Source: an uncultured Prochlorococcus sp.
GTDB lineage: Bacteria; Cyanobacteriota; Cyanobacteriia; PCC-6307; Cyanobiaceae
Reading direction: 5' to 3'
DNA length: 50,352 nucleotides
Assembly: GCA_902539115.1 (NCBI GenBank)
Contig: CACBHP010000007.1
Location: 1-50,352 of the forward strand
Position numbers and translations under genes: made by a program. Below are positions 1 to 50,352 of this stretch, in pieces (the stretch's first letter is position 1; the number at the start of each line of letters is the position of its first letter). The notes below the pieces were generated by a model, which had not been told where the DNA came from, searched no databases, and saw nothing but the letters and a program-made list of their open reading frames with translations.

Positions 1-1
1 T

Positions 2-70
2 GTTGGAACTATTAAATTAGCATCTTCAATTTTTTATGAAAAAAGTATAAGTGAATATTTAGCTCTTTAA
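2..70 (+). CDS. C-terminal end of an unidentified protein (partial)
   Basis: An open frame enters from the left edge and stops with TAA at 68-70. It encodes about 22 residues, starting VGTIKLASS and ending EYLAL. This is too short to name a family. Its position next to glycan genes suggests another polysaccharide gene, but that is only inference, and the frame could be chance read-through in A+T-rich DNA. Bases 71-211 between this stop and the convergent next gene show no clear feature. Confidence 0.35.
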   Translation, partial: VGTIKLASSIFYEKSISEYLAL

Positions 71-211
71 ATTTCCCTTAGTAATTTTGTTTTAATGTAA
101 GGCAATTTAATAAATCTGTAAATTTTTTATTAAATTAAGCATTTAGTTATATATTTAATATCTCTACAATTAAAAAATTTTCTTTTCTTTAAATCTATTT
201 GATAAATTATT

Positions 212-2113
212 TCAATTATTTAATTTTCTATTTCCCTTAAATTTTGGCATTTGTGAAGAATTCTTGGGATTTACACCTTCCTGCATTATTACTTTTTTTA
301 TAGTTAAAAAAAATATATAAAAGTCTAAAAGAAAATTCATATTTTTCGTATACCAAACATCTAATTTAAATTTTTCTTCCCATGAAATTGTATTACGTCC
401 TTTTATTTGTGCCCAACCACTAAATCCAGGATAACAATCATGTCTTTTAATTTGTTCATCATTGTAGTAATTTAAATACTCCATTAGAAGTGGTCTTGGA
501 CCAATAAAACTCATTTCACCCTTCAAAATATTAATTAAACTTGGCAATTCATCCAAAGATGTTTTTCTAAGAAAACGTCCAAGTTTTGTCTTTCTATCTT
601 TGTCTGCTAATAGATTACCCCTTTTATCTCTTATATCCTTCATAGATCTAAATTTTAATAAATTAAATTTCTTACACTTATAACCCGGCCTTTCTTGTTT
701 AAAAAAAACTGGCTCGCCCATAGATATTTTTATAAAAAAAGCAATAACTAAAAAAAGAGGAGATAGAAAAAACAAAAGTAAAATAGCAAAAAATTTATCA
801 CATAAAAATTTAAAAGCAAAGTATAAATTTCTTTTATGATAATTATTAACTCGACTATGGTTTTCAGAAAATGTTTTATTAATTATTCGAAGAAATTTTT
901 GAGATAGATCACTTCTAGAAAAATTCTGTTCAGCAATTTTTCTTGAATTATATGACATTTCTTGTAAAAGATTTTTGTTGTCAGACAAGTATATCAATCC
1001 CTTAGCAAAATCTTCAGGATCATTTTGTTTAACCTTTATTCCTAATTTATTGTTTAAAATAATTTCAGACATCCAACCAGGATAATTTATTAAAATTGGT
1101 AAGCCTGAAGATAAATAATCAAAAAATTTATTAGGTGAGGTACCTCTGTAAAACGCGGGGACATCTTTTAAAATCATTAAACCTAAATGAACATTATTTT
1201 TTAAAATTTCAGCTAATTCTAATTTAGGAAATGGATCTATGAAATGGCAATTATATATATTCTCATCAAATTTTTTCTTTATTAATTTGCTTTTCAATAG
1301 ACCATCTCCTATTAAAACTATATGAATATCATCCCTACCCATTTCCAAAAGTTTTTTAGCGGCATCAAGAACTGAATCTAAACCATTGGCTAAACCATGG
1401 GCTCCAGTAAAAGCTGCCAAGAATTCAATTTTCTTTCCATTAAATATTTTTATTTTATTTATTGTTTTGGGTACTACCTTTTTTGAGATTTCTAAAGTTT
1501 TAAAAATTTCCAAATCGCAGGCATTGGGAATTTCTATAACTTTTTTAGGCTCTTTATTTTTTAAAATAATTTCTTCACATATTCCTGGAGCTAAACCAAT
1601 AATATTATCTGCTGATTTATAACTCAACCATTCAAGAAGGTAAAGAGACCATAATATTAGTGGATTTTTAATTATTTCCATAGATTTTGGCAATTTAGGC
1701 CATAAATCTCTAACTTCAAAAACAAAGGGGATTCCTTTTAACCATCTTCCAAAAATACCTGGTAAAGATATAGTTAAAGGCGTTGAAGTAGCAAAAATCA
1801 AGTCATATTTTTCTTTAAAAACTAAAACACAACTTTTCCATGTATATTTTAAAAAGATTAATGATCTTGTGAAAATTGTATTTGAATTTGAGTATTTAAT
1901 ATCAAATTCAATAATATCAATTCCATCTACATAACCCCTTCTAAATCCATTCTTTGATTTACCTGTGAGTCCAGAATTTGATCTATCTGAATTTAAACAT
2001 ACAATAGTTACAGAATGTCCGCTCTTAATAAGTTCTAATGCAAATGAATATGATCTGGTGCCATTAGAACCATAAAGAGTTGAAAAATATTGATGAAAAT
2101 AAATTATTCTCAT
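212..2113 (-). CDS. Fused GT4-type glycosyltransferase and monotopic phosphoglycosyl transferase
   Basis: A single uninterrupted 633-residue frame carries two enzymes. Residues 1 to about 410 look like a WcaI/WbuB-type family-4 glycosyltransferase: an N-terminal MRIIYFHQYF strand, EVRDLWP, and a GAHGLANGLD nucleotide-sugar site. Residues about 426-620 are a bacterial sugar transferase (PglC/WcaJ core type): a hydrophobic membrane segment at about 436-462, ERPG at 474-477, KFRSM, the catalytic Asp-Glu pair at 521-522, GPRP at 538-541 and PGFSGWAQI at 562-570. Such PGTs transfer a phosphosugar to undecaprenyl phosphate, and the GT half could add the next sugar, so one protein may start a surface-glycan repeat unit. 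Sugar specificity cannot be read from sequence. The start is ATG. It lies 34 bases downstream of the heparinase-like gene on the same strand. Confidence 0.88.
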   Translation of the reverse strand: MRIIYFHQYFSTLYGSNGTRSYSFALELIKSGHSVTIVCLNSDRSNSGLTGKSKNGFRRGYVDGIDIIEFDIKYSNSNTIFTRSLIFLKYTWKSCVLVFKEKYDLIFATSTPLTISLPGIFGRWLKGIPFVFEVRDLWPKLPKSMEIIKNPLILWSLYLLEWLSYKSADNIIGLAPGICEEIILKNKEPKKVIEIPNACDLEIFKTLEISKKVVPKTINKIKIFNGKKIEFLAAFTGAHGLANGLDSVLDAAKKLLEMGRDDIHIVLIGDGLLKSKLIKKKFDENIYNCHFIDPFPKLELAEILKNNVHLGLMILKDVPAFYRGTSPNKFFDYLSSGLPILINYPGWMSEIILNNKLGIKVKQNDPEDFAKGLIYLSDNKNLLQEMSYNSRKIAEQNFSRSDLSQKFLRIINKTFSENHSRVNNYHKRNLYFAFKFLCDKFFAILLLFFLSPLFLVIAFFIKISMGEPVFFKQERPGYKCKKFNLLKFRSMKDIRDKRGNLLADKDRKTKLGRFLRKTSLDELPSLINILKGEMSFIGPRPLLMEYLNYYNDEQIKRHDCYPGFSGWAQIKGRNTISWEEKFKLDVWYTKNMNFLLDFYIFFLTIKKVIMQEGVNPKNSSQMPKFKGNRKLNN

Positions 2114-2147
2114 TTAAGTTTTTGTATTTTTTTTATAGTCTGCATGT

Positions 2148-4055
2148 TTAATTATTTTGTTTGTTAATCTCAAATTTCGTTATAATTTTAGCAGGAGAAT
2201 CTTTTACTCTAACCTCTAAGACTGGAATAGTTTTTTTGTAAAAATAAAATCTAGATTCGTATCCATATTTTAGATTTATGGAACATTTATTTTCAAAAGT
2301 ATTAATTTTTATTGAACCATATAAGCTTTTAATTTGATTATTTTCTTGTTCCCATTCTGCAGGTATTAATCTCCATCTAAGAGTCGCATATCCTGAAAAG
2401 TTTGAAATGCTATCTCTAATAATCCAAACAGTTCCTTCTGCGTTATATTCTATACTTCTAATGTGTTTTCCAAGATTACAAGAATAAGATGAAGATATTA
2501 TAAATTGATTACTAAAATTACTAAAACTATTACTTTGAATTCTTAGAAAATCAGAAGATAACCAATCCCCCCAAAGGAAACGGCCTATTTTTTTCATTGG
2601 CTCTAAAGAATTAAACTGGACAGTATTATGACTAGAGACTCCTTGAAAATAATTTAAATCATTAAAAGACGCATTATATTTATAACTACCTCCATCTCTT
2701 AAAATATTTTTTCCATTACTCCAAAGATCAAAATGTAGTGGATCAGCATGTATAGGTCTAAATTTATATATTGGAATCTTTAAATATGCCCAATTCTTTA
2801 AATTAGGGCAAATCTTAACATAACCTCCTTCTGGAAAAATTTTATAATCTTTATCACTTCGTATTGAATATTTTTCATTTTTAATATTAAGTCTTTGATT
2901 TAAATTGAGCCAAAATAAAGGTTCATCCCATATTCCTTTTTTCAATGATATTTCAACATTAAAAATAGTTGAGGCTAATCTCAAAGTAGGTCTAAAATTA
3001 GTATAGCTTTGACTATGAAACTTATAACAATATGTTCCATCATTTGCTCCTATATTTGAGGTTTGTCCAGTTAATGGGTCAACAAATTCATCAAGCCATC
3101 TTACGGCGTTTTTACAATTTTTATAGAACATTTCTGAAAACTTATCAAGTTTGAGAATTCTCCTCCAAATTTCAATTAAACATAATGTATCTAAAACAAA
3201 CCTATGATAATTAATTGAATATTGTGAAAAAGTTCCATCTTTCATTATTAAATTATTAATACAATTTTCAATAGAATTTCTACCTAGAGATTTATACTTT
3301 TTTTCATTAAGCCACGATCCTCCAATAAATAATCCTGCTGCTTCTGAAAGCCAATGATTATTCGCTTGTGCAATTGCATATTTATGTGTAACCAATATTC
3401 TTTTTAAATGTATATGAACAAATTCTTTTCTACTTTTGGTTCTTATTGGAGAAGATTTCGGTGCATCTAAAATTTGCCAAGTTTGCATTGCATGCAAAAG
3501 TCTTATTGCAACTTCTTGTCCGCATGTCCAGTTTAAACCAGAATTAAAGGGATTTTCTTCGCACCAACTTCTTGAAAACCTATTTAAACCCTCAGAATAT
3601 TTTTTTTCACCAGTCAATCTAAGAGCTCTCGCAAAAATTGGAGCCCAAGACCATCTAGAACTCTCCCATACTAATTTTATATCTTGATCAGCAAACAAAT
3701 TAAAATTTTCCCAATGTTTACTAGAGTTTTGAAAATCAACGTTTTCAAATGGATTGCAAAACCAATTAGGTGGCGATCCCACAAATTTATAATCTTTACC
3801 AAAAAAATCTAAAAAACCTCTTAATTGCTTATCAGCTTCTTCAACGCAAAGGGAATTTGCCTGTTTAAACCATTCTTCAATCACATTAAACGGTAATATA
3901 TCATCCAAAACCATATCTGGCACTGGACAACTATATATAGGATTTAAAAATGAATAAATTCGAAATCTTAACTTTAATCTATGAATAAATACATAAAAAC
4001 AATTTTTTACCCCTAATTTTCTTATTATTCCGAATATCACAAAATACCTTTTCAA
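2148..4055 (-). CDS. Heparinase II/III-family polysaccharide lyase-like protein
   Basis: This 635-residue protein matches the two-domain heparinase II/III plan: an alpha/alpha-toroid N-terminal region (about 95-340) and a beta-sandwich C-terminal domain (about 400-590). Visible signatures are NNHWLSEAAGL near residue 235, with the Asn-His pair expected at the lyase active site, and HADPLHFDLW near 437 with the conserved His. The family cleaves uronic-acid polysaccharides by beta-elimination. Homologues are also common inside bacterial capsule and exopolysaccharide clusters, where they probably trim or remodel the glycan. There is no obvious cleavable signal peptide, though the first 40 residues are basic with hydrophobic stretches. 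The start is TTG. It is followed on the same strand by the GT-PGT fusion, which supports a glycan-assembly role rather than nutrient degradation. Substrate unknown. Confidence 0.8.
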   Translation of the reverse strand: MKRYFVIFGIIRKLGVKNCFYVFIHRLKLRFRIYSFLNPIYSCPVPDMVLDDILPFNVIEEWFKQANSLCVEEADKQLRGFLDFFGKDYKFVGSPPNWFCNPFENVDFQNSSKHWENFNLFADQDIKLVWESSRWSWAPIFARALRLTGEKKYSEGLNRFSRSWCEENPFNSGLNWTCGQEVAIRLLHAMQTWQILDAPKSSPIRTKSRKEFVHIHLKRILVTHKYAIAQANNHWLSEAAGLFIGGSWLNEKKYKSLGRNSIENCINNLIMKDGTFSQYSINYHRFVLDTLCLIEIWRRILKLDKFSEMFYKNCKNAVRWLDEFVDPLTGQTSNIGANDGTYCYKFHSQSYTNFRPTLRLASTIFNVEISLKKGIWDEPLFWLNLNQRLNIKNEKYSIRSDKDYKIFPEGGYVKICPNLKNWAYLKIPIYKFRPIHADPLHFDLWSNGKNILRDGGSYKYNASFNDLNYFQGVSSHNTVQFNSLEPMKKIGRFLWGDWLSSDFLRIQSNSFSNFSNQFIISSSYSCNLGKHIRSIEYNAEGTVWIIRDSISNFSGYATLRWRLIPAEWEQENNQIKSLYGSIKINTFENKCSINLKYGYESRFYFYKKTIPVLEVRVKDSPAKIITKFEINKQNN

Positions 4056-4368
4056 AACTTCTCACCCTTAACAAACTAAACTCAGTACTATTTTCCATTA
4101 TAGATCAAAATATATATTAGAAATAAGAACAACTTAACTTGATTAATTATTATTAAACAACCATTATTTATAGTAATATCTTTAAAACTTAAAAAGATAT
4201 CAGTAAAATCTGGATACTGAGGTTAATTAAAATTAATAAAAGATTTAGCTAAATCTCCAAGATAAAAATTTCTCGAAGAATTCAACAAGCAATCACAATA
4301 AAGTACTATAAGAAATAACGACTTCACAAATAAATCTTTCAATAGATTTATATGAAGGACGTTTAGTT
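4056..4368. other. Noncoding spacer between heparinase-like gene and tRNA-Ala
   Basis: These 313 bases contain no convincing ORF. They presumably hold the promoter of the leftward glycan genes and that of tRNA-Ala (possible -10 TTATAT at 4348-4353). A perfect 16-bp palindrome, AGATTTAGCTAAATCT, lies at 4241-4256. It could be an operator, but a palindrome of this size is expected by chance about once or twice in a window of this composition. Confidence 0.5.
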
Positions 4369-4441
4369 GGGGCCATAGCTCAGCTGGTAGAGCACCTGCA
4401 TGGCATGCAGGGGGTCAGGGGTTCAAATCCCCTTGGCTCCA
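4369..4441 (+). tRNA. tRNA-Ala (anticodon GGC)
   Basis: The 73-base cloverleaf is complete. The acceptor strand GGGGCCA pairs with TGGCTCC and is followed by discriminator A. The D arm is GCTC/GAGC. The anticodon stem CCTGC/GCAGG encloses the loop ATGGCAT, giving anticodon GGC. The T arm is AGGGG-TTCAAAT-CCCCT. CCA is not encoded. This is the functional copy. A truncated relative lies about 115 bases downstream, which makes this a likely integration target in the island. Confidence 0.97.
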
Positions 4442-4555
4442 TTGAATTTTAGTAGTGATAACAATTAGTTTGAATAATTTTATACTTTTTTTTATCTCAA
4501 ATAAATTATAAACTGGTGATCTCTGCGACCATAACAACTGAATTTGTTAAAAGCT

Positions 4556-4621
4556 AGTTATAGCTCAATTTGGTACCTTCATGGCATGCAGGGGGTCAGT
4601 GGTTCGAATCCACTTGGCTCC
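4556..4621 (+). pseudogene. Decayed tRNA-Ala copy (possible att-site remnant)
   Basis: It shares TAGCTCA, the block ATGGCATGCAGGGGGTCAG and TGGCTCC with the intact tRNA-Ala. The 5' acceptor strand is unrecognisable, the 3' half of the D stem (AGAGC) is deleted, and one anticodon-stem pair is broken (CCTTC against GCAGG). Its T arm is still a perfect stem but uses different bases (AGTGG-TTCGAAT-CCACT) from the intact gene, so it is not a simple recent duplicate. It more likely derives from a different tRNA-Ala allele brought in by an integrating element. It is not expected to be functional. Confidence 0.8.
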
Positions 4622-4969
4622 TTTTTCTCTTTTTATCCTAAGGATATACTCAGAAGTTTAGTATTGGCATTAATTCCTAAGTACTTTTCCAAGTTTATTT
4701 AATAAAATATGCAAATTGAAATTGAAAAAAAATTTTTGTGGCATAAATAAAAAATTAATTTCCTTTGACAAGCTCATGAAATTAATCAAATCAATAATAG
4801 TTTTGCTCATAAATTATGATTTTAAAGAATTAATTTTAAAATAAATTCTTTTTCTAAAACCAAATGAGGTTAGATTGACGATCTATTTCTTATAAAGAAT
4901 AAAATTTAGAAAGCATTTAGTAAAATTAAGTTTATAGTTAATAAAATATAAATTAATTTTAGAAAAAAA
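4622..4969. other. Noncoding A+T-rich spacer before the glycan cassette
   Basis: These 348 bases have no supported ORF, tRNA or clear hairpin. They presumably include the promoter for the three-gene cassette starting at 4970, but no strong -35/-10 pair stands out against the A+T-rich background. Confidence 0.5.
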
Positions 4970-5947
4970 GTGAATATTTTAATTACAGGAGCTGGAGCGT
5001 TACTAGGACAAGGTATTTATAAATCAATGGAATATACAAATTCAATTAAAGAATACTTTGTTGGAATGGCAGATCCTTGTCCAACTTCTGCAGGATTATA
5101 TTGGGGAAATGCTTCTCATATTATTCCATATGCAAATGAAAAAAATTACATAACAGAATTAATTGAATTAATAATCAAATATAAGTATGAAATTCTAATA
5201 CCTGGAACAGATATTGAATTACCTATTCTTTCGCAACATAAGAAATTTATAGAAGCTCAAACTGAATGTAGATTAGTTATTAGTGAAAAGAATGTGATTG
5301 ACATAGCTAATGATAAGTATATGACTTATAAATTCCTTGAAAGAGAATCATTTAATCCACCAAAAACTTGTTTGCCACAAGATTTCGAGGAATTTTCGAA
5401 ACAGACTAATTACCCCTATATTATTAAGCCTAGATATGGTGCAAGGTCAGTTGGAATTTATTTAGTTAAGGATTATTCAACATTACAAAAAGTTTTAAAA
5501 AAATCTGATAAACCAGTAATTCAAGAATATATATCAGACAAAAATGGCGAATTTACAGCTGGATCTTTTACATTAAAAAATCAATGTTTATCTACTATTT
5601 TATTCCGAAGAGAATTAAGAGATGGGAATACATATAAAGCCGAAGTATATAATGAAGCAAGGATATCTGATCATATTCAAAGAATAACCAATAAACTTAA
5701 ACCATTTGGACCATGTAATTTCCAGTTTAGAATAGATGAGAGAGGTTTTCCCAGAGTATTTGAGATAAATGCAAGGTACTCAGGGACTACTATAATGAGA
5801 GTACAATCAAATTTTAATGAGGTAGATTGGATAATTAAATATTTTTTAAATAACGAAATTCCATTTATTAATGAAGAATTTAAAGAATTATCTTTCATGC
5901 GTTTTTTTGATTTAGTAAGCATTCCAAAAAATGACGTTCTAAAATAA
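4970..5947 (+). CDS. ATP-grasp family ligase, CarB-like
   Basis: This 325-residue protein starts with GTG. The N-terminus MNILITGAGALLGQG is a Rossmann-like pre-ATP-grasp domain. The ATP-grasp fold follows from about residue 115: YIIKPRYGARSVGI (ATP-binding Lys and glycine-rich loop), VIQEYI (adenine-binding hinge) and FEINARYSG (metal-binding Glu and Asn) near residue 265. The family joins a carboxylate to an amine or other nucleophile through an acyl-phosphate. It most resembles the carbamoyl-phosphate-synthase-like ATP-grasp proteins found in glycan clusters. It is the first gene of a cassette, only 4 bases before the epimerase gene. The likely role is to add an amide or amino-acid substituent to a sugar or lipid precursor; this is inference and the substrate is unknown. 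Confidence 0.8.
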   Translation: MNILITGAGALLGQGIYKSMEYTNSIKEYFVGMADPCPTSAGLYWGNASHIIPYANEKNYITELIELIIKYKYEILIPGTDIELPILSQHKKFIEAQTECRLVISEKNVIDIANDKYMTYKFLERESFNPPKTCLPQDFEEFSKQTNYPYIIKPRYGARSVGIYLVKDYSTLQKVLKKSDKPVIQEYISDKNGEFTAGSFTLKNQCLSTILFRRELRDGNTYKAEVYNEARISDHIQRITNKLKPFGPCNFQFRIDERGFPRVFEINARYSGTTIMRVQSNFNEVDWIIKYFLNNEIPFINEEFKELSFMRFFDLVSIPKNDVLK

Positions 5948-5951
5948 TAAA

Positions 5952-6863
5952 ATGATTGGTATTTCAGGATATTCAGGACTGCTTGGATCTTCAGTTTTAA
6001 GAAAATGTCTATCAACAAAAACTGAATTTAAAGTTTTCGGTAGGGGAAATGACTCTAAAAAAATATTTTATAATTTTGCTTATTTAAATCTAAATCAAGC
6101 AATTAATGAAAACATGATTAATGAGCTTAAAGGAATTAAAACTTTTATTCATTGTGCTTCTCAAATTAAACCAAATAAGTCATTAACAAATTTGAATTTA
6201 ATTCACAAAGATTTTATTGATAGAAATGCTTTATTTCAAAGTGAATTAATTGAAGCTTGTATAAAGGCAGATGTTAAAAAGTTGATTTTTATATCTGCTA
6301 CTAATAATTTAAAACCAAATCAAAATGGTTTTATAGATAAAGAATCTGGTTTTCAAACTAAAATAAACTCCTCTTATCTAATTTCAAAAATGGTTGCTGA
6401 ATTATTAAGCAAAACCTACAATAATGAAAATATTTTTATACAGTTTATTCGTCCAAGCTCTTTATATGGTTCTAATTCGAAATATGGTTTAGTGAATAAA
6501 TTTATTAAAAATCTTATAAATGGGGAAGAAATTATAATAGATGGAGACGGATCTTGGTCTTCAGATTTAGTCTATGTAGATGACGTTACCGATATAATTT
6601 TTAAACTGATAAATAATTTTAAAATAAATGAAATTAATATTGGGACTGGTAAATTAACGTCAATATTAAATCTTGCTCATCTTATTTGCAATAATTTAAA
6701 TTGTTCAAATAAACTTATTAAATTTAAAAAACAAACTACTATAAAAAATAGTCAAAATATCTTTTATCCTGTAGAACCAAAAGATTGTGAAAAGATATTG
6801 AATAGAAAAATGACCTCAGTCAGTGAAGGCGTTTCAAATATTATTAATAACTTAATTGATTAG
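5952..6863 (+). CDS. NAD-dependent epimerase/dehydratase (extended SDR)
   Basis: This 303-residue extended short-chain dehydrogenase has the nucleotide-binding motif G6-Y-S-G9-L-L-G12. Its catalytic Tyr142-xxx-Lys146 (YLISK) is preceded by the Ser/Thr-rich FISATN strand, and the RPSSLYG signature lies at 167-173. Relatives act on nucleotide sugars (4-epimerases, 4,6-dehydratases, reductases) in cell-surface glycan synthesis. The product cannot be named from sequence. It is the second of three co-directional genes with 4- and 5-base gaps, so it is almost certainly co-transcribed with the ATP-grasp and phosphoesterase genes and probably works in the same sugar-modification pathway. Confidence 0.85.
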   Translation: MIGISGYSGLLGSSVLRKCLSTKTEFKVFGRGNDSKKIFYNFAYLNLNQAINENMINELKGIKTFIHCASQIKPNKSLTNLNLIHKDFIDRNALFQSELIEACIKADVKKLIFISATNNLKPNQNGFIDKESGFQTKINSSYLISKMVAELLSKTYNNENIFIQFIRPSSLYGSNSKYGLVNKFIKNLINGEEIIIDGDGSWSSDLVYVDDVTDIIFKLINNFKINEINIGTGKLTSILNLAHLICNNLNCSNKLIKFKKQTTIKNSQNIFYPVEPKDCEKILNRKMTSVSEGVSNIINNLID

Positions 6864-6868
6864 ATTAA

Positions 6869-7714
6869 ATGAATTATGCTGTAGTTGGAGATATTCATGC
6901 AAATATTTTTGCTTTAGATGCTTGTCTTGATTCTTTGAAGAAGTTTCAAAATAACCAAAATTTTAAATTAGATAAAATAATTTTCATAGGCGATTTGTTA
7001 ACTTATGGAACACATGTAAATGATACTCTTGAAAAACTTTTAAATTTTAGCCTGAAAAATAATGTCGAATTTATTCTTGGTAATCACGATGAAATGTATC
7101 ATCAATTATTAAGTGGAAAAGACTCATATTACTTTAAGAAATTACCTGAATGGATAAAGATATCTGTAGATTTAACACTAGAAAAACTTGATGAAAAAAT
7201 TTTTAATTCATTTAAAATGAATAAATATTTAATTTTTGGGCAATCATTAATATGTCATGCAAATTGTTTAATATTGGACTCAGCTAATAAAAATAAATGG
7301 ATTTATATTGATTCATTAGAAAGTTATAAAGAAGAGGCAGAACGTCTTAAGAGATTAAATTTAAAATTAGCTGTTTATGGACATACTCATAGAAGAAAAA
7401 TATTTTTTAATGAAAAGCATCAAAAAGTATTTTTTAATGAAAACCCAAATTTTGAAAAATTTACCTTTGACTTAAGCAAATCCTCTCCTCTAATACTTAA
7501 TGCCGGTTCAATAGGTCAACCAAGATCATTAAATGATTTAGATTGTTCTTGGTTATTTATAGAAGAAGATCTTAACAATAATATTTATCAAATAAACTAT
7601 ATTAAATTTGAATATGATATTAATGGATACTTGAATGCCATTGATAAAGAATATTCATCAAATTTAGAACATGCAAAAAAATTTAAAAGTTTTTTTACAA
7701 AGTACAATAATTAA
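6869..7714 (+). CDS. Calcineurin-like metallophosphoesterase
   Basis: This 281-residue protein has the full two-metal phosphoesterase motif set: GDIH at 7-10, GD at 41-42, GNHD at 71-74, a metal-ligand His near 130 (ICHAN) and GHTH at 171-174. It resembles the YfcE/MJ0936 branch of small phosphodiesterases and phosphatases. It closes the three-gene cassette, 5 bases after the epimerase gene, and is followed by a possible terminator. In this setting it may remove phosphate from a sugar-phosphate or nucleotide intermediate made by its neighbours, but the substrate is not predictable. The start is ATG. A stop-proximal Lys-rich tail shows no extra domain. Confidence 0.85.
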   Translation: MNYAVVGDIHANIFALDACLDSLKKFQNNQNFKLDKIIFIGDLLTYGTHVNDTLEKLLNFSLKNNVEFILGNHDEMYHQLLSGKDSYYFKKLPEWIKISVDLTLEKLDEKIFNSFKMNKYLIFGQSLICHANCLILDSANKNKWIYIDSLESYKEEAERLKRLNLKLAVYGHTHRRKIFFNEKHQKVFFNENPNFEKFTFDLSKSSPLILNAGSIGQPRSLNDLDCSWLFIEEDLNNNIYQINYIKFEYDINGYLNAIDKEYSSNLEHAKKFKSFFTKYNN

Positions 7715-7726
7715 AGATACTTTTAG

Positions 7727-7753
7727 CTATTCAAACCAATAGATTTTTTTTTT
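7727..7753 (+). terminator. Possible intrinsic terminator of the glycan cassette
   Basis: CTATT and AATAG can form a 5-bp stem around a six-base loop. They are followed by one A and ten T residues, 12 bases after the phosphoesterase stop. The stem is short and A+T-rich, so the call rests mainly on the T tract and its position. Confidence 0.35.
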
Positions 7754-7837
7754 CTTATAAATATTTAGAAATTTCAAACTGAACTATGTTAAAAAATCTT
7801 TGAAAAGGTCCTTAATTGGAATTATTTGCAAAGATTC

Positions 7838-7888
7838 TTTGGTACTGCAAGCGTGCAGGGGGCACTAATAAGACTGAGATTTGCTCCA
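7838..7888 (+). other. Possible second, heavily decayed tRNA-Ala-like fragment
   Basis: The segment keeps TTTGGTAC, TGCAGGGGG and TTGCTCCA in the same order and nearly the same spacing (about 50 against 53 bases) as the tRNA-Ala remnant at 4570-4621. The T arm is lost. The match is short and could be chance, but its location between convergent island genes fits an old integration boundary. Confidence 0.3.
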
Positions 7889-7998
7889 ATTAAAATTAAA
7901 CACTTTCTAATTCTTTTTTAAAATTTAATAATACAAAAATAGATTAAATAAGTATAATTTTTATTTATAAGATTAATCTGTTTTTACTTTTAGAAAGT

Positions 7999-8721
7999 CT
8001 ATAACTTTTTCTGAAAAAACTTTACTCTACCTTCGCTAGCTATTTCTACAAATTTATTTTTTGATAATTTTTCCAAAACTTCATTATAAAAATTATCTTC
8101 TAAACCAGAATGTTTTCGAATTCCATGAAATTCTATTAAGATTTTATTAAGACAAGAAGGCCATTTATTATTAAGTAAAAGTTCATACTCATTACCTTCA
8201 ATATCTAGTAACAAAAAATTATATTCAAATTTCATATAAATTTCTTCAAGAGTTATACAGGGAATCTTAACTTTATTTTTGGAATTAATTCTCTTTTCTA
8301 TTGAAGATGAATGAATTTCTTTATTTAAATAAAAGTCTAACTCTTTCCTTTTATTAACAATACAATTGAGTACTTTAAAACTTACATTATTTAATTTTTT
8401 TAGGGAATTTATAACATTTATCATCCTAGGATTTGCCTCAATTGCAAGAACATTTTCAGAAGTTATTATTTTGGAAGCAAAAGTAGAAAGAAAGCCAGTG
8501 CAAGAACCTATTTCTAAGACTCTGTCTTTTCTTTCAATATATTTGGATAAAAGTCTAATTTCAGAGGATTCCCAACTATTTTGGTAAAAAAAATTCTTAT
8601 ATTTCTTAAGAATCTCATCACTTACATCAATTTTAACTCCATAGTTAGTAACGATACCTGGTTGAAATACTAACCTATATATATATTTTATTAACTTCAA
8701 AAATTTATAAAATATTTTCAC
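7999..8721 (-). CDS. FkbM-family SAM-dependent methyltransferase
   Basis: This 240-residue protein has an S-adenosylmethionine-binding motif VLEIGSCTG at 68-76, the acidic second strand with AIEANP at about 94-98, and the LLDIEGNEYELL segment typical of FkbM-type O-methyltransferases (PF13578/PF05050-like). In polysaccharide islands this family usually methylates sugar hydroxyls, which can alter phage or grazer recognition. The acceptor is unknown. The start is GTG. A hydrophobic, basic first 20 residues may associate with the membrane. It stands alone on the minus strand, convergent with the cassette on its left and divergent from the glycosyltransferase on its right. Confidence 0.85.
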   Translation of the reverse strand: MKIFYKFLKLIKYIYRLVFQPGIVTNYGVKIDVSDEILKKYKNFFYQNSWESSEIRLLSKYIERKDRVLEIGSCTGFLSTFASKIITSENVLAIEANPRMINVINSLKKLNNVSFKVLNCIVNKRKELDFYLNKEIHSSSIEKRINSKNKVKIPCITLEEIYMKFEYNFLLLDIEGNEYELLLNNKWPSCLNKILIEFHGIRKHSGLEDNFYNEVLEKLSKNKFVEIASEGRVKFFQKKL

Positions 8722-9031
8722 TTTTTTTATAAATATTTTTTATATTAACACACCAAAATTTTCCTTAATTAATGTAATTTCTTTAATGCTTATTTGAATA
8801 GAATTGAGACATTTTCCATATTCCTTTTAAGCTTAAGCTATAGTTGAACCAAAATTATTATTTAATCTTCATACTAAATATTTAGATTTACACCATTAAT
8901 CAAACTATGCATTTTTTTAATATAAATAGCAATAGCGATAATAAAAAAGTTAATACTTAAGAAAGTAAATAATTTGATTTCTAAAATTACTCTATAAAAT
9001 ATTATTAGGTTTTTGAAATTACAATAAAAAA
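8722..9031. other. Divergent promoter region, no gene seen
   Basis: These 310 bases separate the divergent methyltransferase and glycosyltransferase genes and should contain both promoters. Many TATA-like hexamers occur, but none can be preferred in such A+T-rich DNA. No ORF, tRNA or stable hairpin is supported. Confidence 0.5.
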
Positions 9032-10246
9032 ATGAATAGTGAAATTATTTTTTATAGACCAAAAGCAAAAGGACATGGAGCTACTTTTAGGCAAGAATGT
9101 TTAATAAAATACTTAATTAAAAAATCTGAAATCATACACATTATCACACTCGAAAAAGAAAAATTCCATATTGAGGGAAAATACAATGTCAGAAATTTAA
9201 TTTTCAACAAACTTGCAAGAAAAGTTTCAATTTTAAGATGGATATTTTTGCTATTAACGACATTTTTTTTGATCTCAAACTTGCGTAATAAGTCAATTAA
9301 ATTAATTGCTTTTTCAGATTATGAATCTATTATCTTCAGGTTAGCTTTATCAATATTAGAAATAAAGCATATGATTTCTAAAAACTTAATTAAAAAAAAT
9401 ATTAAAGAAAAACCAAAATTTGAAATTATTTTCTTTTCTAGAGGTGATATAGTTGAAATTTTTAAAACAAATCATCCTAAAATTAACTTTATAAAAAATT
9501 TAATAATAAACATTAGCATCTCATATTATAAGAAAATTCAACTTCTTGGGATACTATCTTCTTCTAGATACGTAGTTCAGATGGATTTTTTAAAAAATAC
9601 TATCAATAGTAGATTTTCTATTGCAAAAGAAATTGATGTAATTAGCAACAATATTATTTATCCAAAAATTAACATTAACTCGAATAGTAATAATAATAAA
9701 TTAACTAAAAAAAATTTTCCTTTTAATTCACAAATAACTATTGGTTTTGCGGCACCTCTTTTTTTAAGAGTTAAATCTTTAGATATCTTTATAAAGATTT
9801 GTAATGAACTAAACAGTAATTTCCCTATAAAAGTTATTACTGCTGGAAGTGGTGTAGATGAATTATATTTCACCTCTAAAATAAGAAAAATTATTGGTGA
9901 AGATAATTATTTACATCTTGGATGGTTAGATAATTTGAATATTTTTTTTGAAAAGATTGATATCCTTATAATTCCTAGTAGATATGATTCTTGTCCTAAT
10001 TTCTTGTTAGAAGCAATTAATATTCCAAACATAAGAATAATTGCTTCAGACATACCTGCACATAGAGAAATATTAATGCAAAATGATCTCTTATTTCCTC
10101 TAGAAAATTTCAAAGAAATTAATTACAAATTTAAAAAAATCATATTAATGAAAAATGAGAGATATAAAAGTTATATAAATAAGGTAAAAGAAAAATATAC
10201 GTTCAATTGGGAAGATGAAATTTACAAAGTAATAAACAAAACTTAG
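9032..10246 (+). CDS. Glycosyltransferase, family 4-like (GT-B fold)
   Basis: This 404-residue protein is poorly conserved in its N-terminal half but has a recognisable GT-B C-terminal domain: GFAAPLFLRVKSLD, ITAGSG, LHLGWLD, PSRYDSCPNFLLEAI (with the conserved Glu) and ASDIPAHREIL. These are typical of family 4 retaining glycosyltransferases. It probably adds a sugar to a lipid-linked surface glycan at the cytoplasmic membrane; donor and acceptor are unknown. Base composition is extremely A+T-rich with many Asn/Lys/Ile codons, like the other island genes. It is the last island gene before the conserved lexA-argF-ftsH block. The ATG at 9032 is the only sensible start. Confidence 0.82.
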   Translation: MNSEIIFYRPKAKGHGATFRQECLIKYLIKKSEIIHIITLEKEKFHIEGKYNVRNLIFNKLARKVSILRWIFLLLTTFFLISNLRNKSIKLIAFSDYESIIFRLALSILEIKHMISKNLIKKNIKEKPKFEIIFFSRGDIVEIFKTNHPKINFIKNLIINISISYYKKIQLLGILSSSRYVVQMDFLKNTINSRFSIAKEIDVISNNIIYPKININSNSNNNKLTKKNFPFNSQITIGFAAPLFLRVKSLDIFIKICNELNSNFPIKVITAGSGVDELYFTSKIRKIIGEDNYLHLGWLDNLNIFFEKIDILIIPSRYDSCPNFLLEAINIPNIRIIASDIPAHREILMQNDLLFPLENFKEINYKFKKIILMKNERYKSYINKVKEKYTFNWEDEIYKVINKT

Positions 10247-10393
10247 TTGAAAGCCAAATAAAAAAAAGGAATCTACATAAGATTAAAGTTTTATATTTTG
10301 GAATAAATGATATATGTAAATTTATAGTCAATTAAAATTTACTTTCAAAATTTCCTCTTATTTACTTAAGGTAAAATTAAATTAATTTTAAAA

Positions 10394-11008
10394 CTAAATT
10401 TTTCTCCAGACTGCTATTAATTTACCCTGAAAAACAACATCATTTGGATTTAATTCGATAGGCTCATATGCGGGATTCGCTGCTTCTAAAAATATTTTAT
10501 TCCCTTTCTTAACAAAATATTTTAACGTTGTGCCTAAACCAGGAACCATAGCACTAACAATAGTACCGTTTCTCAAAGAAGTTAAATTTTTTATAGGTTC
10601 CATTAAAACCATATCACCATCTGCAATGCAGGCATCGATCATTGAATCTCCATTAACAGTTAAAGCAAAAATATCATTTTTACTAAATACTTCTGAGATG
10701 TCTAAGTTTTCTTGGACATCAGAAAAAGATTCTATTAATCCGCCTGCAGCTACTGACCCCATTATAGGCACTCCATTAATTACATCATCAACTATTTGGA
10801 GTGTTCTTGCTTTACCTTCTTGCCATGATATGTAACCTTTTTCTTGTAAATGTTTTAAACGACTTTGAATTGGAGCAGGTGATTTTAGACCCATAGCTTG
10901 CATCATTTGTCTTATGGTTGGACTATGTTGAAAATCTTTTAAATAGGCTTTTATCCACTCAAGCAACTCATTTTGAGCTTGCGTAAGATCTTGCGTAGGA
11001 GAATTCAC
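10394..11008 (-). CDS. lexA: LexA repressor
   Basis: This 204-residue LexA starts with GTG. An N-terminal winged-helix DNA-binding domain (about 1-70, with HSPTIRQMMQAMGLKS) is followed by the self-cleavage site Ala88-Gly89 (VAAGG), catalytic Ser122 (GDSM) and catalytic Lys163 (TTLKYF). The Ser-Lys pair is intact, so RecA-stimulated autocleavage should work. In E. coli LexA controls DNA-damage genes; in cyanobacteria the regulon varies. A candidate SOS box lies 23 bases upstream of the start, suggesting autoregulation. It is the last gene of a leftward run with ftsH and argF. In this window it marks the change from island genes to housekeeping genes. Confidence 0.95.
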   Translation of the reverse strand: MNSPTQDLTQAQNELLEWIKAYLKDFQHSPTIRQMMQAMGLKSPAPIQSRLKHLQEKGYISWQEGKARTLQIVDDVINGVPIMGSVAAGGLIESFSDVQENLDISEVFSKNDIFALTVNGDSMIDACIADGDMVLMEPIKNLTSLRNGTIVSAMVPGLGTTLKYFVKKGNKIFLEAANPAYEPIELNPNDVVFQGKLIAVWRKI

Positions 11009-11030
11009 TTCAAGGAAACAGATATAAACT

Positions 11031-11044
11031 AATACATTTGTACC
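11031..11044 (-). promoter_or_regulatory. Candidate LexA (SOS) box upstream of lexA
   Basis: Read on the minus strand the site is GGTACAAATGTATT. It fits the published cyanobacterial consensus RGTACNNNDGTWCB at every fixed position but one (T for C near the 3' end). It is centred about 30 bases before the lexA GTG, where repressor binding would block transcription. Binding has not been shown. Confidence 0.5.
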
Positions 11045-11070
11045 TCTTTTAGGTTAGTAATGCAAGTAAT

Positions 11071-11997
11071 TTAAGAGAAGAAGCAACTTAGCAATGCTTG
11101 TTGAACGTGCAATCTGTTTTCTGCTTGATCAAAAATTCTACTTTTTTCTCCTTCCATAACTTGATTAGTGATCTCTTTACCTCTGTATGCGGGAAGACAA
11201 TGTAAGACAATTGCATCTTCTTTTGCTTTATTTACTAAACTTTGATCTAATAAATATCCGTTAAACTCTCTATCTTTTTCATCTTTTTGATTTTCTTCTC
11301 CCATCGAAGTCCAAACATCTGTATACAAAACGTTTGCATCTAAAGCGGCTTTGGAAGGATCATTAGTTATAGTTAAAAAGTCATCATTGCCTCTTATTTG
11401 TTTAGCTTTAGAAATAATATCTTTATTAGGCTGAAAACCTTTGGGACAGGCGATTCTAATTTTCACACCTAATAAAGCTCCACATAAAATAAGGGAATTT
11501 GCAACATTATTTCCATCCCCTACAAAGGTTATTACTAAATTCTCTAATCTTCCAAATTCCTCTTTAATTGTCAAGAAATCAGCTAAAGCTTGACATGGAT
11601 GTTCTAAATCTGTGAGAGCATTAATCACCGGCTTCGAAGACCACTTTGCATACTCTTCTAAATCTGAATGATCAAATGTTCTAATTGCCATAACATCACA
11701 ATATCTACTTAGAACTCTTGCTGTATCTTTAATTGGCTCGCCTCTTCCTATTTGTGATGTTGTGGGATTTAGGTCAATAGTGGTTCCACCAAGCCTAGTC
11801 ATCGCAACTTGAAAACTAACTCTCGTTCGGGTGGAGGACTTATCAAAAATAAGTCCTAAAACCTTACCACTAGCATTAACATTCAAATCTTTATTTTTGA
11901 AATCTTTTGCAAGATTAAGGATATGATTAATTTCATCTTTTGTTAAGTCAAAGCTTGAAAGAAAGTGATCTTTAGCAAGCTTTATCGGTTTTAACAT
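11071..11997 (-). CDS. argF: Ornithine carbamoyltransferase
   Basis: It transfers the carbamoyl group from carbamoyl phosphate to ornithine, giving citrulline in cytoplasmic arginine synthesis. The 308-residue length is normal. Motifs seen are the carbamoyl-phosphate loop STRTR at 55-59, HPCQALAD at 133-140, and the ornithine-binding HCLPAYRG from 266 with the catalytic Cys. These distinguish it from aspartate carbamoyltransferase. It lies 29 bases after ftsH and 62 bases before lexA, all leftward. argD, an earlier step of the same pathway, is also in this window at 47 kb but is not linked to it. Confidence 0.97.
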   Translation of the reverse strand: MLKPIKLAKDHFLSSFDLTKDEINHILNLAKDFKNKDLNVNASGKVLGLIFDKSSTRTRVSFQVAMTRLGGTTIDLNPTTSQIGRGEPIKDTARVLSRYCDVMAIRTFDHSDLEEYAKWSSKPVINALTDLEHPCQALADFLTIKEEFGRLENLVITFVGDGNNVANSLILCGALLGVKIRIACPKGFQPNKDIISKAKQIRGNDDFLTITNDPSKAALDANVLYTDVWTSMGEENQKDEKDREFNGYLLDQSLVNKAKEDAIVLHCLPAYRGKEITNQVMEGEKSRIFDQAENRLHVQQALLSCFFS

Positions 11998-12026
11998 AAA
12001 TATTATTAAATTAATTTTAAATTCTA

Positions 12027-13889
12027 CTATGCAGGCATTTTGCTTTCTTCAAGAAGATTTTTAAGATCTTCACCTTCAATTACCTCTTCTTCAAGGATTT
12101 TCTGAGAGATAGATTCTAGTAGAGGTAAATTATTCCTTAAAATTTTTAATGCTGTCTCATGCGCATCATCTACTAAATCTCTTACCTCTTTATCTATTGC
12201 TTGAGCCGTTGCATCACTTACTGACCTTCGAGGATTATTGCCATTACCTAAGAATTGGCCACCACCTTGCTTATCATAGGCCAGTGGTCCCAATATTTCA
12301 CTCATACCAAATGTACCGACCATCTGCTCAGCTATATCAGTAGCTCTTTGTAAATCATTTGAAGCCCCGGTAGTAATCTTTCCAAAAACAACCTCTTCAG
12401 CAGATCTTCCTCCTAAGAGGGTAGCTATTTGCCCTTTCAATTCGTCTTTTGAATTAAGAAATCTTTCCTCGGTGGGCAATTGAAGAGTATAACCAAGTGC
12501 ACTCATTCCTCTTGGTACTATGGAAATTTTTGCGACTTTTGAACCTCCTGGCATTAAATGACCCACAATTGCATGGCCCACTTCGTGATAAGCAACGACT
12601 TTCTTTTCATCATCTTGTAAAACACGACTCTTCTTTTCCAAACCAGCCACAACTCTCTCTATCGCTTCACTTAAATCTTGTTGTTCTACACTCTTTCTTT
12701 TAGCTCTGGCGGCAAGTAAAGCAGCTTCATTTACCATGTTAGCTAAATCAGCTCCCGCGAATCCACTAGTAGCTTGAGCAATTGAATCCAAATCTATGGA
12801 ATCTGCAAGTTTAACTTTTTTTGTATAGATCTCTAAAATAGTTTTTCTGCCGGACAAATCTGGTCTGTCAACTAGTACCTGTCTATCAAATCTTCCTGGT
12901 CTTAGAAGTGCTGCATCAAGAACCTCAGGCTGGTTAGTAGCAGCAAGAACTATAACTGGCTTATCAGTTGATGCAAATCCATCCATTTCAGTAAGAAGCT
13001 GGTTTAAAGTTTGTTCTCTCTCATCATTACCACCAACTACTCCCATAGATCCTGATCGACTTTTACCAATAGCATCCAATTCGTCAATAAAAATAATACA
13101 AGGGGCTTTTTTCTTAGCTTGTTCAAATAAATCTCTAACTCTTGCTGCACCTGCACCTACAAATAGTTCAACAAATTCAGAACCTGAAATAATGAAGAAT
13201 GGAACTTCTGCTTCGCCAGCAACAGCTTTTGAAAGAAGAGTTTTCCCTGTCCCAGGAGGTCCTACAAGAAGGACTCCTTTAGGTATTCGTGCTCCAATAT
13301 CTGTATATCTTTCTGGCTTCTTCAGAAAATCAACTATCTCGGTTAATTCGTCTTTCGCTTCATCAACTCCTGCTACATCAGCAAATGTTACTTTTGACTC
13401 ATCATCGGGTACATAAACTTTAGCTTTACTTTTAGTAAAACTAAGAGCTCCCTGAGCACCTCCGCCTCCCATACTTCTTCTAGCAAAGAATTGTAAGACT
13501 AGAATAAAAATTAATGGAGGAACAACCCAACTTAAAATGGTTGAGAAGAAATTAGGTTTTTTTGGAGGAGCAGCAGCAAACTCAACACCTTTACTTTCTA
13601 ATCTTTGAGGAAGGTCCATATCAAAAATTGGGGTTGTTGCCAAAACAGAAGGAGCGCCTTCCTCAGCGCCATTTAACTCATATCTAATTTGTTCTTGAGT
13701 GATATATGCACGCTTAACTTCCCCATCATTAACCTGATCTATAAATAAAGAGTAAGGAACTCTAGGGATTTGCATATTTTGATTAGGAAATAGGCTACTA
13801 AATAAAAGTAATGCTCCAACACCTATTAAGATGATATTTACAATTCCAAATCTTCTATTAGGTTGATTATCGTCTTGTCTTATCGGCAT
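12027..13889 (-). CDS. ftsH: ATP-dependent zinc metalloprotease FtsH
   Basis: This 620-residue membrane AAA+ protease has transmembrane segments at about 18-34 and 119-135 flanking a lumenal/periplasmic domain. It also has Walker A GPPGTGKT at 210-217, Walker B with DE at 269-270, the second region of homology around 320-340 and the zinc site HEVGH at 435-439. Cyanobacterial FtsH complexes degrade damaged photosystem II D1 and other membrane proteins; there are several paralogues, and which one this is cannot be decided here. It has its own likely promoter in the 115-base gap after ribD and probably leads the ftsH-argF-lexA run. Confidence 0.97.
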   Translation of the reverse strand: MPIRQDDNQPNRRFGIVNIILIGVGALLLFSSLFPNQNMQIPRVPYSLFIDQVNDGEVKRAYITQEQIRYELNGAEEGAPSVLATTPIFDMDLPQRLESKGVEFAAAPPKKPNFFSTILSWVVPPLIFILVLQFFARRSMGGGGAQGALSFTKSKAKVYVPDDESKVTFADVAGVDEAKDELTEIVDFLKKPERYTDIGARIPKGVLLVGPPGTGKTLLSKAVAGEAEVPFFIISGSEFVELFVGAGAARVRDLFEQAKKKAPCIIFIDELDAIGKSRSGSMGVVGGNDEREQTLNQLLTEMDGFASTDKPVIVLAATNQPEVLDAALLRPGRFDRQVLVDRPDLSGRKTILEIYTKKVKLADSIDLDSIAQATSGFAGADLANMVNEAALLAARAKRKSVEQQDLSEAIERVVAGLEKKSRVLQDDEKKVVAYHEVGHAIVGHLMPGGSKVAKISIVPRGMSALGYTLQLPTEERFLNSKDELKGQIATLLGGRSAEEVVFGKITTGASNDLQRATDIAEQMVGTFGMSEILGPLAYDKQGGGQFLGNGNNPRRSVSDATAQAIDKEVRDLVDDAHETALKILRNNLPLLESISQKILEEEVIEGEDLKNLLEESKMPA

Positions 13890-13911
13890 GTTTGTGATCG
13901 ATTTTGAACTT

Positions 13912-13917
13912 ATTATA
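13912..13917 (-). promoter_or_regulatory. Likely -10 element of the ftsH promoter
   Basis: A perfect TATAAT on the minus strand lies 22 bases upstream of the ftsH ATG, within GTTTATAATAAG. No clear -35 hexamer is present at 16-18 bases, which is common in low-GC picocyanobacteria. Short ACCG/CGGT repeats near 13968-13985 could mark the end of the ribD transcript, but they lack a T tract. Confidence 0.5.
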
Positions 13918-14004
13918 AACTAAACGAAGAGTTTCCGTATCTGTATTATTTTTTTTTGGTAAGAACCGAACGGTATTTTGACCGATATAAATGATTTATA
14001 AAAA

Positions 14005-15099
14005 TTAATTTTTAAATGAACTTTTAACGCATATATCATTTCCAATCAAACTAACCTGAGAATCACTTAATTTAATAATTTCATGCATTCCTTCAAATTC
14101 AAAATCTCCTAAAGGATTCATACTATTTTCTCCCCCTAAAATTTTTGGAGCAATAAAGGTAATAATTTCCTGAATACAATTAGATTTAATAGCGGCAGTA
14201 GCCAATCGGGGGCCACATTCCCACAAAACATTATTACATCCCCTTTTAGCAAGTATTTTTGAAATCAACTCTGGATTATCTGATGATACCTTTTCAACTT
14301 CAACAGACTTTGGAATCCTAGTGAGGTAGTTTTCATTTGCTGTTGAAGAATCATAAATTACTAATGTTTTTGCCTTATTACAATCCCAAAGATTAGATTG
14401 TGTTGGTAAGTCTAAACTTTTTGTAAACACAACCCGCAAAGGCTCAGGATTTTTTAAACCTCTCGTAGTTAAGAGGGGATTATCTCTTCTTAATGTGTTT
14501 CCACCAATGATTATTGCATCAAATTCTGATCTAAAAGAGTGTACTAAGGACCTTGATTCTTCATTAGTAATCCATTTACTTTTTCCATTTTTTAAAGCTA
14601 TTCTTCCATCAATACTCATTGCCCATTTAAAAACACCAAATGCCTTTTTAGTAATATTCCTATGAATGAAAGCCTTATTTAAATCTAAGGATTCCTTTTT
14701 ACATAATCCTAAGTGAACTTGTATTCCAGCTTCTTTTAGCAGCTTAATACCTTTACCAGCGACTCTTACATCAGGGTCTTCAATAGATATATAAGCCTTT
14801 TTTATCCCAGAGGATATCACCTTATCTACACATGGAGGTGTTCTACCCTGGTGGCAACAAGGTTCAAGATTTACATAAATTGACCCACCTTTAGCATCTT
14901 TTTTTAAATTATTAAAAGCCATTGCCTCTGCATGAGGCATCCCGGCCTTGTAATGAAATCCTTCTGAAATAAACTTTCCATTCTTATCTAGTATCACTGC
15001 TCCCACCCTTGGGTTTGGACTCGTTGTGTTTTTGCCTAAAGAAGCCAAAAAAATTGCTCTTTTCATCCATTTTATATGGCTTACATTTTTTTCAGTCAT
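14005..15099 (-). CDS. ribD: Bifunctional riboflavin deaminase/reductase RibD
   Basis: RibD carries out steps two and three of riboflavin synthesis: deamination of the diaminopyrimidine, then NADPH reduction of the ribosyl side chain. The N-terminal deaminase domain shows the zinc site HAE followed about 24 residues later by PCCHQGRTPPC. The C-terminal reductase domain (from about 150) has KWAMSIDGRIA, IIGGNTLRRDNP and the final CGPRLA region. Length (364 residues) is normal. A TTG at 15105 extends it by two codons; the ATG at 15099 is preferred. It follows the DUF3122 gene by a short gap on the same strand. RibF, the flavin-cofactor enzyme, is nearby at 20.7 kb. Confidence 0.95.
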   Translation of the reverse strand: MTEKNVSHIKWMKRAIFLASLGKNTTSPNPRVGAVILDKNGKFISEGFHYKAGMPHAEAMAFNNLKKDAKGGSIYVNLEPCCHQGRTPPCVDKVISSGIKKAYISIEDPDVRVAGKGIKLLKEAGIQVHLGLCKKESLDLNKAFIHRNITKKAFGVFKWAMSIDGRIALKNGKSKWITNEESRSLVHSFRSEFDAIIIGGNTLRRDNPLLTTRGLKNPEPLRVVFTKSLDLPTQSNLWDCNKAKTLVIYDSSTANENYLTRIPKSVEVEKVSSDNPELISKILAKRGCNNVLWECGPRLATAAIKSNCIQEIITFIAPKILGGENSMNPLGDFEFEGMHEIIKLSDSQVSLIGNDICVKSSFKN

Positions 15100-15114
15100 C
15101 TCCAAAAATCAAAT

Positions 15115-15615
15115 TCAATTTATTGATCTCCACTCTTTAACAACAAAGGGTGGAACAGGTAACTCAGAAAAAACTCCCGACAAAGATAATCTTAATGGCC
15201 TATTTTTATCTAAATTTTCAATCAATTCATCAAGATCGAATTCTGCTGCAGCTTGTCTTCCATCATTTGCTAATTCCACATTAAGTAATGTTTTATCATC
15301 TAGAAGCCACTGTTTTCTTCCTGATTCAACCCTCAAGTCAGTGGGATGATCAATCCTAAGATTTCCTGGATATCCTATTACTCTCAAGATCAATTTATCT
15401 TCAAAAAGAGGGGATTTATAAGCTACTAATTGCCAAGTTTCAAAGTCCAAATCTCTTAAAAACTCACTGCTGGCATTCATTAATGCCCCATTTATTTCTG
15501 TTTCTACAACTTCTGCGGATACTGTTAATGGGTTAAAAATATAGGATAGTAGAAAAATTAAAGGTAATATTTTTTTTAAAAAAATATTTTTATTTGATTT
15601 TGTAATTTTCTTCAT
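15115..15615 (-). CDS. DUF3122 family exported protein
   Basis: This small cyanobacterial protein is of unknown function. Starting from the second in-frame ATG at 15615, it begins with a basic stretch and a hydrophobic core ending VSAEV, which looks like a signal peptide with an AXA-like cleavage site. An upstream ATG at 15639 would put eight residues before it and is less likely. The mature part (about 140 residues) has the DUF3122 features: a W-rich start (FETWQLVAY), IDHPTDLRV, DKTLLNVELANDG and the ending PPFVVKEW. It probably acts in the periplasm or lumen. It overlaps the end of the upstream small gene and precedes ribD, so the three are likely co-transcribed. Confidence 0.75.
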   Translation of the reverse strand: MKKITKSNKNIFLKKILPLIFLLSYIFNPLTVSAEVVETEINGALMNASSEFLRDLDFETWQLVAYKSPLFEDKLILRVIGYPGNLRIDHPTDLRVESGRKQWLLDDKTLLNVELANDGRQAAAEFDLDELIENLDKNRPLRLSLSGVFSELPVPPFVVKEWRSIN

Positions 15616-15895
15616 TTTCTGAATCCATAAGGGCATCAAGAGTAACAGCTGTTCTTACAATAGCTTGATATCTTTTGATTATTTTACGATTTTTTTCTAT
15701 AACTCGAGATAAATTCAAAGTGTCTTTTTCAGAATAGCTAGATGTTAAATCGTTAGAGTCTTCTTCAATAAACTCAAATTCACTATCTTTATTTATTAGA
15801 GTTAATAATAAATCATGTAATCTCTTTCTTCTTTCAGACAATTGATTTATTATGAAAGCTCGAACAATCATAAGATAATTTAATAAAACATTCAA
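15590..15895 (-). CDS. Small conserved-looking cyanobacterial protein, unknown function
   Basis: This 101-residue, mostly helical and charged protein is not recognised. The central part is acidic (about residues 36-55, with EFIEEDSND) and the C-terminal half forms amphipathic helices (NRKIIKRYQAIVRTAV). A second in-frame ATG at 15871 (MIVRAFIINQL) is an equally possible start. It is divergent from cobL (29-base gap) and overlaps the following DUF3122 gene by 26 bases, so it probably belongs to the ribD transcription unit. The tight overlap supports a real gene. Confidence 0.65.
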   Translation of the reverse strand: MNVLLNYLMIVRAFIINQLSERRKRLHDLLLTLINKDSEFEFIEEDSNDLTSSYSEKDTLNLSRVIEKNRKIIKRYQAIVRTAVTLDALMDSENEENYKIK

Positions 15896-15924
15896 ATAGA
15901 TAAGTTTCTTTTAATTAAATTTGC

Positions 15925-17199
15925 ATGACTGAAAAAAAAAGAAAAATTCATGTAGTAGGAATTAATTCTTATAAATTTGAGGATTTATCTTTCAAATTAC
16001 AAAATCTATTTCAAGAGACAGATTCTATTGCAGTTCCAAATTCATATTTTGAGGAAATAAAATCATGGAGCGAAAATGGTTTTGAAAAAAAGAAATTATT
16101 TTTTTCGAGCAACAGTAATAAGGAACTTGTTAACTGGCTTAGATCACAAAAAACTGATGTTATTTTAATTTCGAGAGGAGATCCACTTTGGTTTGGCATT
16201 GGTAGAATACTACTAGAAAATTTTTCAAAAGATGAATTAATTTTCTATCCCTCAAACACTTGCATTCAATTGGCATTTAGTAAGTTAAAGATCCCTTGGC
16301 AAGATACTGTTAATGTGAGTATTCACGGCAGAGATTCGACAAAGTTAACTGAGGCTCTTAAAACAATGCCTTCAAGTTTGGCTATTATTACAGACCCAAA
16401 TAACAAAAGTTTACAAATAATCAAAAAAAACTTATCAGAATTAAATCTTATTGACTTCTATGATTTTTGGCTCTGTGAAGAGATTGGTTTCGAGAATGAA
16501 AAGATAAGAAAATTAAATCTTAAAGAATCATTACCATCTGATATTTCAAGTTTGAACATTATTGTTCTTAAAAAAACAAAGAAAAATTACTCAAATAATA
16601 ATCTCCCTCTTTTCGGAATCAGTGACCATATATTTAAGACTTTTGATGATAGACCAAACTTATTAACTAAAAGGGAGATTCGCGTTCAAATATTAGCTGC
16701 TTTAGAGCTCCCAAGAAATGGTGTCATCTGGGATATAGGAGCAGGCTGTGGGTCAATTGGTTTAGAGGCACTAAAGTTAAGGCCTAATTTGGATTTGTTT
16801 TGTATCGATAAAAGGTTTGGCTCAAAAGAATTAATACTAGAAAACTCGAAGAGGCTTGACGTCAAACCAAAATTTATTTTTGAGGAAGACATAAATTGCA
16901 TTTTGAATATGAATAATTTAAGCTCTCTTGAAAAACCTAATAGATTAATAATTGGAGGATGTGATAAAAAAACTAAACTCCAGATTATTAATAAACTTGC
17001 TCAAGATATGGATATTGGAGACATTATCGTTATCCCAATAATTAATATTCAAACTATTAAAGAATTGAAAGAGGAATTAGAAGATAAAAATTTCAAAACA
17101 AATTTAAATTTAATTCAGACGTATAAAAGCTTAAGTATTGCGGAGGGAATGAGACTAGAACCAAATAATCCTGTTTTTTTATTAAAAGGAAAAAAATAA
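15925..17199 (+). CDS. cobL: Precorrin-6Y C5,15-methyltransferase (decarboxylating), CbiE-CbiT fusion
   Basis: This cobalamin-ring enzyme methylates C-5 and C-15 of precorrin-6B and removes the C-12 acetate carboxyl. Residues 1 to about 215 are the tetrapyrrole methylase half (CbiE) with SRGDPLWFG at 83-91. Residues about 245-424 are the CbiT half with SAM motif WDIGAGCGS at 269-277. The fused CobL arrangement is standard in many cobalamin makers. It is divergent from the small minus-strand gene and ends 13 bases from the convergent nadK. Marine picocyanobacteria make pseudocobalamin, which fits this enzyme. Confidence 0.93.
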   Translation: MTEKKRKIHVVGINSYKFEDLSFKLQNLFQETDSIAVPNSYFEEIKSWSENGFEKKKLFFSSNSNKELVNWLRSQKTDVILISRGDPLWFGIGRILLENFSKDELIFYPSNTCIQLAFSKLKIPWQDTVNVSIHGRDSTKLTEALKTMPSSLAIITDPNNKSLQIIKKNLSELNLIDFYDFWLCEEIGFENEKIRKLNLKESLPSDISSLNIIVLKKTKKNYSNNNLPLFGISDHIFKTFDDRPNLLTKREIRVQILAALELPRNGVIWDIGAGCGSIGLEALKLRPNLDLFCIDKRFGSKELILENSKRLDVKPKFIFEEDINCILNMNNLSSLEKPNRLIIGGCDKKTKLQIINKLAQDMDIGDIIVIPIINIQTIKELKEELEDKNFKTNLNLIQTYKSLSIAEGMRLEPNNPVFLLKGKK

Positions 17200-17212
17200 A
17201 TTTTAGTAATTG

Positions 17213-18121
17213 TTATTTATCAGGTTTAGCCACATGGGGTAAACCCCAACCAAGTTTATTTCTTAAAACTTGGAAAAATTCATGATCTTCAAGTCTAATA
17301 AATTTTACTGAGTGTTTACTTTTTCTTATTAAAACCCTATCTTCAGGCCAAACATAACAACCAGCATTGCCATCAACAACCATTACTAACCTTTCAGGAG
17401 TTGCAGGAAAAACAGTTACTGGCTCTGAATCATTAAAAACCAATGCCCTTGATGCCAATGAATGTGGAGCAATTGGAGTTAATTGCACGACTGGACAATC
17501 TGGTGTGATAACTGGTCCTCCAGCACTTAGAGAATAGGCGGTAGAACCAGTTGGAGTAGATAAAATTACTCCATCAGCTGAAATATCCACAGGAGCATGT
17601 CGACCTATAGAAATTTCAAAGTGACACATACTTGTTAGAGGTTCTCTGTGAAGAGCCATCTCATTAAGGCAAAGAGATTCCCATCTCCTCTGATCATTCC
17701 TCATTACACTAATAATAAAGCAAGTTCTCTCTTCAATATCCCAATTTCCAGCAATTATTTTATCTATAGCCTCATCCAGGTTAGATAAGTAAGCTTCCGC
17801 AAGAAATCCTAAATGACCAGTATTTATTGTAAGAATTGGAATTTTAGCAGGTGCCGTTTGCCTTGCAGCAGAGAGTACAGTCCCATCTCCGCCAAGAACA
17901 ATTGCAAATTCCATTGACGAATCAAACCCCTCAGGGACACAATTCGTATATCCCAAAGGACGAACATGTTGATCAGGATTTGCGAAACCAACCATCCCTC
18001 CAGAGCTACTAACTCTTACAACTTCAAAATTAGATTTTTCCAATTTTTTTTGAACAGAAGTTGCAGTTTGAACAGCTAGTTCCTTTCCATCATTAACGAT
18101 TAGCCCTGCTTTACGTACCAA
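17213..18121 (-). CDS. nadK: NAD kinase
   Basis: It phosphorylates NAD to NADP. This 302-residue protein carries the diagnostic GGDGT loop at 77-81, the nucleotide-binding NE pair in CLNEMALHR, and the [12 protein letters not shown] segment. Cyanobacteria typically have two NAD kinases; this appears to be one of them, but which type cannot be settled here. The start is TTG, with no nearby ATG giving a complete N-terminal strand ([10 protein letters not shown]). It follows pheS by 70 bases on the same strand. Confidence 0.95.
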
Positions 18122-18191
18122 TCAAAAAATTAAAACTAGGACTATCTTAAACTAATTTGTTGGACAATCCTAATTTAAAAATTAAATACTA

Positions 18192-19199
18192 TTAGAACTG
18201 TTCTAAGAATCTAATATCATTTGTGTAAAATTTTCTGATGTCGTCGATCTGATGTCTCACCATACAAAATCTCTCAACTCCTAATCCTGCTGCAAAACCA
18301 GTCCATTTCTCAGAATCTATTCCTAATTTTTCTAAGACCTTTGGATCTACCATTCCGCAGCCCATTACTTCTAGCCATTTACCTTTCCACTGGACGTCTA
18401 CTTCTGCTGAAGGTTCAGTAAATGGGAAATAACTAGCTCTAAATCTTACAGGAATATCTCCAAAAAAGGTTTTTAAAAATGTAAGAACTGTCCCTCTTAA
18501 ATGACTAAAATTGATATCTTGATCGATACATAAAACCTCAACCTGATTAAATACAGGGGAATGAGTAGCATCTACAGCATCTCTCCTATACACTCTCCCT
18601 GGGGCGATAATTCGTACTGGAGGAGAATTTTTCTCTAAATACCTTATCTGAACAGGAGAAGTATGGGTCCTTAAAAGTTGATTTTCATCTAAGTAAAAAG
18701 TATCCTGCATATCTCTTGCAGGATGATTTTTGGGAATATTGAGAGACTCAAAATTATAAAAATCAGTTTCTATTTCAGGGCCACTTTCCACTGAGTATCC
18801 TAAACCACAAAAAATATCAATTATTTCATCTTGAGTTGAAATTAAAGGATGTTTATTTCCAGGGGGGGTTCCAATTGAAGGGATAGTTACATCAATTGTT
18901 TCTGTTTTAATCTTTTTGTCTAAGGCTTCACTATTTAGTTGATTTTTTCTCTCAGTTATTAATTCTTGCAAATTTTCTTTTATTAAATTTGCCTTCTGGC
19001 CAACAATTGGTCTATCAGTAGCAGATAATTGACCCATTGTTTTCAAGATAATTGACAACTTACCTTTTTTTCCTAGCATCGAAATTCTTAATTGATCTAA
19101 TTCTTCATTAGTAATGGCATTATTTATATTATTTTTTGCTGTGAGAGAAAGATTATTTAGTTTTTCCTCAATTTGACTTAATGATTCAATCTGACTCAC
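18192..19199 (-). CDS. pheS: Phenylalanyl-tRNA synthetase alpha subunit
   Basis: This is the catalytic subunit of the alpha2-beta2 class II synthetase that charges tRNA-Phe. The 335 residues comprise an N-terminal coiled-coil arm (about 1-90) and the class II core: [22 protein letters not shown], motif 2 at [12 protein letters not shown] and motif 3 at [11 protein letters not shown]. The start is GTG. pheT is not adjacent here, as is usual in cyanobacteria. It is divergent from surE with a 68-base shared promoter region. Confidence 0.96.
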
Positions 19200-19267
19200 T
19201 GATATAGTAAAAATAAGTATTACTTTATCTTACTTAAATATCGTCCATAAATAAAATTTATTGATTA

Positions 19268-20077
19268 ATGAAACCGTTAAACATATTAATTAGTAATGAT
19301 GATGGTGTTTTTGCAGCGGGGATTAGAGCTCTAGCAAAATCAGCGCAAAAAAGAGGACATAATGTAAAAGTAGTATGTCCTGACCAAGAAAGATCAGCCA
19401 CTGGTCATGGCCTTACTTTACAATCTCCATTAAGAGTGGAAAGAGCGGACGAATTATTTGAGGATGGAATTGAAGCATGGGGATGTTCTGGCACGCCTGC
19501 TGATTGCGTCAAATTAGCACTATCTGAACTCTTAGATAATAAACCTGATCTTGTTCTATCTGGAATAAATCACGGTCCCAATTTAGGAACAGATATTTTT
19601 TGTTCAGGAACAGTCGCAGCAGCCATGGAAGGCACTTTAGAAAATGTTCCCTCCATGGCAATAAGTGTGGCTAGTTTTAAATGGAAGAATTTTGAATTTG
19701 CTGGAGAAATTGCAATGAATATTGCCGAACAAGCCATTAAGGATATTTGGCCAGCTTCACTTTTATTAAATTTGAATATACCCCCTTGCGAGAAAAGCAA
19801 AATAAAAGAATTATCCTGGACAAGATTATCAGTAAGAAAATATAAAAATCAATTTTCTAAAAGAGAAGACCCCAGGGGTGACGATTATTATTGGTTAGCT
19901 GGTGAGGTGGTTTTAGATCTCAAATCAAAAGGTTATGGCCCTAAGAATTGGCCTAGTGATGTATCTCAAATACAAGATAATAAAATATCTCTTACACCTG
20001 TAGAACCAGATTTATTTTGGAGGGGTAATTTAGAAGACTTACCTAAAATTAATAATTCATTTGTAAATCCTTCTTAA
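19268..20077 (+). CDS. surE: 5'/3'-nucleotidase SurE
   Basis: SurE is a metal-dependent survival-protein phosphatase acting on nucleoside monophosphates. The N-terminal NDDG metal motif ([11 protein letters not shown]), [22 protein letters not shown] and [12 protein letters not shown] are all present. The 269-residue length is typical. Its last 21 bases overlap the end of the convergent DUF3611 gene, so the two transcripts are complementary at their 3' ends. Confidence 0.95.
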
Positions 20078-20590
20078 AAGCCATAAAGAAAAACAAAGTC
20101 CAAAAAAATGAGCAGCAATAACTTGTGTGTTGCTTAAAACTGATAATATTTCAAGTCCAGTAATTGGTATATCAGATGTTGCTGTTATTAATTGGCCAGT
20201 CGTCTGAGAGGATGCTTGTATAAATAGGGCGCCCATAAGAGCTTGATATCCAATCAATCCAAACAAAATTCCCAATAAATCTACTATTAGTCCTCTTTTT
20301 ATTAATTTACTGGTTTGTCCTCTTGAGGGTCTTGCATTGCTTGCAATTGCTCTACCTGTTCTTACTATTAACCAACCTTGCCAAAGACTAAAAACTAGTA
20401 AAATCAAAGATATTGTTGTGAGAGATAAACCAGGTGCTAAGCCAAGCTGTCCTTCGCTATTATTAACAACATTTGAGAAAAGCAAAACAGCTGCAACAAC
20501 AACACCTAAAATGGATTGAACCCAAAAGCGTATCCATCCAATACGCCGCATTCCAAATGAAAGCGACTGAAAATTAATTTTATCAGACAT
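20057..20590 (-). CDS. DUF3611 family membrane protein
   Basis: This 177-residue integral membrane protein is of a family found in cyanobacteria and plastids, function unknown. About four hydrophobic segments are visible: roughly 25-45, 58-78, 105-130 and 155-172. The N-terminus is cytosolic-looking, with a [14 protein letters not shown] signature. It is divergent from ribF (68-base gap) and convergent with surE, overlapping it by 21 bases. Confidence 0.8.
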
Positions 20591-20658
20591 TCATTTGCTT
20601 GAATAAACTATAATCTATTCAAATTTGCCATCAAAATCATAAAATTGCACGTAATCTT

Positions 20659-21582
20659 TTGATCTCTTTAATATCGCCATCTGAAGTTAAGAATACTACT
20701 TCAATAGCTATAGGAAGTTTTGATGGCCTTCATGCTGGCCACAGAAAATTAATAAAAAGTGTAGTTGAAGAGACTCAATATACCCCAACTATTGCAAGCT
20801 TCTGGCCTCATCCCAGAGAAGTTCTATACAAAGAGACGCGTCTCAGACTTGATCTTCCTTATGAAAAACTACCTATTCTTGAAGATCTAGGGATAGAACA
20901 ATTAGTTCTGATTCCTTTTGATAAGGAACTATCCAAATTAAGTGCAGAAAGATTCGTAAGAGATATTTTGATAAATCAATTACAAGCAAAAAACATTTCT
21001 GTAGGTGCTAATTTTAAATTTGGTTTCAGAAGAAGTGGCAACATAAATACAATAAAAAATATTATTAAGGATACGGATATCAAACTGAAAATTACTCCAA
21101 TTTTAGAAGACAAGGAAGGTAGAATCAGTAGTAGCAGAATAAGAGATCTCTTAGAGAAAAGTGATCTGAAAAATGCTTTCAAACTTCTTAATAGGCCTTA
21201 TAGTTTTAATGGAAAGGTTGTAAAAGGTAAAGGAATTGGAAAAAGTATAGGATGGCCTACCGCAAATCTTGAAATAGATGGCAGAAAATTTTTACCTGGA
21301 GAAGGAGTTTACGCATCTTGGACAACAATAGAAAATTCCAACCAAAAAATTGAATCTGTTATGAATCTTGGCTCTCAACCAACAATAAATCCTTTATTGC
21401 CATCTGCAGTTGAAGTTCATTTGATAAATAAAGATATCGATCTATATGGTTTAAATCTATCTGTAGAACCAGTTAAAAAACTTAGATCTCAAATCAGGTT
21501 CAATAATATTGATCAACTTTCTAATCAAATTAAAAAAGATAGAGATAGTGCTCTAAAAATTTTTAAAAACTACAAAAAATAA
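20659..21582 (+). CDS. ribF: Bifunctional riboflavin kinase/FAD synthetase
   Basis: RibF converts riboflavin to FMN and then FAD. The N-terminal nucleotidyltransferase domain has GSFDGLHAGH, GANFKFGFRRSGN and ISSSRIRDLL. The C-terminal kinase domain begins near residue 180 with GKVVKGKGIGKSIGWPTAN, whose PTAN binds ATP/metal. The length of 307 residues is normal. The start is TTG at 20659; no ATG or GTG lies nearby upstream in frame, so the exact start is uncertain by a few codons. thiE follows directly. Confidence 0.95.
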   Translation: MISLISPSEVKNTTSIAIGSFDGLHAGHRKLIKSVVEETQYTPTIASFWPHPREVLYKETRLRLDLPYEKLPILEDLGIEQLVLIPFDKELSKLSAERFVRDILINQLQAKNISVGANFKFGFRRSGNINTIKNIIKDTDIKLKITPILEDKEGRISSSRIRDLLEKSDLKNAFKLLNRPYSFNGKVVKGKGIGKSIGWPTANLEIDGRKFLPGEGVYASWTTIENSNQKIESVMNLGSQPTINPLLPSAVEVHLINKDIDLYGLNLSVEPVKKLRSQIRFNNIDQLSNQIKKDRDSALKIFKNYKK

Positions 21583-21589
21583 ATTGCAA

Positions 21590-22645
21590 ATGCTGAATTC
21601 CAATACTAAAGACACTGAAGATTTAAGAATTTATCAAATTATTGACGCTAATCTTGATAGAGCTAGAGAAGGACTAAGAGTATTAGAGGATTGGGCTAGA
21701 TTTGGACTAGGCAAAGAAAAATATGTTGAAAAGATTAAAAATTTTAGACAAATTTTAGGAAAAAATCACTTAGAAGTTTACAAACAATCTAGAAATCACA
21801 TTGAGGACAAATGTAAAGGATTGACTCATCACGAGCAAATCAACAGAAAAACTTCTGAGCAAATTATAAGTTCTAATTCAGCCCGGGTTCAAGAAGCATT
21901 AAGAGTCATAGAAGAATTCTCAAGGCTGCAGAATCATGAGCTTTCAAAAATCGCTTCGGAAATTAGATATGAAATATATACTATAGAAATTGACTTATTA
22001 AATTTAAGCGAGTGTAAGAAGTCTGAGGAAATATTAAGAGTAAATGACTTATATGTAATCACGGATCAAAAGGACAACTTATTAGAAATTATAGAAGAGA
22101 TTTTAATTGCGGGAGTAAGAATCATTCAACATAGATTTAAAACGGGAACTGATAAAGATCATCTTGAAGAAGCAATCAAGATTAAAAATCTTTGTAAAAA
22201 ATATAATTCTTTGTTCATAGTTAACGACAGACTTGACATAGCTTTAGCATCTAATGCGGATGGAATTCATCTTGGACAAGATGATTTAGACTTAAAAAAT
22301 GCAAGGAAATTATTAGGATATTCAAAAATTATTGGCATAAGCGCAAATAATGAAATTGATATTTCAAATGCTTATAAAGAAGGTTGTGATTACATAGGCA
22401 TTGGACCAGTATTTGAAACTGCAACAAAAAAGAACAAAAAACCTATAGGTATTGAAAAGATTAAAACATTAACAAAAGATTTAAATATTCCTTGGTTTGC
22501 TATTGGAGGAATCAAGTCAAATAATATTTCATATTTAAAAAGAAATGGGTTTAAAAAAATTGCCTTAGTTTCGCAATTAATGAATTCTGAAGATCCTAAA
22601 GAAGACGCTATTATGATTTTAAAAGAATTGTCTAATGAAAATTAA
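21590..22645 (+). CDS. thiE: Thiamine-phosphate synthase with cyanobacterial N-terminal extension
   Basis: ThiE joins HET/HMP pyrophosphate and the thiazole phosphate to give thiamine monophosphate. The catalytic TIM-barrel occupies about residues 145-351, with IIQHRFKTG, VNDRLDIAL, GIHLGQDDL and GIGPVFETATKKN. The first about 140 residues form the extra helical domain (DANLDRAREGLRVLEDWARF) found in cyanobacterial ThiE. The ATG at 21590 is preferred over a TTG at 21584. It starts 7 bases after ribF and overlaps thiS by 11 bases, indicating an operon. Confidence 0.93.
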   Translation: MLNSNTKDTEDLRIYQIIDANLDRAREGLRVLEDWARFGLGKEKYVEKIKNFRQILGKNHLEVYKQSRNHIEDKCKGLTHHEQINRKTSEQIISSNSARVQEALRVIEEFSRLQNHELSKIASEIRYEIYTIEIDLLNLSECKKSEEILRVNDLYVITDQKDNLLEIIEEILIAGVRIIQHRFKTGTDKDHLEEAIKIKNLCKKYNSLFIVNDRLDIALASNADGIHLGQDDLDLKNARKLLGYSKIIGISANNEIDISNAYKEGCDYIGIGPVFETATKKNKKPIGIEKIKTLTKDLNIPWFAIGGIKSNNISYLKRNGFKKIALVSQLMNSEDPKEDAIMILKELSNEN

Positions 22646-22844
22646 AGTAAATGGAGAAGAAAAAAAAATAGAACTTGATCAAGAAAAAGCTCTACTATCT
22701 ACAGCTCTAAATTTAATGGGATATAAACCCAACACAATTGTCGTAGAATTAAATAATTTAATTATTAATTCAATAAAATGGGAAAAAGTCAAACTTAAAG
22801 ATGGGGATAATTTAGAAATCGTTTCAATAGTTGGTGGTGGTTAA
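22635..22844 (+). CDS. thiS: Sulfur carrier protein ThiS
   Basis: This 69-residue ubiquitin-fold protein ends in the required Gly-Gly (VGGG), the site that is adenylated and thiocarboxylated to supply sulfur for the thiazole ring. The start lies inside the 3' end of thiE (11-base overlap), consistent with translational coupling. Size and fold pattern (IKVNGEEKKIELD at the N-terminus) are normal. Confidence 0.93.
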   Translation: MKIKVNGEEKKIELDQEKALLSTALNLMGYKPNTIVVELNNLIINSIKWEKVKLKDGDNLEIVSIVGGG

Positions 22845-22956
22845 AAGATAAAATTCTTATATATTAAAAATCTTCATAATTTTTTAAGTTTAGGCTTGAA
22901 ACAATAACCAAATTTTTGCTTTTTTCGTTTTATATTCTTAATACTTAAACAGAACA

Positions 22957-23124
22957 ATGTTAGAAAAGAACGAATATAGCTCAAGGTCGTTGAAATGGGA
23001 GCAAAATGGGGAGCTCGCTCAAAAAGATCTTTCTGAGTTAATCGAAAGATTAAAAAATGTAGAAAGTGAAAATACTTCATCTGAGCTGTCTAGATTAGGT
23101 ACAAAATCAAACATAAAAGATTAA
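22957..23124 (+). CDS. Small hypothetical protein, 55 residues
   Basis: A short ORF starts with ATG and reads MLEKNEYSSRSLKWEQNG at the N-terminus, with a helical charged middle (DLSELIERLKNVESE). It is not recognised. Support comes from its composition, which is unlike random A+T-rich translation, and from its place in a gap between thiS and larB that no other gene explains. There is no strong ribosome-binding site, but most genes in this genome lack one. Confidence 0.55.
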   Translation: MLEKNEYSSRSLKWEQNGELAQKDLSELIERLKNVESENTSSELSRLGTKSNIKD

Positions 23125-23191
23125 ATTTGTTACTTAGATCTTGTCTTTATCAAAATTTGTACCAAATTAAAGTTACTGAATATAAAAATAC

Positions 23192-23323
23192 ATGCCGAAA
23201 AGGTTTCCAGAGTGGGTAAATACAGAAGTAATCATAAAGGCAATCAAAATGAGAGAAGAAGGAATGCTTTCAAAACAACTTAATTTATGGATAGAAAACG
23301 TATTAGAAATAGAAAAAAAGTAA
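23192..23323 (+). CDS. Small hypothetical protein, 43 residues
   Basis: A short ORF starts with ATG: PKRFPEWVNTEVIIKAIKM at residues 2-20, then an amphipathic helix ending in EIEKK. It ends 4 bases from the convergent larB stop. Balanced hydrophobic and charged residues and two Trp suggest a real small protein. No family is recognised. It may share a transcript with the 55-residue ORF just upstream. Confidence 0.5.
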   Translation: MPKRFPEWVNTEVIIKAIKMREEGMLSKQLNLWIENVLEIEKK

Positions 23324-23327
23324 TTTT

Positions 23328-23984
23328 TTAGGAAATACTTTTAATAATTCTCAAAGCCGCCATTGCCGCGCCGTAACCATTATCTATATTCATAACTGCA
23401 ATACCTGGAGAACAGCTAGACAACATACTATTTAAAGCAGTTTCGCCATCCTTACTAACGCCATAGCCGACTGAGACAGGTACTGCAATTATCGGTTGTG
23501 CCAACAATCCACCCACAACCGTCGCCAAAGCTCCTTCCATTCCAGCACAAACTATTAATACATCATATTTATTAATTTCTTCTAACTGACTCATCAATCG
23601 ATGAAGTCCAGCTACTCCAACATCTATAAAAGATTGACAATTCACTCCATAAATTTCAAGCGCTAATTGTGCTTCACGTGTTACGGCCAAATCGCTTGAG
23701 CCACCTGAAATTATGGCAACTTTTTTTTTCGTATTTACTTTATTCAAATTTTTCCCAATTGTTAAGCAATTTGCTTCTTCATAGAATCGTGCATCATCAT
23801 ACAAACCTGTAAGATAATTAGCCTTTTCACTATTAATCCTAGTAATGAAAACAACCTCATTTTTACTTAATACATTTTTAGATAATCTCTCTAATTGGTC
23901 GATACTCTTATCTTGACCCCAAATAGCCTCAATGAGTCCAAGCCTATCTCTTCTTTGAAAATCAAACTTGATATCAAAATTCAT
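23328..23984 (-). CDS. larB: LarB/CpmA-like NCAIR mutase-fold protein
   Basis: This 218-residue protein has the PurE-like core of LarB: AIISGGSSDLAVTREA, GVNCQSFIDVGVAG, VCAGMEGALATVVGGL and PVSVGYG. LarB carboxylates and hydrolyses nicotinic acid adenine dinucleotide for the nickel-pincer cofactor. The cyanobacterial homologue CpmA of Synechococcus was described as a circadian phase modifier. Which role holds here is unknown, and no larA, larC or larE lies in the window. Its ATG overlaps the stop of the preceding gene (ATGA), so it is translated as the last member of the era to larB unit. Confidence 0.85.
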   Translation of the reverse strand: MNFDIKFDFQRRDRLGLIEAIWGQDKSIDQLERLSKNVLSKNEVVFITRINSEKANYLTGLYDDARFYEEANCLTIGKNLNKVNTKKKVAIISGGSSDLAVTREAQLALEIYGVNCQSFIDVGVAGLHRLMSQLEEINKYDVLIVCAGMEGALATVVGGLLAQPIIAVPVSVGYGVSKDGETALNSMLSSCSPGIAVMNIDNGYGAAMAALRIIKSIS

Positions 23985-24427
23985 CTTTGCTTATCTAATT
24001 CTCCCTCATAAATTAATTTAAAAGGATTTTCGCCTACATTTAGAGCAGCTTTAACATTATCTTCAAATTTTTGTTGAACTTCATTTACTTCTGACATTGG
24101 TATGCTTTTCCATAATTTCTTACTTTTCCAATTTACTAATATTAAAGCTTCTTCTTTTTCTTTATCCCAAAATAATTGTCTTCCCAAAAAACCATCTTGA
24201 GAAGATAACCATGGCTCCCATATTTCTTCTTCAGCATTTAACCAAGCTGCTTTTACATCGGCAGGTACCTTAAGTCTTAATTCCTCTATGACCATTTCAC
24301 TTTGATAATTATCCATCGTAAGAGCTTTTAAATTGGGAATATCAGATTGGAAAATTAAAACTACTAAGCAAATTAATAATAAACAAAAACTTTGAATTTT
24401 TTTTTTCAAATTTAAATTTAATCTCAT
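23981..24427 (-). CDS. TIGR03792-like cyanobacterial membrane-anchored protein
   Basis: This 148-residue protein has a basic N-terminus and one hydrophobic segment (about 12-28), a signal anchor or signal peptide. A soluble part follows with [28 protein letters not shown] and [15 protein letters not shown], matching my memory of the uncharacterised cyanobacterial TIGR03792 family, probably a ferredoxin-like dimeric alpha/beta barrel. No function is known. It overlaps the genes on both sides by 4 bases (ATGA), so it is firmly inside the operon with trmD-ispF and larB. Confidence 0.75.
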
Positions 24428-25644
24428 TTTTTCTCAAGAAGAACTACTGAATGGCAACTTATACCCTCTTCTCTCCCTTCTGGACCCAATTTTTCATTCG
24501 TGGTTGCTTTAATCCCAATTAAATTTTCATCAATATTTAAGATTTCAGAAATATTTTTTTTCATAAGTTTTATATATGGCATGATTTTTGGCCTTTCAGC
24601 AACAAGAACACTATCAATATTATTTATTTCCCAACCTTCTTGTCTTATCAAGTCAATTACTTTTGATAACAAAAACAAGCTATCAGCATTTTTCCATTTT
24701 TCATCAGTTGGGGGGAAATACTTTCCTATGTCGCCCAACGAAAGTGCTCCCAATAATGCATCCATTATTGAGTGACTTAAAACATCAGCATCACTATGAC
24801 CATCTAATCCTAAATTTTCAGGATGATGCAATTTTACACCTCCAATAATTAAATCTCTATCCTCTACTAGTCTGTGAATATCGTATCCGTTACCTATTCT
24901 AAATTTCATGAATTGATTATTTTCTTTTATTATTCTCTTACTTTGTGGGGATTTTTTGTAGTTTTCATTTGAAATTAAGTCACTTCTTCTCTCCAATGTT
25001 CTTTCAAAACTTTTTCTTCTTCTCCACGATTTAATCTCTTCATGATTTCCGCTCAATAGAATATCTGGCACTTTCATATCTTTAAAATTTAACGGCCTAG
25101 TATATTGAGGATATTCTAATAAATAAGAATTATGACTCTCATCGACTAAGGAGTCTGGATCACCAAGAGCTCCTGGTAATAGTCTAGTCAAACCGTTAAT
25201 TATTGATACTGCGGGTATTTCACCTCCAGAAAGTACATAATCGCCTATCGATATCTCTTCATCAGCTAAACATCTAATCCTTTCATCAAAACCTTCATAT
25301 TGTCCACAAATAATTATTATTTGATCCAAAGTGGACCATCTCGCAAGATCCTTTTGCTTTAGAACTTTACCCTGTGGGGTCATCAGCAAAGTTTTACTTT
25401 TGGGTAATTTTCTAATTGACTCATATGCCTTATAAATAGGTTCAGGTTTTAGTACCATGCCTGCTCCTCCTCCATAAGGCTTATCGTCTACTTGTCGGTA
25501 AGAACCTTCTCCATATTCTCTCAAATCATGTAAATTTAAATCGATCAAATTCTTATCTAGAGCTTTTGTTATGACCCCTAAATTATTTATTAATTCAAAA
25601 GCTTTAGGGAACAATGTTATTACATCAAAATTAAAACCACTCAT
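24424..25644 (-). CDS. trmD-ispF: Fused TrmD tRNA methyltransferase and IspF cyclodiphosphate synthase
   Basis: One uninterrupted 406-residue frame holds two unrelated enzymes. Residues 1 to about 228 are TrmD, which methylates N1 of G37 in t[20 protein letters not shown] at 53-69 and the knot segment [10 protein letters not shown] at 133-142. Residues 246-406 are IspF of the plastid-type isoprenoid pathway, forming 2-C-methylerythritol 2,4-cyclodiphosphate: [19 protein letters not shown] and [11 protein letters not shown] hydrophilic linker of about 20 residues joins them. Residue 246 is a Met (ATG at 24907-24909), so IspF could also be made separately by internal initiation; only a weak purine-rich stretch (AAAGAAAA) precedes it. 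The trmD ATG abuts the era stop. Confidence 0.9.
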
Positions 25645-26556
25645 CTAGAAATCTTCCTCATAACCAAACTCAATTAACCTTGATTCTTTTTTTCTCCAAT
25701 TTGGAACAACTTTCACAAACAACTCTAGGTGAACTGGACCATCAATTAATTTTGACATATTTGATCTTGCTGACTGACCAATCATTTTTAACATTGAACC
25801 TTTCTTTCCAATAAGAATGCCTTTTTGAGTTGATCTTTCAACAATAATAGTAGCCAAAATAGCTGTAAAAACTTTGCCACTTTTTCTTTTCATTTCCTCT
25901 CTCTTTTCTATCTTTACTGCGACACTATGAGGTACCTCTTCTCTTGTATTTTTTAATACCTGCTCTCTTACTAAATCTGATAATAAGTTATCTAATGGTT
26001 GGTCGCAAATGGTCTCTTCGCCATAAAGTTTTGGTCCCTCTGGAAGAAAATTAAATGCCATAGCGACTAGTTCCGAACATCCCTCTCCTTGAGAAGCACT
26101 TACAATTTGAAAGTTTCTATTAATTCCAAAAAATCTTCTATATTGGTCTAATCTTAAATTCCTTAATTCTTCATTAACCAAATCCCACTTATTTAATGCC
26201 ACAATAAAATTAGTTTTATTTGCGATTAGAAAGTTCAAAATATATTCATCACCTCTACCAGGTTCTTTACTTGAATCAATTACAAAAATTACCATATCAA
26301 CTCCATTGATTGCAGATTTTGCGTTTTTTACTAATATCTCTCCTAGTCGATGATGAGGTTTATGAACACCTGGCGTATCAACAAAAATTATTTGCCCATT
26401 GTCTTTAGTTAGTATTCCTTTTAATTTATTTCTAGTAGTTTGCGCTATTGGAGAAGTAATTGTTATTTTTTCTCCAATCAATTTATTTATTAAAGTAGAT
26501 TTTCCGACATTTGGCCTTCCTAGTAAAGTTACAAACCCAGATCTATAATTGGCCAA
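25645..26556 (-). CDS. era: GTPase Era
   Basis: This essential ribosome-assembly GTPase binds the 3' end of 16S rRNA. It shows G1 GRPNVGKS at 13-20, G3 DTPG, G4 NKWD, and a C-terminal KH domain containing GKKGSMLKMIGQ. The 303-residue length is normal. The start is TTG. The stop codon directly abuts the ATG of trmD-ispF, and the gene is divergent from the unknown gene on its right (38-base gap), so the era promoter lies there. Confidence 0.96.
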   Translation of the reverse strand: MANYRSGFVTLLGRPNVGKSTLINKLIGEKITITSPIAQTTRNKLKGILTKDNGQIIFVDTPGVHKPHHRLGEILVKNAKSAINGVDMVIFVIDSSKEPGRGDEYILNFLIANKTNFIVALNKWDLVNEELRNLRLDQYRRFFGINRNFQIVSASQGEGCSELVAMAFNFLPEGPKLYGEETICDQPLDNLLSDLVREQVLKNTREEVPHSVAVKIEKREEMKRKSGKVFTAILATIIVERSTQKGILIGKKGSMLKMIGQSARSNMSKLIDGPVHLELFVKVVPNWRKKESRLIEFGYEEDF

Positions 26557-26594
26557 AGACTTTTAATGCATCAATAATAAAATTCTGATCAAAA

Positions 26595-27122
26595 ATGGAA
26601 AAAAAAACCATAAATTTACAAGAAGCTTCGTTCACGCAAGCAATAAACATATCCGCACAATGGTGCAAAGAGTGGGGTGAAGATTTACTCAGCGAAGAGG
26701 TTTTAGCAGATAGAATCGCAGAGCTAACTAAAACAAGAAATGGACTCAGAGGATTTTTTGCATATGCTTTATCAGATAAAGATTGTTTTTTGTTAGATAA
26801 ACTTCCTTTTTCACTAATTTACAAACTGAACGAAGGTGGTGATGCTGTAACAGACATAGTAGTAAAAAATTTAATAATGAGTTCCGCTCAAATTATTATT
26901 CATCGAAGAGATAATAATCATGAATATGAGATAACATCGGAAAATATTTCAGAAAGATGTAAGGCTATTTTAAGACTGCTAGAAACTAAGTCAGTTTCAA
27001 ATTCTGTCAATCAAGTTCTTAGAGACTTAGATGATATGGGCAATAGTTTTGATAATTCAGTAAGATATGACTCCGAGCAAAAGGAATTCATAAAAAAACA
27101 AATTCTTGATATAGCCCAATAA
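26595..27122 (+). CDS. Cyanobacterial conserved-type protein, unknown function
   Basis: This soluble protein of 175 residues is not recognised. It is acidic, predicted mixed alpha/beta, without signal peptide or membrane segment. Notable parts are the N-terminal AINISAQWCKEWGEDLLSEE, a GLRGFFAYALSD core and a helical C-terminus (VNQVLRDLDDMGNSF). It is divergent from era and convergent with the Bax-inhibitor gene across a shared terminator that begins at its stop codon. Codon use and length support a real gene; its role cannot be inferred from neighbours. Confidence 0.8.
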   Translation: MEKKTINLQEASFTQAINISAQWCKEWGEDLLSEEVLADRIAELTKTRNGLRGFFAYALSDKDCFLLDKLPFSLIYKLNEGGDAVTDIVVKNLIMSSAQIIIHRRDNNHEYEITSENISERCKAILRLLETKSVSNSVNQVLRDLDDMGNSFDNSVRYDSEQKEFIKKQILDIAQ

Positions 27123-27149
27123 AAAAGCGTAGAAACAAATCTACGCTTT
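27119..27149 (-). terminator. Intrinsic terminator of the Bax-inhibitor gene (probably bidirectional)
   Basis: A perfect 10-bp inverted repeat, AAAGCGTAGA / TCTACGCTTT, surrounds a six-base loop (27124-27149). On the minus strand it is followed by a run of T residues, giving a classic rho-independent terminator 24 bases after the Bax-inhibitor stop. It overlaps the stop of the convergent plus-strand gene and may end that transcript too. Confidence 0.85.
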
Positions 27150-27173
27150 GGGTTAGTTATTTACGTAATGTGA

Positions 27174-27911
27174 TTAATCTCTTCTTCCACCGCCCTGGAG
27201 TGCAATCATTAATCTCAATATAAAAACAAAAAGATTAATGTAAGTTAGATACATACCTAAAGCCCCTGCAAGGTATTGATCATCATTATATCTTCTTGGC
27301 ATTGTATAGAAATCAACGAAAGACATTGCCACGAATAAGACCGTTCCAAATCCTGCAATAATCAATTCTAGTCCTGAACCTCCAAAAACGCCTGGAGCAA
27401 AGAATCCTCCAATTAATTGGACAAACATTGCTATAAGGAGACCTATCAACCCAAGACCAACGACCCCACTTAGTGCTTGACCAACACTATCACTCATTCT
27501 TTGACCAGTATAAGAGGCAATAACGAAAGTTATACCAGTAGCTAAGGCAGCTGTCCCAACCGAACCAATACCAATTGTTCCTATTGCTAAAGCGACTATT
27601 CCACTTAAGGTAAATCCAGTTAATAAACTAAATCCTGTCAACAAGGGCAAGGCCTTCGCATTATTTGCATTATTTGCAGCACTTGTGGCTATAAAAAACA
27701 AAATCAATTCTGCAATTAATGCAACTATTGAAAGGGGCTGGAAAAGACCAGGATTTGTTGCTATTAGTGAGATACCTGCTAAAACTCCTAAAGAAGTTAG
27801 AACCATACCTCCACCTACATAAGGTAAAGCTTTTTGAACAACATTTGGTCCAACAATTGAACTAGTTTGAGCTTCACGAATAGCTTGATTGAAATTACTA
27901 CTTGCTGGCAT
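27174..27911 (-). CDS. Bax inhibitor-1/YccA family membrane protein
   Basis: This 245-residue protein has about seven hydrophobic segments and the BI-1 (UPF0005) pattern, including LTGFTLSGIVAL, SYTGQRM and the C-terminal YLTYINLFVFILRLM. Bacterial members are poorly understood inner-membrane proteins; some leak calcium or interact with FtsH (YccA in E. coli). Any link with the ftsH in this window is speculation. It is the last gene of a leftward run phoH-BI-1 and ends at a strong terminator. The start is ATG. Confidence 0.9.
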   Translation of the reverse strand: MPASSNFNQAIREAQTSSIVGPNVVQKALPYVGGGMVLTSLGVLAGISLIATNPGLFQPLSIVALIAELILFFIATSAANNANNAKALPLLTGFSLLTGFTLSGIVALAIGTIGIGSVGTAALATGITFVIASYTGQRMSDSVGQALSGVVGLGLIGLLIAMFVQLIGGFFAPGVFGGSGLELIIAGFGTVLFVAMSFVDFYTMPRRYNDDQYLAGALGMYLTYINLFVFILRLMIALQGGGRRD

Positions 27912-27983
27912 TTTTTTAATAAATATTGCCTTATTCTAATTGATTTTTAAAATTTCAGGGTACGGATCTCCAGAGTTATAAAT

Positions 27984-28940
27984 TTATTGATAAGCCTCAA
28001 TAATTTTCTGAACTAAAGGATGACGAACTACATCTTCAATATTTAAATAACAAAATTTTATACCTTCAGTTTCAGAGAAAATTCTCGATGCTTCAATGAG
28101 GCCGCTTTCCTGATCATTTTTTAAATCAATTTGTGTAATATCTCCGTTTACAACCATTTTTGATCTCTCTCCTAATCTGGTCAAAAACATTCTCATTTGA
28201 GAGCAAGTAGCATTCTGTGCTTCATCCAAGATAATCAAAGAATTATCTAAGGTTCTTCCTCTCATAAATGCCAAAGGAGCAACTTCAATAATTCCCTTAT
28301 CAATTAAAGAATTTGTTCTATCAAACCCAAAAATACTATGTAAAGAATCAAATAAGGGTCTTAAATATGGATCTACTTTTTGTTGCAAATCACCAGGTAG
28401 AAATCCTAAACTTTCACCAGCCTCTACAGCTGGTCTGGTTAAAACAATTTTTTCAATTTTTTTCTCGTTCAATAGCCTTGCCGCGCAAACAGTTGCTAAA
28501 AATGTCTTACCAGTTCCTGCTGGGCCAATGGCGAACGTAAGATCAAAGTTTTCAATCATTTCAACATACTCTTTTTGCCTTATAGTTCTTGGTCTTAAAT
28601 ATCTTCCTTCTTTGGAACGCGCAAGAATTTTTTTTCCAAGTTCAGCATGTGAAGACGATTCACCCATATTTAAAGAACTTAAAGCTGCTTTAAGATCTAC
28701 CTCTGGGACTTCTAGCCCTTGTTCCCAAATTGGTCTTGTTAGTTCTACTAATGCTGAGGCTCTCTCAATTTTAGATATGACACCGTTCATCTCAAGTTGT
28801 AAGCCTCTTATAGTTAAAGAAACTCCTGTAAGAGACTCAAATTTTTTTAAGAAAGAATTACCAGGTCCAGATAATGCTGTAGCGGCATCAGAGCTTGGCA
28901 AATCTATTTTGAAGTGACCAGTTTTGGAAACTTCCTTCAT
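27984..28940 (-). CDS. phoH: PhoH-family ATPase
   Basis: This 318-residue PhoH-like protein has Walker A GPAGTGKT at 139-146, the following TRPAVEAGE segment, Walker B LIILDEAQN and the sensor-like VVNGDITQIDL. The first about 110 residues resemble the KH-like N-terminal region of PhoH/PhoL proteins, which are tied to RNA metabolism, often near ybeY. It sits 36 bases after rpsP on the same strand, in line with a role around ribosome or RNA processing. No Pho box was identified. Confidence 0.92.
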   Translation of the reverse strand: MKEVSKTGHFKIDLPSSDAATALSGPGNSFLKKFESLTGVSLTIRGLQLEMNGVISKIERASALVELTRPIWEQGLEVPEVDLKAALSSLNMGESSSHAELGKKILARSKEGRYLRPRTIRQKEYVEMIENFDLTFAIGPAGTGKTFLATVCAARLLNEKKIEKIVLTRPAVEAGESLGFLPGDLQQKVDPYLRPLFDSLHSIFGFDRTNSLIDKGIIEVAPLAFMRGRTLDNSLIILDEAQNATCSQMRMFLTRLGERSKMVVNGDITQIDLKNDQESGLIEASRIFSETEGIKFCYLNIEDVVRHPLVQKIIEAYQ

Positions 28941-28976
28941 CTAGTTTTTGAATAAGAATAAAAATTTATCAATTCA

Positions 28977-29342
28977 CTAGCTTTCAGCTTCATTACTTTC
29001 GCTTTCAGCTTTAATAGTATCATTTTCTTCATCTTTAGTTTTAGCCTTAGCTAATTTTTCCTTATCTAACTTTGCTTTACCAATTGTGATAGAGGGTCTT
29101 TCTATTTTTTCTAATAACCCTCCCTTTTCTAATAAAGTTCTTACAACATCAGTTGGCTGAGCACCCTGCGTAAGTCTTGTTCTTAAAGCTTCTGTGTCAA
29201 GTCTGGTTTCCTTAGTTCTTGGATTATAAAAACCTAGTTCTTGTAGAGGTCTACCATCTCTTCGGGAAGTACTATTGCATGCAACAATTCTGAAACTTGC
29301 CTCTTTTTTCTTTCCAAAGCGCTTAAGGCGCAATTTAATCAT
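28977..29342 (-). CDS. rpsP: 30S ribosomal protein S16
   Basis: The N-terminal about 80 residues are a standard S16 ([32 protein letters not shown]). The protein is longer than the usual about 82 residues because of a Lys/Glu-rich C-terminal tail to residue 121, probably flexible. It lies 54 bases after ffh and 36 before phoH, all leftward. The rpsP-ffh-trmD association known from other bacteria is partly kept, since trmD is 3 kb away. Confidence 0.96.
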
Positions 29343-29396
29343 CTTAAATTAATGCATTTACAATAATAATATCATTTAAAGGATAAAATACAGAAA

Positions 29397-30848
29397 CTAT
29401 AAATCGGCAAAACCTTTTTTCTTTTTATTATTTTTTTGTTTTTTCATTGGCTTATTACCACTCATCCCCCCCATTCCTGGCATTCCTCCCATTCCTGGCA
29501 TTCCTCCCATTCCTGGCATTCCTCCCATTCCTCCCATTCCTGGCATTCCCCCGTTAGACATTTGTTTCATAAAACCTCTCATTCTTTGAAAATCAGCTAA
29601 TACTTTATCTACGTCTTTTGATTCATAACCGCTGCCCTGAGCGATCCTTTGTCTTCTTGAGGGGTGAGCTGCAAGAACTTCGGGTTTTTGTTTCTCCTCA
29701 AGAGTCATTGAGGAGATCATAGATTCTATTTTCTTAAGTTGATCTTCTCCATCTTTTATCATCCCTTCATCTATTTTATTCATTCCAGGAATCAATTTAA
29801 TCAATCCACCAAGTGAACCCATTCTTTTAATTAATCTCATTTGCTTTACAAAATCATTAAAATCAAAAGTCGCTTCTTGAAGTTTCTTTTGCATCGCTTC
29901 TGCATCAGCAAGTTCAACTTCTTTTTGTGCTTTTTCAACAAGTGTCAATACATCGCCCATGCCTAAAATTCTGCTAGCCATTCTCTCTGGATGAAATGGT
30001 TGCAGTGCCTCTATTTTTTCACCTACACCTATAAATTTGATTGGTTTACCACTTATTTTTCTTATTGATAAAGCAGCTCCGCCTCTAGAGTCACCATCCA
30101 ACTTAGTTAATATCGCACCAGTGATTCCTACTTTTTCATGAAATGATTTTGTTAAGTCTGCAGCTTCTTGCCCAATCATTGAATCAACAACAAGCAAAAC
30201 CTCATCAGGATTAGAAACTTCTTTAATTCGAACCATTTCACTCATCATGGAATCATCAATTTGCAGTCTTCCTGCGGTATCAATAATTATCGAATTAAAA
30301 TCATTTTCGCTAGCAAAATTCAATGCTTCTTTTGCTATTTCTTCTGGTTTGCTATTTTTTTCTATAGCTGAAAAAACTTCCAATTCATATTGACTTCCCA
30401 ATGTTTTAAGCTGCTCTACAGCTGCTGGTCGATAAATATCTGCAGCCACCAAAAGAACTTTTTTATCTTTTTCCTTTAAATAAAGTCCTAATTTTCCTGT
30501 TGCAGTTGTTTTACCCGCTCCCTGAAGTCCAGCCATCAAAATGACTGTAGGACTTTTTTCATTTTCGTTTAAAGGAGAATTTTCATTCCCCATAATGTTA
30601 ATCAATTCTTTATTTACAACTTCTATAAATTTTTGTCCTGGGTTTACACCCCTAACTACTTCTTCTCCAATAGCTTTATCTTTGACATCTGATATGAACT
30701 CTTTTACTACAGACAAACTAACATCTGCATCAAGGAGTGCTCTTTTTACCTCCTTCAAGGCATCGTTAATATTATTTTCACTAATTTTTGCTTCGCCTCT
30801 TAAACCCTTTACTGCGTCTTCAAAGCGTGACGAGAGTTCATCAAACAT
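29397..30848 (-). CDS. ffh: Signal recognition particle GTPase Ffh/SRP54
   Basis: It targets nascent membrane proteins with SRP RNA. The N domain (1-95) is followed by the G domain with GLQGAGKTT at 107-115, DTAGR and TKLDGDSRGG. The M domain (about 320-440) includes the RRQRIAQGSG RNA-binding helix. The end is a Met/Gly/Pro-rich tail of GGMPGM repeats encoded by an 18-bp tandem repeat, then a Lys-rich terminus. The 483-residue length is typical of cyanobacterial Ffh. It follows the ftn2-like gene by 47 bases on the same strand. Confidence 0.96.
   Translation of the reverse strand: MFDELSSRFEDAVKGLRGEAKISENNINDALKEVKRALLDADVSLSVVKEFISDVKDKAIGEEVVRGVNPGQKFIEVVNKELINIMGNENSPLNENEKSPTVILMAGLQGAGKTTATGKLGLYLKEKDKKVLLVAADIYRPAAVEQLKTLGSQYELEVFSAIEKNSKPEEIAKEALNFASENDFNSIIIDTAGRLQIDDSMMSEMVRIKEVSNPDEVLLVVDSMIGQEAADLTKSFHEKVGITGAILTKLDGDSRGGAALSIRKISGKPIKFIGVGEKIEALQPFHPERMASRILGMGDVLTLVEKAQKEVELADAEAMQKKLQEATFDFNDFVKQMRLIKRMGSLGGLIKLIPGMNKIDEGMIKDGEDQLKKIESMISSMTLEEKQKPEVLAAHPSRRQRIAQGSGYESKDVDKVLADFQRMRGFMKQMSNGGMPGMGGMGGMPGMGGMPGMGGMPGMGGMSGNKPMKKQKNNKKKKGFADL
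29473..29552. repeat. 18-bp tandem repeat in the ffh M-domain tail
   Basis: Three perfect copies of ATTCCTGGCATTCCTCCC (29473-29490, 29491-29508, 29509-29526) are followed by a half unit (29527-29535) and a degenerate copy to 29552. In the ffh frame each unit encodes six residues, GGMPGM, so copy-number change keeps the frame. Such repeats can expand and contract by slippage. Confidence 0.92.
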
Positions 30849-30895
30849 TATTAAAAAGAATTTTTAAATATTATAGATGATCTCGAAGTTTATAC

Positions 30896-33001
30896 TCACA
30901 AACCACTTACGAAATCAACCAATTTCCATGATTTATTTGAAAAACCCAAAATATATTTAACTTTTAGGGGAGTCAATGATGTTTCATTAACAAATTCTCC
31001 AGAATTCTTTACTATTTTCTCTAGATAATTTAATTCAACTAAAACAACTATTCGAGATGAAGTTTGAGATTCCAAATCAATCATACGTATTTGGGAATTA
31101 ATTTCTTTATAAATCCCTTTCTTGATATCCTTCTGTCTTTCTTCGATTGTTCGATCAATCAGACCTTTACTAACAATCTTAGAAAGGTTAATTTCACTCT
31201 TTCCGGCTAAGTAATTACTTTTACTTAGAAGCCATCCATTAATTAAATTCCTTATATCTTCCAAAGAAGGCGAAGGGGTATTAAGTTCTTTGAATTCATA
31301 GGCAATCATTGAAATAGATTTCTCTGGAATAGAATTCAATTTGGTTGAAGGATTTTTTTTTATTTCTTGAATAATATCTTTTTCACTAAGCGTTTGATTT
31401 TTATCTATGGCAATTAGAGGTTTTTCAGCAATAACTTCGTCCTGAATTGATTTTTTTAAATTATTTCTTAAAAATCCAATACCAATACCAAATGCAAATA
31501 AGATCAAAAATGCATAAATATAAATTAAATAAGGTGAACGATTAATAATATCTTTATCCTTCAAGAATTCCCCAAAACTAAACTTTAATTCGGCAATTTT
31601 TTCAATTAAAAAATTATAAAACTCTATTGGTTTTTTCTTAAAGTATTCCTCATTGAATTCGTTTTCATTGATCTGAACCTTTTGATAATCTTGTTTTATG
31701 CCACCAGGCCAAGGTAATCCACTCTCATAAATATTATCTAAAGTATTATCAAAATCTTCAGTTATTTTTGTGGAAGATTCCTCGTCAATTGATTGGTTCT
31801 GAAGATTTGACCTAATTGAAATTTTATTTGATTTCTTTTCTAATTTTTCAATAAATTCTTGAATTTCCCTATCTTCAAACCAAGAATCTAAATCAACCTC
31901 TTTTGAGTCAATATCTCTATACCCAACTAAAACATCATTCTCTAACCAATTTTTACAGAAAATACATATCGCTTCTAACTTATTTCCAGGATAATTATTA
32001 AGCCAATCTCGTAAATTTTCATCAGGACTACTAGAAAACCTTGCAGTGGCCTGGTCAATATCAGCTAAAAGTAAGTCTAAACAACCAATAATAGGCATTG
32101 AATCAAGACCCGATAAATTAAGTTTCTTTAAAATTCTCCTCGCTTCAAATAATTTTTCCGGCTTTCTTCTAGAGAAACCAATAGCTGTTAATGATAAAAA
32201 TGCTAAAAATCCTGCTTCTAATGATCCTCTTTTTTGTAATTCAAGAAACAAATCAATCTGTTCTTGCACTGTCAAAAATGGCTTAATTTGTTGAAAAAAA
32301 GCTTCAAACTCTTTTTGATTTAAATAATCCTTATATTCAGATTTATTATTACCTTCCAAACCACCTCTTTTGATTATTAAATTTTCCAACATACTTAAGC
32401 CTTTTTTATGAGAATCTTGATCATTTAGATCCCTACTAAGTAGATCAAGGATTCTGTAAGGAAGAAGAGCAACCAAGTCTTCTTCAAGTTCTTTTCTTTT
32501 GTCTCCAAGCTTTCCCATTCTTTGTAGAAGTTGTATACCTTCATGTAAAAAGTCTGCCGCGTTTGAATAGGATCTAAGTTGTTGTTCTTGAATTGCAGAA
32601 TCTCTAGCTGTTAAAGCAGCCAATAAAGTTAAGTCAGCTTCCCTACTACTTCCTAAAGCTGGAGTTTGTGGGGGCTGCAATGCTTTTTTCGTGATTTTAA
32701 AAGTTTCTTTTGGGGAACCCGATTCCCAGAGAAGCATTAATCCTGCTACTTCTCTGTTTGAGGAAAACTCCAATCCAGATTTCCCATTTAATAACAAATT
32801 TTCGTACTCTCTTCTGCTTTCTGGATCTGTAAGTAGATCGGCAGTGAGGCGAAGCAACTCAGATCTTTGGGTTAAAACTTCATAAGTAAAACCTTCATCG
32901 GGTGTTTTATCTAACCGTAATTGAAACGCCCTTAATACTTCCTCAGAAGTTGCTGAGGGGCTTACGCCAATTAAACGAAAATGGTCTAAAGGAAGTTCCA
33001 A
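30896..33001 (-). CDS. ftn2: Ftn2/ZipN (ARC6-like) cell-division protein
   Basis: This 701-residue protein matches the cyanobacterial homologue of plant ARC6, which tethers FtsZ to the inner membrane and helps assemble the divisome. A DnaJ-like N-terminal region comes first (about 5-70, HFRLIGVSPSATSEEVLRAF; no HPD motif, as usual for this family). A long helical cytoplasmic region follows, then one transmembrane helix at about 498-520 (YLIYIYAFLILFAFGIGIGF). A C-terminal periplasmic DUF4101/IMS-like domain ends the protein (about 580-701, ending WKLVDFVSGL). The start is TTG. It leads the run ftn2-ffh-rpsP-phoH and is divergent from pdhA (113 bases from this start to the upstream candidate start of pdhA). 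Confidence 0.87.
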   Translation of the reverse strand: MELPLDHFRLIGVSPSATSEEVLRAFQLRLDKTPDEGFTYEVLTQRSELLRLTADLLTDPESRREYENLLLNGKSGLEFSSNREVAGLMLLWESGSPKETFKITKKALQPPQTPALGSSREADLTLLAALTARDSAIQEQQLRSYSNAADFLHEGIQLLQRMGKLGDKRKELEEDLVALLPYRILDLLSRDLNDQDSHKKGLSMLENLIIKRGGLEGNNKSEYKDYLNQKEFEAFFQQIKPFLTVQEQIDLFLELQKRGSLEAGFLAFLSLTAIGFSRRKPEKLFEARRILKKLNLSGLDSMPIIGCLDLLLADIDQATARFSSSPDENLRDWLNNYPGNKLEAICIFCKNWLENDVLVGYRDIDSKEVDLDSWFEDREIQEFIEKLEKKSNKISIRSNLQNQSIDEESSTKITEDFDNTLDNIYESGLPWPGGIKQDYQKVQINENEFNEEYFKKKPIEFYNFLIEKIAELKFSFGEFLKDKDIINRSPYLIYIYAFLILFAFGIGIGFLRNNLKKSIQDEVIAEKPLIAIDKNQTLSEKDIIQEIKKNPSTKLNSIPEKSISMIAYEFKELNTPSPSLEDIRNLINGWLLSKSNYLAGKSEINLSKIVSKGLIDRTIEERQKDIKKGIYKEINSQIRMIDLESQTSSRIVVLVELNYLEKIVKNSGEFVNETSLTPLKVKYILGFSNKSWKLVDFVSGL

Positions 33002-33137
33002 ACAAATATCCTATTAAAAATTCTTAGACAAATCTTATCAAGTTAAAAATTTTTTTCACAAGGTCTTACAGAGTTATTAAAAAAAAACATGAAAATCGCC
33101 CTTCACATCTTAGAATGTTAACAAATCAAAACTTCGT

Positions 33138-33143
33138 TAAGGT
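33138..33143 (+). promoter_or_regulatory. Ribosome-binding site supporting a TTG start of pdhA
   Basis: TAAGGT lies 7 bases before the TTG at 33151. The upstream ATG at 33115 has no purine-rich site in front of it. This favours the TTG, which begins the protein just before [10 protein letters not shown]. Confidence 0.55.
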
Positions 33144-33150
33144 ATTTTTC

Positions 33151-34188
33151 TTGGAAACACACGTAGAGAGAATCTCAAATCTTCAAGACATAAAAAAAGC
33201 CGAATTAGATCGAGAAACCGGATTATTTCTTTATGAAGACATGACGCTTGGTCGTAGGTTCGAAGATAAGTGTGCCGAAATGTATTACAGGGGGAAAATG
33301 TTTGGTTTCGTTCATTTATATAACGGTCAAGAGGCTATAAGCACAGGAGTAATTGGTGCTATGAAAAAGAAACATGATTGGTTTTGTAGCACCTATCGCG
33401 ATCATGTTCATGCACTAAGTGCGGGTGTTCCCTCATTTGAAGTAATGAGTGAACTTTTTGGTAAAGCTACTGGTTGCAGCAAAGGCCGAGGTGGATCCAT
33501 GCACTTATTTTCAAGAGAGCATCACTTACTCGGAGGATATGCATTTATTGGAGAGGGAATTCCAGTTGCCCTAGGGGCAGCCTTTTCAAGCAAATACAAA
33601 AAAGAAGTTGCTGGAAATAGTAATAGTGATGCTGTAACTGCAGCATTCTTTGGGGATGGGACTTGCAATAATGGGCAGTTTTTTGAATGTTTAAATATGG
33701 CCCAGTTATGGAAATTACCCATAATTTTTGTTGTTGAAAATAATAAATGGGCTATTGGTATGGCTCACGATAGGGCTACTAGTAATCCTGAAATCTGGAG
33801 AAAAGCGTCTGCTTTTGGTATGCACGGCGAGGAAGTTGATGGAATGGACGTATTAGCAGTTAGAGGAGCAGCACAAAGAGCAATTGAGCGCGCTAGAGCG
33901 GGAGAAGGTCCGACGCTTTTAGAATGTTTGACTTATCGATATAGAGGTCATTCTCTTGCAGATCCAGATGAATTAAGGTCTGAGAAAGAGAAGGAGTTTT
34001 GGGGGAAAAGAGATCCTATTAAGAAATTAGCCAAAGAAATTATTGACGGTAAATTCGCAACAGAAGAAGAATTAAAAATTATTGAAAAGAAAATTGATTC
34101 AGAGATATCGGAGTCAGTTAAAAATGCTATTGAAGCACCGGAACCTCCTTCAGAAGAATTAACTAAATATATTTGGGCAGAAGATTAG
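33151..34188 (+). CDS. pdhA: Pyruvate dehydrogenase E1 alpha subunit
   Basis: This is the thiamine-diphosphate-binding alpha chain of pyruvate dehydrogenase, which makes acetyl-CoA. The TPP motif begins GDG and ends NN ([14 protein letters not shown]), preceded by RGGSMHLF. The phosphorylation-loop region [14 protein letters not shown] is present. The start is chosen at TTG 33151 because of a ribosome-binding site; an ATG at 33115 would add 12 residues. lpdA, the E3 subunit, is in the window at 43 kb; E1 beta and E2 are not. The stop is one base from the stop of the convergent sigma-factor gene, leaving no room for a separate terminator. Confidence 0.95.
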
Positions 34189-34189
34189 A

Positions 34190-35131
34190 TTAAATACCGC
34201 TAGGTAATTTTCTGGTTAAATTCCTTAATTTTCTTAGTGCCTTAAGTTCAACTTGTCTTACTCTTTCTCTAGAAACTTCTAATAATCTTCCAATTTCTGC
34301 AAGCGTATGTCTCTCATTTGCATCAAGTCCAAACCTTAGTTTGAGAACATGTTGTTCTTGCTCGCTTAAATGACTTAACCACTTACCAAGTTGCTCTTGA
34401 TGCATTTTCTGTTCTACTTGATCTAAAGGCTCTTCATTATTACTATCTGCAATTAAATCACCTAAAAAGCTCCTGCCATCATCACCATTTACTGGAGCAT
34501 CTAAACTACTTGTCGATAAAGCTTGTCTTAAAACAGAATCCAGTTCTTCTACATCAATTTCCATTGCCTCTGCAATTTCAATTCTGCTAGGCATAGCACC
34601 AAGCTTATGAGCCAAATCTCTACTAACTTTTCTAATAGAGGCTAACCTTTCACTTAAGTGAACAGGTAAACGGATTGTTCTTGATTGACATGCAATGGCT
34701 CTTGTCATACTTTGCCTAATCCACCAAAATGCATAAGTAGAGAACTTATATCCTCTTGTCGGGTCAAATTTTTCAACAGCTCTCTCCAACCCAAGAGAAC
34801 CTTCTTGTACTAAATCAAGTAATTCCAGTCCTTTACCTTGATATTTTTTTGCCACACTTACGACTAATCTTAAATTAGCTTTCATCATTCTTTCTTTAGC
34901 TCTTCGACCAACTTTTATAGTTCTTTTTTGCTGAGTTGTAAAATCATTAATCTTTTCATTTAATTGTCCATCTTCTGTGAGAATCATCATCTTCTGAACT
35001 TGATTACCCAATTCAATCTCTTCTGCAGGAGTTAATAAGGGAACTCTACCAATATTCTGCAAATACCAACTTATTGGATCATTACTCCTCCTTTTAGGAT
35101 GTTCTGCTTGCGTTGGTAATGATGAGACCAT
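34190..35131 (-). CDS. RNA polymerase group 2 sigma-70 factor
   Basis: This 313-residue sigma factor lacks the long N-terminal region 1.1 of the primary sigma. Region 1.2 is visible as DPISWYLQNIGRVPLLTPAEE. Region 2.4 lies around 127-140 (GYKFSTYAFWWIRQ), followed by RTIRLPVHLSERL, and region 4.2 is TLAEIGRLLEVSRERVRQVE. This is the group 2 (non-essential, RpoD-like) pattern of cyanobacteria, used in responses to light, nutrient or growth phase; the exact paralogue cannot be given. A 12-bp palindrome overlaps its ribosome-binding site. It follows nnr by 139 bases, probably with its own promoter. Confidence 0.93.
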   Translation of the reverse strand: MVSSLPTQAEHPKRRSNDPISWYLQNIGRVPLLTPAEEIELGNQVQKMMILTEDGQLNEKINDFTTQQKRTIKVGRRAKERMMKANLRLVVSVAKKYQGKGLELLDLVQEGSLGLERAVEKFDPTRGYKFSTYAFWWIRQSMTRAIACQSRTIRLPVHLSERLASIRKVSRDLAHKLGAMPSRIEIAEAMEIDVEELDSVLRQALSTSSLDAPVNGDDGRSFLGDLIADSNNEEPLDQVEQKMHQEQLGKWLSHLSEQEQHVLKLRFGLDANERHTLAEIGRLLEVSRERVRQVELKALRKLRNLTRKLPSGI

Positions 35132-35137
35132 TTTTCC

Positions 35138-35149
35138 ACCTAATTAGGT
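35138..35149 (-). promoter_or_regulatory. Palindrome over the sigma-factor ribosome-binding site
   Basis: ACCTAATTAGGT is a perfect 12-bp palindrome. On the minus strand its right arm supplies AGGTGG, the likely Shine-Dalgarno, 5 bases before the ATG. In RNA the arms, extended by a T-G and a C-G pair, can fold with an AATT loop and hide the site. It could alternatively bind a dimeric repressor. No function is demonstrated. Confidence 0.4.
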
Positions 35150-35270
35150 AGTAAAACTCTCCTATACTTTTAGACAAATGGCCAAATATTTAATGCGCGC
35201 TTCAGATTTCAAGTAATATTTGTACACTTATGTGTTTAAAACTATAAATAACTCTCTTAAATTGTTTCTT

Positions 35271-36836
35271 TCAAGATATTTGTCTCGTTTTTATTTTTCT
35301 CATTAATTTTGTAAGTTCGTCACCAATAGCAGAAGCATTTGACCCAGTTTTGCACTTCGATGCAGCAAATGAATGCAAAAGTACATATTTAGCAAAAAAA
35401 TCTGTTGATATATCTCTACAAAAGGTTAAATCAATCGCAGAACTACCAGCTACAAAACCAGATAAAAGATCACCCAACCCTGCTCGAGCTGTCTGAGAAT
35501 CGGTACCAAAAAGTTGCCATACTTTTTTATTATCAGCAACTATGCTATTAGCTCCTTTTAACAAAATACTAATATTGAATTCTTTTGCCGCATCACGAGC
35601 AAGCCCAACATTGGTCTTAGATTTGATATTGGGAAATAATCTTCCAAATTCTTTGCTATGTGGTGTAATCCATGTCTTAGACTTTCTCTCTAAAAAGAAA
35701 TTTGCCCCCAACTCAGATTCCGAAATTCTATTAAGTGCATCTGCATCCAAGATCAATAATCCTCCAAAAGACATAAGATAATCTTTTGATTTTTGCCAAT
35801 CATCATTATCAATTCCTATTCCTGGACCGACAACTAATGAATCAAACGAACTTAAATCAATATTCTTTAATGCACTAAACAAAGATGCATTTCCATTTTG
35901 GTTAGATTGCATAGTTTCTTTTAAAACTATTTCTGGGGCAACTTGCCAAATAGATTCAGCAACTATCCCAGGAAGGACCGCAGAGATAAAGCCTGCTCCA
36001 CTTGATATGGCCCCTTTTAATGCCAAGTATGCAGCCCCAGGATATTTTTCACTTCCGGCTATGAGTAATGTTCTACCTCTTTGAAATTTGTTGGAATTTT
36101 TTGGTAAAGAAGGTAAATCAATATTTTTTATATCTTTGTAAGTAACCTTAAAAATCTTTGTATCAATTTTGGACAGATTACTAGTAGGCATCCCAACATC
36201 TATATGGTGCAATTCTCCAATAAAAGGTAAAGCAGAATCTTGGATTAACCCAATCTTATAAAGACCAATGGCCAAGGTATAGTTTGCCTTCACTGCGTTA
36301 ACTAAAAAAGGCCCTCCTTTATCAGGACATAATCCTGTTGGGATATCAATACTTATTACTTTTCCAGATTTTTTATGAAATTTTTGATTAAACAGTTTAA
36401 TTAATTTATCATCAACTTTTCTTGTTTGATTATTACCAAAAACTGCATCAATCCAAAGCTCTTTCCCATTTGCATCAGGAGGCTCTACTAATTTTGTAAC
36501 ACCAATAGATGTAAGATAATTAAGGTGGTTATTTGTTAATGGTTTTTTTATCGGGAATGGACACCATACCTGAACATAAAAACCTTTCAAAAAAAGCTCT
36601 CTAGCTATTACTGCACCATCCCCGCCATTATGCCCAGGACCTATAAAAACAGTTATTCCATTCTTGAGAAGAGGTTTCTTTTTTAAGAGCCATCTACTAA
36701 TTTGGATACCAGCTTTTTCCATCAATGCTTCTTGTGGCATTCCATCAGAAAACATTTCTTTCTCTAATATCAACATTTGCTTTGAATCAACAATTAAATG
36801 TTCAGAGTCAATTGTTGGCCATTCAATTTCGTTCAT
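35271..36836 (-). CDS. nnr: Bifunctional NAD(P)H-hydrate epimerase/dehydratase
   Basis: This metabolite-repair enzyme fixes damaged hydrated NAD(P)H. The N-terminal epimerase (YjeF_N, about 1-230) shows FIGPGHNGGDGAVIARE and the VISIDIPTGL segment. The C-terminal ADP/ATP-dependent dehydratase (about 245-521) has LLIAGSEKYPGAAYLA, DSLVVGPGIG, LILDADALN, WITPHSKEFGRLF and AGLGDLLSG. The 521-residue fused form is common in bacteria. It is divergent from mnmA (46 bases) and is followed by the sigma-factor gene. Confidence 0.94.
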   Translation of the reverse strand: MNEIEWPTIDSEHLIVDSKQMLILEKEMFSDGMPQEALMEKAGIQISRWLLKKKPLLKNGITVFIGPGHNGGDGAVIARELFLKGFYVQVWCPFPIKKPLTNNHLNYLTSIGVTKLVEPPDANGKELWIDAVFGNNQTRKVDDKLIKLFNQKFHKKSGKVISIDIPTGLCPDKGGPFLVNAVKANYTLAIGLYKIGLIQDSALPFIGELHHIDVGMPTSNLSKIDTKIFKVTYKDIKNIDLPSLPKNSNKFQRGRTLLIAGSEKYPGAAYLALKGAISSGAGFISAVLPGIVAESIWQVAPEIVLKETMQSNQNGNASLFSALKNIDLSSFDSLVVGPGIGIDNDDWQKSKDYLMSFGGLLILDADALNRISESELGANFFLERKSKTWITPHSKEFGRLFPNIKSKTNVGLARDAAKEFNISILLKGANSIVADNKKVWQLFGTDSQTARAGLGDLLSGFVAGSSAIDLTFCRDISTDFFAKYVLLHSFAASKCKTGSNASAIGDELTKLMRKIKTRQIS

Positions 36837-36882
36837 AATGGATACATAGCAATTGAAGAACTGTTCAAAAATTTAAACTTCC

Positions 36883-38040
36883 ATGTTAAAGACACAAAAG
36901 GATAAAAAATTAGAGAACTTTTTTTCTTCTAATAATAAAACTAAAAAGAAGAAAAATATTATTGTAGGTCTTTCTGGTGGCGTAGATAGTTCTCTTTCAG
37001 CTGCTCTTCTTGTAGAAAGAGGCTGGAATGTTGAGGGACTAACTCTTTGGCTAATGAAAGGACAAGGCTCCTGCTGTTCTGAAGGATTAGTAGATGCTGC
37101 TGGCCTTTGTGAAGATTTGGGAATTAATCATAAAATAATAGACTCAAGAGAAATTTTCGAAAGAGAGGTAATTAAAAAAACTACTGAAAGCTATGAGAAA
37201 GGATTCACTCCACTTCCATGTTCGATGTGCAACAAAAATGTGAAGTTTGAAGAGATGCTTAATTACGCAATAAACAAAAAAGATTTTACTCACATAGCGA
37301 CCGGACATTACGCAAGGATAAAAAAATCATCTTATGCTGAAAAACTTGATTGCAAGAGCTTTGTGTTTAAGGACTTCCTTCTTCTCAGAGGTGCTGACGA
37401 AAACAAAGACCAAAGTTATTTTCTTTATTCTCTTTCACAAGAAGTACTAAGCAGATTAGAATTTCCTCTTGGTGAAATGAAAAAAGAAGAAACAAGAAAG
37501 GAAGCCCTTAGATTAGGCCTTAGAACTGCTCAAAAACCAGAAAGTCAAGATTTATGTTTAGTTGAGCATTATGGATCAATGCAGAGATTTATCGACAAAC
37601 ACATTGAACCCAAAGCAGGAGAAATTGTGCATGTTAATGGGAAAGTCCTTGGAAAGCACAATGGTATTCAGCATTTTACAGTAGGTCAAAGAAAAGGTTT
37701 GGGCATCGCTTGGCCAGAACCATTATATGTAAAAAGTTTAGACAGAGTAAAAAACATAGTTTATGTAGCAGATAAAAGTGATCTATTAAATAAAGAGGCA
37801 ATAATTAGAAAGCTTAACTGGGTTTCAATCGAAGAACCTAAAAAAGAGATAGAAGTAGAAGTACAAATTAGATATAGAAGTCATCCAGTAAGAGGAACTT
37901 TAATACCTTTGAAAAATTTAGATAATCCAACTACAACTTATAAAATAATTTTTGAAGAAAGTCAAAGTTCGGTAACACCCGGACAAGCTGCAGTTTTTTA
38001 TAAAGGAGAAATTTTATTAGGTGGCGGATTAATTAATTAA
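36883..38040 (+). CDS. mnmA: tRNA-specific 2-thiouridylase MnmA
   Basis: It adds sulfur to U34 of Lys, Glu and Gln tRNAs. The PP-loop GLSGGVDSS is near residue 30. The first catalytic Cys is in [11 protein letters not shown] and the second in [24 protein letters not shown] and the C-terminal PGQAAVFY are also present. The length of 385 residues includes a short Lys-rich N-terminal extension. Its last 8 bases overlap the stop of the convergent lnt gene. Confidence 0.96.
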
Positions 38041-39520
38041 TTTTCCAAAAGAAATTTAACCCCATAAAAAATATAAACAATAACAAAATGGGTTTATCTC
38101 CAAATCTTGTATAAAAGGTCTTGTCGGATGAAAAATTAGGGAAAACGACTTTATTTTGCTCCACATTTAAATCTAGAAGTTGCATTATTTTCCCATCATC
38201 TTTAACTAAACCCGAAGGACCAGTGTTTGATACAAGAAGATTATCTTTTTTATTTTCAATACTTCTCAATCTTGCCAAAGATAGGAATTGATTATAAAGC
38301 TTAGTTGGATAGGGATCTAAATTTGCTGCAGTTACTATTAGTTTTGCACCGCTATTAATAGCCTTTCTTATTTTCAATCCATCACTAATTTCATAACAAA
38401 TAGCCACTGCTAGAGGTTGTGTAAATTTAGGATCAAAAAATCTTGAATCAGAGCCTGGTTGAATACCTCCTACTGCAGATAATCCCCTTGAAAAACTATC
38501 TAGAAATCTAGGAATTTTTTCACCAAGTGGAACAAGTCTATTTTTATCAATAAATGTGGTAAAAGATTTATCTCCAATTTGAAATCCGAGTAAAGAACTT
38601 CTTAACTCATTATTAGAATTTCTGAAACCTCCTGCCAAGGTATTAACCTTAAAACCTTTAGAAAAATAAAAATCATTATATAGAGTCCCTTCAGGAGCAA
38701 CTAGAAGTTTTATTTGATTGGCTAATGCATACTTTTGAGCAATAGATAGTTTTTCTTTAATAAATTCATCATCTTTTTTTAATTTTTCTCTTGTTGGGAG
38801 GTTGGTTTGCCAAATAGCTACAGGAAATTCATAATTTCTTTTAATTGGAGTTGTTAAACCCCCAAATAGATGTAAGAAAAAAATAATAAAAAGTCCGTAA
38901 ATAAATATTTTTTTAAAATGAAGTTTTCTTCTCCATCTACCGTGACTAAAAAATATCCAAAATCCAATTAATATTTGTAATACACATAAACCACTTGCGC
39001 CAATCCATCTTGCCAAACCAGCAAGATAAATATCGCCTGGAACAATACTCTCACCTAAACCTATCCAAAAAAAAGGTGTTTGAGAAAGTATCAATTCACC
39101 AATCCCCCAAGTCAAAGATAAAAAAAATACTTTTACTGTTAAAGATAATATTTTCATTTTAAAAACATCCTCTTTCCAGAGAATAATTTCAACTAACAAA
39201 CCCCATAAATAAACTAATAACCCACCCAGAAAAGCACAAAATAATAATATTGAAATGGTGATTATTAAACTTGCAAGCCATGAAAAACCTAGCCAAGTTA
39301 ATGGATGAAGATCATAAAGCCAAGAATGACTTATCAAGATAAAGAAAAAACCCCAACAAAAATTTGCTATTCTTCTTTCACTCCCCTTCCATAAAATAAA
39401 TAATGATATCGGCATAAAAATCAGCCAAAAATGGGTTGCGACAGAAATTCCAGCTAAGATGCCGCCTATACAAGGGTAAAAATATTGTTTTAAACTTTTA
39501 ACTTGAGTTGGAATTAACAA
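38033..39520 (-). CDS. lnt: Apolipoprotein N-acyltransferase
   Basis: This 495-residue inner-membrane enzyme N-acylates lipoproteins. About six N-terminal transmembrane segments (1-230) are followed by the periplasmic nitrilase-like domain with the catalytic triad: Glu in LVAPEGTL, Lys in [13 protein letters not shown] and Cys in [10 protein letters not shown] final transmembrane helix closes the protein ([14 protein letters not shown]). The start is TTG. It is divergent from the FKBP gene (86 bases) and overlaps the end of mnmA by 8 bases. Confidence 0.9.
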
Positions 39521-39606
39521 TCTAAAATTTCAAAATTAAATTTAAAATCACCCATTTATTGTACCTTTATTCTGTAGTATTAGTCTTAGTAATATTCAAA
39601 ATCTAG

Positions 39607-40179
39607 GTGAAAGAAGTCTTTATCAGTTTTGCAGTTTTTGTTTTTTGTGTTTCATTAACTATTTTCAGTCAATTTAATTCACCTCAAGTTGTTAATGCTG
39701 CTGAATCAGAAAATCAATTAATTCAACAAAAGCCTCTTGCAAAATCATCAAATATTTCAAAAAATAATTTATTTGAACTAGACCCATCAGATCCAAATCC
39801 TATACTTTTCGCTATGGCAGAAGAAACACTATCAGACAGCAATTCAAGGACTACAGAAAGTGGTCTAATTATTGCAGATATCGTAAATGGGGAAGGAGAT
39901 GAAGCTAGTGCTGGGCAAACAGTTACTGTAAATTACACAGGAACTTTAGAAGATGGGACACAATTTGATACCAGTATCGGAAGAGCTCCATTCAGCTTTC
40001 CCTTGGGTGCTGGACGAGTAATAAAAGGTTGGGACGAAGGTGTAGCTGGCATGAAAGTTGGAGGTAAAAGGAAATTGACAATACCCCCCGAACTTGGATA
40101 CGGATCGAGGGGAGCAGGAAATGTAATACCTGCTAATGCGACTTTAATATTTGAGGTTGAATTATTAAAAGTCAATTAA
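39607..40179 (+). CDS. FKBP-type peptidyl-prolyl cis-trans isomerase, exported
   Basis: This 190-residue protein starts with GTG and has a signal peptide (about 1-31, hydrophobic [15 protein letters not shown] and VVNAAES cleavage region). A linker and one FKBP domain (about 80-190) follow, with [33 protein letters not shown] and [10 protein letters not shown], the usual active-site residues. It probably folds proteins in the periplasm or thylakoid lumen. It is upstream of sodN on the same strand (78 bases) but likely a separate unit, as a TATATA -10-like element lies before sodN. Confidence 0.93.
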
Positions 40180-40257
40180 ATTAAGTAAGAAAAATATCTA
40201 AGACTTTTCAATTTAGTTAATCTCCAAGTAGTATATATACAACATCAAATATTTGAA

Positions 40258-40731
40258 ATGTTAAGTAAATTCAACAATTTTTTTCTAAATAAAAAATCCA
40301 CAATTACAGTCCATGCACACTGTGACGGTCCTTGTGGTGTTTACGACCCAGCATCTACGAGAGTTGCAGCTGAAGCAGTTTTGTCAATGACAAAAAAACT
40401 TATCGCATTAGAAGCTCCTTCTAGCATTGATTCAGCAGAGTGGGCATCATATAGTAATACATTTTCAAGATATGTTGCAGTTAAAGAAGAGCAAGCAAAA
40501 GAAACAAAGAAAGAAATTCTAATTTTATGGACAGATTACTTTAAACCGGTTCACTTAGAAACTTATCCTGACTTACATGAAACCATTTGGAAGGCGGCCA
40601 AATTATGCAGTGCATGTAAAGTTAATATTGACTTAGCACAAGCTGAAGAACTCATGACTTATGTAGAAAAGATTCATAGTATTTTCTGGGCTTCAAAGGG
40701 AAGATCAGACGCTTTTGTAAAAGCTAGTTAA
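40258..40731 (+). CDS. sodN: Nickel superoxide dismutase (proenzyme)
   Basis: This 157-residue Ni-SOD precursor has a 20-residue propeptide (MLSKFNNFF... ending VHA) followed by the nickel hook HCDGPCGVYDPAS. After cleavage His21 becomes the N-terminus and, with Cys22 and Cys26, binds Ni. The C-terminal four-helix domain is complete. It destroys superoxide and is the typical SOD of marine picocyanobacteria, sparing iron. The maturation peptidase gene follows directly, and a probable nickel transporter is on the opposite strand beyond it. Confidence 0.97.
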   Translation: MLSKFNNFFLNKKSTITVHAHCDGPCGVYDPASTRVAAEAVLSMTKKLIALEAPSSIDSAEWASYSNTFSRYVAVKEEQAKETKKEILILWTDYFKPVHLETYPDLHETIWKAAKLCSACKVNIDLAQAEELMTYVEKIHSIFWASKGRSDAFVKAS

Positions 40732-40739
40732 CCAGAATT

Positions 40740-41132
40740 ATTTTCAAAAGTTTTTTTAATTTTATTTTATTTTTTTTAGGTTTAAGAAAAACTGCCATTG
40801 TTAGTGGCGAATCAATGCTACCTTACCTAAAAGAAGGGGATATTGTATTTTTTAAAAAATATAAAAAGAATAAATCAATACTTAAAAATCGACAAATAGT
40901 TATTTTTAATCATCCACTCAAAAATAAAAACCTAATAAAAAGAATAAATTCAGTAAATCAAAATAATATTGAAGTTATTGGAGACAATATTGAATTTAGC
41001 GAAGATAGTAATAAATTTGGATTAATCAATAACGAAAAAATAATTGGTATTGTCACCTCTAAATTAATTATTCCTCAATTAAAAAATTTTTTAATTCAAA
41101 AAAACAGAAGCACTTCTTTGAATCCAAAATAA
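40740..41132 (+). CDS. sodX: SodX-type Ni-SOD maturation peptidase (S26-like), start codon uncertain
   Basis: This signal-peptidase-like protein should cleave the SodN propeptide. The catalytic Ser is in VSGESMLP (codon at 40812-40814) and the catalytic Lys in LIKRI. The first in-frame ATG (40815) comes just after the catalytic Ser, so the real start must be upstream. The frame is open back to a stop at 40725 but contains no ATG, GTG or TTG there. ATT codons occur at 40737, 40740 and 40797. The frame from 40740 encodes FKSFFNFILFFLGLRK, a plausible membrane anchor, so ATT 40740 is used here. The 3' end overlaps the convergent transporter gene by 42 bases. Confidence 0.75.
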   Translation: MFKSFFNFILFFLGLRKTAIVSGESMLPYLKEGDIVFFKKYKKNKSILKNRQIVIFNHPLKNKNLIKRINSVNQNNIEVIGDNIEFSEDSNKFGLINNEKIIGIVTSKLIIPQLKNFLIQKNRSTSLNPK

Positions 41133-41762
41133 TCCCAAAGAAAAGGAAAGCCCTCCTGCTACAGCTATTAATCTTTTAATAAATTTTTGACTTGCTTTAA
41201 AGGTGGTAAAAGATATTAAACAAGTAAAAAGATTCATACTTATTAATGAACCAATCAAATATGAAATCAAATATAAGCAAGCCCTTGTTAAAGGTAGCGC
41301 TAAAGCAGGAAGAACTGCAAGAAAATGTGAACCTCCAGCTATACCGTGTAGCAAGCCTAAACCAGTCAAAGCATGTGAGTGCTTATTATTATTTTTTTGT
41401 TCCTTAACATGAAAGTGAAAGTGACGATGAGCAATTCCATTCTCATGCTTATGGGAATGCGAGTGGATACTTAATTGAAAAGAATTTTTTATAGCAAATA
41501 CTCCAATGATTAGAAGAGAGATTCCAACAAGGAATTCGGCAATATTTGAAAATTTGTTTAATGGTGTAATATCCTTGATAAAAATCGCTAGAAAAGCTAG
41601 CAAGAGGACACCTGAAGAGTGTCCTAAGCCCCATGAAAAACTATTTTTAAGAGCTTTTTGGGGATTATTAATCGCTGCTGGTACCATTGCAATTAGATGA
41701 TCAGCGCCACTAACTACATGGACAAATCCTGCAACTATACCAGTTAAAATTACAGCTTGCAT
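41091..41762 (-). CDS. sodT: Probable nickel transporter SodT (HupE/NiCoT-like)
   Basis: This 223-residue membrane protein has about six transmembrane segments. It starts VSGADHLIAMVPAA, a HX4D-like metal motif region seen in Ni/Co permeases, with WGLGHSSGVLL after it. A His-rich cytoplasmic loop (HSHSHKHENGIAHRHFHFH, about residues 100-118) could bind Ni, and LHGIAGGSHFLAVLP follows. Its place beside sodN and sodX supports nickel supply to Ni-SOD, as proposed for sodT in marine cyanobacteria. It is convergent with sodX and overlaps it. Confidence 0.82.
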   Translation of the reverse strand: MQAVILTGIVAGFVHVVSGADHLIAMVPAAINNPQKALKNSFSWGLGHSSGVLLLAFLAIFIKDITPLNKFSNIAEFLVGISLLIIGVFAIKNSFQLSIHSHSHKHENGIAHRHFHFHVKEQKNNNKHSHALTGLGLLHGIAGGSHFLAVLPALALPLTRACLYLISYLIGSLISMNLFTCLISFTTFKASQKFIKRLIAVAGGLSFSLGLFWIQRSASVFLN

Positions 41763-41817
41763 ATATATTCAGTACAACTCTGTTTATTAAATTTTATAGC
41801 ACGATTTGAAGTCAATA

Positions 41818-42705
41818 TTAAATTGAGTTAAATAATTTCTTGAACGATTGTTCAATATCAGTTTCTCTCATAAAAGTTTCACCAATTAATACTCCCTTGA
41901 TTCCAATAGATCTAAGCGATTCTAAATCTTCGGCACAATTAATTCCAGATTCACTTATGGGAATAATATTTTGTTTTAAAAATATATCTGCATATGTATG
42001 CATCAATTCTATTGATATTTTTAAATCCGTTTTAAAAGTCTTTAGGTCCCTATTATTTATTCCAATCAAATTAAAAGATTTTAACTTTAGAATCCTCTCT
42101 AATTCATTAGAGTTATGGACTTCAACAAGAACACTCATCTTTAAATTATCAGCTATTTTCTTTAAATAAATTAAATCGTCATCACTTAAAATCGCAGCGA
42201 TTAATAATATTGCATCAGCACCAGATACCCTTGCTTTATAAATCTGATAAGCAGAAATAATAAAATCTTTGCAGAGTAGAGGGAGATTAGTTGATCTCCT
42301 TACAGTTTCGAGTATTTCATAACTACCTTTAAAAAATCTTTTATCGGTAAGTACTGAGATACAAGATGCACCTAATCCTTCATAACAAATTGCTATGTCT
42401 TCAGGGTGAAAATCTTTTCTGATAACTCCTTTACTCGGACTAGCTTTTTTTATTTCAGCAATAACTCCTGGTTTTATTTTTGACTCCAAGATATTTTTGT
42501 AAAAATCTTTGGGAGTAGGAAGTTTTTCAATCTTTTTGATGAGATCTTCTAAAGAGACTATTTTTTTAAAATTCTTAATTTCAATATCCTTGTGCCATAC
42601 AATTTCTTCCAGAATATTTTTTGCCTGTGCTTCTCTATGAGGTACAGCATATTCTAAATTTTCTACCCTTACTGTTGGATTTGGTGGCCTGCGTCTTATA
42701 TCCAT
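41818..42705 (-). CDS. trpC: Indole-3-glycerol phosphate synthase
   Basis: This tryptophan-pathway TIM-barrel enzyme converts CdRP to indoleglycerol phosphate. Visible motifs are [14 protein letters not shown] (with the catalytic Lys), [37 protein letters not shown] and SESGI. The N-terminal about 40 residues are the extension common in cyanobacterial TrpC. It follows lpdA by 12 bases on the same strand, although their functions are unrelated. Confidence 0.96.
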
Positions 42706-42717
42706 TAATTTTAGATA

Positions 42718-44157
42718 TTATTTTATTTGAGAAGCAGCTTGTTTATATGCGACCTCAACTACTTCACTAAGAGTAGGATGAGTATGAACTTCTTTAGATA
42801 ATTCAATTACATCTTGGTTCCTTGAAATAGCGTTCGAAATTTCTTGAATTAAATCAGCTGCATGTAACCCAAAAATATGAGCACCTAATACTTTCCCATT
42901 ATCTTTATTGAAAATCAACTTTAGTAATCCATCACTTTCCAATTCAGCCAATGCTTTTGAATTAGCCTTAAAGAAACTTTTGACAACTCCCAAAGTAAAA
43001 TTTTCTTTTGCAGATATCTCTTTAGCTTCAACTTCAGAGAGACCAACTGAACTTATCTCCGGGTGAGTAAAAGTTGCTGCTGGGATACTTTTATAGTTAA
43101 TTTCGACATTACCACCGCAAATATTATCAATAGCAATAGTACCCTGCGCTGCAGCTGTATGGGCAAGCATTAGTTTACCCGTTACATCTCCAACAGCCCA
43201 AATGTTAGGTATTATTTCATCACCATTCTTAACTCTCATTTGGTCATCTACAGGAATGAAACCTTTTACTGTTTCGATACCAACTGATTCAAGATTTAAG
43301 TTATTACTATTAGGACTTCTGCCAGTTGCAACTAGTACAGCGTCAACTTCTAAAGTTTCTACAACTTCCTTAGATTTTGCATCCGTCAGTTCTATTTTTA
43401 CAGGGCATCCAGGTATTATTTTTGTCGCAAAGACATTTGATTTTGTGTCTACATCTCTTGCTTGAATAAGGCTCTTCTTAGCAATTTTAGTGATGTCTGG
43501 ATCAAATGTTGGCATAATATTCTCCAAAGCCTCGATCATGGTAACTTCACAACCAAGCGCGGTATAAACATCAGCAAATTCTAGTCCTATATATCCGCTT
43601 CCAATAATTGCTACCCATCTTGGAAGCCATTCAAGTTTAACCGCATCATCGCTAGTAAATACGGTCCTATTATCCAAAGTTATTCCACTGGGCACAAAAG
43701 GAGAAGAGCCTGTCGCTATAACAATATTCTTACATGTGAAAATTTTATCAATTCCGTTTTTATCTCTTACACCTACTTTTTGATTTCCTTCAATTCTTCC
43801 AATGCCCAAAATAATTTCAACTCCACTCCTTTTAAGAGTTTTTGTTAAATTTTCTCTAACATTTAAAACTAAATTATTAGCATGATCTGCAATTTTTGAT
43901 CTCTCGAACCTTACTGGTGAAGCATGTATACCAAATTTAGCTAAATGTTCATAATTAGCTATTTCTCTAACTTTTCCACTTGCCGCCAAAAGAGCTTTTG
44001 ATGGAACACAACCCTTGTTAACACAAGTGCCTCCCATATCAGAAGATTCTACTATTGCGACTTTCAGTCCCTTACCAGCAGCATGTTTAGCGGCATCAAA
44101 ACCTCCATATCCTGCTCCTATTACGATTAAATCAAAATCAAAACTTGAATCAGTCAC
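42718..44157 (-). CDS. lpdA: Dihydrolipoamide dehydrogenase (E3)
   Basis: This flavoprotein disulfide oxidoreductase is the E3 of pyruvate dehydrogenase and perhaps glycine decarboxylase. It has the FAD motif GAGYGGFDAA, the redox disulfide GGTCVNKGCVPSKALL, the NAD motif GSGYIGLEFAD, the second FAD site WAVGDVTG and the C-terminal HTHPTLSEV with the catalytic His. The 479-residue length is typical of cyanobacteria. The start is GTG, overlapping the stop of the SpoU-type gene (GTGA), so the two are translationally coupled. Confidence 0.96.
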   Translation of the reverse strand: MTDSSFDFDLIVIGAGYGGFDAAKHAAGKGLKVAIVESSDMGGTCVNKGCVPSKALLAASGKVREIANYEHLAKFGIHASPVRFERSKIADHANNLVLNVRENLTKTLKRSGVEIILGIGRIEGNQKVGVRDKNGIDKIFTCKNIVIATGSSPFVPSGITLDNRTVFTSDDAVKLEWLPRWVAIIGSGYIGLEFADVYTALGCEVTMIEALENIMPTFDPDITKIAKKSLIQARDVDTKSNVFATKIIPGCPVKIELTDAKSKEVVETLEVDAVLVATGRSPNSNNLNLESVGIETVKGFIPVDDQMRVKNGDEIIPNIWAVGDVTGKLMLAHTAAAQGTIAIDNICGGNVEINYKSIPAATFTHPEISSVGLSEVEAKEISAKENFTLGVVKSFFKANSKALAELESDGLLKLIFNKDNGKVLGAHIFGLHAADLIQEISNAISRNQDVIELSKEVHTHPTLSEVVEVAYKQAASQIK

Positions 44158-45008
44158 TTTTTATTTATTTTAGAGGTGTATGCGACTCTTTTTCGTTCTA
44201 GTAATAACGGAACTGCAACACAAGCCACATTTAATGATTCTACAATCTCACTATGCGGAATTGTAATTGTTTCATTAAAAGCTTCTTGAATTTTTTTATG
44301 AATACCTTTTCCTTCATTACCCAAAATTAATGCGGTACGTCTAGACCAATCAATTTCCCAGTAAGGTTTTGAAGGTTTTTTTGAACTCTCATTATGGCTA
44401 CTAGTAGATAAAATCTTAAATCCTACATTTGATAATTCAGACAAAGACTTAAGTAAAGAATTTAATATTTCTTCTTCAATTCCATCAAATCTTAAAAATG
44501 GCAGATGAAAAACTGCACCTGAGGATGCTCTTAATACCTTTTGGCCTAGTGGGTGCGCGCCTCCAGCTAAAAAAATTGCATTTACACCCGCAGCTAAAGC
44601 AGTTCTAAATAGATTACCCATATTCCCAGGATCTTGAATCCTGTCGAGAACAAGAACAAAATCATCTTTTCTATTAAATTGATAATTAGGTATTGCTGAA
44701 ATCTCTACTAAAGCTGCTATCCCATCCGGATTAATTGTTGAAATCGCAGATGCCAAGACTTCCTCTGAGACAATATTTATTAATGACTGATGAAATTTTT
44801 TGCTTAGACTTTGATTCTTTCTTAGCCATTTTTCGGTAACTAAAATCTTAGAGGGATTTTTTCCAGACTTCAGCAATTCTTCAATGAGATGTGTACCCTC
44901 TATGCAAAAAAAGTCTTGATCTTTTGGAGATGATCCACTTTTAAATGATCTAAATCTTTTAACTAGATTATTGTTTTTACTAGTTATTTTTAAAAAAGTA
45001 TTTTCTAT
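44154..45008 (-). CDS. SpoU/TrmH-family RNA 2'-O-methyltransferase, start codon uncertain
   Basis: The C-terminal SPOUT domain is clear: LDRIQDPGNMGNLFRTA (motif 1), ALILGNEGKGIH (motif 2) and IPHSEIVESLNVACVAVP (motif 3). It methylates a ribose in rRNA or tRNA; the target is unknown. A TTG at 44876 is the first standard start, but homologous sequence continues upstream in frame: ITSKNNNLVKRFRSF, FFCIEGTHLIEELLK. This is the usual N-terminal substrate-binding domain. The frame stays open to a stop near 45045 without ATG, GTG or TTG. An ATA at 45006-45008 is used here as a placeholder start. Confidence 0.78.
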   Translation of the reverse strand: MENTFLKITSKNNNLVKRFRSFKSGSSPKDQDFFCIEGTHLIEELLKSGKNPSKILVTEKWLRKNQSLSKKFHQSLINIVSEEVLASAISTINPDGIAALVEISAIPNYQFNRKDDFVLVLDRIQDPGNMGNLFRTALAAGVNAIFLAGGAHPLGQKVLRASSGAVFHLPFLRFDGIEEEILNSLLKSLSELSNVGFKILSTSSHNESSKKPSKPYWEIDWSRRTALILGNEGKGIHKKIQEAFNETITIPHSEIVESLNVACVAVPLLLERKRVAYTSKINKK

Positions 45009-45197
45009 GAGTAATTTGAAAAATTTGTTATCAACTATATTTTAATTACATAAATATTTTGATCAATTATTTATTAAATTTTTATTTCCCAAGAAATCAA
45101 AAAATACATTTTCACTTTTTATTAATATTCATGACGTTACATAGGGTGGACTTAATATTATTAGTTTGTCATGATGAATCTAATAAATTAAGTCTTA

Positions 45198-46568
45198 ATG
45201 ATTTGCGGAAGCAAAACGAAGTCATATCTTAAATCGCAAAATTTAAAGATTCTTGGCCAAGGCAAGTTAAATGGAATAGTTGAAATAAGTGGTGCAAAGA
45301 ATTCTGCCTTAGTTTTATTAGCCTCATCATTGCTAACTAATGAAAAAATAATTCTTGAAAATGTACCTTTTCTCACTGATATTGAAAAGATGGGATATAT
45401 CTTAAAGAATTTAGGAGTGAATTTAGTTCGTAAAAACAACCAACTAGAAATAGATCCAACAACTATTTCGATTAAAGAACTTCCATATGAACTTGTTAAA
45501 GGATTAAGAGCTAGTTTCTTTTGTATAGGTGCACTATTAACTAAATTTGGAGAAGCTCAAGTGCCGTTACCAGGTGGATGCAATATTGGTTCAAGGCCAA
45601 TAGACGAGCACATTAATGGACTAATCGCATTAGGAGCAGACATTATTATTGAAGAGGGAATTGTCAAGGCAAAAACAAGGGGGAACAAAAATAGACTTCA
45701 TGGCACTCATATTAAATTAAATTGTCCAAGTGTAGGTGCGACTGAAACTTTAATAATGGCAGCATCTTTAGCGAAAGGAAGAACTATTATTGAAAATGCT
45801 GCTAGAGAGCCTGAAGTTCAAGATTTATGCCAAATGCTTAATAAAATGGGGGCAAAAATTTATGACTCCGGTAAAAAAACAATTATTATTGATGGTGTTA
45901 ATAAGCTTGGCGGATGTACCCATAAAGTAATTCCAGACCGAATAGAAGCTGGAACTTTTCTAATAGCTGCTGCTGCAACTTCCTCCTCAATAACAATTTC
46001 TCCAGTAATCCCTCATCATCTTGAAGCTGTTACTAATAAGCTTCAAGAGAGTGGGAGTAAAATTACGATTAAAGGTAATTCGATTTCAATCAAGAGCAAA
46101 GAGATTAAAGGAGTGGATATTATAACAGCTCCTTTTCCAGGCTTTCCTACTGATTTGCAGGCACCATTTACAGCTCTAATGACAATCGCAAATGGTGAAT
46201 CAAAGATAACCGAAACAATTTTCGAAAACAGAATGAATCATATTTATTTACTTAATGAAATGGGTGCCCGTATAAAACTAAACAAAAACGTAGCTCACAT
46301 CAAAGGTGTTAAAACAATTAATGGGATGAATCTAGTTGGCTCAGATTTAAGGTCATCAGCTGCATTAATAATTGCAGGAATCATCGCAAAAGGAATTAGT
46401 AAGATCTATGGATTGGAACATTTAGATAGAGGTTATGAAAATTTTGAATTAAAACTAAAAAATTTAGGTATTAAAATAATTAGAGAGATTAGTAAAAGTT
46501 CTTTTGAGGAGAATGGATATAAAATTAAAGATAAATCTGAAAATCTTTCAAAACTTAAGGCAGCTTAG
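45198..46568 (+). CDS. murA: UDP-N-acetylglucosamine 1-carboxyvinyltransferase
   Basis: This is the first committed enzyme of peptidoglycan synthesis. It moves enolpyruvate from PEP to UDP-GlcNAc. The N-terminal SGAKNSALVLLA (catalytic Lys), the active-site loop PGGCNIGSRPIDEH with the fosfomycin-target Cys, and RIEAGTFLIAAA are present. The 456 residues include a short N-terminal extension. The ATG at 45198 is chosen. It is divergent from the SpoU-type gene. Confidence 0.96.
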   Translation: MICGSKTKSYLKSQNLKILGQGKLNGIVEISGAKNSALVLLASSLLTNEKIILENVPFLTDIEKMGYILKNLGVNLVRKNNQLEIDPTTISIKELPYELVKGLRASFFCIGALLTKFGEAQVPLPGGCNIGSRPIDEHINGLIALGADIIIEEGIVKAKTRGNKNRLHGTHIKLNCPSVGATETLIMAASLAKGRTIIENAAREPEVQDLCQMLNKMGAKIYDSGKKTIIIDGVNKLGGCTHKVIPDRIEAGTFLIAAAATSSSITISPVIPHHLEAVTNKLQESGSKITIKGNSISIKSKEIKGVDIITAPFPGFPTDLQAPFTALMTIANGESKITETIFENRMNHIYLLNEMGARIKLNKNVAHIKGVKTINGMNLVGSDLRSSAALIIAGIIAKGISKIYGLEHLDRGYENFELKLKNLGIKIIREISKSSFEENGYKIKDKSENLSKLKAA

Positions 46569-46572
46569 CGTT

Positions 46573-46591
46573 TTTCAAAATATATTTGAAA
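46573..46591. terminator. A+T-rich hairpin between murA and convergent micro-ORFs
   Basis: TTTCAAA-ATATA-TTTGAAA is a perfect 7-bp stem with a five-base loop. It starts 5 bases after the murA stop and ends 14 bases before the end of the opposing micro-ORF. It lacks a strong T tract on either side, so termination is only suggested by position. Confidence 0.3.
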
Positions 46592-46604
46592 CTAGAAAAA
46601 TATA

Positions 46605-46715
46605 TTAAACGTAAGCAATATTGATTAGTGAAATACAACCCAAAAATAACAACAACAGCACTAAAAAGCGATTAGACCAAATCTTATTTAAACCATTAAG
46701 CTTATTTCCATTCAT
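46605..46715 (-). CDS. Micro-protein with one membrane segment, 36 residues
   Basis: This ORF starts with ATG, which overlaps the stop of the preceding micro-ORF (ATGA). The protein has a polar N-terminus (MNGNKLNGLNKIWSNR) and one strong hydrophobic helix (FLVLLLLFLGCISLINIA). Size and topology resemble small subunits of thylakoid complexes, but no known subunit is recognised. The coupled arrangement with its partner is the main support. Confidence 0.5.
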   Translation of the reverse strand: MNGNKLNGLNKIWSNRFLVLLLLFLGCISLINIAYV

Positions 46716-46819
46716 GCCCAAGTTCCACTATTAGATCCGAATGCTGTCAATATAGTCACAGCAATAAAAAGATATGGGACAAATTTTAAGGATAATTTTT
46801 TAGCTTGAATTTTGGACAT
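46712..46819 (-). CDS. Micro-protein with one membrane segment, 35 residues
   Basis: This ORF starts with ATG: a basic N-terminus (SKIQAKKLSLKF), a hydrophobic helix (VPYLFIAVTILTAFG) and a short polar end (SNSGTWA). The AKKLS/SGTWA pattern could also be read as a signal-peptide-like sequence. A TATATT element lies 14 bases upstream. It is not recognised as any known photosystem, cytochrome b6f or NDH subunit. It shares a 4-base overlap with the following micro-ORF. Confidence 0.5.
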   Translation of the reverse strand: MSKIQAKKLSLKFVPYLFIAVTILTAFGSNSGTWA

Positions 46820-46833
46820 TTTGTTTTTTTTTA

Positions 46834-46839
46834 AATATA
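46834..46839 (-). promoter_or_regulatory. Possible -10 element for the micro-ORF pair
   Basis: TATATT on the minus strand, within GTGTTATATTTAA, is 14 bases before the ATG of the 35-residue ORF. No clear -35 is seen. The rest of 46840-47060 up to the tRNA-Leu promoter shows no gene. Confidence 0.35.
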
Positions 46840-47066
46840 ACACAATATTACTAATTATGAAGTTTTTTCCACAAAAAATGGTTTTTACTCACATCTAAGC
46901 ACATAAATGTATCAGAAATGTCTTAAAATCTATTTTTGAACTTATTTCTTGTCAGCAAAATCAATAAATATAATTTTATGTTTTTATCTAAAATTTTGAC
47001 TATTAACAAACTTTATCTTGATCAATGTTCCTTGAGCAAAACAATAGTCAATAAGGTGATTTTTGT

Positions 47067-47072
47067 TATAAT
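47067..47072 (+). promoter_or_regulatory. Likely -10 element of tRNA-Leu (and argD)
   Basis: TATAAT within GTTATAATAA ends 27 bases before the tRNA. It is a perfect -10 match; no good -35 is at the standard spacing. Because argD begins five bases after the tRNA, this may also be the argD promoter. Confidence 0.5.
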
Positions 47073-47099
47073 AAAAAAGTTCATTTTTTCAAAAGCCTT

Positions 47100-47181
47100 G
47101 GGAGCGTGGTGGAATTGGTAGACGCACCGCACTCAAAATGCGGCACCTTCGGGTATGTCGGTTCAAGTCCGACCGCTCCCA
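47100..47181 (+). tRNA. tRNA-Leu (anticodon CAA)
   Basis: This 82-base class II tRNA has acceptor GGGAGCG/CGCTCCC with discriminator A, an anticodon stem CCGCA/TGCGG around loop CTCAAAA (anticodon CAA), a long variable arm (CACCTTCGGGTAT region) and T arm GTCGG-TTCAAGT-CCGAC. CCA is not encoded. Confidence 0.97.
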
Positions 47182-47186
47182 CTTTG

Positions 47187-48362
47187 ATGAATACCTATAG
47201 TCGATTCGATATATCTTTCAAAAAAGGAAAAGGTTGTTGGCTATGGGACAAAACAGGTAAAAAGTATCTTGATGCAGTCGCTGGTATAGCAACTTGTAGT
47301 CTTGGACATAGCGATAGAGTTTTAAGAAGAAGGCTATCAACTCAACTAAAAAAGATTCAGCACATTTCCAATCTCTACAACATTGAAGAACAAGAACAAT
47401 TAAGCAGAACTTTAACGAATATGAGTTGTGCTAAAAGCGTCTTCTTCTGCAACAGTGGTGCAGAAGCAAATGAATCTGCAATTAAATTAATTAAAAAATA
47501 TGGAAATACAACAAATAAAGGTAAAGAATCAATTATTCTCGCAGCAGAATCCAGCTTTCATGGAAGGACGCTTGCAACCTTAAGTGCGACTGGACAGCCC
47601 AAGTATCAAAAAGGTTTCGAACCGATGATTCAAGGGTTTAAATTTTTTAAATTTAACAATTTTGATACGGTAAAAAAATTATTTGAAGAGTGTGAAAAAA
47701 ATGATCAAAAAATTTCCGGCGTTTTAGTTGAACCAATACAAGGAGAAGGCGGCGTAATACCCGGAAGTAAAATATTCTTTAAAAGCTTGAGAGATATATG
47801 TGATAAATATAATTCTCTTCTCATTTTAGATGAGGTCCAAAGTGGTGTGGGTCGAACTGGGAAAATGTGGGGTTATGAGAATTTAGGAATTGAACCTGAC
47901 GGGTTCACAGTTGCTAAAGGATTAGGAGGAGGTCATGCAATTGGAGCATTACTAGTTAAAGAAAAAGCCAACATTTTTTCTCCAGGAGATCATGCTAGCA
48001 CTTTTGGCGGGAACCCTTTCGCCTGTAAAGCAGCCCTAACTGTATTGGAAGAAATAAACAGAAGAAATCTTATCAATAATGTTTATCTAAGAGGGGAACA
48101 ATTAAGTGTTGGGTTTAAAGAATTGTCAAAAAAATTTCCAAATATTATTAGAGGGAAAAGAGGTTTAGGTTTAATACAAGGTCTTGTGATCAATGATGCT
48201 TATGCTGATGCAAAAAATATTACATTAAAAGCTTTTGATAAAGGATTACTGATAGTTCCCGCAGGAGGAAATGTTGTAAGGATTGTCCCACCATTAGTCA
48301 TATCTCGAAAAGAAATTAATATTCTTTTGGATAAACTAAATTCAATTTTTGAAGAGTTATAG
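47187..48362 (+). CDS. argD: Acetylornithine aminotransferase
   Basis: This PLP enzyme makes N-acetylornithine in arginine synthesis. The PLP phosphate-binding loop lies in FFCNSGAEANESAIKLIKKYG, with SSFHGRTLATLSATG, LILDEVQSGVGRTG and the Schiff-base Lys in FTVAKGLGGG. The start is set at ATG 47187 (MNTYSRFDI); the frame runs open further upstream only because it passes through tRNA-Leu. The first codon is five bases after the tRNA 3' end, leaving no normal leader. It is followed by folC after 11 bases. Confidence 0.95.
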   Translation: MNTYSRFDISFKKGKGCWLWDKTGKKYLDAVAGIATCSLGHSDRVLRRRLSTQLKKIQHISNLYNIEEQEQLSRTLTNMSCAKSVFFCNSGAEANESAIKLIKKYGNTTNKGKESIILAAESSFHGRTLATLSATGQPKYQKGFEPMIQGFKFFKFNNFDTVKKLFEECEKNDQKISGVLVEPIQGEGGVIPGSKIFFKSLRDICDKYNSLLILDEVQSGVGRTGKMWGYENLGIEPDGFTVAKGLGGGHAIGALLVKEKANIFSPGDHASTFGGNPFACKAALTVLEEINRRNLINNVYLRGEQLSVGFKELSKKFPNIIRGKRGLGLIQGLVINDAYADAKNITLKAFDKGLLIVPAGGNVVRIVPPLVISRKEINILLDKLNSIFEEL

Positions 48363-48373
48363 CAATTTAAATT

Positions 48374-49606
48374 TTGAAAAATTCAAATTTAAAAATTTTT
48401 GAATTATTATCACCTAAATATGAAAGGGATAATATCAAGTTAGGTTTATCAAGAATTAAAAAAGCACTTCAAGAACTTGGTAATCCTTGCAAAGATATAC
48501 CTGCGATACAGATTATTGGAACCAATGGGAAAGGTTCAATCGCGGCATATATAGAAAGTATACTTTTTGAAGCTAAAAGGAATTTTGGTGTAACGACATC
48601 TCCTCATCTTTTGGAAGTATATGAGAGGATTAGGGTTAATAAAAAAAATATTAATAAAACTGATTTTGAAAAAATCTATAGATTAATAGATAAAAAATTT
48701 TCAACAATTGAATTAACTCCTTTTGAAAAAATCATTTGCTGCGCACTAAATTTTTTTGACAATAAAAAAGTTGAATTAATCATTCTTGAAGCTGGCTTAG
48801 GGGGGCGATTAGACGCGACAACAGCCCATAAATATAGACCAATAATTGCTATTGGGAATATTGGCTTAGACCATAAAGAATTTCTTGGAGATACGATTGA
48901 AAAAATTGCCAAAGAAAAATTAGCAGTTATTGAAAAAAACTCAATTGTCATATCATGCAAACAAAATAGTCAAGTTGAAAATTTAATAACCAAAAAAGTT
49001 AAAGAGGTTGGAGCAGAAATTATATGGAAAGATTCAATTTCAAACAGCTATGAGCTTGGATTAAAAGGAATTTTTCAAAAGCAAAATGCTGCAGTAGCTG
49101 TTGGAGCAATCGAAGCTCTGAATAATTTGGGATTTAATATTAAAGAAAAAAATATATCTGAAGGTCTTAAAAAGACAGCTTGGAAAGGAAGGCTAGAAAT
49201 AATAAATTATTTCAACAAAGAAATTCTTGTAGATTGTGCTCATAATTATCCTGCTGCAAAAGCACTTTCTAATGAGAGAAGCAATTGGAAGAATGAAGAT
49301 AAAGGAATTTATTGGATTTTAGGTGTCCAAAGACAAAAAGATATTCACGCAATATTAAAAACACTTCTTAAAAAAAATGATCACTTATTACTTGTACCAG
49401 TTCCAAACCAACCTAGTTGGCAATTAAATGATCTCTCTAGGATTAAAGAAATTGACTGTCAAAAAACAATTGAATTTAAAACATTTGAACTTGCCATTGA
49501 GTACTTATTTTCCCTAGAAAAATGGCCACCTAATAATCCTGTTCTATTAGGTTCTATTTTTTTAGTTGCTGAATTTATTAAATTTACGAAAAAACAGAAA
49601 TGTTAA
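48374..49606 (+). CDS. folC: Folylpolyglutamate/dihydrofolate synthase
   Basis: FolC adds glutamate to dihydropteroate and extends folate polyglutamates. Mur-ligase-like motifs are present: the P-loop IIGTNGKGSIAAY, TSPHLLEVYERIRVN, LEAGLGGRLDATTA, and LVDCAHNYPAAKAL in the C-terminal domain. The 410-residue length is normal. The start is TTG at 48374. It lies 11 bases after argD and probably shares its transcript. Its stop overlaps the end of the convergent FAD-oxidase gene by 4 bases. Confidence 0.94.
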   Translation: MKNSNLKIFELLSPKYERDNIKLGLSRIKKALQELGNPCKDIPAIQIIGTNGKGSIAAYIESILFEAKRNFGVTTSPHLLEVYERIRVNKKNINKTDFEKIYRLIDKKFSTIELTPFEKIICCALNFFDNKKVELIILEAGLGGRLDATTAHKYRPIIAIGNIGLDHKEFLGDTIEKIAKEKLAVIEKNSIVISCKQNSQVENLITKKVKEVGAEIIWKDSISNSYELGLKGIFQKQNAAVAVGAIEALNNLGFNIKEKNISEGLKKTAWKGRLEIINYFNKEILVDCAHNYPAAKALSNERSNWKNEDKGIYWILGVQRQKDIHAILKTLLKKNDHLLLVPVPNQPSWQLNDLSRIKEIDCQKTIEFKTFELAIEYLFSLEKWPPNNPVLLGSIFLVAEFIKFTKKQKC

Positions 49607-50352
49607 ATTTTAAATTGTTCCTTTACTTCCCAACCTTCCAATTTTCCTGGATTTAATAGCCCTTTAGGATCAAATTTTAATTTCGCTTTTACTTGATCAG
49701 CGTCAACCACTCCTAGTCCTCCGCCTTCGACAGTCAAAACATGGGGATTAAAAATAAACGCACCAAGTTTCTTACAATCTTCCATTATTTGATTTAATTC
49801 AACTATCCCATTCCACTTTAATACAGGCAAAGCCGCAATTCGCGGTGATCCTTGTTGAGAAACTGCCTCTAAATGCCATAGAACTTTTTTTTTCCATTTT
49901 TTTCTCAAAAAACTAATCATTTCTAGTTCATTATTAAGTGGCAAAAGCATCTGTAAATACGTCCAATTTTTATCCCTAGACCTCATGTGAAGAGTTGTAT
50001 GATTCCATACGACTTCAGAAATTCCATTAACGAGTTTTTCTTCTTCCCCAAGGAGGGTAAATTCAACTTTGAATTTTTTACAAATCAACTCGATCGTTTT
50101 TGTTCCGCCAAGAGTAGATTGAACTAATATCTTGTGACTTCTAGATTTACTTTTAAACCATTTTGGCATTTGATCAACAATTTCTTCTTCAAGAATTGCT
50201 CCTAGTTTCAGATCAATTGCTGCGCTCGTAAGAGTTTTTAATATTTCTATTGTTTTTTCAAATTCAATACAGTCGATAACTAATGAATACCACTTACGTT
50301 TGATATCAGTAGCAAGAACTAAAGAAGTAATTATTCCATTAGTCCCATAAGC
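49603..50352 (-). CDS. FAD-linked oxidase (GlcD/FAD-binding type 4), 5' end outside window
   Basis: The frame runs to the right edge, so the N-terminus is missing. The visible about 249 residues begin AYGTNGIITSLVL, the end of the FAD-binding PCMH domain. They continue through MPKWFKSKSRSHK and end with FDPKGLLNPGKLEGW, the C-terminal signature of FAD-linked oxidases such as glycolate or lactate oxidase subunits. The substrate cannot be assigned from this part. The internal ATG at 50167 is not the start. It is convergent with folC. Confidence 0.85.
   Translation of the reverse strand, partial: AYGTNGIITSLVLATDIKRKWYSLVIDCIEFEKTIEILKTLTSAAIDLKLGAILEEEIVDQMPKWFKSKSRSHKILVQSTLGGTKTIELICKKFKVEFTLLGEEEKLVNGISEVVWNHTTLHMRSRDKNWTYLQMLLPLNNELEMISFLRKKWKKKVLWHLEAVSQQGSPRIAALPVLKWNGIVELNQIMEDCKKLGAFIFNPHVLTVEGGGLGVVDADQVKAKLKFDPKGLLNPGKLEGWEVKEQFKI

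Follow-up and report, generated by a model that had tools for sequence, protein, structure and literature searches.

A compact cassette of three genes, encoding a putative ATP-grasp ligase, SDR, and phosphoesterase, keeps together far beyond chance: all three occur in 70 of the 78 sampled loci that hold the same ATP-grasp subfamily. The cassette studied here lies in a contig of an uncultured Prochlorococcus sp. (CACBHP010000007.1, positions 1 to 50,352; this whole stretch of 50,352 nucleotides is called the window below). The trio, as we infer, probably attaches an unusual acid to a cell-coat amino sugar, and we give an even chance to the reading that it is a horizontally carried module for sugar N-acylation.

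The cassette and its island

The three genes share one strand and are separated by gaps of 4 and then 5 bases (Table 1), and the family assignments of all three proteins exceed curated cut-offs. The three-gene observation is thus confirmed, and its description as a compact cassette holds for the adjacency of the ORFs, their short gaps, and the recurrence of the trio in other genomes.

Table 1. Positions of the cassette genes and associated features (window coordinates unless L127 is given)
Feature	Position	Strand	Remarks
GT4 + bacterial sugar transferase (phosphoglycosyl transferase) fusion	212-2113	-	PF02397 2.4e-59, PF00534
tRNA-Ala (GGC)	4368-4442	+	borders island
Partial copy of tRNA-Ala 3' part	4575-4621	+	43/47 identical
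ATP-grasp ligase ORF	4970-5947	+	325 aa, GTG start
SDR ORF	5952-6863	+	303 aa
Phosphoesterase ORF	6869-7714	+	281 aa
4,6-dehydratase	L127:5210-7090, contig C2		PF02719
DegT aminotransferase	L127:7129-8316, contig C2		PF01041; adjoins dehydratase
UDP-sugar dehydrogenase-like gene, this genome	L127:1199-2641		named from sequence; uronate profile match by construction

The first protein is a predicted ATP-grasp carboxylate-amine ligase of the NCBIfam NF009402 (PRK12767.1-1) subfamily, with a score of 299.3 bits against a curated cut-off of 218 (three scanned cassette members score 365, 391.6, and 465 bits) and 32 to 40% identity to the other 33 sequences in its alignment. Pfam matches are PF02655 (4.9e-11) and PF15632 ATPgrasp_Ter (4.4e-11; 43.1 bits, cut-off 29.1). 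Its AlphaFold2 model (pLDDT 95.2) has 2pn1 and PylC as nearest fold neighbors, with L-amino acid ligases also among them. LRDGNTY and KPR-GARS are conserved stretches of this enzyme that might form part of its acceptor site. The second protein is predicted to be an extended SDR of the nucleotide-sugar epimerase/reductase type: it matches Epimerase PF01370 (3.2e-26), the best matches to the SDR family profile are UDP-sugar 4-epimerases, and GxxGxxG (G6, G9, G12) and YxxxK (Y142, K146), which we take to be the extended-SDR motifs, are intact. The third is a predicted calcineurin-like metallophosphoesterase (Metallophos PF00149, 3.4e-14) with a complete predicted two-metal site; residues D8, H10, D42, N72, H73, H130, H172, and H174, presumably the metal-site residues, are the same in all 16 aligned sequences. 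Its predicted structure (pLDDT 88.1) is nearest to 3rqz and then to the Ap4A hydrolase SapH, and a profile of the MPE9 cassette phosphoesterases built without the window matches it at E = 5.2e-46. PADLOC-DB models of anti-phage defense systems gave nothing for the other two proteins and a weak partial match for this one (PDC-S10, 7.8e-05, 47 residues).

Within the genus, the trio was found in this genome alone among 200 sampled genomes (completeness of 90% or more in 66); the window's genome is 70% complete. The surface-glycan island that contains the trio is hypervariable and borders a tRNA-Ala accompanied by a partial copy, which is possibly an integration scar. The hypervariability is consistent with a surface role, but a part in phage recognition, which the initial annotation considered possible, does not follow from it. 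A third tRNA fragment (7845-7862) was rejected as the island end because its score of 21 compares with a 99% point of 20 and a maximum of 23 in shuffled sequence, and all Rfam matches besides tRNA fell under gathering scores.

Recurrence and exchange of the phosphoesterase

The initial annotation held that its reading would fall if the trio did not co-occur in other genomes; we looked for it there and found it together, as counted above, across several phyla of distantly related bacteria and mostly near surface-sugar genes. The SDR gene lies directly 3' of the ATP-grasp gene in 74 of the 78 loci, and a phosphoesterase gene is adjacent in 73, two of the five misses falling at contig ends. These counts come from profiles whose training sequences were drawn from the loci themselves; single-sequence queries gave a like picture. 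No phosphoesterase of these families was found elsewhere in the fetched stretches of the 78 loci. The SDR is absent from three PHP loci, the phosphoesterase from two Bacteroidota loci, and both from L108, so neither partner is strictly required. In a separate cyanobacterial sample of 292 genomes, seven carry the ATP-grasp gene at E ≤ 1e-40, the window's own included; of the six others, five were fetched, and each has an adjacent phosphoesterase.

This recurrence first came up in an alignment-based scan, after single-sequence scans for close relatives had found nothing: for phosphoesterase relatives, 32 pattern stretches in genome contigs and 10 in viral contigs, and for ATP-grasp relatives, one in viral contigs, yielded no confirmed member. 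By tblastn, phages gave one weak match to the ATP-grasp protein and none to the phosphoesterase, and plasmids gave 116 records for the former and two weak ones for the latter. Among the matches listed in open-licence literature, judged by title and the start of the abstract, we found no description of the trio.

The phosphoesterase slot is filled by unrelated families, calcineurin-like PF00149 in 47 of the 73 loci (28 MPE9 and 19 MPE8) and PHP PF02811 in the remaining 26. On the ATP-grasp tree this distribution needs four changes, at least two of which are forced by well-supported branches. (For the tree, L034 was labelled after its near-copy L050, six unlabelled rows were left out, and L109-L111, whose ATP-grasp genes are cut or broken, were omitted but kept in the locus counts.) In L042, L061, and L080 the phosphoesterase gene overlaps the SDR gene by 4 bases. 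That two unrelated families share one slot, with such overlaps in three loci, suggests that the phosphoesterase serves a dedicated step. The same observations argue against a decoration by ligation of an amino acid to a sugar amine, with the phosphoesterase in an unrelated housekeeping role, for example nucleotide or pyrophosphate clearance; that reading, which would fit the presence of PylC and L-amino acid ligases among the ATP-grasp fold neighbors and of SapH as the second-nearest PDB entry to the phosphoesterase, we consider improbable. Together, the fixed partner set and a slot with two unrelated phosphoesterases narrow the reaction to one that needs phosphate removal.

Sugar-gene context and the acceptor

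Genes for 4-amino sugars (DegT or dehydratase) lie within 8 kb of the ATP-grasp gene in 58 of the 78 loci, both of them within reach in just 17, and 46 loci have a sugar transferase no more than 5 kb from it. Neither amine nor uronate genes are near in 17 loci. At least one of sugar transferase, DegT, and dehydratase is near in 71 loci, so the earlier claim that the trio is a self-contained pathway was not borne out; here too, the sugar transferase fusion and the dehydratase and aminotransferase of contig C2 sit outside the trio. The suggestion of a surface-glycan decoration fared better: the glycan setting is supported, and a decoration of the amide type is the most likely one. The 71 loci likewise argue against a soluble-metabolite pathway separate from surface glycans. 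Ter operons have been proposed to make a nucleoside-like product, and the PF15632 match of the ATP-grasp domain would suit a product of this kind, but no further Ter family appeared among seven island proteins scanned with Pfam, and we regard this reading as very improbable.

In this genome the fusion protein is a candidate loader of the decorated sugar onto a lipid carrier, and its link to the trio, like that of the dehydratase and DegT genes on their different contig, is one that we infer. The closest NCBIfam models of these two proteins are PseB and PseC, with both scores under cut-off. The DegT protein is 42 to 45% identical to its counterparts in five rhizobial loci, two of which come from Rhizobium sullae.

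The acetyltransferase that would usually act on such an amine was mostly not found near the cassette. PglD/hexapeptide proteins were found in two of the 30 loci having both a sugar transferase and DegT: profile matches placed three members in L078 and L087, and in L067 a PglD-like gene lies just beyond the counted range. With Pfam (a regular expression for hexapeptide acyltransferases recovered three of six known positives and was dropped), 42 of 54 unclassified neighbor proteins of 130 to 330 aa were scanned for acetyltransferases, families being given by member number; GNAT-type acetyltransferases were also among them (Acetyltransf models, at most two members each). The only PglD_N match in this 70% complete genome is inside the dehydratase frame itself, and 12 hexapeptide matches lie on its other contigs.

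A different acceptor is conceivable: the ATP-grasp enzyme would join a small amine, possibly in phosphate form, to a uronic acid at its carboxylate, after which the phosphoesterase would strip the phosphate. This would account directly for an obligatory phosphatase beside the ligase, and this genome has a UDP-sugar dehydrogenase-like gene. It would also repeat the ligase/phosphatase pairing of the Campylobacter jejuni capsule, where, according to excerpts of PMC11800379, Cj1438C amidates GlcA at its C6 carboxylate and, from the title of a reference cited there, a HAD phosphatase takes part in amidation. The C. jejuni pathway, so far as these excerpts describe it, thus resembles the trio in ATP-grasp amide formation with a dedicated phosphatase, but its ligase is TupA-like and acts on a uronic acid, and its phosphatase is a HAD enzyme, whereas the trio has a different ATP-grasp subfamily, without a TupA model among its Pfam matches at E ≤ 0.001, calcineurin-like or PHP phosphoesterases, and a mostly amino-sugar context. 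Uronate-forming dehydrogenases are nearby in six loci, against the 58 with amine-forming genes, as judged with a profile that was made from six of the 78 loci and the gene of this genome; divergent dehydrogenases may have escaped it. We therefore consider the uronic acid route unlikely.

Related systems and a proposed pathway

The N-acylation reading rests on the conservation of the trio, the phosphoesterase swap, the amine context, an acetyltransferase that mostly was not found nearby, and a precedent, PglB2. In excerpts of PMC11130364 and PMC6959607, PglB2, a sugar transferase joined to an ATP-grasp domain, is credited with a glyceramido sugar that replaces diacetylbacillosamine, the role of the ATP-grasp domain being a proposal. 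As described there, the Neisseria PglB2/GATDH pgl branch resembles the proposed trio pathway in that an ATP-grasp enzyme replaces the N-acetyltransferase on a trideoxy-hexose 4-amine and a phosphoglycosyl transferase uses the product. However, PglB2, which we compare by its description only, is one fused protein, whereas the window encodes ligase and transferase in separate ORFs, and an SDR and a phosphoesterase are co-conserved with the ligase. A gene named ORF8 was inserted along with pglB2. The Bacillus subtilis EpsC-EpsN-EpsM-EpsL pathway to UDP-diNAcBac, in an excerpt of PMC10653937, has a dehydratase, a DegT protein, and a monotopic sugar transferase, as found around the cassette, but its EpsM/PglD-type acetyltransferase mostly was not found there. 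Sinorhizobium meliloti pSymB, like the window, carries an ATP-grasp gene (39% identity) with an SDR directly downstream and a phosphoesterase, in this case directly upstream; unlike in the window, the phosphoesterase is PHP and the genes stand behind sulfate-activation cysD-nodQ-cysQ. The S. meliloti PHP, ATP-grasp, and NAD(P)-dependent oxidoreductase genes are annotated by domain name only.

We postulate the following pathway. The 4,6-dehydratase and DegT aminotransferase (on contig C2 here) would produce a UDP-2-acetamido-4-amino-trideoxyhexose. The phosphoesterase would free a small acid from a phosphorylated metabolite (glycerate from 3-phosphoglycerate or serine from phosphoserine, as our leading guesses) or would strip the phosphate after ligation. 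The ATP-grasp enzyme would convert the acid to an acyl phosphate and then to an amide on the sugar 4-amine, replacing the usual acetyltransferase; the SDR would epimerize or reduce the sugar, setting its stereochemistry; and the sugar transferase would load the product on undecaprenyl phosphate, where it would start a surface glycan as its first residue. The broadest form of this proposal, to which we give somewhat less than an even chance, is a widespread, undescribed three-enzyme module that builds the acylated initiating sugar of surface glycans from a UDP-4-amino sugar and a phosphorylated central metabolite, moved between phyla as a unit, with its phosphatase step switched between nonhomologous enzymes at least twice.

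To our knowledge, the substrates of "carbamoyl phosphate synthase-like" ATP-grasp genes in glycan loci are mostly unknown; the fixed partner set makes the substrate of this one directly testable. The cassette would be a genomic marker for non-acetyl N-acyl sugars in rhizobia, sphingomonads, Bacteroidota, and cyanobacteria, and would be a concrete case of a surface-glycan pathway gained as cargo in a cyanobacterial island.

Gene content and recurrence of the cassette

The initial annotation had described three close-set genes for an ATP-grasp ligase, an SDR and a phosphoesterase, and this arrangement is borne out by the open reading frames, the gaps of 4 and 5 bases between them, and their Pfam families. 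The ligase passes NCBIfam model NF009402 (299.3 bits against a cut-off of 218), and in sequence alignments the SDR and phosphoesterase hold all of the expected catalytic residues, judged by motifs that we take to be those of their families. Structure prediction gave confident AlphaFold2 models for the ligase (pLDDT 95.2) and for the phosphoesterase (pLDDT 88.1). Among solved structures, the ligase fold comes closest to 2pn1 and PylC; the phosphoesterase fold comes closest to 3rqz and to SapH, an Ap4A hydrolase. The profile of the cassette SDR best resembles UDP-sugar 4-epimerases.

Features in the window and at related loci
Feature	Location	Strand	Remarks
Hypervariable island	window 1-10300		between tRNA-Ala and lexA
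GT4-sugar transferase fusion and heparinase II/III-like gene	window 212-4055	minus	adjoining
Partial copy of tRNA-Ala(GGC), 3' part	window 4575-4621		47 bases, 43/47 identical; between tRNA and cassette
ATP-grasp ligase	window 4970-5947	same for all three cassette genes	Pfam
Extended SDR	window 5952-6863	same	Pfam
Calcineurin-like phosphoesterase	window 6869-7714	same	Pfam
Dehydratase and DegT genes	L127 5210-8316		end of contig C2, same genome
ATP-grasp, SDR and DegT genes	L115 5953-9179		contig classed as viral

A plasmid tblastn search returned full-length Sinorhizobium ATP-grasp relatives (39–42% identity); the S. meliloti gene order is cysD, nodQ, cysQ, PHP-domain protein, ATP-grasp, NAD(P)-dependent oxidoreductase. 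Of 112 stretches picked out of genome contigs by an alignment-based scan, 77 were confirmed as loci, and the S. meliloti locus brings the set to 78. The SDR lies directly downstream of the ATP-grasp gene in 74 of these (exceptions L055, L056, L064, and L108) and a phosphoesterase is adjacent in 73; L070 and L076 stop at contig ends, and L090, L103, and L108 have no such gene. No phosphoesterase of the cassette types occurs elsewhere within the fetched stretches of the 78 loci. The co-occurrence of the three families in other genomes, proposed as a check, was found in 70 of the 78 loci, which their record titles or taxonomy place in Pseudomonadota, Bacteroidota, Myxococcota, Acidobacteriota, Chloroflexota, Bipolaricaulota, and Verrucomicrobia. 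The window's order (ATP-grasp, SDR, phosphoesterase) is common to myxobacterial, acidobacterial, Legionellales, verrucomicrobial, and Bacteroidota loci. We conclude that the cassette is real and recurrent. An LRDGNTY stretch is conserved in the ATP-grasp alignment, a conservation that is overstated because the stretch partly served as the search pattern for the loci. On one contig classed as viral (IMGVR_UViG_3300050821_003696), possibly host DNA, genes for an ATP-grasp protein, an SDR, and a DegT protein follow one another.

One slot, unrelated phosphoesterases

Three types of enzyme, with Pfam identities checked on representatives, occupy the phosphoesterase slot: the calcineurin-like type of the window (28 of the 78 loci), another calcineurin-like type (19), and a PHP-domain type (26); one slot is filled by unrelated enzymes. 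Mapping calcineurin-like against PHP on the ATP-grasp tree takes 4 changes of label, at least 2 of them forced by well-supported branches; the window sequence sits on a long branch and its placement is unsure. Because the cassette profiles had been trained on the same 78 loci, we added a separate cyanobacterial sample. The ATP-grasp gene was found in 7 of 292 genomes (E ≤ 1e-40), the window's own included. Of the other six, five relatives were fetched. In all of these a phosphoesterase gene adjoins the ATP-grasp gene, one of them of PHP type and four calcineurin-like, and in two the SDR is also adjacent.

A hypervariable island holding the trio

The window is contig C7 (50352 bases) of a probable Prochlorococcus genome, an assignment based on low GC and on a genus of small genomes. 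The trio sits 3' of tRNA-Ala(GGC) and of a partial copy of the same tRNA, the pattern expected of a tRNA-targeting mobile element, and a low-GC island spans from this tRNA to lexA. In stretches of 18.6–19.8 kb ending at lexA from 18 relatives (12 with tRNA-Ala(GGC)), gene content differed in every case and the trio was absent from all. Among samples of 200 genus genomes, 66 of which reach 90% completeness or more, the SDR turned up in this genome only (E ≤ 1e-20); the ATP-grasp gene matched, besides itself, three relatives at 26–32% identity and six short partial sequences; and matches to the phosphoesterase, 39 in all, were distant, the best at E 1.7e-6 (37 at 25–28% identity, two short ones at 42–47%). 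Because the trio is missing from all 18 stretches and has only distant matches in the genus, it is accessory and probably acquired. One relative's island (L157) carries a different ATP-grasp relative with PIG-L, SDR, and dehydratase-like genes. In the window itself, a GT4-sugar transferase fusion adjoins a gene for a heparinase II/III-like protein.

Neighbouring genes and candidate role

In 46 of the 78 loci, a sugar transferase gene is present no more than 5 kb from the ATP-grasp gene. Within 8 kb, a DegT aminotransferase is present in 41, a FlaA1-type dehydratase in 34, either in 58, and both in 17; a uronate-forming dehydrogenase occurs in 6, and 17 have neither amine-forming nor uronate-forming genes. 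Formyltransferase, PIG-L, and WbqC genes neighbour the cassette in some loci and are likewise signs of amine chemistry. WbqC-type genes stand beside ATP-grasp relatives in L136, L137, L064 (the one Pfam-checked), and L069, the last two also with PIG-L. Sulfate-activation genes directly adjoin the Sinorhizobium cassette, with an annotated sulfotransferase about 10 kb off, and sphingomonad loci such as L066 and L086 have what we take, by motif, to be sulfotransferase-like genes 3–6 kb away.

These neighbours are the gene kinds of UDP-4-amino-sugar synthesis by EpsC, EpsN, and EpsL in Bacillus subtilis (PMC10653937), but the acetyltransferase of that route is mostly not found near the cassette: in 30 loci with both sugar transferase and DegT, scanning 42 of 54 candidates gave three PglD/hexapeptide proteins, in two loci, and a few GNAT-type proteins. 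In the window's genome (1.1 Mb, 70% complete), adjacent dehydratase and DegT genes end contig C2, the DegT being 42–45% identical to those of five rhizobial loci; the sole PglD_N match lies inside the dehydratase frame, though hexapeptide proteins are present on other contigs. A sugar transferase lies near the start of the window's contig, C7, and C2 and C7 may adjoin.

What we say of the cassette's function we infer throughout. In Neisseria, PglB2, a sugar transferase plus ATP-grasp protein, is credited with making a glyceramido sugar that replaces diacetylbacillosamine (PMC11130364, PMC6959607). Read most simply, the cassette would be a stand-alone version of this chemistry, equipped with a step of its own that supplies or trims the acid; PglB2 unites in one protein a sugar transferase and an ATP-grasp part, which in the cassette is a separate enzyme. 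The phosphoesterase would act either before or after ligation of the candidate acid. In C. jejuni, an ATP-grasp domain makes the capsule amide and, going by a reference title, the pathway includes a HAD phosphatase (PMC11800379). Among the titles and abstract openings considered, we found no description of the cassette as a unit. By analogy, it would fall within a kind already known, the ATP-grasp amide decoration of surface sugars.
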